64,000 nt of DNA. Origin: Amblyornis subalaris (taxonomy: Eukaryota > Chordata > Aves > Passeriformes > Ptilonorhynchidae). This document shows positions 1 through 64,000 of this stretch, piece by piece. The position numbers were made by a program, and so were the translations under genes. The stretch spans positions 8,298,487-8,362,486 of the forward strand of contig JACAXG010000024.1 of NCBI GenBank assembly GCA_018881555.1, in the 5' to 3' direction. Within the stretch, counting starts at the first letter, position 1; each line of letters starts with the position of its first letter. A model generated the notes under the pieces. It made no database searches and was not told where the DNA came from. It worked only from the letters and a program-made list of their open reading frames with translations.

Positions 1-1380
1 TTACTTCTCATTGCTTTTTTCAATGCTGGCTAGTCCAAATTTCACCCCAAGTTAACTTCTGCAAATTTTTTTTGAGAAAAATCAGATAATTTGAAAACTA
101 GGAAGGAGAACATGAGGGATATGCCCTCACTACATGTGAGCAGTATTTAGAATGAGGAGGAAGTTTTTTGTTCCTCATTCCTAGAGGCTCCTACCATGGG
201 ACTGCTTATAAATTGTTGTCTTCCCTTTTCTAGGAGAAACTTGTCACACATTTAAACTTACCAGTACATACCTGTAACATTTCAGCATCATTGCGTTGGT
301 CTATAGAGAGAGCAAAGGCAATTCCATATGCTGTGAAAGCATGTTTGCGGTTGGGCATTTCATTGTCAACAACCATTGAGGCTGTTGGTTTTAAATGAAG
401 GAAATCCAGCTGGTCTGGATCTGCATTACTGTTCTGATGGTTCTTGCTTTAGAAAATGTGTCTTCTCCTGCCCATGTGCAGCAGGGAGACTTGCTGTCCT
501 ACTCCAGGCCCATGACAAAGCTACTCTGCTCATACAAATGAGTGCCTATGGCATGAAGCCAGTATGAAAAAGGCTGACTTTCCCATAAATTATTTTGCAG
601 AACGCTGGCTTGACAATAAGATCTCCACAAACTGTATTTTCCTCAGGTGTGCCCAACTGGAGATGAGTTTGGGGACATGTTTTGCTGTTCATTTGCTGGC
701 ATGAGAATGAGGATGCCTGGAAGAAGTCCTTGTTTCAGGCATTGGTGCAAGTATCATTTTGGAGGATTGTGATTACTTTCTAATGATGTTTCTGGTCTTG
801 AATCAACCTTTCTTTGTAATTCTGTTTCAATGTGCATAAAGGCTTCATAAGTAAAAATAAGGAAAAGCAACCCTCTCATGAATATCTAATAGCCTATCCT
901 TAGTTATGTTTTGTGTTGAATGGTTTGTAGCAGGAGTGTCATGAGTTTGACAACCTGGTCAGATCCAGAGCTTTCAGCGTGTTCACAGTGGGCTAAGATT
1001 GGACTGGTTGCTTCAATTCAAAGCTTTGTTTGTAAATAGAAGTGGAAGCAAAGAAAGCTGCTTGGTATGAGTTCCTTCTCCCTCCNTACCTATTTGTTAA
1101 TCTTTTTGGAATGATAAAATCTAGAGTCTTTAGCTATTTAAACGTAGGTTGTTTTGTGAAGTCACCAAAGGAGTTTAGGAACTGTTTCAGAAGGAAAAAT
1201 GTGCAAGAGAAGGCACAGTGATAGAGAAAGAAACAGAAGCAGAAGATGTGGATGAGAAACCAAGTGCTTGTCCTCCTGTGGGCCATTGCCTTGGTTTGAG
1301 ACAATTTAAAGACATGGGCAGTCTGAAATAAGTAACCTCCTCCTTGACTCGAACCAATCCCTTTCCACCAGTAAGGAATT
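1..1380. other. KIAA0930 intron, mostly unannotatable
   Basis: This is the intron upstream of the first KIAA0930 exon in the window. Apart from the opposite-strand exon-like segment at 272-381, I see no gene, known repeat or RNA. I looked for the preceding KIAA0930 coding exon and did not find it, so the gene is 5'-partial here. Confidence 0.6.
272..381 (-). other. Exon-like open segment, unknown gene, antisense within KIAA0930 intron
   Basis: On the minus strand a 110-base segment is bounded by an acceptor (..AACCAACAG at 388-382) and a strong donor (CAG|GTATGT at 272/271). After two leading bases it is open for 36 codons, from SMVVDNEMPNRKHAF to DAEMLQ. Codon choice and composition look protein-like, and there is no stop in that frame. 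I do not recognise the protein and see no neighbouring exons on this strand. It could be an exon of an overlapping antisense gene, a gene fragment, or chance. Confidence 0.35.
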
Positions 1381-2300
1381 AGATATGAGTAGATTTAAAT
1401 GAAAAAATAACAGTTTATTAACAAACAGAATGACAACAAGCAGGGGGAAAAAGTAAATAACCGCTGTATACCAAACTGCTAAATCTCACAACCCCATGGG
1501 AATAAAGAGCGACCTGAAATGTCAGAAATACCAATTCCTGAAATGCCAGAAATACCTATCCCTGAAATGGCACCTGCGGGAGGCGGCCACATGGCCAAGG
1601 GACAAAGGGAAGATGGCATCACACCCTTCCCTTCCAAGATGGTGCCTCCCAGGCAGCCACATATCCCCAGGAACAAAGAGACAAGATGGTGGCAACCCCT
1701 ACCAGGAAAGGCAGGAATTTACAGAGCAGTTCTAGAGGCAGATGAAAACGTGCTGGCTCCTGTGGGGTCTGCACTGCTGCTGCTGCTTTCTCCTGCCTTT
1801 CATGGGGCTCTGCCGCTGCTGCTGCCAGGCTCTGCACCATGGCGGTGGGGTGAGGGAGTGAGGGCAGGATTGATNTGACAGCACCGACCCCAGGAACTCA
1901 CTCGCTTTTTTTTTTCTCTGCTGGCAGAGCTTGCAAATTTCGCTTCAAAATAGTTTCTAATTGTGAAACACAGTAGCTATGAGTGGCTACAGTTGCAAAC
2001 CCAAANCTGCCACAAAAGAGAGAGACTCTCCATAGGCTTCTCTCCTAGAACAGCCTGGACTGGAGCTGGGGCTGCTACAGGCAGGCACCTGTGGCATTTG
2101 CCCCCCGGCAGCCCAAAATCTCCAACTGCAGTCTCCCCTAGATGAGTAAAAAAAAACCGAAATGAAGAGAGAGTGGAAAAAGGGAAGGGAAGTCTTTGCC
2201 TTAACAAATACCAATTAGCCTGCAAAGTAAATACCTCACAGCCAAGAACCTGGAAACTGCCTCTGAACCAATTTTTAAAACGCCTGCGATAGCATCCCAC
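1381..2300 (-). repeat. Possible antisense LTR or other transposon insertion
   Basis: Composition changes abruptly from AT-rich intron to a GC-rich block. It starts with a stretch whose minus strand carries AATAAA (plus-strand TTTATT near 1,413-1,420). It contains a 24-base tandem repeat, CTG-rich runs and poly-T. This resembles an LTR read backwards, but I cannot place its termini or family. Confidence 0.3.
1513..1572 (+). repeat. 24-base tandem repeat, about 2.5 units
   Basis: Units starting at 1,513 and 1,537 share the form CCTGAAATG(T/C)CAGAAATACC plus four bases. A third partial unit starts at 1,561. In one frame it reads as repeated PEMPEIPI-like residues, but this is a short open stretch, not a recognised gene. 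Confidence 0.8.
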
Positions 2301-2692
2301 ACACAAGGTCCACTGCTGCAGGATCTTACAGATACAGTAACAATTTTGAGATAGATATGGAATACAATAACATTATGAATCACCCCAGGACAGCCACGCT
2401 GCCCATTACCAAGGGAGGTTGATCTTAGTGTGATACTAAGCAAACAATAACAATTAAATTAAATTTAAAGTGTTGGGTCAGCTGCTCCATGGTAACTTTC
2501 TTGCACTGTGGTGTTTTACTTTGCAGTGCATTGCAGCAACTTAAAGGCAGCTGAAAGTGGTGATGAAAAAGTAGGATGCTGTACTGTAGTATAGTGAGAG
2601 GTCGGGTACACACAGCAACATTTACTGTGGAGCAGTGAGTTTTTGATTACTTGCATGTGAAAACCCAAGGATTTCTCAAGTGTCATTATTAA

Positions 2693-12224
<9,532 letters not shown>

Positions 12225-12659
12225 CAGAGAGTGGGCACTGCCTTGGAGCCTTGTTGCCAAGTGCCTATCCACAGCGGTTTTCCGTGCTAACACTACCATC
12301 TAGTGTCTGGAACATAGACCTCCACAGGAAAAAGGGAAGTCCAGGAATACCAGCCAATCAAAAGTGCCTCTTTCTTCCTTCCTCTGCTGTCACACACCGA
12401 ATGCCCACATCGCTGGAGTGTTTCTGACTGGAAGAGGACTTTAAGCAAGATAAAACGAGAAGGGGCTGCGTGTAAACTGAGTCAACACTTTATGGACAGT
12501 TTGCTACTGTTTACTTTATAACTAAGAAACCAACAATATGTGCAGAATGTGTTAAACTTTATATTCTTTGGGAGAAACATTCTGAGAATTTCATAATGAT
12601 GTGCTACTGGACATTGTTCCATAGACTCTGACCATACCCTCTCCTCATCTGATCGGCCA

Positions 12660-12695
12660 TGTGTGTGTGCGAGCGTGTGTGTGTGTGTGTGTGGG
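12660..12695. repeat. (TG)n microsatellite
   Basis: Alternating TG with a short GCGAGCG interruption, in the putative 3' UTR of KIAA0930. Confidence 0.85.
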
Positions 12696-14060
12696 AAGCA
12701 GAGCAGGGAGAGAGCAACTTCCTGCCAAGGGAAGAAAAGGAAAAAGATACATTGCCATTTTGGTATGTGCAGCAGGTCAGGTCAGAGGTTAAAAGAGGCT
12801 GAAAATGTTCCCATTTTTCATGTGTCAGTGTTAGGACAGGTGAACTCTGCTGACAGATTCCCATATCTACCAAAGAACAGCAACATTTTCACCCTCAAGA
12901 ACTGGCTAAGAAAACGAGCCAGTGAAAAAAAGGCTAAAATGTGCTGCTATAGTAAAGCCGAGGTTCATCTCCAGTACTAATGCTGCTTATCTTTCTCTCA
13001 GCTGAGTCAACACCAGTTTGAGTCCAAAATGAAAAAACAGGAGGCCGTAATCGGTCTCCAAAGGCCTAAAACCTTACCAGTAACCAACATCCTCCTGCAT
13101 GCACTGCACTTGCGAGTTTCTAGAGTCGTCCTTGTGGTACCCCTTGTAGCCAAGGAGGGCATGGGAGCTGCGTTATGGTCGGGCAGCTTGTCTGGATTCT
13201 CCATCTCTGGTTGTTACATGCTGAGGCACAGAGAGCTTTCTTGAAATACAAAAGATGGAAACATAGTTCTGTTCTGAAAAGTGACTAAAAATTGCATAGT
13301 GGGAGGTCTGAAAATGGTGTGTCAGGAGCTCTCAGGAAAACAGCCTTATGTTTACACGTGAAGAGCAGCTCTCTCTAAACAGCAAAACTGCTGTCCTTGA
13401 CATTTGAAAACAAAATGATTGAATGCTGAGATTACTGTGCTCTGGCTGACTGTTTTGATGTGGGAGCCAGTCCATACTTGAGTTTATTTAGGACCACACA
13501 TCAGTGGGAGTGGTGGCATGTCCCTTGGGACACATGGGACTCCACTGCACGCACACAGGGAGAACGAAGATGCCATTTTTGTCACTTTTCGGACTCTGAG
13601 CACCTAAACCGGATGCTCTGGCTTGTGCTCTGAGCCTGGACCTTTGTCTCCCTCATACCTGGTCTTTCCCAAGTGCTTTGTTGTTACTCTCACAGTAGCA
13701 TCTAATGACTTATCCTCTCAAATAGGACTTTCTGCTTTTTTTCCTCAGGCTAGATTCCATGGAAATAGCTCCACTTCAGCATAAAGGCAGACTAAATTTA
13801 CCCTTCGGCCCAACCTGATGGCTGCAGCATGGTAAGGAAGTCTGTCTGTATTTGAGGCCAGGCCTGGAAGCTGTCACCTTAGCACAGCATGATGGCCTTT
13901 CTTACACCGGCAGCATGAGTGTATGACAGGGACAGCTGACCAGCTTTCAGTTGGCTTCAAATGCGTTGCAATGGCATTAGAAAAATGTTCCCTTTGTCAT
14001 TACTAGCACAGCCACTTTTTCATGCTGCAACCTTGGAATGTTGCCTGTGGGCTGTTTGGT

Positions 14061-14088
14061 TGTGTGTGTGTGTGTGCGCGCGTGTGAG
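14061..14088. repeat. (TG)n/(CG)n microsatellite
   Basis: A TG run followed by GCGCGCG and TGTG. This is a short purine-pyrimidine alternation. Confidence 0.8.
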
Positions 14089-17041
14089 GGTGTTCTCACC
14101 ATCTAACCTGGTTGGCCCAGGCTGTCTCCCTGAGCCCGGAGAGAGGTGGGCTCCTCATTGAGCAGCTGAAGTGCCCTCTCAAGGAACTTGCCAGGCAGCG
14201 TGAATGGGTACCTGAGATCCCCAGGTAGTGTACCTGGCATTAGTCGGTACAAATATTCTCTCTTTGCTCATGCTGAGACTTAAGCCACTCCTCAGCTAGA
14301 AAACAAGCCTGTCAATGTGCTCCTTATTCTGCACTTTCATACTGCTGGACTGGGCAAATCAGTGATTGGTTTTCCTTTAAATATTCATTGGGGAGGGAAG
14401 GAAGAGAGGGTTCATATTTGTACTGGTCATGACAATTGATACCTTTCAGTCAGGCAGCCAGAGGAACAACTTGAAAAGGAAGTGTATCCAGATAGGAACT
14501 CCATTGGTAGGTGCCTGAACACTTCTCAGTGGACATGAATTTGTAATGCTCCCTTGGTGTTGTGTATTATGTTTAGGTGGCTTAATTTTGTGTGATTTGA
14601 AAGACTGAGAAAATCTTGCTGTGTAAGATTCCAGAGCAAATGAGAAATGATTCTAAGCTTGTGTATTAGTTTAAAGGCAGTGTTACAGAAGGTACAGTTT
14701 GGATCCCACATGTTATTCAAGAGGTATTGTCTGCTTTGTTACATGTATGTGGGTGGCTTTTGATGTCTAGTGTTTGAAGGGCTGCAATGTCCTAAAAAAA
14801 GTAAATTCATTTCTTGTATCTTGCTAGTGGGATATGCTATAGGTACGTTGAATACTCCCCTTTTCTAGTAGAAAAGGACTACAAGTATGCCCTCATGGAC
14901 ATCCATGGAAAATAGAGGTCAAGAAGTCTACTGAATGTCAATAGTGCTTTTTGTAAGCAAGGATGTTCCAGATTCTCACTTATTCCTTCTATAAACAACT
15001 GACTTGGACTTCTTATGTATAACCCATGGTTCCCACTTTCTGTTATCAAATTCCACATTTTGTTCTGCTCTTAAACAAACCCTAAGAATTATAATTTGTT
15101 GTCCTTGTGTGGACAGATTGACAGGGAAGTTGGTCAAAGTTTTGTGTGGGTCAGGATGGCACAGCTGGACCCTTAACATGCTATTGCACTACTCCAAAAA
15201 AGAAAAAGGGAATGTTAATAAGAACCTCTCACCCTATTAATTTGGAGGGAGTTTAAATCTGTAGCTCCTAAGCAGTAAACTGGTTTCAGCCCCTGTTGGC
15301 CGTTGAAATGATTGTTGGCCAATTGAAATAATCGCTGCAGATGGAGCTAGCGTGTCCTGCAATGCCATGAAGGCTGTTTGGCTGTTGGTGTCTTAACTGT
15401 TGGAGCACAGTGGGTTTCATTAGTTAGGTTGATGTTTGAAGATGCAGCATGGTTAAAAAATTTGGGAAACTTTGCAGAACAGCTTTATTTTCGGAATCCT
15501 ACCATACCTCATTGCTCAGTTAACTCCTTCCATCCTTCTGCCCATTTGCTCCCTCTGGAGATCAAGGCTTACCACTTGAGCTCTTCATAGATCTTGTATA
15601 TTGATAGATGTCAAATGCAAGGATGTGAATCTTTTCACCCATAACAAGTTTTTCACTGCTATCACTTTAACAAGTAAAAAGCTTTTTTTTTCTTTTTTTA
15701 AGAAAGCTGTTAAATCAATTATTTTGTATTAGCTGATTATTGTTCTGCGTTAGAGAGCACTATGTACGTGAAATTACATTCTCTTACTACATACCAGGAC
15801 AAGGCCAGGACAAGGTGGATTCCAAATCTCCTTTTAAAAGAAGATGCTTTTAGAAACACTACAAGTGTTTCAGCTGTCTTGGCTAATCCAGTTTGTGTAG
15901 GTAATCCAGTTTGTGTAGGTCCCTGTTCCTTCTCTTTTTATTGTCCTGGTCTTCATTGTTTACAAGGCTTAGGGGTTTTGGGCTCTGGATTGCTGTTACT
16001 CTGTTTTCTATTTTTGGGCATGGTGTGCTTTCCAGAAAGGAGAATTGTTTGCACAGGTGGCTTTTCACAGTAAAGTGTTTTTCCCAAAGTATGTTTTTAA
16101 TTTAGACGGTCAAGTCCTTGGCTCTGCAGACAGATTTCTTTCAGCAGACCCTCATGTGCAGAATGCCATGTGGTCAGTGAAGTCCAGGGAAATAGACTAT
16201 ACTCTTAGACTATTGACCTGCTTCTTGCCAGTCATTAAATCTTTCCCTTTCCAGATGATTGCTTGTCCTGTATTTTGTGGTCTGAGGCTTCCCCATATTA
16301 AAGACAGATGTAAGATAAAATCTTCAGAAGTGCCTAAGCCCTGTTGTTACCCAGTGGGGTTTAAGAACAAATTTTTATTTAGGAAAATAATTTATTAGTC
16401 TTAAATTCTCTCTGTGTTGTGTGTGGCAGTGTCAAGAAATGACAAGTTTATAGTTCTTGGAAGAACGGTCTGTCTTGTATGGACTCACTCTTTGCGTTTG
16501 AAAAACTCTCATGGTTTCCAAGGGTTATGTCTGAGAGCTCTGGAAAATGGATTTCCTGTGGTCACAGAAGTCATATGTCTACGAATGCCTTACCACGTTC
16601 TGTGAGGTGTGACTGAAAGCGTGTGGTGCTGTTGTGTAGAAATTCTGTGTCAAAAATAAGTGCGGTAGAATCCAATTAAAGGCATTGTGAAATAAGTAGC
16701 TTTTACACCAAACCTTAAATGAAAGAGTATTTTACACCAGAATGTAGCTGTTTAGATACTTGGTCAAGATAATACAAGTCTGCAAGCAGGTTGCAATGTT
16801 GAACATTCTCTGTGTAAATATATAAATATTCTCAGCCTAATTTTATCAGCCTAACACATGTTGCATGGTTTGGGTTTTATTTGCGTCATCGATCATCAGT
16901 GTTGCTTAAAAGGTGATGGGTTGAAAATCATGCTGACACTGTACTGAGCCCTTTGAACAGAGCGAGGAGAACATTGTGCACCAAAAATAGAGTTGACTTT
17001 GCATATGGCAGCAGTGAAGAAAGTGTTGGACCCTGCAGCCA

Positions 17042-17047
17042 ATAAAC
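17042..17047 (+). terminator. KIAA0930: Candidate polyadenylation signal for KIAA0930
   Basis: AATAAA in CAGCCAATAAACAGACC. A T/G-rich element (TGTTAGTGGTGTTTTC) lies about 25 bases downstream. It is the best canonical signal I see between the stop codon and 17.3 kb, but no transcript evidence is available. Confidence 0.4.
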
Positions 17048-17060
17048 AGACCTCTTAAAT

Positions 17061-20000
17061 GACCACAAACTCTGTTAGTGGTGTTTTCTCTCTACTGTGC
17101 CTGGTGGTGTTGGAGTTTGGATGTATTCCTTCCTGGCAGCAGGCACCAGTGGTGGAGTGGTACTCCGTGGCACTCACAGAGGTGTTGCCAGATGGACACT
17201 CATGGGGCAGATTGGCTTCATTGCTCTTCATTCTTATTGCACTTGGAGTGAACTTCTGGCTCTCCTACTCTCAGTGATCAGTCCCTGACAACTTGACATT
17301 GGATAAGGGGAAAAAAGGTAAAAGTCAGTGAAGTCCTGAATTTGTTTACAAAAGCTTTTTGGTTTTGTCCTTGAGAACAACCCTTCTAAATTGATCTGTG
17401 GTTTGTTCTAAACTTAATTTTGTAGTCATCAACATTTACATTTGTGCAGTGTATAATAGTGAGGACTGATGGCTGTAATGGTTTCTTCCTGATTAATTCA
17501 GGAAGAATTTCAATGCAGGTTTGTGCATTGTCATAAAAATGTGACTGCATTTAGATCTGCAGTGCTTACACTGCCTAAATTGTGTGTACTTGGCAGGGAT
17601 CTGCGTTGGTTTAAAGACATGCAAGGCACTGAATCATCCCTCCCCACTTGATTTTTGTGACTAACATTTCACAATCGAAGAAACCTTCAGGGGATTTTTC
17701 TGTCTAAATTAGTTCAAATAAAACACTCCTTGAACAAATGTTGCCAACTATGTCCATGGGTTGATGTACTAATGATTCCATTTCAAAGAATCCCAAACCA
17801 GGATGTTGTATGAATCCATGTGGGGGGTAACAACATCTATACTAAGCCATGCATGATAGCTTGGAGATGTGTGGGATATTAGAGAGAATTAAAACACAGT
17901 GCTTAGGAAGAAGGGGGTGTTTCAGTTCTTTACATGGATATTTGAGCAGACTGTTGCCAGTGTTGTTCTGTGAGTGCACGTGCAACTGGGCAGGAATCTT
18001 AACTGGTTGAGAAATACTAAAATATGGCTTTGAAACAGTATGATTTTTTTCCTTGAATGCTTTAGGTTAAAATCTTTTGGAGCCATAGTGGAGAAGCATT
18101 ATTTAAATCAGTACAAAGGTAAAGAGGAGCAGAACCTCACAAGTGGTGGTAATAAACCTCCCCTGCTTGGTTAGTCATTCAAGAGTTTGGACAGGAAAAA
18201 GTGTGCTGGTTTGGGGTTTGGTTTTTAATCCAAATGCCAAGGGGACAGAATACTGCCATGTACGTATTTGAAAAGCTTTCCCAACTTTACGGACTTAATT
18301 TCCTGAATATATTAAAAGACAAATATGGGTTTAACAGTGTGGCAGTTCATCTTGCTCTGTGATGTCCTTGCTTTGGGCAGCCAAGTTAACTTATGTTCTT
18401 TTGTCCTGGAGTGTTGTGTCCTGCCTGACCACACCTGGAGAAATCCTCCCAAGAAGCACTCTAATATTGCTTGGCACACGAGTTTATCGTCAAGGTCTGA
18501 TTTTGCAAAGTAAAATCACACTTTGGAGATTAAAGAAAAACTAGGCATCTTTGCTAGCAAACTTTCTTGTGTACTCCTCTCAGAAGTGTGTTGTTCCTGA
18601 AATTTGCAATTGAAAGTTTGCGAAAGAAAAGGAGTAAAATGCAGGGAGACTGGGTCTGATTTTCCATTAAGAGCATAGATGAGAATCTGGGAGGGACTGA
18701 TGCTCCTCAGTTAAGAAAACATTAAAACACTTCAAGGAAAATATGAGTTAATTCAAACTCTGTACCCAGCTTGGTTCCTCACAGCGGTAAGTATGGGATC
18801 TAGTGATTTCATTGTGGGAAAGAAGTCATTTATGCTTGGTTAAGCCAGGAAACTCTTCCCCAAGACAAACTAGCTGGCTTTTCCTAGTAGGGTTGATGTT
18901 GATTGAGGTGGTGATATGAATACCAAGGTAGATTATCCACTCTTTTGTTCAGACAAGACAAAAGGGTTTGTGTGCACAAACTGGATTTACTTCTGTGAGG
19001 CACGTGCCCTTCCACTGCAGAAGATAAAATTGACCAGCCACACAGGTGTCCTTGGACTTTCACATAATGTGTACCTCATGGCACCAGCACAGAAAGAAGG
19101 ATCTTTAGGCAAAACCTCCTGGTCAGAGCGTGATATGAGTGTGAGGGGTGGGAGAGGGTGAGGAAGTGCCTGTTCAGCAAAGCAGCCAGGGCCACTGCTT
19201 CCTGGGTGGTGTGAGCATGCTGCTAGAGCTGCTCCTGTTACGTGGATTAACTTGAGGCAATGACATAAATGTGTGAATAATAACTATGCAGGTTAAACTG
19301 CATGGTCCTGAATTCACTTCAAAGAAACCAATTAAGGGAAAATGGGAATAAACAGTTTTAAACCCTTATTGAAATGAATGGAGCTGGCTGATCATTTTCA
19401 CAAATACCAAGTCTTTCTGCACAGATCAGTGGAGAGCACCTACACTGCAAAAAAGCTTTGTCTCAAANTATGAATTCCAGCTGCTCTAATGTTTTCCCTG
19501 TTACCTGTTTATGCCAACATTGNGTGATTCTGCTGATTCATGAATTAGTATTTCACAATGTGTGCTGACTCACCCCGTGCTCTTCCACCTCCCATCTCCC
19601 CCAGATGTTAAAGTGTGGTTATGGTTACATCCTTCTCCTGCTGGAGCAATATTTCTGGGGAGATTCAGCAAAAGCAGTTTACAAGTCTACAGACTTTCTG
19701 AAGTCCCACACTCAGCCTTTAATTCTGATGCAACCATTGTGTTCATCTAAACCCTATTGGAAATAATGAATGCCTTAAGCCTGCACTGAGTCTAGAGGCT
19801 TTCCTTTGCTCCTGAAGGACAAGAAAGTTGCCAGAACCTACTTTTTCATCACTGCAAGTGTCAGACGAGGTTTTCCGTGAAAAATAGGATGATAGATGTA
19901 TCATCAAGGAGCAAGAAGGGTTATTATTCAAACTTCTTGGCAAGAGTTGGGAATGCCATGCTTCCTGCTATGGGTGTCTGTGGTTACCCTGCCTGGCACA

Positions 20001-21077
20001 GATCAGCACAGGTAATTTTGGACTTCACTGTAAAGGTAAGGAAACAGAGATTTCATAAACTGCCAAAGTAAGTAAGTTTGGTATGTAAACCACTGTTTCT
20101 TTTCAGTGTTAGAAATTTGGTTTTTACAATGGAGAAATCATCTGCGAGCTTTCCCTGGAATTGCCATCAACAGAATTGCTATTTGTAGGTGAGAAGAATG
20201 CCCCAAGTGCCCACCAGTTCAGGTAGGCCTCCAGATACAGCATCAACCATAGTTCAGACAAAAAATTTTGTAGTGTATTATGTCATCCATGCTATAAGGT
20301 AGTAAACCAAAGTCACACTTTTTCCTCAGTGGTACTGCCTGAATAGGAAAATTCTGTTCATATCTGCAGACTTAGCGAGATGATTGATTTCTGTGTTACC
20401 TCTCAGTAAAGGTTACAATGTCCCCAACAGTAATACCCACTAAACTGATTATTATGGGTATTTATTCTGATTAGAATCCATTTTGATTATAATAAAAATA
20501 AATATCCATATTCAGGATGCTGATATGCAAATAAGAATTTTTTAAAACAAGTGTGATGCCTCAGAAAATGAGTGGTACACAAACCTAACAGAAACTGGGA
20601 TAAGTATATTGATGACTACTTCAAACAATGTAAATTCTGCTGCTTCTTTATTCATCTTGTGTAGCCTTTGGTTCCTGTGTGCCACTGCTGTATTTCATAC
20701 GGCTCACTCAGCTGCAGGTGCTCAGTCATACACTGTAGCCTGTCCTCCAGCCATCACCTCCTGAATATCCAGAGCAGTTTATTGCTTTTCTCCACCTCAA
20801 CTTGTCTTGTCTGTCTTACAAACTTCCTATGAAGCAAGTATTTTACCAAAGCTGTTTCCCATACTTTGCACTCATTCACACCTTCATATGTCCTGCCTTG
20901 TGCAAGGCTGGTACTCAGAGTTACTTGTCTGGCTCTTGCTCTGCATTTGCCTGTCAGTTTTGTCTTTAATCATGATCCAAACAATGCCTCGACAGACAAG
21001 TTACCTGCCATAATCAACCTCATGCTAAAGTGTACTTCTCACCTTCAGTATTTTCTAGCCAGTGACAGACACAGCCT
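17061..21077. other. Intergenic sequence between convergent genes
   Basis: I see no open frame with exon signals, known repeat or RNA gene here. The ORFs in it are short and lack support. Confidence 0.6.
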
Positions 21078-21644
21078 TGTCGTGGTTTGGCCCTAGGCAG
21101 CATCTCAGCCCTTCACTCCTCCCCCTGGTGAGACAGGGGGGTTAGAAGGATGCAAGTGGGAAAACTGGCAGGTTGAGATAAAGGTAGTTTGATGGGAAAA
21201 GCTAAAGCCATGCACACAAGCAAAACAGGATTCATTCCCCACTTCCCTTGGTCAGGCAGGTGCTCAGCCATCCCGGGAAAGCTGGGCTCCATCATGGGTC
21301 ATGGTGACTTGGGAAGACAAATGCAATCACTCCAAATGTCCCCCCATTCCTCCTCCTCCCCCTAGCTTTATATACTGGAATGACACCATATGGCCTGGGA
21401 TGTCCCTGTGGCCAGTTGGGAAAAGCTGTCCCAGCCATGTCCCCTCCCAACTCCTTGTGCCACCCCCAGCCCCTCACTGGTGTAGTGGGTGAGGAGCAGA
21501 AAAGGCCTTGGCTCTGTGCAAGCCCTGCTCAGCAATAACTAAAACATCCCTGTGTTATCAGCACTGTTCCAGCACAAATCCAAAACACAGCCCCTACCAG
21601 CTACTGGGAAGAAAATTAACTCTAACCCAGCCAAAACCAGCACA
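21078..21644 (-). mobile_element. Solo LTR, avian ERVL-type, antisense
   Basis: The plus strand runs from TGTCGTGGTTTGGCC to AACCCAGCCAAAACCAGCACA, the reverse complement of a common avian LTR. Hallmarks include GAAGAAAATTAACTCTA near the end and TTTATATACTGG (the TATA region backwards) near 21,368. No internal retroviral sequence flanks it. A clean target duplication was not found. Family assignment is from memory of the consensus style. Confidence 0.8.
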
Positions 21645-22509
21645 CCTTATGCTCTTGCTGTGCTTTTCACATGAATGGGTCCAGCTGCTGCATGCCGTGG
21701 TTGCTGTGACCTGCAAGAGCATTTGCCTGCTGGATCAGGAGAGAGTCTGGTTTTGAGTAACACTCTATTCTTGGAGTGTCGCATTTTCTTAGTCTAAGAC
21801 TTGATGTCTTCTGCACAGTTGCTTTCACCCCTTCCTCTTAAGGAAGCAATAAAATCTTTGGTGATTAGCAAAGCATTAGGCATTAGATGTTCTAGGTTGC
21901 CTCAGCCTAAAAACAAATATAATTCTTCCCTTTGCTTTTTCTTCATGGCTGCCAAAAGCTTGGGAGACTCTAAACAGTGGTGACAGTCTCTAAGTAGAAG
22001 GAAGAAAGAAGTGTCCAAAATGTGGAATAATGCCAATACCCATCCTAAGTGCATGAAGTTGATCTACGCTTGGCATGACAAGTCTGCAGGAATTTCTTCA
22101 CTGGGGGTTTTGGGGTTTTTGCTGGTGTTTGCAAACTGTCACAAACCAATGAAGAAAAGAATCACTTTGTCCTGACTTTAGGATAGTGCCTCTAGGCAAG
22201 ATCTAAAATAAATTCAGCAAGGGTCATCAGGTAAACCCAGATTATATGGCTTCTAAATCCTTTAATATTCAGGTGGAGGGTTTAGAGGTCAGTCTCTGCA
22301 GTCACTCTACCAGCATGTGAGCACTGGTGTTCCCTCTGCCTCCAAGGCAGGCCCAGCTCCTTGTTCTGAGCTGGCTCAGCTCACTGACTTTGCACGGAGG
22401 AAGCATTTTGCTAAACTAGCTCCAGATTTCTGAGTCAGGAAGGGGCGACGCAGGGCAGGACATTCCTTCTTTTAGTAGCAGGATTTTTCAAGCAGGAGTT
22501 CACCTGCAA
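21645..22509. other. Intergenic, no feature seen
   Basis: Unique-looking sequence between the antisense LTR and the presumed end of the NUP50 transcript. Confidence 0.5.
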
Positions 22510-22530
22510 GCAACTGGTTGTACAATTCAT

Positions 22531-22536
22531 TTTATT
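22531..22536 (-). terminator. NUP50: Candidate NUP50 polyadenylation signal
   Basis: Minus-strand AATAAA. A second copy lies 68 bases upstream in the transcript (22,599-22,604). Confidence 0.4.
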
Positions 22537-22598
22537 AATGCGCTGTTATACACTCAAAATGAAAGTGATTCACACAAGACAAATTAATCTCCCATTCA

Positions 22599-22604
22599 TT
22601 TATT
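22599..22604 (-). terminator. NUP50: Second candidate NUP50 polyadenylation signal
   Basis: Minus-strand AATAAA in tandem with the one at 22,531. Confidence 0.35.
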
Positions 22605-23047
22605 CACATTTTCCATGGACTTTTGTACATGTCCTCAGTGTATCAGAACTAATGAAAACATTAACATACAAGTTATGTAAAAGTTAAGTATCCACTGAAA
22701 AATTCAGAGCATTTTGAAATTACTAACAACTAACAAATCATCACATTCAGCATTTTCATTGGATTTAGACTAGCTCATGCCACTTTAAATTGTTTAATGT
22801 CAGTTAATTTCTGCACACAGGCACCAGCTACAAAATTTTATCAAATGCAAATAAGTTAAGGCATCAGAAACAAAGTCTTTAACGACATTTTAACTGTGGC
22901 AGTGCTGCAAAGGGAGCTGAACTTCAGTTTTAATAGCAAAGCAAACCTCCTGATTGATTTATGTTCTACAGCCTGTTCATTTGAACTGTAAATTTAATTT
23001 AAACTTTCACATCCATCAACCAAAAGGGATTACAGGAACACACTGTT

Positions 23048-23140
23048 GTGCTCCCAAAAAAAACCCCAAAACCCAAAAAAACCCAACTAACCAACAAAAA
23101 CCCCACCACCCCCCCCCAAAAAAACCAACCCCAAAACTAA
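23048..23140. repeat. A/C-only low-complexity tract
   Basis: About 90 bases almost without G, as runs such as CCCCAAAACCCAAAAAAACC and a C-run at 23,107-23,117. On the transcript strand this is a G/T-rich stretch with repeated G-runs. Confidence 0.8.
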
Positions 23141-26100
23141 ACCTTGCATATTGCAAATTAATATTTTAAAATAAAATTCAAACCATCTGTAATAGTCTCC
23201 TTTAGAAATGATTCAGAGAATTAAAAGAAGCAGAAATGTTGATTTTCTGTTCTGGGGAGTGGGGAGGCGAGGGGGAAAGATTTCTGAGTAGCTGAAACTT
23301 CAGAATTAGAGGTGGAGGAATGGATAAGACACTCCAACATCTACCTACAGCTGGAACAGCAAAGGCATTAACGTAAACTGGGGCAGAAACTTGCATCTTT
23401 AATGTCAGGTCTCTGATATCCAGCTGTTAAATACATTATCTACCAAGACACAGGACTGCCTCCTTGAGTTGGAATTCTGATCAAAATTCCTTCTTGGATA
23501 GCATATGCCACTTTGTTATGAAGGCAGCAGATGGCTGTGCTCTCCATGAACTTTTGCTTTTTCATTTTAGGCCTTTATTTCTATATAATAATCTCTAGCC
23601 TTTTAGAGCATTTGCATATTTCAACGTTTCTTAAATAGAAACTGAAGCATCATCAAAAATTTCTTTTCTCTGACAGTGCTGGAGAAAGGCTGTGCTTTAT
23701 ACCTGAGCACCAAGTGAAAAGTGTGTGACTGACTTTTCCTGCTTCATAGACCAGATAATGGTAGGGTCACCATGAATTGATGTTGATTAAAGTCCGATTT
23801 CCAGTGGAATTCTTCCCTGTTCTTTTAGAGGCAATTTTTCCCATGTAAAATGTTCAAAATTGTATGTTTATGCATGTATTTGACATTCTAATGAAGGTGA
23901 CATCCCAATTATTTACCTTCCCCTAGCTTTACTGATTAAATGCATGTGCTAAACAATTTAGGTGTTGGAAACAGGCCAGAGATGCACTGTCAGAATTGGG
24001 CCACATCCATGTGTGCAAAACTCCACAAAAGCCCCTCTTCAGAGGCAAAGCATAAGGAAAGAAGTGTTAAGTTCAGTTTGTTGGTCCACATTTCTATGGA
24101 TGAAGGAACAGTTCCAAATCTATGAGCTTTTGAAACTAAGCAAAGACAAGGCCAAGCTTTTATAGACAGAGCTGCTTGTTCCAGGATGCACAACCAGAGC
24201 TCTGTCTATAAACCTTTCAGCACAGAGACAGGTTTAAGACACTACATTCAAAAGACAAATGCAAAATTAACTGAGCCCTTGGACCAGTGCCTGGACTAAA
24301 CTATCAGGCAACACTCTGCTTTTCATTCATACACATTTAGACACACCTCGTCAGCTGTGGGCCTCCAGTTTAGGTAGCAGCAAGACTTTTTTTTTAAAAA
24401 AGCATCTTATTCTGAGGAAAGCGATGTCACTGACTTTCTTTAAATGGTTTAAGTACTGAGCCATATGCAAAAAGAAACCCCCAAAAGGCACAGGTTTATT
24501 TTTCAAATACCTCAAATGGCATCTAAGCTCCCTTCACACTCCAGTGTTAAAAATTGAGTACACTAAGCGTGGCTGAAATGTGAGCAAAGGCCTTTGTTTT
24601 GAAACTTTGGTCAACAGGGCTATAGATACTATCAAGTTTTTCCTCCTTTTAATTACGAGGGGAAAAAAAGGCCATAACCTGAATTGTGCAGTGAATTAGG
24701 CCTAGAGACAGCCATTTGTCCCTGCCCAGAGCAGGGGGGCAGGTAAGACGTGCTGCACCTCATCACATGGTGCTATTCCTTGTTCCCTGCCAACAGGATG
24801 CCACTGTGCTAGATTTCCAGGTCCCCTGTATGAATTGTGTCACACTGCCTTTTTTTTAAGGAAAGGGGTTTTTCCTCTGTGTCACATAAGCCAGAGGCAA
24901 AGTGGCATGTTTGTTGCACCTTGGCAGAGCTGGTCAGCGTGACAGATCTGAGAGAAGTTCAAGTTTCATGTTAACATCGAGCTCTTGGAGAGGTCCCAGA
25001 GGTGGAAGCAAAGTAGAAAAACAGTTACTAGGCAAAGAGTTTCCAGCAGACAACATTTGGAAAAAAGAAACCACCAAACACAATCTAATGAAGTTGTGAG
25101 GGAAACTGAGACCAGAATGAATGTTCTGATCCACAAATTATTGCCACCTGGTTAATTTTAACACAGCTGAAAACCAAGTTTGCAGATTAACCCACTGCTC
25201 CCTACATGCAACAGAAATGTTTTGCCAAAGCTGCACTCTGCTGCTTTACTTAATGCAGTGCAGCACAGCACTGGAGGTTTAGCACATGGAAAAATACGTA
25301 CCAGCATGCATCCTTGGGCATGTGTCTCCTGGCAAGGGCCAGAGGCAACACAAAGGTCTATAAAAGCCCTGAAGTTTGTTGGTGGGAAGAGCTCTCTTCA
25401 GCAAAGTACCAGCAGCAGGACCAGTGCAGCATGTCCAGCTCTGCCTTGGCCAGGTCTTGGGACTCAGAACAAACACCTCAGAGGGAACATGTGGAAGTGC
25501 AACCCTATGCCTCTGACATGTCAGAAGCCAGGGGATGCCGGTGTGTCCAAGATAAACTGTCTTCCAGTTGTCTGCTTGTACTATATTGCACATCATTCAC
25601 TGTTGCTACAGTAAGAACAGAACTGACAGTTCTTCTCTGTGAACCTCTGTTGTCAACAGGGCTACACAAGCAAATTCTCTTTTAAGTATCTGCAGTCTCA
25701 GAGTCCTGAAAGCACGTGGGTCTGCAAGGGTTCAGACACAGCACAATACAGATCATCACTGGTGGGGTGCAGTATTGTCACCAAGTCTGAAAAGTCAGTC
25801 TCAACAGACTACAACAGACCAATTAAAAATCTGCAGTCTAGAAACAGTTTCAACAGGTAAACTTGAACATCCTCCCTTCTCAAAACAGGAGGTGGTTGCA
25901 TTGCATCACAGTCTGTGAGGAAGCTCTGGTACTGTGTTTTTGTACTTGGATTTCTGTCCACTTGGTCGACTGGTGCTAAAAACATATGCTTGGATTTACA
26001 TCCATGTGCTTTATCCAGAAGAGGTCCTGCATTTAGATACCGAAAATGAGCGAGCAAAGTCCAACACTTGTGATCTATTAAAGCTTTTATTAGCTAGTTT

Positions 26101-26246
26101 AGCTTTTCCTCACATCATTTTTCCAGAATTCCTATAACAGTTCTTAATATCAGAGTAAAGAGTTAAATGTTCAAGTGAAGTTAGGGAAGCAAAAAAGAGC
26201 AGCAGCAGTTTGGCAATAATTTGTCAAATTACTGACTGCAACTTAT

Positions 26247-26449
26247 TTAAGCCTCCTTTTTCTCCAGTAAGATTTTGTGCAACTCATCTGCATCCTCGCT
26301 TGTTTTCACCCTTATTAGCATAGTGACAGGAACAGCTGGATTCTTCTCGTCGATCGGTGGATTAGGAACACAAACTATAAGAACATTGTTTTTTCCGGTT
26401 CTTGTACATGGCATCTTAGGTGGAATTAGAACATTCAACAGTATATTTC
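26247..26449 (-). CDS. NUP50: NUP50 coding exon 7 (terminal)
   Basis: Completes a split Gly codon, then runs [10 protein letters not shown] to LLEKKEA and TAA (26,247-26,249). It is the end of the Ran-binding domain. The acceptor is ATGCAG|GAAATA. Confidence 0.97.
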
Positions 26450-29400
26450 CTGCATATGAGGAGGGGAAAAAATTACAATTATCCATTTTCTAGCTTTTAC
26501 TGCAATACAGTGTTAGTATAGGTACTAACTAGAGTGTTAGGGTGGTGTTTGGAAGGAAGGCAATTCATAAACATCATGTATATTTGTCTTCTTCTTCCCT
26601 AAGCACCTTTTCATGGCTGTTGTTCTCAGATTTCTTTCCTCACTAGGAATGAGGAAATCTCTACAAATACTGCATCCTCCTTTTTTAAATGGAGGAGCCT
26701 GAATATCAAATTATAGTAGGGACACACAGGAAAAAGGAAAGGGGACAAGTGAGAAGCAGCAAATGAGGAATCCAGTCACAGTGCTTAGTTTATGCCAAGT
26801 CACTCATTCTGACCACCAGATGCAGTTCATATGCAGAAGCAAAATGTTCTGATACAGACAAGACATGTTAATCTGGATAAACCAGAGTAAAGCAAGTACT
26901 TCATATCCCCAAATATACACCATAACCTTTTACTTCTTGCTGTGCTTCATGTGCTCTCTTTTGTAATGCTAATTAGAGGCATCCAAGTGTTTGTCAGTAT
27001 TTTAAGTTATTCAGAAAAAAAAAACCAAGTAGAAAGGTTTTCACTAATTGTTCCTGTTATGCTGTGTAACAAAGACAAAAAAAAATCCTAATGCTTAGCA
27101 AGGAATTTCCACATCAAGACTTGTTACTGGAAGAAATTTACTTACCTAAATTGGTATCTGCTCGTACTAAGAGTTGAGTTTTTTCATTTCCTGCTGGTTT
27201 TAAGTGTAATGTTCCTACACCTTTTTCTTTAAATTCATTATCCTTTTTGTAAAACAGTTTGCATCTGTGGAAAAAAAAATAAAACAAACCCCAAATCCTT
27301 GTTTGTGCAGCCATGCAGAGATGAAATACAAAGATATCTCCCAAATACAGGTATCCATCACAGTAACAATTATCAGCAGTTAACATGCTGTGAATAATAC
27401 AAATCTTTATTCTCCTTGACCTTGTTTTATGTGCTAATGGACAGCACTTGCAGTTCAAAGAGGAAGTGAATTATTTCTTTCAGTATTTAAATTACAAATG
27501 TATTACTTTCAGGGAAAAGTAAATGGCACAGCAACCTGTACTCGGGATCTGTGAGGAGCAATAAACGCAGGCTATTTTAAAATAAAAGATAGAAAACCAT
27601 AAGAACTTGATGCATCATTCTGAAGTTGTAAGAGGACTTCAATGTATAATTTATAAACATTTCTTAAGTGAAGCTCCAATAAACCTAATGTCATTTTAAT
27701 AAATTAGCACACACCTTTCAGATAAAGCTAATGGCTTTTTGTAGCAGGGCAGATTCTGTGCTGAGTGTCAAGCAGACACTGGACTACTGAACATGCTTTG
27801 AAAAACTGCTTCCAGTAGAGCTAGTTTCATGTTGAGCTTAAAAGCACAACTTCTTCACTCCTTCATACAACAACAATCAGCATTTTCCAACTGAAGAGTC
27901 TTATTTTAGCCTATGCAAATCCACTTGGTGGATTTTCCAGCATGACAGTACATGAGTTCTGTGGTACAGGCCCTACTGTTTAAACCTACAAAACCTGATG
28001 AAGGCATAAACATCTTCACTTGTAAAAAGCTGATCACAAGTACAACACAAACTATTAGAGTCGCGTCCAAGATATAGAAGAATTTTAATAAGATCTTACA
28101 TATTCTTGCCTGTAATCAAGTTTTTTACAAGTTCATATGCAATGCGAATTCCTAACAAACCTTACTAATTAGGAAGTCAGAAACATGTCATTAATTATGT
28201 CCTGCAGTGGTGAAGAATAGTAATATGCAGGTATTAATCTTATTTTCCAAGTTAAAGTCACTTACTTCTTTGAGTAGAAAGCATCNTCTTCTTTTATTTC
28301 ATTAACAATGACTTTTGGTGGCTCTTCTTCCTCCTCTTCTCCTTTAAATAGAAAGCTTTAATACGTTAATGTTGTGAGCACAGATTTTGGCACTGTATTA
28401 GAACTCCCTCATGCCCACCATGGTTGACATGGACATGTGGGGCCAGTCAGTGATAACCAGAACACATTTCAGTGCATGTGAGCTCTGTAGCAACTTCAGC
28501 TACAGAATAAAAAAGTTACTTGCTTTTCATTCAGCCCTTAAAGCAACTTCATCCTCATCTTCAGTTTAAGTGGGATGAAAATACAATCAAACCCAAAAAA
28601 TATAAAGCTTAGTAAGTCAAAACCTTCTGTTTGAACAGAAAATAGTTTTCACATTTCAAAGAGTATGCTCCACATATTCAAGTTCCAAGTACAGCACAAT
28701 AAATACTTCCAACAGTCAGGTTTAATTTAGGGGACGGGAATTAGTTGCAGGAATGACAACCAAGAGACAGTGGCAGATTATGCCTTTCCAGCCCCTCAGC
28801 TACTGGGATTTCTATCAGCTTATTGTACCCAGCACAGGCAAAGGAAAGAGTAAAGCTAGCAGGTACTATGTAACTTTGTTGGCCTTACAGTCTGTGAAGT
28901 AAAATGGACTAAGTTGTTCTGTATGTCATGCTTTTAGCTGCAGCGATCTCTTGATAAACCTACTGGGAAAAGCAGTGGGATTGAGAAGTCCAGCAGGCTC
29001 AAAGGTGAACATACCAGCTGCTTTAAATTTCATCACTTCAAGTCCTGTCTTCAGATAAAGGATTATATTCTACTACAGAAAGTATAAATCTGACAGAAAT
29101 ATATAGGTCTTGCTAAGTACATGCTTTTGGGTGTTGCTTAAACACTATATAAGGCTGGGTTCTCCAGACTAGTGGTACAGTTCTGCACTTTCAAATTCAA
29201 GAACAATGATGATCACAGAGTAACAGAATACAGAATTTCCTGAGTTGGAAAGGACCCACGAGGATCATCGAGTCCAACTCCTGGCCCTGCCCAGGACACC
29301 CCAACAATCCCACCCTGTGCCTGAGACCACTGTCCAAAGGCTCCTGGAGCTCTGCAGCCTTGGGGCTGTGACCCTTCCCTGGGGAGCCTGTTCAGTGCCT

Positions 29401-32400
29401 GACCACCCTCTGGGGGAAGAACCTTTTCCTGATGTCCAGCCTAACCCTCCTCTGACACTACTCCATGCCATGACCTCATTCAAGTTAATATTACTGCATT
29501 TTTGTAGTACTCTGAAGTCACATACACTCACAGCATTAAAATAACTATAAATAGAAATAAATACAATTTACCTTTGTCATCACTATTGCCACTTTCTGTC
29601 TGAGCTTCCAATAAACTGGTGGATGGTGCAGTGACAGACCTAGCCTGGCTTGCATCTTTTCCAAACAAACCTGAATTCCCAGGAGAAAATGAGAAACTAC
29701 TAAGTGTTCCTGAACCAAGGGAACCCAAAACAGAACTGTCAACACTCTTGCCAAAATTAAACGAGACGGTTGATGTAGCTCCTAACGATGGGTCTTTTTT
29801 TTCTGATGTAGCTTCATGTTTTTTGTCCGAGGTATCCTCAGTTTTGTTATTAAACAAAAATGTGGAGGCTTGCTGGAGCTTTGAACTCCCAAATGCAGGA
29901 GCAGCCCGCGGGCCGGGTGTCTTGCTACTTTCATTCTCAGAGCCGCTGTCACTGCTGCCTCCGTGCTGCTGCTCGATGCTCGCCAAATACTGCTCGTAGT
30001 CCCTGAAGATGGGGGTCAGGTCGCACAGGGGGTTGGTGTTCACATGCTTCACTATCCAGTCACGCACGGAGCAGTTGAGAGCAGCCAGCTGCTTGTGGTA
30101 GGCACTGGAGCCACACGCCGCACTCGAGGCGCCGCCGGACAAGCAGGGCTGGCTGCCACCATTGGCTCTCAGGCTCGCAGCCTTTTTCTCAGCAAACACA
30201 GCAGCAGTGGGACCATTTGACACTGGGGACCCTGTTACAAGAAAAATCACAGAATTACAGAATATCCTGAGCTGGAAAGGACCTACCAGGATCATCGAGT
30301 CCAACTCCTGCCCTGCCCAGGACACCCCAACAATCCCACCCTGTCCCTGAGAGCGTTGTCCAAATGCTCCTGGAACTCTGACAGCCTTGGGGCTGTGACC
30401 ATACCTTAAGGAGCCAGTTCAGTGCCCAACCACCCTCTGGGGGAAGAACCTTTTCCCAATATCCAACCTAACTCCTGTTCAGTTAATAAGCTCGTTTAAA
30501 AAAATAACACAACAAAACAACACAGATGCTTTGCTGATCTACTGAGAATGTCGTTTAGAACCTTCTTTTTTCCCCAGGAAGCAGAGCCCTCTTAAAAGCC
30601 TAACTAATGTGCTCAGTATTTCTTAATCAAATCACTCATCTTTGCTCAGTTGGGCTCCTTTTGGGTCACCACACTGTGCCCCAGCTACTGCGATGCCAAT
30701 CAGCAGACCCAAGTTTTACATTNAGACAAGTTAGGGATAGACAAAATGGATGGAGCACGCAGGTGTATAAAAAAAATCNAAAGACATCTTGTACAGAACA
30801 TTAAAAAAATACACGTTTTATATACTGCCAAAACCTCCAAAATTTTACAAAGATTTTACAACTTTAGCAAGCTCTAACATTTATTAAATCAAAATACTCA
30901 TCTCTTGCCACTTGTGCTTCAAAACACCCTGAGTGCAGTAGCCCATGATTTTACAGGCTTCTGAGTGTTTCTGTATAAAAAACTCTAAGAAGCAAACTAG
31001 AAAAATTCTCATTGAATATTTCAGTTTCGCCTAATTTATTCAAGCTCACTGAAATCTAAGTTACTCTAAACGTCAAACTCCACCATTTCTGTTCTATGGC
31101 ATAGTGACTCCAAAATCCTCTGGCAGAGTTAACACTCCTGCATCTCCAGCACAAAGGGACAGAACTAATATTCATCACGGAATTCCAAAGCATGAAAGCT
31201 CGACTTGCCAAAGTACATCAAGTGTCTTAAAATGTAGGTGTAACTGTAACAGATAAAATTCTAGTAAGACTGTCTGCTACATCAGACGTACAGGGAAAAA
31301 GGATGAAGACTTTAGTTATGCAGCATGTATTTTTTAACTGAATTCAAATAATTGGGACACTATTTAAATGGAACATGTTACCAGATGCTTTATACTTTTT
31401 GCAGATTGCCTTATGCCAGTGCCTTCCATTTGTGCCTACAAAACTGTTACCTCCAGTATTAGTACAAATATGAACTTCGTTTCCACCTCTTTAAACTGCA
31501 TGCATTTCATAACTTGTCCCTCCAGCACTCTAAAATCTTAAGAAATGTTACAAAGAGAAATAAAGTCTCAAAACCTTAAAACACAACTATAAGAATGGTT
31601 TGAATTTGGTTTTGCACTATTAAAATAACCGTACGGATTTTATGACTGAAAGTGTTGTTAAGTATGTACGCTTATTTAAAACTTACCAAATGCTGATTGT
31701 GTTTCGGAGGTGGTCTTCAAACCGCTGAAAGGAGGAGTGCTAGAGACACTACTGCTTCCATTAGACAGCCCTTCCAAAGGCTTTATTCCTGCACCATTCC
31801 CGAATCCACTGAAGCCACTTCCTCCTTTTCCAGAAGGCAATATAAAGCCCTTGAACCCTTTAAAAGCTCCTCCACTTTCAGACTGGGGAGAAAAAAGAAG
31901 AGACAACCAGTTACATACATCTTCTCCACACAAATCCTACCCCCACTTAATATTCCCGATATCCTCCGGTTATTGCCCCCCTGCTCAGCCTGTCATTCCG
32001 TGCATTACTGTGTCAGCTATGCAAACAAAATTAACAGCTTCCTTATGGCACACACTGCTACTGTTTTCAAAGGACTCACTCAGATGTTTGGTATGAAAAT
32101 AAACTGGGTCTAGGATGTGTTTGACTACCTATTAGACATTCACAGCATCTTGTTTTCTTTAAATAATTACACAGCAATATGTAATTTCAGGTTTATTTTC
32201 AACAACTTTTAGCATTTGCAATGGCAATCAAGAGCCCAATACTTCAATCCACTCATCACTCTGGAGTCACCTATGAAACCTCTGTGACTTACCCAAAATA
32301 TTCTAATGTGACTGATGAAAGAAGCAAAGAGAGACTGTACTTAATCACAAAATATGTATCTCTGCAGTCTTTTCATTACCCAGTTCTGAGCACCGTCTTT

Positions 32401-35400
32401 CTAACCATATTATTTTATGGTATAGTTTCTTACATGTTTCTAAAAAGACAGAGTGTGATTAACATGCAAATAAGCACTGCCCCTTTTAGGTCTTTTGGGG
32501 TAATGAACTCTTACTATTGGAAGTGGGCTTTCAGTGTCTCTGAAAAACCATCAGAGAATTGCTTCTGAGTTTTATCTACTTTTGCCACTGAAGAAATGGC
32601 AAAGCTTGTCAATTTTAAGTTGTATTCCAGTATCTGACCTTGCGGGTATGGGTCTCTTTGCTTCCTTTTGTGCTATCTTTTCCAGTGTAGTACTCTGCTT
32701 CTTGTTCCTAGGTAGCTATTTTTATCCTGTCTCTCTCTGATCAGTCCCACCTCTCTCTCTTGACATTCCAGTTAAACTGCAGTCTTTTTCACTACAGCAT
32801 TCTGCTTTCTCCATGTAGGAACATCAGTAAGTTTCAAGTTGACCTCTTTGTAACTATTTCACAGGTTTCTTATGCAACCTCACCTGTCCTGTCATCTCTT
32901 CTGCTTTTTAGACTTTGTCCATCCTGTTGTCCTGGTTTTGGGATAGGGTTAATTTTCTCCTAGTAGCTGGTACAGTGCTGTGGTTTGGATTCAGAGTGAG
33001 AACAATGCTGATAACCCCGGGATGTTCTAGTTGGTGCTGAGCAGTGCTCACTGCAATCAAGGACTTCTCAGTCTCTCATGCTCTGCCAGTGAGCAGGACA
33101 CAAGGAGCTGAGAGGGAGCATGGCCAGGACAGTGACCTGAATTGACCAAAGGGATATTCCATAACACAGAATGTCATGGCCAGCATAGAAACTGGAGGGA
33201 GTTGGCTGGGAGCGGCCGATCACTGCTCAGGGGTGGACTGAGGTCACTGGGTGGTGAGCAATTGTCCTGTGCATCCCTGGTTTTTCTTGGGATTTCTTTC
33301 TTTCCCTTTATGTTGGTTCCCTTATGATCACTATTATATTTCAATCATTAAACTGTTCTTATCTCAACCCAGGGGTTTTACCCTTTTTTCCNATTCTCTT
33401 CCTCATCCTGCTGGGAGGAAGAGAGTGAGCAAGGGGCTGTGTGGTCCTTAGTTGTCAGCTGGGGTTAAAGTACACCAGCCCTTCTACCAGCTCTAATAGT
33501 GCTCCTAGTCTCCTGATTACTTCTACAACCATCTGGTCCCCTTTCTCAGTCAGTTTTGTTTTTCCTATTCCATTTGCCCCCGAATCGCTCCTGCTCAAGT
33601 TGTAGTTTATGTCTTGCATCACCTCTTTCCACTACAATCCTTTACTTAACTGTATCCTCTACCACATTGGTGGCTAAAACTAGTCAAGGCATTAGTGGGC
33701 GAAGACAGTTTCCTCATTTACAGTGCTTGGATTGGAGAAGGAAAATCAAGAGCACAGGAGAAGACTGTCTAGCTCCTAACTGTGCATAGTCCCATCCAAT
33801 CCAAAAGCAACCTATGTAACAGGTAAAGCTCCTGGCCTATTTTTAACATGGTGCACACAGTGTTCAAAGGATGTCTGGTAGAAATATATATATAACAAAA
33901 TATTTGTCAGGGATTTCTGAAAGGACAACAATTTGGCTGGACTGGGACTATACCTCTAACAAATGCCAACCTCCTCTCAATTTTCAATTTGTTACTGGAA
34001 AGAGTAGGTGGCATTAAAGCTCTTCACAGGGAGGGGAAAAAAAAAAAGTAGCAGCATTCTTAACGAAAGACATGTTTTTCATTCTCAGAACAGCTTAGTA
34101 TTCTGGCTTTTACTAATGTAGCTTCTGAGACACTCCCCAGCCCTCCAGTATGGATAACCAGTAACTTTCCATTTTCATACTTTCCTCTGCAAAAAGNAGA
34201 AGTAAAGCAGTACAAATGCTGTTTTACCCATCTGTAAACGGCATTGTGTCTGAACACTATTCATTTTCACTTCAAAAATATGCAAGAACACTCTCTTCAC
34301 CCAGTAAAACTAATATTACCCGTATTTTGCCTTAGCCTTATTCTTGCCACAGAACAGTAAAAGCCAAAGTTCATGTGCAAGTATGAGCTGGTGAGTTGAA
34401 ATGATAACTCTATTCAGCATCACTGCAAGCCCAAGGAAGTAAAAACCTGAGCATGATGCCATATTTTGTACCTGAGTCAAACTCCAGCACTCATGTTCAG
34501 TGACTACATTACCTCTGACCCGACGTTTCGGCGCTTTGCTTTTTTAATAGCTCTGTTCTTCAGGACCTCTTCACTTGCCACTGAGAATGTTCCCACCTTT
34601 AAAAAGAAATTATGGAATCAGTGGAATTCTTGAAACNCACAATGCAAAGGTACAGCCAAAATCAGGTTTTGAACACAACTCTAACATTGCTCCCAAACAA
34701 ACAAGGGAAGAAGTTAAAAACCAACCCACTCCAAAAATACAGCACTGTTATTAGCTTGTCAGCAACCTGGACATCAGTTGATACCTGGAAAACTCTTTCT
34801 TGTTCTACACTACATTTCTCTTTGTGCTGTCTCCATTTTATTACAACATATAATGTAAGTTTTGCTTAGGTTTTTTTAAACACAGCTTTAAGCTCTCTCT
34901 GCTGAAAGCAATCTGTCAGTAATGCACGGTTTGGAGCAGGTATATGGAGATGGAGCTCCAAGGCAACCTCCAGCAGCCTGCTGTAGTTCAAACATTAGAA
35001 AAGGCAGCTTGTGGCTCAGTACTACTCTGCAATGAATGAGGAAATTAAGCTTCTTATATTCAAATTCCTGAAAGAGTCCGTTTTATTTCTTATATTTACA
35101 GGCCTAAACATTTAATACTTTTAGTAGGACAGAAACTAAACCAGTTTGTTTAGAGATAAACATGAGCCATAACGAAGTGTGAGACACTACACCTGAAAAT
35201 CTCTTTTTACAATCACGTAAAACGTATCATTTGAACTATTTGCCTAATTCCTCTGGCTGTGTGGGGACATCCAGCTAAAATTAACATAGTTCTGAAATTA
35301 ACTATTACTGACCCTCAAAAAAAAAAATACTGGAGGCATGAAGAACATTTATCTCCAGAAATCAAATCCGCTTTTCCTGTCAATTCAGTGAATACCTATC

Positions 35401-35771
35401 ACATATTTGAAGAGTCCAAAAGCATTTTAACAAGCCTGGGGTTCCCTCTAGGAACATAACNTTCCTATCCCTTTAGCCACTGACGTAATTTTAACTCTTA
35501 AAAGCTGCTTTGCCATATGGTCTGCATAATTGGAAGCTTTATAAAAATAATTTTTAAAAATTCACTTTTAGAAAATTATTTTTAATTGCTACACTTTTAA
35601 CCAGTTTTACTGTAGATCTTATGCACAAGATACACAGCACATGTAAACAGCTACTTTACTACCTGCAGGGGTGTGNGGGGGGGGAACTAATGCATATTTT
35701 ACCTCTTCAGCTTCATCCTCCTGGTCCCAGTTTCTGTCAGTCAGTTCCTTCTCTGCAATTCTCTTTGCCAT
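26247..35771 (-). CDS. NUP50: Nucleoporin NUP50, complete coding sequence in seven exons
   Basis: The exons (5' to 3') are 35771-35703, 34596-34513, 31882-31687, 30231-29572, 28341-28266, 27264-27146 and 26449-26247. They sum to 1,407 bases: 468 codons plus a TAA stop, the length I recall for human NUP50. NUP50 is a mobile nuclear-basket nucleoporin that binds importin-alpha and Ran and promotes import-complex disassembly. The N-terminal importin-alpha-binding segment starts [21 protein letters not shown] dipeptides are scattered through the middle. The C-terminal region, from about YSKKCKLFYKK to LLEKKEA, is the Ran-binding (RanBP1-like) domain. All junctions are AG/GT with consistent phases. 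One N falls in exon five (28,286). Introns carry CR1 copies and an LTR. Confidence 0.97.
27146..27264 (-). CDS. NUP50: NUP50 coding exon 6
   Basis: Encodes [20 protein letters not shown] to RADTNL plus one base, the core of the Ran-binding domain. The acceptor is TTCCACAG|ATGC and the donor TTAG|GTAAGT. Confidence 0.97.
28266..28341 (-). CDS. NUP50: NUP50 coding exon 5
   Basis: A short exon encoding an acidic run (six Glu), then [11 protein letters not shown] and DAFYSK plus two bases. The acceptor is TTAAAG|GAGAAG and the donor AAGAA|GTAAG. It contains one N. Confidence 0.95.
28342..29212. other. NUP50 intron, no feature seen
   Basis: The intron body between exons 4 and 5 up to the CR1 copy. 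No exon, repeat or RNA recognised. Confidence 0.5.
29213..29465 (-). repeat. CR1 LINE 3' fragment
   Basis: The plus strand reads as reverse-complemented CR1: GAGTTGGAAAGGACCC, then GATCATCGAGTCCAACTCC, then CTCTGGGGGAAGAACC. Orientation is the same as NUP50 transcription. Very similar to the copies at 30,243 and 37,606. Confidence 0.92.
29572..30231 (-). CDS. NUP50: NUP50 coding exon 4 (largest)
   Basis: 660 bases, from [16 protein letters not shown] through the conserved [20 protein letters not shown] block to NSDDK plus one base. FG sites include the AFGSS and NFGKS segments and LFGKD. The acceptor is CTTGTAACAG|GG and the donor AAAG|GTAAAT. The acceptor is only 11 bases from a CR1 insertion. 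Confidence 0.97.
30243..30480 (-). repeat. CR1 LINE 3' fragment abutting a NUP50 acceptor
   Basis: Same structure as the copy at 29,213, with its 3' tail (minus strand ATTCTGTAATTCTGTGATTT) ending about 11 bases before exon 4. Sense orientation relative to NUP50. Confidence 0.92.
30481..31686. other. NUP50 intron, no feature seen
   Basis: The intron between exons 3 and 4. It contains Ns at 30,723 and 30,779. No recognised element. Confidence 0.5.
31687..31882 (-). CDS. NUP50: NUP50 coding exon 3
   Basis: [18 protein letters not shown] to TSETQSAF plus one base. It is Gly/Phe-rich with an FG dipeptide, the beginning of the FG-containing middle region. The acceptor is CTCCCCAG|TCTG and the donor TTTG|GTAAGT. 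Confidence 0.97.
32928..33477 (+). mobile_element. Solo LTR, avian ERVL-type
   Basis: Begins TGTCCTGGTTTTGGGATAGG and contains GGGATATTCCATAACA, the CTGGAGGGAGTTGGC region, ATTAAACTGTTCTTATCTCA (polyadenylation region) and a terminal GGGGTTAAAGTACACCA. It belongs to the same broad LTR type as the 21,078 copy but in opposite orientation. It lies in the intron between NUP50 exons 2 and 3. The exact 3' end is uncertain by a few bases and no clean duplication is visible. Confidence 0.85.
34513..34596 (-). CDS. NUP50: NUP50 coding exon 2
   Basis: 28 codons, [20 protein letters not shown] followed by a basic KRRNVG stretch, part of the importin-alpha-binding N-terminal domain. The acceptor is TTAAAG|GTGGGA and the donor GAG|GTAATG. 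Confidence 0.97.
35703..35771 (-). CDS. NUP50: NUP50 coding exon 1 (start codon)
   Basis: ATG at 35,771-35,769 in AAAAATGGC context, 23 codons ending DEAEE. The donor is GAG|GTAAAA. The acceptor CACACAG|GAGTGG leaves ten untranslated bases before the ATG, so the first exon upstream is non-coding. Confidence 0.95.
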
Positions 35772-35781
35772 TTTTCCACTC

Positions 35782-37605
35782 CTGTGTGGAAGAAAAAAAA
35801 AAATCCTAGAAAGAACTGCACAGAAATTAAATTCTAAGTAACAATGATCTTCAATCTGTATTCTTAGAACAAAAAACGGCAATTGCAGTTCATACAGAAG
35901 CAGGTCAAGATTGGAATGACAATCGAAAACCAAGTGTTGTGGCAAAAACAATCAGCAGCACTTGAGATTAAAGTTGTGGTGATCAGCCATATTCGATCCT
36001 AAATTTAAGCAACAATAGAAATGTGCAGGTCAGTTATGGGATAACTTTTCTTTAGCAGATGGAAAAATTCCTTTCAGTACCGTAACTCATCTACTCTCAC
36101 TCTGAAGGGCTACAAAAAACCCCACAGCTGTGGTTAAAACATTCCACATTCCATTCCATGTTGCCTCAGGATACTCATGTAAGCAGCCAAGAAAAAAGTA
36201 AGTTACCTTGTAACATCTAAAAGAAATACTGATGAAGACCCACTGAATCAACTGGGCAGAAAGCTTGGTTAAGACTGAAGACAATGCTCTCCTTTAAAAA
36301 ATGGGATTGGCAGGCCATTACTAATCTGAATGAAAANAAATCACAAATAAGATTGTTTTTCCTCCAAAAGACTCATAAAGCATACCATGGATTTTAGAGC
36401 AATTATTGTAAGCAGACAAGTCATCATTCAGCTGGTTATCTCTTATGATGTACAGCAAAATCAGCTTTGCAGATGAAATCTCTGTAATAGTTTTGAGTCC
36501 CATTTTACAAAAGTACAACTTATCAGCTGTGTACAAAACCAAAGAATGAATCCAGCTACCATGTTTTCTATCTAAAAGACCTAGTAAGCAATCACACTAC
36601 TGGAAATTTATGTGAAAAAGGAGGTTTTTTACTAACTATGATTATATCTTCTGTCACTAAATATGACAACTTTTCAAAGGAAATATGTAATTTTGTTGTA
36701 NTTTACATCTCAAGCAAGCACAAAAATTAAAACGTCTAAAAAACCCCTTGGGTTTGTGATTAAGACCTGCCCAGAAAAAAAAAAATCCACAAATAGATGC
36801 ATTTCAGAGCCAAAAATGGTAACAACACATGGTTACAGAACATCTTGTTTAGATGTTGAAACATTTTAGAACAGTAAATCCAGCAGCACAGCAGTCTTGG
36901 ACATCACACATCCAAGTCCTGAATTTTGGTCTGACAGACATCACAAATAGGGTCAAGTTATTAGAGCTTCTGGAAGTACAGGGACAAAGACTGGCTGTGT
37001 ATACATATTTAAACACCCTAATCCACAGTGTCCTGAAAGTAGATGTCCTTGCTTGATCCCTGGGAGACTATTTTAATCTAACCCACTGAAAACCTAAAAA
37101 GAAGTTATTTTAAAGTCACATTTATTTAAATTATTGTTTCATTACTTTATTTTTATATAGAATGTATTATATTATGTAATATATTTCAATTATAATAACT
37201 TTAAATTAGAATAAATAAAATTATTCTGTACTACTAATATATCCGTAATATGTATATAACATACTATCATATTATTTAAATTTATTAATTTGATTATTAA
37301 ATTAAATATTTGAGTTAGTTAAAGAGCCCTTTAACTACAAAGCCTGTTCCCCACCAAGAAAATAGGGAAAAACTTCCCAGCCTGGGCTCAGGTTCTCCGC
37401 ACCCAGTTGTGTTTACACAGCTTCTCTACAAAAGCACTGTAGAGAATCTAACATATATTAATCTAACATGAATCTAACAGAGAACCTCACGTGAAACAAC
37501 AACCAACGCAAACCCGCATCTGGTTGGTGTTCACAACCTTCACGAAGTTTTCGTAGCACGTGTTCTGAACAGGCTGAGATGGGAGTATTTTGAGAAACAT
37601 AGCAA
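35782..37605 (-). other. NUP50 5' intron, with AT-rich segment
   Basis: No exon seen. About 37,100-37,320 is a very AT-rich low-complexity stretch (repeated ATTATAT and TAAAT). Confidence 0.5.
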
Positions 37606-37830
37606 AGAATCACAGAATATCCCGAAAATGCAAGGGACCTACAAGGATCACCAAGTCCAACTCCCGGCCCTGCACAGACACCCCAACAATCTCCTGTGCC
37701 TGAGAGCATTGTCCAAACGCTCCTGGTGCTCTGGCAGCCTTGGGGCCGTGACCATTCCCTGGGGAGCCTGTTCAGTGCCTGACCACCCTCTGGGGGAAGA
37801 ACCTTCTCCTGATATCTAGCGTAACTCTTG
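37606..37830 (-). repeat. CR1 LINE 3' fragment
   Basis: Starts AATCACAGAATATCCCGA and continues AGGATCACCAAGTCCAACTC to CTCTGGGGGAAGAACC. It is the third sense-oriented copy within the NUP50 transcription unit. Confidence 0.92.
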
Positions 37831-37899
37831 TTCGATTAACAAGCTCCTCTTGTTTAAAAACTAACACAACACAGACGCTTTGCTGACCTACAGAGATCC

Positions 37900-38800
37900 G
37901 CTCAGGAGCTTCGCTGCCCTATTTAACGCAACCGTTTGCGAGCGAGGCTTAGTTTGAGGTTTGCACGGGGCAGCATCACCTGAATACCGTGGGGCCGGAA
38001 CCCCGGCAGTGCTGGAAAGGCCCGCGGTGCTGGAGGGAGCGGAGCGGTGCCGGGCCTCCGCGGGAGGAAGCGGAAGCCGGATGCCGCTGGGGCCACCCCG
38101 CGCTCCCGTCGCTGCGGAGCCGCCGTTCCGCTGTGACTCTCTGCCCCGCTCGCTCCATCCCGGGGANAACGCGCGTTCCCCGCACACCTCAAAGACCCCA
38201 CCCCGCGCGTTTTGAATCCCATGAGCCTCACCGGTGCGACCCCCAAGACCCTCCTGCTCTCCGCACCGCCCCGGGCATGCTTGTTCCCTCCATCCCCACC
38301 CCGCACCCCTGCGCAGGTCCCGCTCCTAGCCCGCTCACCCCTCCCGCCCCTCGCGTGTGGGACCCGCGGGACTCACCCGCTCGGGCGGGCGGTTCTCTCC
38401 CGCCGCGCTGCGCTGTGGGGCCGACGCTGCGGCAGTCGGGAGGCGGGGTCTGCTCGCAGGCTGCACGGTCCCGGGGCGCGCTCAGCATCCCCCGCTGTGC
38501 CCCCGCGGTCCTCGGTGCCGCCCGGCCCGGCCACCCCCGCTGAGTCCGCTGGGGGACGAGCCTCGGTGGGGCTCGAACCGGGAGCACCCCGTGCGCCACC
38601 GCCGTCCNGCGCCCGCCCGCACCGCGCGTGCGCGCGGCGGGGCGGAGCCGGGCCGTGCAGCAGCGGTGCTGAACCGCCGGCGGCCAGTGGGGGCGCGCGC
38701 GGGGGGGCACCCCAACGGCCGCTGTGGGGGAAGGGAGGCCCGTTCGAATGGTGGCTTACGTGACTTCCGGCGGGAGNCGCCGTGTCACCAGACCCTCAGA
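37900..38800 (-). promoter_or_regulatory. NUP50: NUP50 CpG-island promoter and non-coding first exon
   Basis: A dense CpG block between AT-rich flanks, in the correct place for the NUP50 promoter. A good minus-strand donor, GCGG|GTGAGT, at 38,376/38,375 is a candidate end of exon 1. Near 38,625-38,645 GCGCGTGCGCGCG resembles an NRF1 site. At 38,757-38,772 ACGTGACTTCCGGCGG combines a CRE-like half-site with an ETS-type CTTCCGG core. Several CG-rich frames here lack stops by composition only. The exact start site is unknown. Confidence 0.75.
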
Positions 38801-41800
38801 AACAGTTCGGAAAAATAACGCCCCCAATACCGTCTCTTAGTGTCAGCGAGTCAGGCATTGCTTTATCCTTGCCCAAGAGCTGTGTGGGGGTGCCCGAAAA
38901 AATTCTGTCCTCCACACAGACGCTGATACAAAGCTTTTTCACCTATTTTTTAACAAATTAATTTTCATTGGTTTTAAATTATATAATTCATGAAGTAGTA
39001 TTTCCAACACGGGAGGTGCCTCAGGGCGTCTGAGGGGCGGCCGTGCCCTCGGCTATCNCGGGCTCTCCTGCTGTTCAGCCCTGCTTCCTCTTCCCTCCTT
39101 CCCTGCCACTGACTCACTTTTCTTGTTAGTTTTTAATTAATTGTTTTAATTAATCATAACCAGGATATTAATTATAAGCAGTGTGCTGGTGTGTGCACTA
39201 GAGCTGTAGGAAGGCATAGTCCAGAAATTTGCTAAATGGTGGCTTGTTCCAGCAGCAAAAATGATAATTGGAAATAACTACGAGACACGGTGAAAGTCAC
39301 CCAGAGACAGGGGGTTGCATCCAGCTCTCTTCAGCCTGAATGCTGAAAATAAAGATGGTGATTTCATCTCAGTGGGGGACAGAGAACAGCAAAGAGGAGC
39401 TGAAAGAAGGATGCAGCATTGCCCTGGCAAGACACGTTCGATTTGAGCTGAAAAGGTCACTGCCCACATGATTGCATCACCAGGGCCGCTGAAGGTATGA
39501 GGCTGTGACACGCCGTCTGCTTTTACCAAGGGTGAGGCACTGCAAATGTAGTTTGCTGAAAAGAAGCAAGGAAGTTGAATACAGCTATGATGCTGAAATG
39601 TGTGAAGCAAAAAAAGAAAAATATCTTCTTTTTAAAAATACATTTTCTATTAAACTAAACATTTTCTCCATTGTTTGCACATTTTGTTATTCCAGAAGTG
39701 TAGCTTTTAAAATTGCTTTAGCCGTCAACTCTTATTCGTTGTAAGTAAGGCACTCAGAGTCTTGAAGACAAAGTCCATTTGTAAAATGTTCTTTCAATGA
39801 GGAATTTTCCAGGGTCACTTAGTAGAAGCCCAGGCATTTCCCCATTAATTTTTTTTTTATGCTTGTGTGGTTGGACATTGTTGCCTGGAAGGTTTCTGAG
39901 GAATTCCTAGCAAGTATTTTAAGTGGAAATGTGTCTGTTCTGTTGTATCAGGACTGCTGATCTACACTATGCAAAAAAACCTGATGATTAGAAATATTCT
40001 GCCCTGTGTGATAATGCAGGGGTTGGTTCATATTTCTGTTGGCAGGTACCAGGTAACAAACTCGGTGTTGATCCAGGCTTAGAGTGTTGTTACAGGTTTT
40101 CCTTTTGTCATCGTCTCTGGTTTGCAGTATTTACCTGATCAACTGTTAAAAACCCAAGTACCTCAAAATAACTATCTGTAAAAAGGTTTTTTTCTCCCCG
40201 GCTGTTTCTGTCTAGCCCAAAAATTGTAAAAAAGGGAATTAATATCTCCCAGCAGGGAATTGGATTTGCTAAAATGTCACCACCAATCTCTTAATTAGCC
40301 CCTCAAAATACCATGTTGTCTCTTGGTCCTCAGTGGGAAAGAATGTAAGTGGAAATGAAATGGAGTCTTTTCTTAAATAACAAAACCAAATATCTCCTAA
40401 ACAACAAAAAATCACAATTGCATAGTCGGAGGTCATGTGGGAGATACTTTACAAAAGCTGCATTTTGAAATATTGGCTGACTTAGATGTTTGAAAGTTGA
40501 TGGGAATAATAAATAGTAAATACAGTTCTTAAAAAAGGATTAATGTTTACATTAAAAATGACCTTTTCCATTAATATGTATAAAAACTGGAAGAATTTCT
40601 CCTAGTGGTCTATAAGATGTGTTGACTCCAGCTGTTAATCTATTAATTTATGTAAATGTAGGCCTGAAACCTCTTTCCTATATTTTCAATTTATTTTTTC
40701 CAATTCTGCTAAAGCCAAGGTGCCTCAAACTGAGCTGTTCTCCTCAGTGAGGAGGATGGTGGAGAATGTATCTGAACTCCCATTTTTTTAATACTCATGG
40801 AAGGAATGAGCACAACTGTCATTCCTGTTGTCTCTTAATAGCATTGTCATTGCCATAAACTATTTCTGATGTGTTTTGCTTATTTCCAGCACAACAAGGA
40901 CCAAAGGTGGCTGTCTAAGGTAGTTAGAACATTTATAGATATTTTACAGGGATGATGCATAAAGAATGTTAATCTCTGGGCATCAAAGAGCTCTGGAAGA
41001 CATAACACCCATTTCCACAAGAAGACCGAGCTCCACAACATCCTAAAGAGTGTTGGTACAGTAGAGGATCTATATGAATTATTAATGGTTCCTTCTCTAA
41101 AATATTCCAAAAATGAAAATTTCCTATTAACTTGAAAAGGTTTTGTTGGCAAAGAAAGGCAAAAATTACAAATTGAGGACCAGTTGACATGCTTTGTCCA
41201 AAATTAAATTAAATGTTTCCATTCTTTTGGGGGGGGGGAGGGGTGTTTTAATATTTCTTTTAGAAAATTGGGAAAAGGAAAGGAAAATGTAGGTTTTTTC
41301 TGAATTCTTCCCTATTTTGGGGAAGGGGTAAAATTTCAGTAAAACATTCCTCTACTAATATATAATCACTAAATAGAGATCGTGGATTTGTCCAAAGAAG
41401 CCACAGTTCCAAGTTAAAATTCCAAGTCGGGGTATATCTGTTCGGTTTGGTTTCTGCTATGTCAGTTGGAAAAATGCCTGTGAAAAGAGATTTCTTTGAT
41501 GCCAATTTCAAGATTCTTCTGTACGTTATTAGAATCTATTATCATTGTAATAGTAATTACTTCTAAATGAGGTCATTAGCCCTAATTAATATTTAAAAAT
41601 ACACCAAATACACATACAAATAGAGTGTTAAGATGAATCTTGTTCTGAAAGAGTGACATATTTTGTCATAGTAACATATCTCAGCACTCCAAAAGTGCTT
41701 ACAGCACTCTTCCACTCAATCTTAGCTGCAAAGTAGGTCAGGACTGTCAATTTTTCTCATTCTCTCACTGTAAATGTAAATTCTGCTCTCCCAGACTTCA

Positions 41801-43126
41801 AGCAAAAGATTAGTTTGTACCAAGTTTGCAGATCTTTCCAGCAGTAACTGTCTTAATTTAAAAAATACTAATTACATGAGCTGTTTTTCACATGTAAGCT
41901 TTTCCTCATTACAGAAACAGATGTCATCATTTTGGCTGCATCTCCATAAACTTTTAGGAAGCCATCAGGTTTATTAGCATTTTCTAGAAAACTATTTTTT
42001 TCATGGATTTCAGGTTCTGTTGTAATCTACAGCTGATAGTTGGTAAAAATACAGTGCCTGATTCTCCCATGGTGTGATTGTGGGCACGTTACAAGAGCCT
42101 CTGTGGAGTGGAGCTTCAGTTCTGCATTTCCATGGCCGGATGGCCAGAATGTTTGTGTGGGATTTTTTTATTGTTGTTGCTTTCCATCATCTCTTTTGGA
42201 AATGTAAGAGTTGTTATTCTAAGCCTATAGTCTTTGTGAGAAAACTGAAATTCCATGTGCTATTGACTGAAGGAAGCTGGGGGGAAATCAATAGAAACCG
42301 CAATTTTCTAGGCAGCATTTGCTGCCAGTTCTGAGCCAAAAAACTCAAACCACTGTGCATGAAGAGCTCTGGATAGCAGGTGATTTAACCTGGTGGCTGA
42401 AGCAGACACACATTTCATTATGAATCTTCATTTGTTTCTGTGATTTTTATTGTGTCCTAGTTCCTAACCACAGAACTTATAAAGGTTTTTGTAAAATGAC
42501 AGAGAGCTTGCCATTAAGCAGACTTTATATATTCATTAAGTTGAAGACATGCTATAACAGAGGTAGACTTCTTAATACACAAAAATATCTTAGCTGTCAT
42601 GGGCCAAACTTCCAGAAGCCTCAAATACTTTGCAGTTAGTTTAGTAGAAATTGTTGAACTGTTGATGTCTTTAATTAAGCATGGCCCTGCTTTAATGATG
42701 CTGACTGCATGTTTGGATAGACTCATAAAACTCTGGGAAGAAGGGCAAGGATTCCTCTTGTCAGTCCATTTCCCCATGAATATCTTTCACAATGGCATTT
42801 TCATTTTATGTAGCAAAGCTAGTCCTGTTCCTAACCCGGCTTTTCCCTAGCACTTTCCTAACTTCCTTTGGCTACAGCAGTCTATAACTCTGACCTCCNC
42901 ATGTCTCACATCCCGCATAAACAAGTTTGGCAGATCTTGTACCCTCTCTTGTATTTCCAAGCACTCTAATCCTTTACCATAGTTAACAGTCTAACGGCTA
43001 CTTTTCTTCTTCCACTCTCTCATCTTCTGCACCATTGTTCTTTGCCACCAACTTAGCTTTCCCGGCTAGATTCCTGATGAATCCAGGCTCACAGAGGGCC
43101 AGCTATATTACTTCTGTGTTCCTGGC
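38801..43126. other. Intergenic upstream of NUP50, no gene seen
   Basis: AT-rich sequence with simple features only (a G-run at about 41,229-41,240). No exon signals combined with conserved coding, and no recognised transposon. In human the next gene on this side is PHF21B; I saw none of its exons here. Confidence 0.5.
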
Positions 43127-44131
43127 TGTTATGGGTTTGACAAATGAATTTTTTTTGTCCCATCTAGCAGGGAGACCTGTGGGGGCAGGGAGGGGTTGCC
43201 CGGGAACTAATGGGCGATACTTAAAGACAAAGAAAGTTGCCTGCCCAACCCACATCCCACCATAATTCCCCACCTAGAGAAACAAGAGCTGGGGGTGNTG
43301 CCCAGGGGGTTGTTCCCTGAGATTGCAGCTTATCATCACGAGTGGTGAAAAAGACTTCGAGACTTTAGTGGGAGGGGGCANAGGCCGGGGCTCGGTCTCT
43401 TCTTGGCTCGGCATTCTGCTCAGATGGTCGTGTGTACAGGGAGTGTCAGTTTGCCCCGAGAACACTGCTGCACTGTGACGTCTCCACGGGGGTCATGCCG
43501 CGGCACTGGGTACAGCGTCACGCTGTAACTGTCACCACCCAGAGCTGCTCGCCTCTGCTGTCTCTGTCACCAGCCTGGGTTCTGCTGCACACAGGTCAGC
43601 ACCAGGGTCTGCTTGTCTCTGCTGTTCCTGCCTTCTGCTGGCCCCTCGGTGCGTGATACCGAGGTTCATCGCTCCCCAGTCAAACCTGCCTGCCTGTGCT
43701 GCTTGCTGCCCACTGCCGGGGTTGGTGCTGAGCTGGGCTGCTGCCCCGTGAGTTCGCACCGGGAGCAATTCCCCCCCTCTTCCCCGAGCTGCCATTGCCA
43801 CNTGGAGAGGTCGCAGCACTCGCGCCACAGTGCCCCCTGCAGCTGCAGGGGAGTCACCACAGCCTCTCTGCCCCAACAGAGAATTGCCCAACGAGTGAGA
43901 AAAGACTGTTACTGGGTTTGTCTGTTCTCTTATTGTTGCTGTTTATCTGTCTTGTTGTATGTATATAGATATAGAATCCTAGTAAAGAGCTGTTATTCTT
44001 TTTCCCACATCTTTGCCTGAAAGCCCCGTAATTTCAAGGGTGTAGTAATTTGGAGGGAGGGGGGTCATCCTCTCTATCCCAGGAAGGTTTCCTGCCTTAC
44101 TTGACAGACACCTGTCTTTTGAACCAGGACA
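43127..44131 (+). mobile_element. Solo LTR, TGTTATGGG family, copy 1
   Basis: Begins TGTTATGGGTTTGACAAATG and ends TTTTGAACCAGGACA. Flanks CTGGC (43,122-43,126) and CTGTC (44,132-44,136) look like a 5-base target duplication with one mismatch. It shares the GATACTTAA segment, the GTGATACCGAGGTTCATCGC segment and the GCCCCGTAATTTCAA segment with the copies at 46,426 and 58,969. It is the most diverged of the three and lacks their internal duplication. No retroviral internal sequence is attached. Confidence 0.85.
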
Positions 44132-46425
44132 CTGTCATAGGCTGGTGTTAATGAAGGTCACAGGAAGACAGAAGATGTTGAACTTCCTCAACAATCATAC
44201 TTCACCCGAGTAGATTTCCTTGAAAGTACTTTGGATTGTGGGGCATGTATGAATATTAACCAATGGGAGAGGTCCAGGCATAACATGTTATATTTCTCTG
44301 CTCTTAGTTCCTGTGGGATAAATGGAGCCTCTCTGCTAATACAGAGTTAATCTGTCTTCTCCTTTCTCAGAAGGATGGGTGTCCTTTTGTTCCATCTTGT
44401 GCCACAGGAGTTCCACCTGGTTCTAACCCTAATTCATGTGTTGGTGAACAGGTCTGTGAAAGTGCCACTTGCTGGGGTTGCCTGAAGCAGGGGAAGCCAT
44501 TTCCCCCATGGCTGGGCTCTCTCTTAATGCTGTAAATAACATTAATGCTCTGAAGAGTTAAGGGTCTGGGCCTCTGCCTGTGCTCTTTATGCATGAGCTC
44601 TTGTTGACTATGAGTTCTCATGGAGCATGTAATTTAGTTCAGCTGAGTTACTAGACAAGACACCTTACGGCAGGTCAGCTCAGGAGCTTTCCAGGAACCA
44701 CCACGTGATACTGACTGTATCTCCTTTGGTTGTACAACCATCTGCAGGTAGACATCTAGATTTATGTCTTCATCTCAGAACTGAGCCCTGCTTTGAGTCT
44801 CCCTGTTACCTTCCAAAGTTGGTTTCAGCATAAGCATCTGGAATTTGACACAATGGAGACCATCAGTCTTTACCTAATATTTGCAGAAAGTGATTTACAG
44901 CTGTGCTTCTGCTTGCTAAAGAATCTCTTCTGTGAGAGAGAGGCTTGCCTGGTCTGTTTGAAAAGCAGGAACCTTCCCTGTCTCCCTTTGTTCCTCTGCA
45001 GAGATAGTTATATGGCTGCAGACATTTTCAGCATCCACAAATTTGGGGGTTTGTCTTGCTTGACTTGCATCTCTCCCTCTCACAGGGTAATGGAACAGAA
45101 TCAGAGAATCTTTAAGGCTGGAAAAGAGCTCTGAGATCATTGAGGCCAACCTTTGAAGACCTTTGAGTCCAACAGTCCCCAGTTTAGGGATATATAAGCC
45201 AGAAAGTGGTTCCTGCCACCTGCAGTGCTAGTTACAATCTGGAGTCTTCTAGAAAATTTGTAGCCTTGCATATATCTTTCAACAGATACAGTCTGCCTTC
45301 AGCTTCTGTGTGTTAGCGTGCTATAGACCATAACTGCAAAAAGCCATGCAGCTTTCAAAATGTTGTAACACTTCTAGGTTATTTTATTTTCTCGTTGTAC
45401 TAATTCAAAATACTGTCTAGTCCGGGGGAGCTGGGTAAATATAAGTTAAAACACGAGTCAGTTGTAAAAACAATAGTTTCTGATGTATCTCTTAACTTTG
45501 ACTTTTTTCTTTTTCCCAGGGTAGACATCAAGGGTAGACATAACGGTATTTTTCCCTAAGGAATTGTATTTTTGCTTTTACCAGATTATAAAAGAAGTGG
45601 TTGAACAAAATAATATATAGGGAAAGTGAATTACTGAACTTAAGGGATATCTAACAAATGAATTTGTTGTCAGGTATCTAACAAAACCTGTTCCAAAGCT
45701 GTGACAGCAAGAATAAATAGATTAAAAGACGTTAACAAGCTTTAAAAAGAATTGAACTGTTAAGTTTTTTATAAATGAATGTTTATTTTTGCCTTCATTA
45801 AACTTTGCTCTGCAGAAACTGTGATATATATTTACTAAGGTAGTTTGGATATCTCTAAGCTTTAAAACTCAAGTTCTTCATGGTAGTCAATATTCTCTCT
45901 ATTGTCTGAGAAGAACGTTTTCCCCGCAGTAACCTACTTACACATCCACAGGATCAGCCCCAGAGTCATCAAACCAAATATGTTTAAGCCTCACTTATTA
46001 CTGGGGTAGAGGGAGAAAATGAAACATTTTTCTGGAAAAAAATTGTCACTGAAAGAGTTATTGAAAGATTTGAGAGTTTGAGGAGTCTAGAGCTAATTCT
46101 TCTTGGAGTACTCGAAGGTTCTCAGTAATCATGGGCATCATCTATGGGCTGTGTCAATGGATCTATCCATGGGTGGATTATCCAAGTTTCTGGATGATTT
46201 GTGCTGGAGATGTGCAATACTCATGCTTATGAGCCATATTGCATCTAAAAGCAATATCTTTTCATTTTTTCATTGCAGCTTTTGTGCATGTCACCTACTG
46301 CACATAGGTGTCAGGCCACCTGTGTTATGTTCTTCCCCTGGGCCAGGCTGTGCTGTCTAATGACCAGTTTTGTTGGTGAGTTAAGGAACATGGAGCTGGA
46401 AGGGAAAGAGAAGTGGTTTGATGAG
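44132..46425. other. Intergenic, no gene seen
   Basis: Contains a short CR1 remnant near 45,090-45,175. Otherwise nothing recognised. Confidence 0.5.
45090..45175 (-). repeat. Short CR1 remnant
   Basis: AGAATCAGAGAATCTTTAAGG then GAGATCATTGAGGCCAACC, the reverse complement of a CR1 3' end. Degraded and partial. Confidence 0.6.
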
Positions 46426-47598
46426 TGTTACGGGCTAGAAAAAAAAATGAAAATTTGTTTCCTTTCCCTTGGGTACCAGGGAGGATATGTAGGTGGGAAG
46501 GGGCTGGCCGGGAATTGATGGGCAATACTTAAGAACAAAAGGGAGTTATCTGTCCAGCTGCATTCCACGTTAATGACACAGAATGGACGGTACTTAAGGA
46601 CGAAAGGAATCACTTGCCCAGCCCAGAAGCCAGGACAATTCCCCCAGTTAAAGAAAAACAAAGACCTCGAAATACTGGCAAGGGGGATGTTTCCCCAGAG
46701 GCTGGAGCATCTTGAGAGAACTGCCCGAGACTTGGGCGAGAGGTGGGTGGAGACCGGGCTTGCCTCACTCTCCGCTCCGCTCGGTGTTCGAGCAGAACGG
46801 TCCTGTCTACAGCGAGTGCCGGTTTCACTCTGGGAACTCTGCTACACTGCTACACTGTCTCCGCCCGCTCCATCCAGAGCACGGATACACTGTGACATCT
46901 CTGAGGGTCCCACAGTGGCACAGGGTACGGAGTTATGCTGTAACCAATTGCCGCCTGGAGCTGCTCGTCTCTGCTGTGCCTGCCTTCTGCTGGTCTGCCG
47001 GTGGGTGATACCGAGGTCCATCGCTCCCCAGTCGACCCTGCCTCTCTGTGCTGCTTGCTGCTTGCTGCCGAGGCTGGTGGAGCCGGGCTGCTGCCCCGTG
47101 GGTTCGCACCGGGAGCGACCCCCCCCCCCCCTGTTTGCCGGAGCCGCCATTTGCCACATGAGGATTGTCGTGCTCGTGCTACAGCGCCCCCTGCAGCCGC
47201 GGGGGAGTCACCGCAGCCTCTCTGCTCCAATGGAGAATCTCCCAACAACACACAAGGAACTGATAAGGGGTTTGTCTGTTCTCTTATGGTTGCCGTTTAA
47301 CTGTCTTGTTCTATATCTATATCTATCTATATAGATATATAGATAGATATAGATATAGATATAGATATAGATATAGATATAGATATAGATATAGATATAG
47401 ATATAGATATAGATATAGATATAGATATAGATATATATATAACCCTAGTAAAGAACTGTTATTCTTTTTACCACCTCTTTGCCTGAGAGCCCCGTAATTT
47501 CAAAGGTATAGTAATTCGGAGGAGGGAGGGAGGTCATCATATATTCAAGAGAGGTTTCCCACCTTCCTTGACAGACACCTGTCCTTCAAACCAGGACA
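46426..47598 (+). mobile_element. Solo LTR, TGTTATGGG family, copy 2
   Basis: Begins TGTTACGGGCTAG and ends TTCAAACCAGGACA. It is flanked by a perfect 5-base duplication ATGAG (46,421-46,425 and 47,599-47,603), which establishes both termini and shows it is a clean solo LTR. It is very similar to the copy at 58,969 and carries an extra internal duplication and an expanded hexanucleotide repeat. A 253-codon open frame within it (46,573-47,334) is broken in the sister copies and is not a gene. Confidence 0.95.
47313..47440. repeat. (ATAGAT)n hexanucleotide microsatellite
   Basis: About 90-100 bases of near-perfect TATAGA/ATAGAT repeats inside LTR copy 2. Sister copies have only TATATAGATATAG (copy 1) or a short (TA)n (copy 3). 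Confidence 0.95.
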
Positions 47599-49661
47599 AT
47601 GAGAGAGACATCTCTTGGCATGTTTTTGCTGGTATTGTTGTTTGTTTGGTTTTTTTCAGCAGTTAATATTATTCAGTTACTTCATATATTTAGGCACAGT
47701 GATAATTGATTAAATTTACAACCTTGAGTGTTTGAGATATCTGCAAATTGTAGTCCATGAGCACTATTAGTGATCACTTGTAATAAATCTGTACTTTGAG
47801 TAAGATTTTTCCAGTGTTTAAGCAGTTTTAAAGCCACAACATTCTTCATACATAAACCTCTATGCTAAGTACTTTAGTGATACTTCAGATGGACAGAAAT
47901 TGCAGTTGTTCCCTAAAAATCCCAAACTAACAGAAAGCTGAAGAAGGCAATCTTTTACTCTACTAGGTAAGAATAGACTGGCTACTCAAGAGAGGCACAT
48001 GTTTGATAAGAAACATTAGAACAGTAAAAAATATAAAAGGCAAGGAGAAAATGTTAATTTTTGGAGTGGGATTTGAATAGTGTGCTGTAAGAAAGACCGG
48101 AGTCTCTCACTGAGTGAGCAAGCAGCAAAGACTCCTTGTGTGTTGAATGATGTGGGCTTTTGTCAGAAATCAATCTAAAAATTCTGCCAAATATAAGGGA
48201 AACTACAAAGCAGTTTTTACAGCTCTGTGTGGTGTCCATGGAACACAGCACCTATGCTGTGGCAGCAGCTTTCCACGAGGCAGAAACTTGGAGGTGGTTT
48301 GGACGACACTGGGAGGACACCACAGGCTTTTGTGGCTGGTGTCTGGTGTGGTATAGACACACTGGTATGTACNTATCCTTTCAGCTCAGAAAAACTCTCT
48401 GTCAATAAATGTGTTATAAAATATTTATATGTCCTGTTTCTTGACAATAATACCTGCCATCTAAAAGGAACAGTTTTCAATTCTGTTTTAGTGAAATTAT
48501 TTACATTTGCCTTTATTTTTTAGGCCAGTGTTTCATGTTGCATATTTTCATGGTTATTTTTTTGCAGGGCTTTTTATGTTATGTTTACGTAGAGAATAAT
48601 GTTTATTCTGATTTTTGTAGTGAAGGCTGTTTTGTTATGGTGAAATAGATATTTTTTTATACCTAGAAATAATGGTGCATCTATGATGTAGGCAGCCTAA
48701 GATTTATAGGATCTTGAAATACTCATTTTCTTGCTTTTAAGTACTTGGCTTTTTACATGAGGTGATAGATAATTCTGTTGTTCACCCAGATATGAGGGAA
48801 GGGATTTAGACCAGTGCTTTGCCCTTCAGTACAGTTTTTTTTTATCTGCATTTCACCTGACTGAAAATATCTCCATGCATTTGGAAAATGTACATTTGTG
48901 CTATTAACTTGTTTTGTGATGTACCTGCATAAAGGTAGAAATTTCAGTACATGTAAATGCATCACACAGTATATAACCTCCCTGGATTTGGTTTTAACAG
49001 GTAATGCCTTTTTGGCTTTGTCTTTTTTTAGGAAGGAAAGTGAGAGGAAAAAGTCTCATTTACCAAATGGAGGAAATTTTAAATGTTGTTTGTTGGGATT
49101 TTTTTAAAGTAAATGGATTTTATTTATAAGGTTGTAATGGAAATACTTTCTAATAATTTTGAAAAGTACAGAAAATGTTTTAGAATATTTTTATCCATGC
49201 TTGGTAAGCTTGCTCCTCTAGGCATCATTATCGAGACACAGACCTGTTCTATGGTATGCTATACTATGACATCAATGGATAGACAGAAGAGTAGAGACAA
49301 CAGATTAATAAAGGAAGAAGAGTTGTAAGGTACTTTAATCTTAGAAAGATATTAAACTTTTAGAACACTTCTGCAGGTGTCATGGTACTGAAGATACATC
49401 CTGAGTGTTTGTTAAATCCCTGTGTGTGCTTGGGATACCCATATGATCTCTGTAGTATTCCCTCCTACATGATAAATAATGGAAAAAACTGTCACCTGTG
49501 GGACTGGAAATCCAGTTTTTTGAAAAATAGTTGTTTGTTTTTCCCTAAGAGAGCAAGAGAAAAATCTCTCTCTTCAGTCATAAGATAAATCAATCATTTT
49601 GTGTTTAAATTGTTGCACTTCCCCGAGAGCAACTTTACACACAGTTAAGGGTAAATCTTAC

Positions 49662-49759
49662 CTTAGACTGATGAGAGACTGTTCCACACCCCTGCAGTAT
49701 TCATTGCTTTAAGTGCTTCTTGTTTACACTTGAAGATCTTGCAGTCCCACACAATGTGC
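49662..49759 (-). other. Exon-like segment, possibly non-coding RNA
   Basis: Minus strand: strong acceptor TTCTTTTACAG|GCAC and strong donor TAAG|GTAAGA. One frame is open from HIVWDCKIFKCKQ to a stop three codons before the donor. No partner exons identified. Confidence 0.2.
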
Positions 49760-50539
49760 CTGTAAAAGAAATCATTGATAAAACTGATAAATCTTATTGG
49801 TATCACTCTGAGTTGAAGTGGGTCTCCAAAAGGTCTGCAAAATATCCTTAACAGTTTTGTTTAAGTGTTGTGTATTGTCTTCAAACGTATTTGACAGGTG
49901 CGATTTTCAGGAGATTTAGATAAGATGGGGTGGGGGCAAGGTTGAAAAGAGCATTAAGGAAGTGTTTCTAAATTGGTGGGAAACTTAAAACAAGATTTTG
50001 GTATTTCTTTGTGAAGGTCGTTCAATGGCTTAGTAGTGGGGTTTCGTTGCATATCTCCCAACAACTAGGGTAGTTTTCTCTCCATGCTTCTTTCAGGCTG
50101 AGGAGGCGAGGACTTCAGAAAGGAAGTTTCTAGCAGAGGTTACTGTTGTAGATTATAGTCTCTGTAACACCAGTTTTGCCTTCAGTCTCTTTAACCAAGT
50201 CATGGTTTAGCCCCATGTTGCATCACATAGATGATTAGGAAGCAGACTGAAAACTTCTCTTTAAAAAAAACCCAAACAACCAACACAACAAAGTACAGAA
50301 TGTTGATCATAAAATAAATGAGAAAAGATCATTCATCTGATTTTTCTCTGATTAAAGTTTTCTTCTGGGATCTTACTGCAAGAGGGCATCCGACCGTTTG
50401 TCTGTGTGCAGCTAACATTGCAAGGGTTGTTGAGTAAGAAAAACTGAGTTTTGTAAATGCTTCATCTGGTACTGCTGCCAGAAAAGGTAGTTCTACTCCC
50501 CATTCCCAGTTCAAACTGTTGTTTCCTCTGTCTTGGCAG

Positions 50540-50606
50540 ATGTTTTCTGCAGCTGAGGTTGGAGAACTGGTTTGGATTTATATTAACTGGTTTATTCCTT
50601 TGCCAG
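50540..50606 (+). other. Exon-like segment, unsupported
   Basis: Strong acceptor TCTGTCTTGGCAG|ATG and donor CCAG|GTGAGT enclose 67 open bases (MFSAAEVGELVWIYIN..). No partner exon or homologue recognised. Confidence 0.15.
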
Positions 50607-53135
50607 GTGAGTTTCCTGATCAGGTTCCACCACCTGGCTGCAGAAACAACTCTGCTGGCTCAGGGGAATGGCATCACAGAGTCCAGGACAGAGCTCTAAA
50701 TGGAAGCTATTTTTGTTTAGTGGCCACCTGGGTTAGTGCTGTAAAGAGTATGAATTAGGAATCCACAGATTTCAGCTGAACAAGTAACAGAGGGTATGTG
50801 TAAATTAGTCAAGGAGATGAATGCTGTCCCCAATACATACAGTGTTTGTGTGCATTTTTTCAGATGATGTCTTTAATTCTGAATTTGTGGAGAGAAGTGG
50901 ATTAAGGAAGTGGATTAAGGAAGTGAATTCAGGAAATTAATGAATTGATGAATTAAGGAATGGAGAATTTTAGAACTCCCTCAGCCTCACTAAAATCCTT
51001 TTATTCCAGTTTTCTTTGTGCTACAGAAGGAAGAAGCTAGCGGAGTGCATCACATAGAATAATCCACACAGTATACAAAAATTTCTTTAATGAGAGAGGC
51101 TAAGCAAAGTCAGGAGATAGTAGATTTCAGTGTGATGTGATTGCAAGCAGGCCTAGCTTATGCTACCTGTCCTGTCCCTGTGTCCAGGGCCGGGACTGTC
51201 CCTGGCAACCCCCAGCCTGCCCTCACTACCCCCAGACCCNAGGGATCCACTGGCAGGTGCGGTGTGTCCCACTCAGCACCTCTCAGCACCCAGGACACAT
51301 CTCCAGTGCCGAGACAGGTGAACAAGGGGCAAAGCCCATGAAATCATTAAGAAAAGTGGGAGTACAGCCGTGTTTCCTAGCAGGACTTGGAAAGATTATA
51401 ATGAAGCAAGGAATAAATGATTCAACAGGAAGGCTCAACGCAAGGCAAACCTTCGTGGCTACAGCAGTGAGATGACACGGCTGTGACCATGGCCTTGACA
51501 GGAAAAGGAGCTAGAGAGCAGCTCATGGCACTCACTGATGCTAGGCTCCCAACATGTGAGAGGGCAGCAGGGAACACGGTTGTTGAAGGTCTTTGCTGTC
51601 TTGGGGCACTTGAAGACAGATGTAAATATCCCAGAGCTTGTGAGTGGCTGCTAATATGAAGGAGATGTAAAGTTATGTGGCACGTGAATGCTACAGAAAG
51701 ACTTTGAATTACGTTGGAAGAATACAGATAGTATTGCAAGGGAGATACAGAAAAAGTTGCAAAGGTGAATGTTTGGTTCTTGTTACATTTTTATAACTGA
51801 ATCCATTTTCAAAGCCAACAGAATAGAGTTTAATATTTAGCTGAGGTTCTTGAAAGCCTCCAGGCTGTCTCACGTTTCCTGCTTTAGAGAAGCTGAAAGA
51901 TTTTGAACTGCACTATCAATACTTTTGACACCTTCCTATGCTCAGGACAAGTGCCCTTGAAAGGGCAGCAGCTTTGGATTGGCTAATTGTCACGTAGACA
52001 AGGATGTTTTCAAAATAAAGGAACACAATCCATTTGTAAATCTTCCAGAATATATGAAAGTCTAATCAGACTGACTCAGACAGCCAAACTGTGGCGTATC
52101 TCATCTGAATTCTCTCTTCCCCCAGGCCTTGTCTACAAGAAATATGCATATATTGTATTAGAAGTAGAAAGCATGAATGATAACAATACTCAGTCCTGGC
52201 GCAGTTCTGAATGTATTTTAGTTTTAAATGCATGTAAGCGTTTCCCTTTTTCATATACTGGCTATAGCTGCCCCAGCCCTATACAATACCTATTTTTGTC
52301 ACCAACAATATAGTCCTGGGGCAGCACAACCTTCCACTGCCCCAGTTTTCGTTACTGTTAGCACTTGATGGTATTTTTTGCCATAAGTTATGTGTTTATT
52401 GATTTGGCAGACGAACAGAAATCTTGCACAAGCTACTCCTGAGAGTAGTTCCTCCTAAAAGGAGTACATCTGTACTTACTAATGCAGATGTATTGGTTGT
52501 GTGGGATTTGTAGATCTTCTTTCCATTCTGAGTATTCTATTTTCTTCAAATGGTAATTTGCTAGTTATTAAGTATACTGAACTGCTGGCTGGTTTTGATT
52601 TTCAGCATTACCTTTTATATATGTAAATAAAATATTCATATATATACAATATATATACAATGTTCGTATAAGTTTTCATACATATATGTAAACAGTGATA
52701 CTTCTCTCATCACTACAATTTCTTCAAGGCTTTCTCTCTTACGGCACCTATTTGAAATGTCTTTCTTCTCAATAACAGGCATTTGAGGAAAAACCTTGCT
52801 ACANATGTAAGCAGCAAGTTCAGTGTTCCTGAGCGGAGTAGGTAAAATGATGTTCTACCACCCTTAGGGTAAGGGGCAAAGTTGCCTGTGTGATTCCGTT
52901 GCTGCAGCTAAGGTAATTTCTGTGGTCACGGCTTGATGGGAATAATAGGAAGGCCTGATGTAGGTTGCTCGGGCTATGGATGAGAGAGGGTGGGAAATAT
53001 GATCCTAGTAGGGCTGTGAAAGTCTGTAGAAGAGAAGTTGCTGTCTTCCATTACAGTGTGAGGGCTGCAGCTGGCTCCTAGAGGGACTTACAGTGGCCAT
53101 CATTATGCTTCTTTGGTCCATGCCTTTTGATTGTA

Positions 53136-53665
53136 TGATAAGGACANTAGAAGAGAACAGCAACTTACTCACTTGATAAGGATAGCAGAACAGAACAACA
53201 TTTTACTCTTATCAAGGAGAGTAGAACAGAACAGCTCAGCCTTGGAAAAAAAAATAAAGGACATAACTTAGGCAAAAAGAAGTCATGCAGAATGCAAGCA
53301 GGATGCCAGCTCAGCGCTGCAAGGCTGAGAAAGCAGAAGTTATACAAAACAACAATGTTGCACTTACTCAAAAGCGGGAGTCAGGAACAGCTGCCTAAAA
53401 AGGACACAGGATGTTGAAGACAGACCCCAAAGAACTATATACGGACTTCGGATAAGGGGTGCAACCATGTCAAATTAAGTCAAGGAAGTGGGATAGCTCA
53501 TGAATATGTAATCAGTGTGTGTGATAAAAACTTTGTTCATCAGATGCTTGGGGCACTTGATTGGAGGAAGGATTCCCTGAGTGACCAGTGCTGCAATAAG
53601 GAATGCTTGCTTTCTAATACTCAAAACTGTGTTGGAAAGTTTGTATCTGGCTGATTTCAATATAA
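53136..53665 (+). mobile_element. 5' LTR of class I provirus
   Basis: The start TGATAAGG follows the TGTA duplication. It contains a TATA-like CTATATACGG near 53,433, AATAAG at 53,595 (AATAAA in the 3' copy), and a 3' end aligned with the 3' LTR (CTGATTTCAATATAA versus CTGATTTCAGTATCA). About 530 bases. The 3' end of the 5' copy has lost the canonical CA. Confidence 0.85.
53137..53240 (+). repeat. Three imperfect U3 direct repeats
   Basis: About 36-base units begin at about 53,137, 53,175 and 53,211. They share AAGGA followed by AG(A/C)AGA(A)CAGAACA-type sequence, as in retroviral U3 enhancers. Confidence 0.65.
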
Positions 53666-53669
53666 TTTT

Positions 53670-53688
53670 TGGTGACTCCAGATGGGAC
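53670..53688 (+). promoter_or_regulatory. Primer binding site, tRNA-Arg-like
   Basis: TGGTGACTCCAGATGGGAC begins four bases after the LTR. It resembles the complement of a tRNA-Arg 3' end with one extra T and one C-to-T change. Assignment is by recalled tRNA sequence and is tentative. Confidence 0.5.
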
Positions 53689-53972
53689 ACTCTGCCTGAT
53701 CTTCCATGGATCCGAGGGGTCTCTGGACGCTGGCACCAGGACGTTCCTGGAGAAGACCACAGACCTTTGGACCAGTTTGGGACACAGGTAAGATCCCATT
53801 CGGTAATGAGGCATTCTTTTGGGACTCCTGCCCATATAAGATGTGTGGATCTTCCAGCACAGTGGGTGGGTGTTTCGGTATTCCAGAATTTGGTATTTGA
53901 CTTGGTTTTATTGATCGGTAATTGTTTTGTATTTGTATTGGTATTATAATATTTTGGGTCTACTATTTGGAA

Positions 53973-54892
53973 ATGGGTAGTGGACAATCTAAAGGGAGCA
54001 TTCTGAAAACATCCCCATTTGGTTTCATTTTGCGACATTGGAGAGAGATTGGTGGGCACCCTGGGGGAACAGCAATCAGGGAGAATTTGATTAAATATTG
54101 TAATCAATGGTGGCCATTGTACAAACTAGACTCTGGAGAAAAGTGGCCAGAAAATGGAACCTTGAATTACAATACATTGTTACAGTTAATATTTTTAAGA
54201 TGGGAATGGAAATGGGATGGAGTTATGTATGCTGATACATTTTTCACTTTGCAGAATCATCCGGAATGACGGAAAGATTGTGGATTGAATCCAGCCTCCT
54301 CAAGCCCTTTTGTGCTGGCTCTTGAAAAGGAGAATCAAGGAAAATGGTTAAAACATTGCTGTTCTATGTGCAGTGTAGGATAAATTTGTTCTAAACATTT
54401 CCCTGATAAGGAGGATGATTTAGATCTTTTGGTCAGCCCTAGTTACAGATTGGATGGGGGAACAGATAACCAGGCTGCTGAGGCTGGTATTTTGAGGGAA
54501 CTGGCATGTAAAGAGGCAGATTTAGCATGTCTGGAAGAGAAGATAGAGAGGATAGAGAGAATGTATCAAGGAACAGAGTGTTTTAGTCCAATTGCAGGGC
54601 GAACTAGAGATAAACACAGAGATGTGATAGTAGCTCCCCTCCGTCAGGCAATAGGTATGGACAGTCCAGTCACAGGAAAAGTTCCATTTTCAATAACAGA
54701 CCTTAATAATTGGAAGTCAATGGCTGGCAACTACTGAAACAACCCAGACAAAATGGCAAAAGCATTTGAAATTGTGATTAAAACTCAGGATCCAGACTGG
54801 AAGGATATAGATACTAGGTTAGAAATGTTGTTTGATAGTACAGAAAGAGAGATGGTTAAATTTATTACTAACAAAATCAGAGCAGGATAATG
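53973..54892 (+). pseudogene. gag: Gag pseudogene (matrix to capsid), gammaretrovirus-like
   Basis: The start MGSGQSKGS has the N-terminal Gly of a myristoylated matrix protein. The matrix frame ends at a stop at 54,267-54,269. Further Gag sequence continues in other frames. An open piece at 54,429-54,737 has a coiled, Glu-rich part followed by the capsid start with a PFSITDLNNWK motif. Homology continues past a stop to about 54,890, where the antisense LTR begins. The rest of capsid and nucleocapsid is not seen. Confidence 0.8.
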
Positions 54893-55747
54893 AGAAGTAA
54901 AATAAACCCTTAAAAACACCTTTCCCCCACCACCTGTCCTTCCTAGCTCTACCTTCTACCCCAGCAGCGCAAGGAGACAGGGAATGGTCATTTCTTCACC
55001 TGTGGCTGTTCCTGTTCTCAGGGAAAGGAGTCGTTCCCCTGCTGCACTGTAGGGTCCCTCCCACGGAAGACAGTTCTCCATGAACTTCTCCAACATGAGT
55101 CCATCTCATGAGCAACAGATCCCTGTGAACTCCTGCAACGTTGAGTCCATCCCACGGGCAACAGTCCTCCCCAAACTGCTGCAGCGTGGGTCACTCTTCC
55201 ATGGGGTGCAGTCCTTCAAGGACAGGCTGCTCCAGCATGGGATCCTCTCTCCATGGGCCTCCCACNGGGTCACAGCCTCATCTCAGGCACCCACCTGCTT
55301 TGGTGTGGTGCTCCTCCACGGGCTGCAGGTGGATCTCTGCATCTCCATGGATCTCCATGGGCTGCAGGGGCACAGCTGCCTCACCATGGTCTTCACCGTC
55401 AGCTGCAGAGGAACCCCAGCTCTGGTGCCTGGGGCACCTCCTCCCCCTCCTTCTCCACCGACCTTGGTGCCTGCAGAGTTGTTCCTCTCACATGTTCTCA
55501 CCCCGCTCTTCTCTGGCTGCAATTACAACTGTGCAAACACTCTTTGTTTTTCTTTCTTCTTAAATTTGTTATCACAGAGGTGTTACCACCGTTCCTAATC
55601 AGCCCAGCCTTGGCCAGTGGCACATCTGTCTTTGGTGCCACCAGAGGTTGGCCCTGCTGGACAAGGAGGAAGCTTCCAGCACCTTCTCACACAAGGCACT
55701 GCTGTAGCCCCTCTGCTACCAAAACCAGACTGTGCAAGCCCAATACA
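54893..55747 (-). mobile_element. Antisense ERVL-type LTR fragment inside the provirus
   Basis: Plus strand is the reverse complement of a common avian LTR. The LTR 5' end is at 55,747 (plus strand ..GCAAGCCCAATACA). Recognisable blocks are CTTCCAGCACCTTCTCACA, the ACCATGGTCTTCACCG block and CTTAAAAACACCTTTCCCCC. It is truncated at its 3' side near 54,893, losing the polyadenylation end. Related to the sense fragment at 61,189. It sits where gag should continue into pol. Confidence 0.8.
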
Positions 55748-57860
55748 GAGCCCTGCTTTGGGGCTCCCAGCCGCTATGTGCCTGTTTGAACTATTCACCT
55801 ATGAAAGGCAGAACACAGCACTAGGCATGCAGTCACAGTTCCTTGGGGACCAGAGAAGGGCTGTGGCCTACTTTACAAAGCAACTACATGATGTTCAGGC
55901 AAGGCTGGCCTAGCTGTCTGAGTGCAGTAGCTGCTATCATTCTCTTGATCCAGGAATCTCAAAAGCTGACTTTGGGACAAAGCACTGTTGTTTATGTACC
56001 ACATATGGTGCAGTCAGTACTCGAGCAAAAAGGATGCCACTGGCTGTCTCCCAGCTGGATGCTAAAATACCAGGTAGTCTTCCTGGAGCAAGATGATGTG
56101 ACACTCAAAACAACTTCTATCGTTAACCCTGCTATGTTCTTATCTGCCCAACAAGTACAAGGAACCTCAGATTATGATTGCTTACAGACTGTAGAAGACC
56201 TGTATTCCAGCAGGCCTGACTTAGGAGATAGATCCCTGGAAAGACCCAATTAGGAATTGTTCACCGACTGGAGCAGCTTTGTCCGAAATGGAAAATGACT
56301 CTCTAGATATGCAGTGACTATATAGCATGAGGTGATCAAATCGGGAGCACTCCCCTCTGATGTTTCTGCCCAGAAAGCAGACATGATTGCACTCACTCGT
56401 GCTTTGGAATTGAGTAAAGGAAAATGAGTTAACATTTGGACTGATTGAAAATATGCTTTTGGAGTGGTACATGCACACAGGGCCATCTAGACAGAAAGAG
56501 GCCTTTTGACATCTCAAGGCACATAAAACGAAAATGGAAAACAAATCTTAGATTTACTCAAAAGTATCCAGAAACCAGCAGAAGTTGCCATCATGCATTC
56601 CAGAGCACACCAAGTGGGTAAGAACAAACTTGAATTGGGGAATCATTTAGCCGATAAGGCTGCCAAAGAGGCTGCAGAAAAAGGCATATTAGAAAACAAA
56701 GTTTTATCTTTAATACCGCTGCTAAAGATACCTCTCCCAGTAAAAATACTGGAGTATAATGCTAGGGACTGTCAATTAATTGAAATCTTAGAAGCAAAAG
56801 TTGATCCACAAGGCTGGGCAGTTACCCCAACTAGGTAAATTGTAGAGCCAGAACCAATCTCGCATGAAATAGTGGATCACAAACACAAAGCCATTCATTG
56901 GAGTACTGAAGAACTTCTGAAACATTTGCAAAAAATTTATAATTGAGTCTAAAATGGCTCAGATTGTACAATTAAGAATCCGACAACGTATAGTTTGTAA
57001 AAGAAACAACCCTTACACGGCTAACAAGGTAGTGCTAGGGGCCATAAAATCTGTTTCAGGTAAATAATGGCAGATTGATTTTACAGAAAGTGGGGGTATA
57101 AATACCTCCTGATTTTNGTGGATACCAAGGCCAGAAGCCTTCCCTTGTTGCATCAGCCACGCTAGGGAAGTGACTAAAATACTGTTGAATCAAATAATAC
57201 ATAGATTCGGGGTACCTTTAGGAGTGTCATCGACAGAGGTTCCCACTTTATTGTGAAAGTGGTACAACAGTGGGAAAGTGGGAAAGACTTGGGAATAGCT
57301 TGGGATGTTCATACTCCTTATAGGCCCCAAGCTAGTGGTAAAGTAGAGCAAATGAATTATACAATCAAATTGCAATTGAGTAAAATATGTCAGGAAACCT
57401 CCCTGACGTGGCTCCAAGCCTTACCTGTTGCTCTACTTTGAATTAGAATTCAGCCGTGGGGCACCAGCAAAATGAGCCCCTGTGAGCTGCTATATGGTTG
57501 ACCTTACCAAGTACCACACATTCCAGGAAGCACACATGTAAAAGGAGGTGTCGATTTGAATAATTACCTCATTTCTCTTAGTAAAATCTTACAGGATTTG
57601 CAGCAAGCAGTGGTGATCTCCAGACTGATGGGATTGGACGCACCAATGCGGTATTTCCAAGCAGGAGACTGGGTCTACTTGAAAGACTGAGAAACTGCTC
57701 CACTCCACCCAAACTGAAAAGGACCCTTCCANGTACTATTGACAACTTTTACCGCATTGAAATCGGATGGAGTAAAATCATTGATACATTATTCCAGAAT
57801 TAAAAGGGCTGAAGCCCTTTGGGTAATTGAACAGTTGTCTGAGAAAAAACAAGATGCTTA
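55748..57860 (+). pseudogene. pol: Pol pseudogene: RT connection, RNase H and integrase
   Basis: Starts within the reverse transcriptase thumb/connection region; the palm is absent. RNase H spans about 56,250-56,690 (FTDWSSF near the start, IWTD in the middle, HSRAHQ and NHLADKAAK at the end). Integrase follows to about 57,860, with QIDFT near 57,070, a region near 57,300-57,430, and a gammaretroviral-type C-terminal KGPF motif near 57,717. In-frame stops and frameshifts are frequent. Confidence 0.8.
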
Positions 57861-58492
57861 AGTCTTGTTTGCTGTCCTGACAATAGTTAGTTCAGCCTTG
57901 AGTTGGGGGCAAAATTTTCATGTAGTTTTATTATAAAATGTGGTCCAAGTGTTCCACAAAAATGATTGTTGGGTGTGCACCCTTGACCTGAAAATGTGAT
58001 GAAGCCATTAACCATTTATGCAACTCCAATTTCTGGAGAAATTAATACTTGTTACTGGGTGAACACTTCCTTTTGCCAAGAAGTAGACATACCAGTTAGT
58101 GTGCAAGTACCCACCAATATCTCTTATGATCATACATGTGTGCAAAGATTTAACCCTCCCTAAAGGTACAGGAGAAATAGATTGTCCTAATGAAATTGGA
58201 ACTTTTATCAGAAATCACTCACAATGTACTCAAAACACTTAATATTGGGTAAGTAATTCATCCTTGGCCAATATTGAATGAACCAGGGTCGTATGTGGAA
58301 ATAAAGCCTGTAAAGGGTTGCCTCTAGGCTGGAAAGGCATTTGTACTTTAGGAGCCTTATTCCCTAATAAAACAATAATTGATAAAGACCAGGTACCCTC
58401 AGGACTATGGACAAGAAGCTATTTGGGGCATACAAAACAAACCTTAAATGCTATAGCTGAGTGACCAACTAAATTTCATAGTTTTGTAAGAT
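57861..58492 (+). pseudogene. env: Env pseudogene, surface subunit part
   Basis: Follows integrase directly. It starts with a hydrophobic leader-like stretch (LFAVLTIVSSALSWG), then Cys- and Asn-rich sequence (several NxS/T sites) interrupted by stops. It is cut at 58,492 by the LTR insertion at 58,499. The frame on the left resumes on the right of the insertion. Confidence 0.65.
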
Positions 58493-58498
58493 GGTTTT

Positions 58499-60102
58499 TG
58501 TCACGGTGGTTCAAGCCCTGTCGGGAAGGAGGCCGGCCCGGCCACAGTGGTGGGCGGTTTCCAGGGTCTGAGCCACCCACATCTCCTCCCCCTGAGGGGC
58601 TGATTGATGGGTATCCCTGTATGGTTAAAGTTCCAGACTTTCCGTTTAAATTGTACTCTCCATTGGATCCCTTCCCTAAGTCCCTCCTTCCCTCTCTTCC
58701 CATTTGATATCCTCCTATCCCTCACCNACCTACCCTCAGATTATTGGTCTGTATGCTCTTCCCGCCCCCGTTGCTATCCTCATAAGCTCTGGCACCCCAG
58801 AGCCATTTTGGTTCTCTGGTCCCTGACCCCTTGGCAAATAAACTGCGTGCCGAGACCACATCAGAGACCCGTCTCCTTCTTTACTGCTTCCCGCCGCTTC
58901 TAAGAACTGTGCTAAGAGTGTTCACAGCGTCTGCTATCCCGGACCGTGAGAAGTGCCAAAGTCGTCGCTGTTATGGGTTAGGAAAAAAAAAAGAAATGAA
59001 AATTTGTTTCCTCTCCCCTGGGGTACCAGGGAGGCTGTGCAGTTGGGAAGGGGCTGGCCGGGAATTGATGGGCGATACTTAAGAACAAAAGGGAGTTCAG
59101 CTGCATTCCACGTTAATGACACAGAATGGACGGTACTTAAGGACAAAAGGGACCACTTGCCCAGCCCAGAAGCCAGGACAATTCCCTCAATTAAAGAAAA
59201 CAAAGACTTGGAAATACTGAAGGGGGATGTTTCCCCAGAGGCTGGAACATCTCGAGAGGACTGCCAGAGACTTGGGCAAGAGGTGGGTGGAGACCGGGGC
59301 TTGGCTCACTCCCCACTCTGCGTTCGGTGAGGGCAGTTGTGTCTGCAGCGAGTGCTGGTTTTCGCTCTGGGAACACTGCTACACTGCGACGCCTCTGCCG
59401 GCTGGTTCCAGAGCACGGATACACTGTGACATCTCCGAGGGTCCCGCTGCAGCACAGGGTACAGAGTTATGCTGTAACCAACCTCCAGCCGGAGCTGCTC
59501 CTCTCTGCTGTTTCCTGCCTTCTGCTGGTCTGTCGGTGAGTGATACCGAGATCCATCGCTCCCCAGTCAACCCTGCCTGCCTGCACTGCTCGTTGCCCGC
59601 TGCCGAGGTTGGTGGAGCCGGGCGGCTGCCCCGTGGGTTCACACCAGGGGCGACCTTCCCCCCTTTCCCATTCGCCGGAGCCGCCATTGCCGCGTGAGGG
59701 TCGTCGCGCTCACGCCACAGCGCCCCCTGCAGCTGCGGGGGAGTCACCGCAGCCTTTCTGCCCCAACGGAGGGTTTTTCCCAACAACACACAAGGAACTG
59801 ATAAGGGGTTTGTCTGTTCTCTTATGGTTGCCGTTTAACCGTCTTGTTTTATATATATATATATAATTTATATAACCCTAGTAAAGAACTGTTATTCTGT
59901 TTACCACATCTTTGCCTGAGAGCCCCGTAATTTCAAAGGTACAGTAATTTGGAGGAGGGAGGGGGTCATTCCTGTGCTCAAGGGAGGTTTTCGACTTGAC
60001 AGACACCTGTCCTTCTAACCAGGACAGTCGCTAAAAGTGCGCCTGCCCGGGACTGCTTCTGGAAGGCTGCGGCATCCTAACACTGAAAGCATGGCCGCGG
60101 CA
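58499..60102 (+). mobile_element. Solo LTR (outer), 6-base duplication, inserted in env
   Basis: Runs from TGTCACGGTGGTTCAAGCC to GCATGGCCGCGGCA, flanked by GGTTTT on both sides (58,493-58,498 and 60,103-60,108). AATAAA lies at 58,837. Six-base duplications fit class II (ERVK-type) elements. Its own length is about 546 bases without the nested LTR at 58,969-60,026. The sequence 58,499-58,968 and 60,032-60,102 has no similarity to the provirus. Confidence 0.85.
58969..60026 (+). mobile_element. Solo LTR (inner), TGTTATGGG family, copy 3
   Basis: Begins TGTTATGGGTTAGG and ends TTCTAACCAGGACA. A perfect duplication GTCGC flanks it (58,964-58,968 and 60,027-60,031). It lies inside the outer LTR and is the youngest layer here. 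Closest to copy 2 (46,426). Confidence 0.95.
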
Positions 60103-60108
60103 GGTTTT

Positions 60109-60612
60109 CACCCCAGCTAGAAGTAAGTGAATTAGAAAAGACAATAGGGAACATTTCTGCTACCATAGAATATATAGAAAATCCTACAATATATGCCATT
60201 ACTGCATTGCAGGAAGAGGTCAAGAGCTTGTCACAAGTTGTTTTACAAAACCAAATAGCACTAGACCTTTTAGCATGGCAAGGAGAAGTATGCATTGTCA
60301 ATAACACCAGTTGCTGTGTATACATTAATCAGAGTGACAGAGTGTCTACAGCTGTCCAGGAAATCTGGAAACAAACCCAAATTTTACAACACACTGCTCA
60401 AGATGATACCTTCTGGAGATTTGAAGAATCAAACTTACCTCGTGGTTACCCAGGTGGATTGGTTAAAACATCTGTTTACAATCGTCACCATAATAATTAC
60501 TGTATGTGTTTTAGCTTGCATCATGTTTCANTGTTATAGCTGTTGTAATGCCTTACACTATAAAATGAAACACAGATATCAAGAGACTAGTTCCTGTAAG
60601 GAACTTAGTCTC
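60109..60612 (+). pseudogene. env: Env pseudogene, transmembrane subunit
   Basis: The region has heptad-like sequence, a LQNQIALDLL segment and a CX6CC motif (CIVNNTSCC) at about 60,291-60,317. These are typical of gammaretrovirus-type transmembrane subunits, in which CX6CC pairs with a surface-subunit motif. A hydrophobic anchor (TIVTIIITVCVLACIMF) lies in a different frame, so a frameshift falls near 60,400-60,450. An N occurs at 60,531. The N-terminal part of the subunit, including any fusion peptide, is not identifiable. Confidence 0.8.
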
Positions 60613-60626
60613 AAGAAAAGGGGGGA
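60613..60626 (+). promoter_or_regulatory. Polypurine tract
   Basis: AAGAAAAGGGGGGA directly before the 3' LTR remnant, in the position that primes plus-strand DNA synthesis. Confidence 0.8.
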
Positions 60627-60767
60627 TAAAAACTGTTCACCTGACTCTTGAAGCACTCAGTTGGAGGAAGGATTCTCCAAGTGACCAGCACACTGCAATA
60701 AAGAATGCCTGCTTTCTAATCCTTAAAACCGTGTTAGAAAGTTTCTATCCAGCTGATTTCAGTATCA
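60627..60767 (+). mobile_element. 3' LTR remnant with U3 deletion
   Basis: Only about 141 bases, equivalent to the last quarter of the 5' LTR (TAAAAACT onward). It has AATAAA at 60,697 and the CA terminus at 60,767. About 386 bases of U3 present at 53,136-53,521 are missing. Confidence 0.85.
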
Positions 60768-60771
60768 TGTA

Positions 60772-61188
60772 GATGGCCATACTCTGGAAAGCAGTTTGCA
60801 GATACAGCTGCTTCTCTANCAGTCCATTTTCCTCAACTATCTCCAGGATTTAGAGACCCTTTTATTTCTTTGCATCATGATGTGGGATCTGAATGTGCAT
60901 GGACATTTGGTTCTGCTCTGTCTGCCTCCACTTCCATCTTGCTTATGCTAAAATCCCTAATCTGGTCAAAGACTGGGGAGGGACGACAAAGATGAATTAG
61001 CACATAATGTCTCCTGCCTCCCTCTTCTATGCCAGAAAAGAGAGGAGTAGCTGAAGGCAGACTGCCCTGCCCTTCCTCTTCCCTGCTCTTCTTTCCACAC
61101 AGGCAGCAAGTCACCACTGCCCTAAGTAGGCATCTACCTGGAAGGCATCTACCTGGAAGGATCCCTGGTACCCCTTACATTTCATATT
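60772..61188. other. Intergenic, no feature seen
   Basis: Contains a 15-base tandem duplication (GGCATCTACCTGGAA twice, about 61,129-61,158). Otherwise unrecognised. Confidence 0.5.
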
Positions 61189-61787
61189 TGTATTGGGTTT
61201 GCATGGCCAGATTTTGGTACTAGGTGAGCTACACAGGTGGCTTCTGTGAGCAGCTGCCAGAAGCTTCCCCCAAGCTTCCAGAGCCAATGCCAGGCGGCTC
61301 CAGGATGGACCTGCTGCTGGCCAAGGCCAAGCTTGTCAGTGACAGTGACAGCACCTCAGGAATAAGATATTTAAGAAGGGGGGGAAACTTCTGCACAATA
61401 GCAATTGCAGCCAGAGAAAAGAGGAATTAGAATATTTGAGAGGAACAGCTCTGCAGACATCAAGTTTGGTGGAGAAAGAGGGAGAGGAGTTGCTCTAGGC
61501 ACCAGATCTGAGATTCCTCTGCAGCCTGTGGTGAAGACCATGGTGAGGCAGCTGTGGCCCTTCAGCCCATGGAGGGCATGGGGGTGCAGAGATCCTCCTG
61601 CAGCCTATGGAGGAGCCCCACGCCAGAGCAGGTGGATGATGCTGGAGAGAGGCTGTGACCCCATGGAGAGCCTGCAATGGAGCAGGTTCCTGGAAGGACC
61701 TGTGGATCTTTGGAGAGAGTAGCCTAGGCTGGAACAGGTTTGCCGTCAGGACTTATGACCCTGTGGGAGCCTGTTCCTGAAGGACTG
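61189..61787 (+). mobile_element. Truncated ERVL-type LTR, sense
   Basis: Begins TGTATTGGGTTTGCATGGCC, the terminus of a common avian LTR. It continues through the GGCGGCTCCAGGATGGACC region, ATATTTAAGAAGGGGG (TATA region) and repeated CTGGAGCAGGTT-like units. It stops matching after CCTGAAGGACTG, so the 3' half is absent. Same LTR group as the antisense fragment at 54,893. Confidence 0.8.
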
Positions 61788-61850
61788 ATGTAGGTTCACT
61801 TTCCCTTTTAATCTTACTACAGGAGTGCTTCTCCAACACTCCTGGCATCG

Positions 61851-62530
61851 TGTTGGAGGTTCTCAATCAGAGAGGAGGAACAGACGCAACTTTGACAATT
61901 TATTGCTAAAATAACAAACAGACCAGTCTCAGTGTGGCGTGAGATTTCATCAATACATTGTAAAATGGCGAATGTCACAGGACTCAATGTTGAACAAGAA
62001 TTTATAGTGTTTTAGACCAATAGGTTACTGAGACGACTATTGTTTTGACTTTTTGACTTATCTTAGCTGGACCTGCCACCTGCAATGCGGCAGTATTTCC
62101 ATGAATCACTCATCAAGTCACATACTCATAGATACCTCTATTGTAACATCTAAATTCTTTACTTAAACTATAACTTGACTTAACTGTGGTAGAAAGGGAC
62201 AGGCGGACGGAAGATCACGCGATGTGACGGAAAGCAGGAGCAGCATGGAATCTTTCCTCCCTTCATTCCTTTGTGATAAGAGCATGCAGACCCCTCTAAC
62301 CCCAGTAGTTTTCCACTCCTTACTAACTCCAGCTATCCCACAGTCCCCTTTTCCTGACGTAGTAAAGCCCCTCACTATTTAACCTCATGAGATAAGGTAA
62401 TAAATGCCATTTGACCATCCACCACATTGGTGTCTGTGCGTCCATGGCCCGAGTGGCCACGGGGTAGGCCGGGCTGCCGTGCTAGGCTTCTTGAAACCAG
62501 GTCGCCTTGTCTTCTTATCAGAAGGCAACA
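61851..62530 (+). mobile_element. 5' LTR of class II ERV at right edge
   Basis: Ends TGTTG (61,851) and CAACA (62,530) form a perfect 5-base inverted repeat. A CCAAT motif lies near 62,019, a weak TATTTAA near 62,375 and AATAAA at 62,399-62,404. The primer binding site starts three bases after the end. About 680 bases. The 5' end is inferred; the 3' LTR and target duplication are outside the window. Confidence 0.7.
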
Positions 62531-62533
62531 TAC

Positions 62534-62551
62534 TGGTGCCGAAACCCGGGA
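62534..62551 (+). promoter_or_regulatory. Primer binding site, tRNA-Phe type
   Basis: TGGTGCCGAAACCCGGGA is complementary over 18 bases to the recalled 3' end of vertebrate tRNA-Phe (..TTTCGGCACCA). Placement three bases after the LTR supports it. Confidence 0.85.
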
Positions 62552-62683
62552 TAAAAAGGGAAAAAGAAGAAGAAAAAGAAGAAAAGCTCGGGCAACGGGG
62601 ATCACCTGGACAAGAGATAGCGGCCGAAGCAGCTAAGCTGACTTCAGGCGGGGAAGACGTTCCCAAGAGGAGCCACGATCACC

Positions 62684-64000
62684 ATGGAAGCAGTCGCAAA
62701 GGTCGTGAGTTCACTCTATAAACAGTGGGGAATTAAGTGTAAGCTCAAGGATTTTTATCTTGCCTTAGCAAGACTCTTAGAGCTTGGGGCTATTGAACGT
62801 CCAGTAGAAATATTACATCCCNAGGTGTGGGAGAAATGTACCAACGCTTTAGCAGAGGATACTAAGTCGTCAGGCAGTAGCAAAGGTTTAAAAGGGTGGG
62901 GAAAAGTAGAAACGGCTTTACGCCAGGCGCTGGAACAGCAAGAGACTTGGAGTGCCGCGCGTGCATGTTTATTAGTTACCCCGAAGCTGGGGGTGGGGGC
63001 TATGACACAAACGGATTCCGAGAGCGGTCTATCTGAGAGCGGGGGTTTGCGGGGACCGGGCGCGTTTCCCTCCTCCCCGAACCCGAATCCAAACGCCCCG
63101 GGGCCCCCGGAAAACTTCCCGATCCTCCCGCCGAGCCCGCCGGGTCCACCCCTCCCCCCAGAAACTTCCCAAACGTCCACGGCTTCTCCATCTGTCTCTC
63201 CGCCGCCTGTTAACGATCCAGTGCTAGAAGCACAGCAACGTGCGCGATCTTTTTGGGAAGAATTAACAAACGAAGCTAGGGAAATCGAGAGAACAGCTAG
63301 AGAGGAGGCGAAGCTGGCCTCCCCCCCGCCCTATGNGAAAGATGGCGCCGGCGACCAAGGAGATGGGCGGGGCCAGAGTTTCAGCGGCGGGAACGAACAA
63401 AAGCTGCGAGTGTTTGCTGCTGCGCAGGCGCGGGGAGNGGGGGAGACCTCCCCCTGCGGGAGGCAGAGCAAGCCCAGGGGGCGGGATCGGCACCACCCCC
63501 AAGGGGAGGAGCGGGGCCGGAGCCGTAACAAAAAGCACAGGACCCCGGAAGTGCTCTGGCACTCGGTTTCCGGCTCTGAGTCCGACAGCAGCTCCCCGAG
63601 CTCTGCTGAGTTGTCGGAGGCTGACAGGGACACAGACTCAGAGGAAACAGAGGCGATACAATTTAAAACGAAAACGAATAAACCTTCAAATTACACCGGA
63701 AAGCAACCACAATACAAATTCACTGACTGGGGAAAGATAAAAATAGCTTGCACAGAATGGATGCCCTCAGCTGCAGTTCATGCCTTCACAGTGAGAGTCA
63801 CTGGGCAAGACGGAAACCAGCAACAGCTGGAAGCAGCAGCTGTGGTCTTGGCGTGCGGACTCTTCCAGGAGGAACACCTCAACATCGTAACAGATTCTAT
63901 ATTCGTGGCGAGGCTCTGCCTAGCCATGTCAGGACCAGGTGTGTCAACATCTGCAGCAGCCCTAATGCTGGAAGAAGCACTCTCCTCGCGACAGGGCACC
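62684..64000 (+). CDS. gag: Uninterrupted Gag-RNase H fusion frame of class II ERV (partial at window edge)
   Basis: The frame is open for 439 codons from an ATG in ideal context (ACCATGG) to the window edge. Residues 1-~100 resemble an alpha/betaretroviral matrix domain. Residues ~118-185 are Pro/Ser-rich. A PPPY late-domain-like motif lies at 214-217, followed by a Gly/Arg-rich, then Ser/Glu/Asp-rich stretch. Residues ~340-375 look like the beginning of capsid. From about residue 382 it continues as RNase H (LEAAAV, then VTDS with Asp404). The rest of capsid, nucleocapsid, protease, most of RT and the first RNase H strand are absent, so the first catalytic aspartate is not seen. Ns affect residues 47, 218 and about 251. 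One N could hide a stop (NAG, codon 47). Most likely an internally deleted provirus; a functional fusion is not excluded. Confidence 0.8.
   Translation, partial: MEAVAKVVSSLYKQWGIKCKLKDFYLALARLLELGAIERPVEILHPXVWEKCTNALAEDTKSSGSSKGLKGWGKVETALRQALEQQETWSAARACLLVTPKLGVGAMTQTDSESGLSESGGLRGPGAFPSSPNPNPNAPGPPENFPILPPSPPGPPLPPETSQTSTASPSVSPPPVNDPVLEAQQRARSFWEELTNEAREIERTAREEAKLASPPPYXKDGAGDQGDGRGQSFSGGNEQKLRVFAAAQARGXGETSPCGRQSKPRGRDRHHPQGEERGRSRNKKHRTPEVLWHSVSGSESDSSSPSSAELSEADRDTDSEETEAIQFKTKTNKPSNYTGKQPQYKFTDWGKIKIACTEWMPSAAVHAFTVRVTGQDGNQQQLEAAAVVLACGLFQEEHLNIVTDSIFVARLCLAMSGPGVSTSAAALMLEEALSSRQGT

What the first reader, a model, noticed from the sequence alone, without database searches (positions are those of the whole stretch)
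62684..64000. Intact 439-codon frame joins Gag N-terminal region directly to the C-terminal half of RNase H
All other retroviral genes in the window are riddled with stops, but this frame is fully open across a structured junction (about residues 375-382) between a capsid start and RNase H. An internal deletion would be in frame only one time in three, and openness over more than 1.3 kb suggests youth or constraint. Products of this type (matrix, PPPY motif, partial RNase H) could act as dominant interfering Gag or drive a non-autonomous element. The plain explanation is a recent deleted provirus.
Basis: partly seen in the sequence, partly recalled or inferred. Interest (0 to 1): 0.75.

Follow-up and report, generated by a model that had tools for sequence, protein, structure and literature searches.

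The report
Internally deleted young songbird endogenous retrovirus
This is the first part of a fairly young bird endogenous retrovirus in which a large internal deletion happens to join the start of one viral gene in frame to a piece of another, which is an ordinary kind of damaged provirus unless many copies are found to share the same joint.

Summary
A 439-codon frame (62684-64000, +) is open to the window's end and joins Gag to a piece of RNase H. It follows an LTR (61851-62530, bounds read by eye) and a primer binding site. About 380 codons are a Gag N-terminal region (matrix domain, proline-rich linker, PPPY) matching gene models from six passerines. Gag ends just before the folded capsid domain starts. 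RNase H begins at codons 380-382, after its first catalytic Asp: identity to 51 RNase H relatives is 82% from residue 380 on, 17% to its left. Both parents have Gln-Gln there, so one short-homology deletion of capsid, nucleocapsid, protease, RT and the start of RNase H explains the joint. None of 57 proteins retrieved carries both halves. Youth (CpG-rich, uninterrupted) is enough to explain the open frame; only 'in frame' (one in three) needs luck. A dominant-interfering Gag is unlikely because capsid and nucleocapsid are absent. A non-autonomous element like mouse IAP 1-delta-1 is not excluded: copy number is unknown because the genome search did not complete. One N (62822) could hide a stop. 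Verdict: probably a recent deleted class II provirus, low interest.

The parts
61851..62530 (+). 5' LTR, 680 bp, TGTTG...CAACA ends; AATAAA at 62399, TATA-like at 62003
   Evidence: Ends read by eye and printed (sequence). No second copy in the window (only matches of 14-37 nt), so the bounds rest on the terminal inverted repeat and the adjacent primer binding site
62534..62551 (+). Primer binding site, 18 nt; matches tRNA-Phe 3' end (recalled, not tested)
   Evidence: Sequence, 3 nt after the LTR; tRNA identity from memory
62684..64000 (+). Open Gag/RNase H fusion frame, 439 codons, runs off the window
62687..62935 (+). Matrix (Retroviral M) domain, residues 2-84
   Evidence: PF02813 E=1.6e-5, 25.6 bits against cut-off 25; solved matrix proteins 5kza, 5kz9, 6ccj and 1a6s, E 1.6e-6 to 7e-5
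63323..63334 (+). PPPY motif (late-domain type, by recall), residues 214-217
   Evidence: PPPY in P0001, P0002 and P0004, PPPC in P0003
63818..63826 (+). Deletion junction, codons 379-381 (Gln-Gln-Gln): Gag ...GNQQ / RNase H ...QQLEA
63827..64000 (+). RNase H fragment, residues 382-439; keeps the second and third catalytic acidic positions (E383, D404), lacks the first
   Evidence: 93% identity over 59 residues to Junco hyemalis Pol (P0006); which positions are catalytic is recalled

Best explanation
The 5' part of a class II (ERVK/alpha-beta-like) provirus of a bird, most likely a passerine, that suffered one internal deletion from just before the folded capsid domain to about one quarter into RNase H. 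The two ends were joined at a short Gln-Gln-coding homology, by template switching during reverse transcription or by end joining in the germ line (not distinguishable here). The in-frame result is a one-in-three accident. The frame is open because the insertion is young, not because it is maintained. If expressed it would make a membrane-targeted Gag remnant unable to assemble, with a catalytically dead RNase H piece. Shown: the anatomy, homology on both sides, and absence of capsid, nucleocapsid, protease and RT between the joined points. Inferred: one event, youth, no function.
For: Gag side: P0001 54% identity over residues 1-382; P0002 48% and P0003 47% over 1-381; P0005 50% over 168-384. 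RNase H side: 51 of 57 retrieved proteins match it, 6 match Gag, 0 match both. Over the 51, identity is 82% from residue 380 on, and 17% left of it in the 41 that extend there. Three Gag relatives read GNQQR and one GSQQR; 33 of 51 RNase H relatives carry VQQLEA; the window reads GNQQQLEA. LTR and primer binding site directly upstream. CpG observed/expected is 0.75 in the frame against a mean of 0.22 in 187 windows of 1.3 kb before the LTR. The expected decay at low divergence permits an open frame. Recent ERVK solo-LTR bursts and ERVK expression in passerines are published (PMC11009239, abstract and section list seen).
Against: No parent DNA of the same family could be fetched, so the homology at the breakpoint and the number of events are inferred from protein relatives. 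CpG richness is not unique: five overlapping windows within 37051-39650 reach 0.83-0.93, and the RNase H end of the frame has only 0.49. The 3' LTR lies outside the window, so age by LTR divergence is untested. An assembly chimera of two copies is not excluded. The frame also lacks 22 residues that P0001 has after residue 251, so the junction is not its only difference from its relatives. The M-domain score is only 0.6 bits above the cut-off, and none of the six Gag relatives reaches that cut-off.
Confidence: 0.87

Rival explanations
1. A non-autonomous, mobile deleted subfamily whose in-frame Gag-Pol fusion helps its own RNA to be copied, like the mouse IAP 1-delta-1 subtype.
For: Same general anatomy: LTR, primer binding site, leader and Gag start kept, in-frame Gag-to-Pol joint. 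IAP 1-delta-1 sets the precedent: a 1.9 kb deletion, a novel Gag-Pol fusion, helping retrotransposition in cis while needing Gag and Pol in trans (PMC6466679 and PMC7411935, passages seen).
Against: 0 of 57 retrieved proteins carry the joint, though protein databases would miss unannotated copies. A canary Gag-plus-Pol gene model (P0057) has other joints and, in my reading, looks like a spliced prediction. Copy number was never measured.
Confidence: 0.07
2. A co-opted host gene or restriction factor: a Gag remnant kept by selection that interferes with related retroviruses.
For: Open frame with matrix domain and PPPY.
Against: No capsid or nucleocapsid to co-assemble or be recognised; none of 57 retrieved relatives has the same fusion; youth is enough to explain openness.
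Confidence: 0.02
3. An assembly chimera: two proviral copies collapsed or mis-joined.
For: Single Ns are scattered through the window, 3 of 41 within 62534-64000 (chance about 0.07).
Against: The N excess is weak; the joint is clean and in frame at shared Gln codons, as a real deletion would give. Neither point excludes a chimera.
Confidence: 0.04

Closest known systems
Mouse IAP 1-delta-1 subtype
   Same: ERV with a deletion that creates an open Gag-Pol fusion frame (passages of PMC6466679, PMC7411935)
   Different: IAP 1-delta-1 is a multicopy mobile subtype with a cis effect reported. Here one copy is seen, the capsid domain is gone, and copy number and activity are unknown
Passerine ERVK-type proviruses (Gag models in Taeniopygia guttata, Molothrus aeneus, Ammospiza nelsoni, Prinia subflava; Pol in Junco hyemalis and others)
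   Same: Sequence family of both halves
   Different: None of the 57 retrieved proteins has the Gag/RNase H joint
Lonchura striata Gag-Env model (P0005) and Serinus canaria Gag-plus-Pol-pieces model (P0057)
   Same: Annotated frames joining the same Gag to a distant retroviral gene: Gag_p24 plus TLV_coat in P0005, integrase zinc-binding domain in P0057
   Different: Different partners and breakpoints; possibly spliced gene predictions (my reading)
Alpharetrovirus matrix protein (Rous sarcoma virus type by recall; chains 5kza, 5kz9, 6ccj, 1a6s)
   Same: M domain alignable over residues 1-94
   Different: Distant match, E 1.6e-6 at best; the Pol piece is nearest to ERVK-named bird Pol

Membership tests
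Class II ERV (ERVK/alpha-beta-like) provirus | LTR with TG...CA ends followed by a tRNA primer binding site | tested here: met
   Read; only the 5' LTR is in the window; the tRNA match is recalled
Class II ERV (ERVK/alpha-beta-like) provirus | Retroviral M domain in Gag | tested here: met
   PF02813 0.6 bits above cut-off; solved matrix proteins
Class II ERV (ERVK/alpha-beta-like) provirus | ERVK-type Pol | tested here: met
   Many of the matches are named ERV group K or POK Pol; fragment only, below the Pfam cut-off, and no solved structure matched it significantly (best E 1.3, an unrelated enzyme; a Pol chain E 2.2)
Class II ERV (ERVK/alpha-beta-like) provirus | Complete gag-pro-pol-env between two LTRs | tested here: not met
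   Capsid to early RNase H missing; env and 3' LTR outside the window, not tested. The assignment is therefore to a defective copy
IAP 1-delta-1-like non-autonomous element | In-frame Gag-Pol fusion made by deletion | tested here: met
   up to the window's end
IAP 1-delta-1-like non-autonomous element | Multiple copies sharing the same junction | not tested
   The genome search did not complete; 0 of 57 proteins share it
IAP 1-delta-1-like non-autonomous element | Mobilisation in trans, cis help by the fusion protein | not testable with these tools
   Needs experiments
Active RNase H | First catalytic Asp in the first strand (DASS in 38 of 51 relatives; others, such as P0006, begin after it or were not examined) | tested here: not met
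   DASS absent from the fusion; catalytic role recalled
Dominant-interfering Gag | Capsid able to co-assemble or be bound | tested here: not met
   Gag_p24 begins one residue after the Gag match ends in P0001

The most novel reading that the evidence does not exclude
The element belongs to an avian non-autonomous ERVK subfamily defined by this joint, in which a capsid-less matrix/PPPY protein fused to truncated RNase H (and perhaps, beyond the window, integrase) is selected because it favours copying of its own RNA by full-length relatives: a bird counterpart of IAP 1-delta-1.
Probability: 0.06. Interest if true: 0.6.

Novelty: new member of a known kind. Interest (0 to 1): 0.2.

Why it matters
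As it stands it is one more young, internally deleted provirus in a bird lineage known for recent ERVK activity. It would matter if the joint recurs at many loci: that would be an independently evolved Gag-Pol fusion subfamily and a test of whether such fusions help their own copying.

Tried and rejected
Chance open frame: rejected (0 of 500 shuffles reached 439 codons; homology). Another copy of the LTR or of the frame in the window: none found by self-comparison or with the 48 proteins then in hand. Viral contigs (IMG/VR): 2 pattern matches, no relative confirmed. Constraint by dN/dS: not possible, since no homologous DNA was reached. Junction-focused protein search (residues 345-438): 50 proteins, none with Gag. 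Gag-focused search (residues 1-345): 6 proteins; one, the canary P0057, has Pol pieces but other joints. The protein searches consider only proteins of 0.55-1.75 times the query's length; searches scored only the 7997 and 7995 candidates sharing most words, one search scored 525. Matches put down to composition: SR-25 and PNM8A, both far below cut-off, and a Mediator subunit, E 0.011. A two-copy 23-nt repeat linking 62685 and 63828 (74%) was taken as chance. Papers: the titles and abstract starts listed (20 of 405; 20 of 20; 3 of 3; 15 of 311; 12 of 38; 9 of 10) describe no such joint in birds. Only the abstract and section list of PMC11009239 and passages of PMC6466679 and PMC7411935 were seen, so this is no proof that it is unpublished.

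Full report
What is there. The frame starts at ATG 62684 and is open to the window's last base, 439 codons. It lies in the longest stop-free stretch of the window (453 codons; next 296) and beyond shuffled expectation (0 of 500). Upstream lie a 680-bp LTR, 61851-62530, with TGTTG...CAACA ends, a 3-nt spacer and an 18-nt primer binding site, 62534-62551 (read by eye, printed), which by recall fits tRNA-Phe. The window cuts the element off at its right end, so its stop, integrase, env and 3' LTR are unseen. Homology calls used 62684-63998, 438 residues.

Gag side. Residues 2-84 match the retroviral M domain (PF02813, 25.6 bits against a cut-off of 25) and solved virus matrix proteins (best E=1.6e-6). 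None of the six Gag relatives reaches that Pfam cut-off: P0002 and P0004 fall below it, the other four show no match at E up to 0.1. Five gene models, from Taeniopygia, Molothrus, Ammospiza, Prinia and Lonchura, match Gag; a sixth, from Serinus, came from a Gag-only search. The Lonchura model starts at query residue 168 and so lacks the matrix part. PPPY is shared with three of the four models in the alignment, the fourth having PPPC. The window's frame lacks 22 residues that P0001 has after residue 251. The Gag match ends at residues 381-384 in the four models that reach the joint; P0004 and P0057 end earlier, at 300 and 314. In P0001 it ends at residue 389 and Gag_p24 starts at 390. The frame therefore keeps matrix and linker but no folded capsid.

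RNase H side. Of 57 distinct proteins retrieved match the RNase H side, 6 the Gag side and none both. The nearest is Junco hyemalis Pol, 93% over 59 residues. The 51 alignments start at residues 346 to 406. Those starting before 380 (41 of 51) run into the Gag side with only 17% identity there, against 82% from 380 on for all 51. The Pfam match covers profile positions 37-73 of 141 and stays below the cut-off, as a fragment should; no solved structure matched the piece significantly. The motif DASS of the first strand, in 38 of 51 relatives, is missing, so by recalled RNase H chemistry the piece cannot be active.

The joint. Three Gag relatives read GNQQR and P0003 reads GSQQR; 33 of 51 RNase H relatives carry VQQLEA; the window reads GNQQQLEA. 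The breakpoint sits in codons 379-381 within a short stretch that both parents share as Gln-Gln. One deletion is the simplest account. It would be in frame one time in three. Out of frame, about 380 codons of Gag would still be open, so the remarkable part is only the last 58 codons.

Age and constraint. With a transition bias of 4 and an assumed indel rate of 0.1 per substitution (CpG hypermutability not modelled, N codons left out), the probability of staying open is about 0.25 at 1% divergence, 0.06 at 2% and 0.02 at 3%; with substitutions alone it is 0.08 at 5%. CpG observed/expected is 0.75 in the frame, 0.93 in the leader, 0.51 in the LTR and 0.49 in the RNase H end, against a mean of 0.22 in 187 windows of 1.3 kb before the LTR; five of these windows, all within 37051-39650, reach 0.83-0.93. 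This fits a young insertion but does not prove it. Selection could not be tested. The N at 62822 leaves a stop possible.

Surroundings. Ten of the 159 stop-free stretches of 80 codons or more were put to Pfam; one, 60087-60536, is an env transmembrane piece of gammaretrovirus-like type (TLV_coat, E=3.6e-11). Short Pol-like pieces near 56527-57687 were seen by eye only. They look like an older, different provirus.

How it works. Most likely it does not. A matrix/PPPY protein without capsid and nucleocapsid cannot form a Gag lattice (established retrovirology, recalled), which argues against a dominant-interfering Gag. The nearest functional precedent is mouse IAP 1-delta-1, where a deletion-made Gag-Pol fusion helps retrotransposition in cis (passages of PMC6466679 and PMC7411935). 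Whether this bird element has copies with the same joint is the decisive question, and the genome search that would have answered it did not respond in ten attempts.

Verdict. Observation confirmed with corrections; most likely an ordinary deleted young class II provirus; interest 0.2. Odds are as first drafted: the recount changed wording and numbers, not the balance.

Noticed in passing
60087-60536 (+): Env transmembrane piece of gammaretrovirus-like type (TLV_coat, E=3.6e-11), with RNase H/integrase-like pieces by eye at 56527-57687: probably an older, different provirus upstream.
   Followed up: partly
43609-44131, 46439-47598, 58988-60026: Three related repeat copies, about 80-87% identical over aligned pieces; the second holds a TATAGA-type simple repeat near 47330-47440, and the third lies between the Pol-like and env pieces. 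The three reading frames tested show no Pfam match.
   Followed up: partly
61831-61858: A 9-bp perfect inverted repeat spans the LTR's left edge (CTCCAACAC / GTGTTGGAG); it could mark a neighbouring LTR end or be chance.
   Followed up: no
29531-30418 (-): Second longest stop-free stretch (296 codons), overlapping a repeat (30240-30547) seen also at 29215-29448 and 37593-37896; no Pfam match.
   Followed up: no
37051-39650: CpG-rich stretch (observed/expected 0.83-0.93), perhaps a host CpG island.
   Followed up: no
whole window: 41 single Ns, spread out, perhaps masked heterozygous sites.
   Followed up: partly
P0002, P0004, P0005, P0047, P0057: Passerine gene models holding Gag of this family under names such as fibrous sheath CABYR-binding protein-like, skin secretory protein xP2-like and serine/arginine repetitive matrix protein 1-like; P0005 joins Gag to Env, P0057 Gag to Pol pieces. 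P0047, a falcon olfactory receptor-like model, ends in a stretch matching this RNase H.
   Followed up: partly
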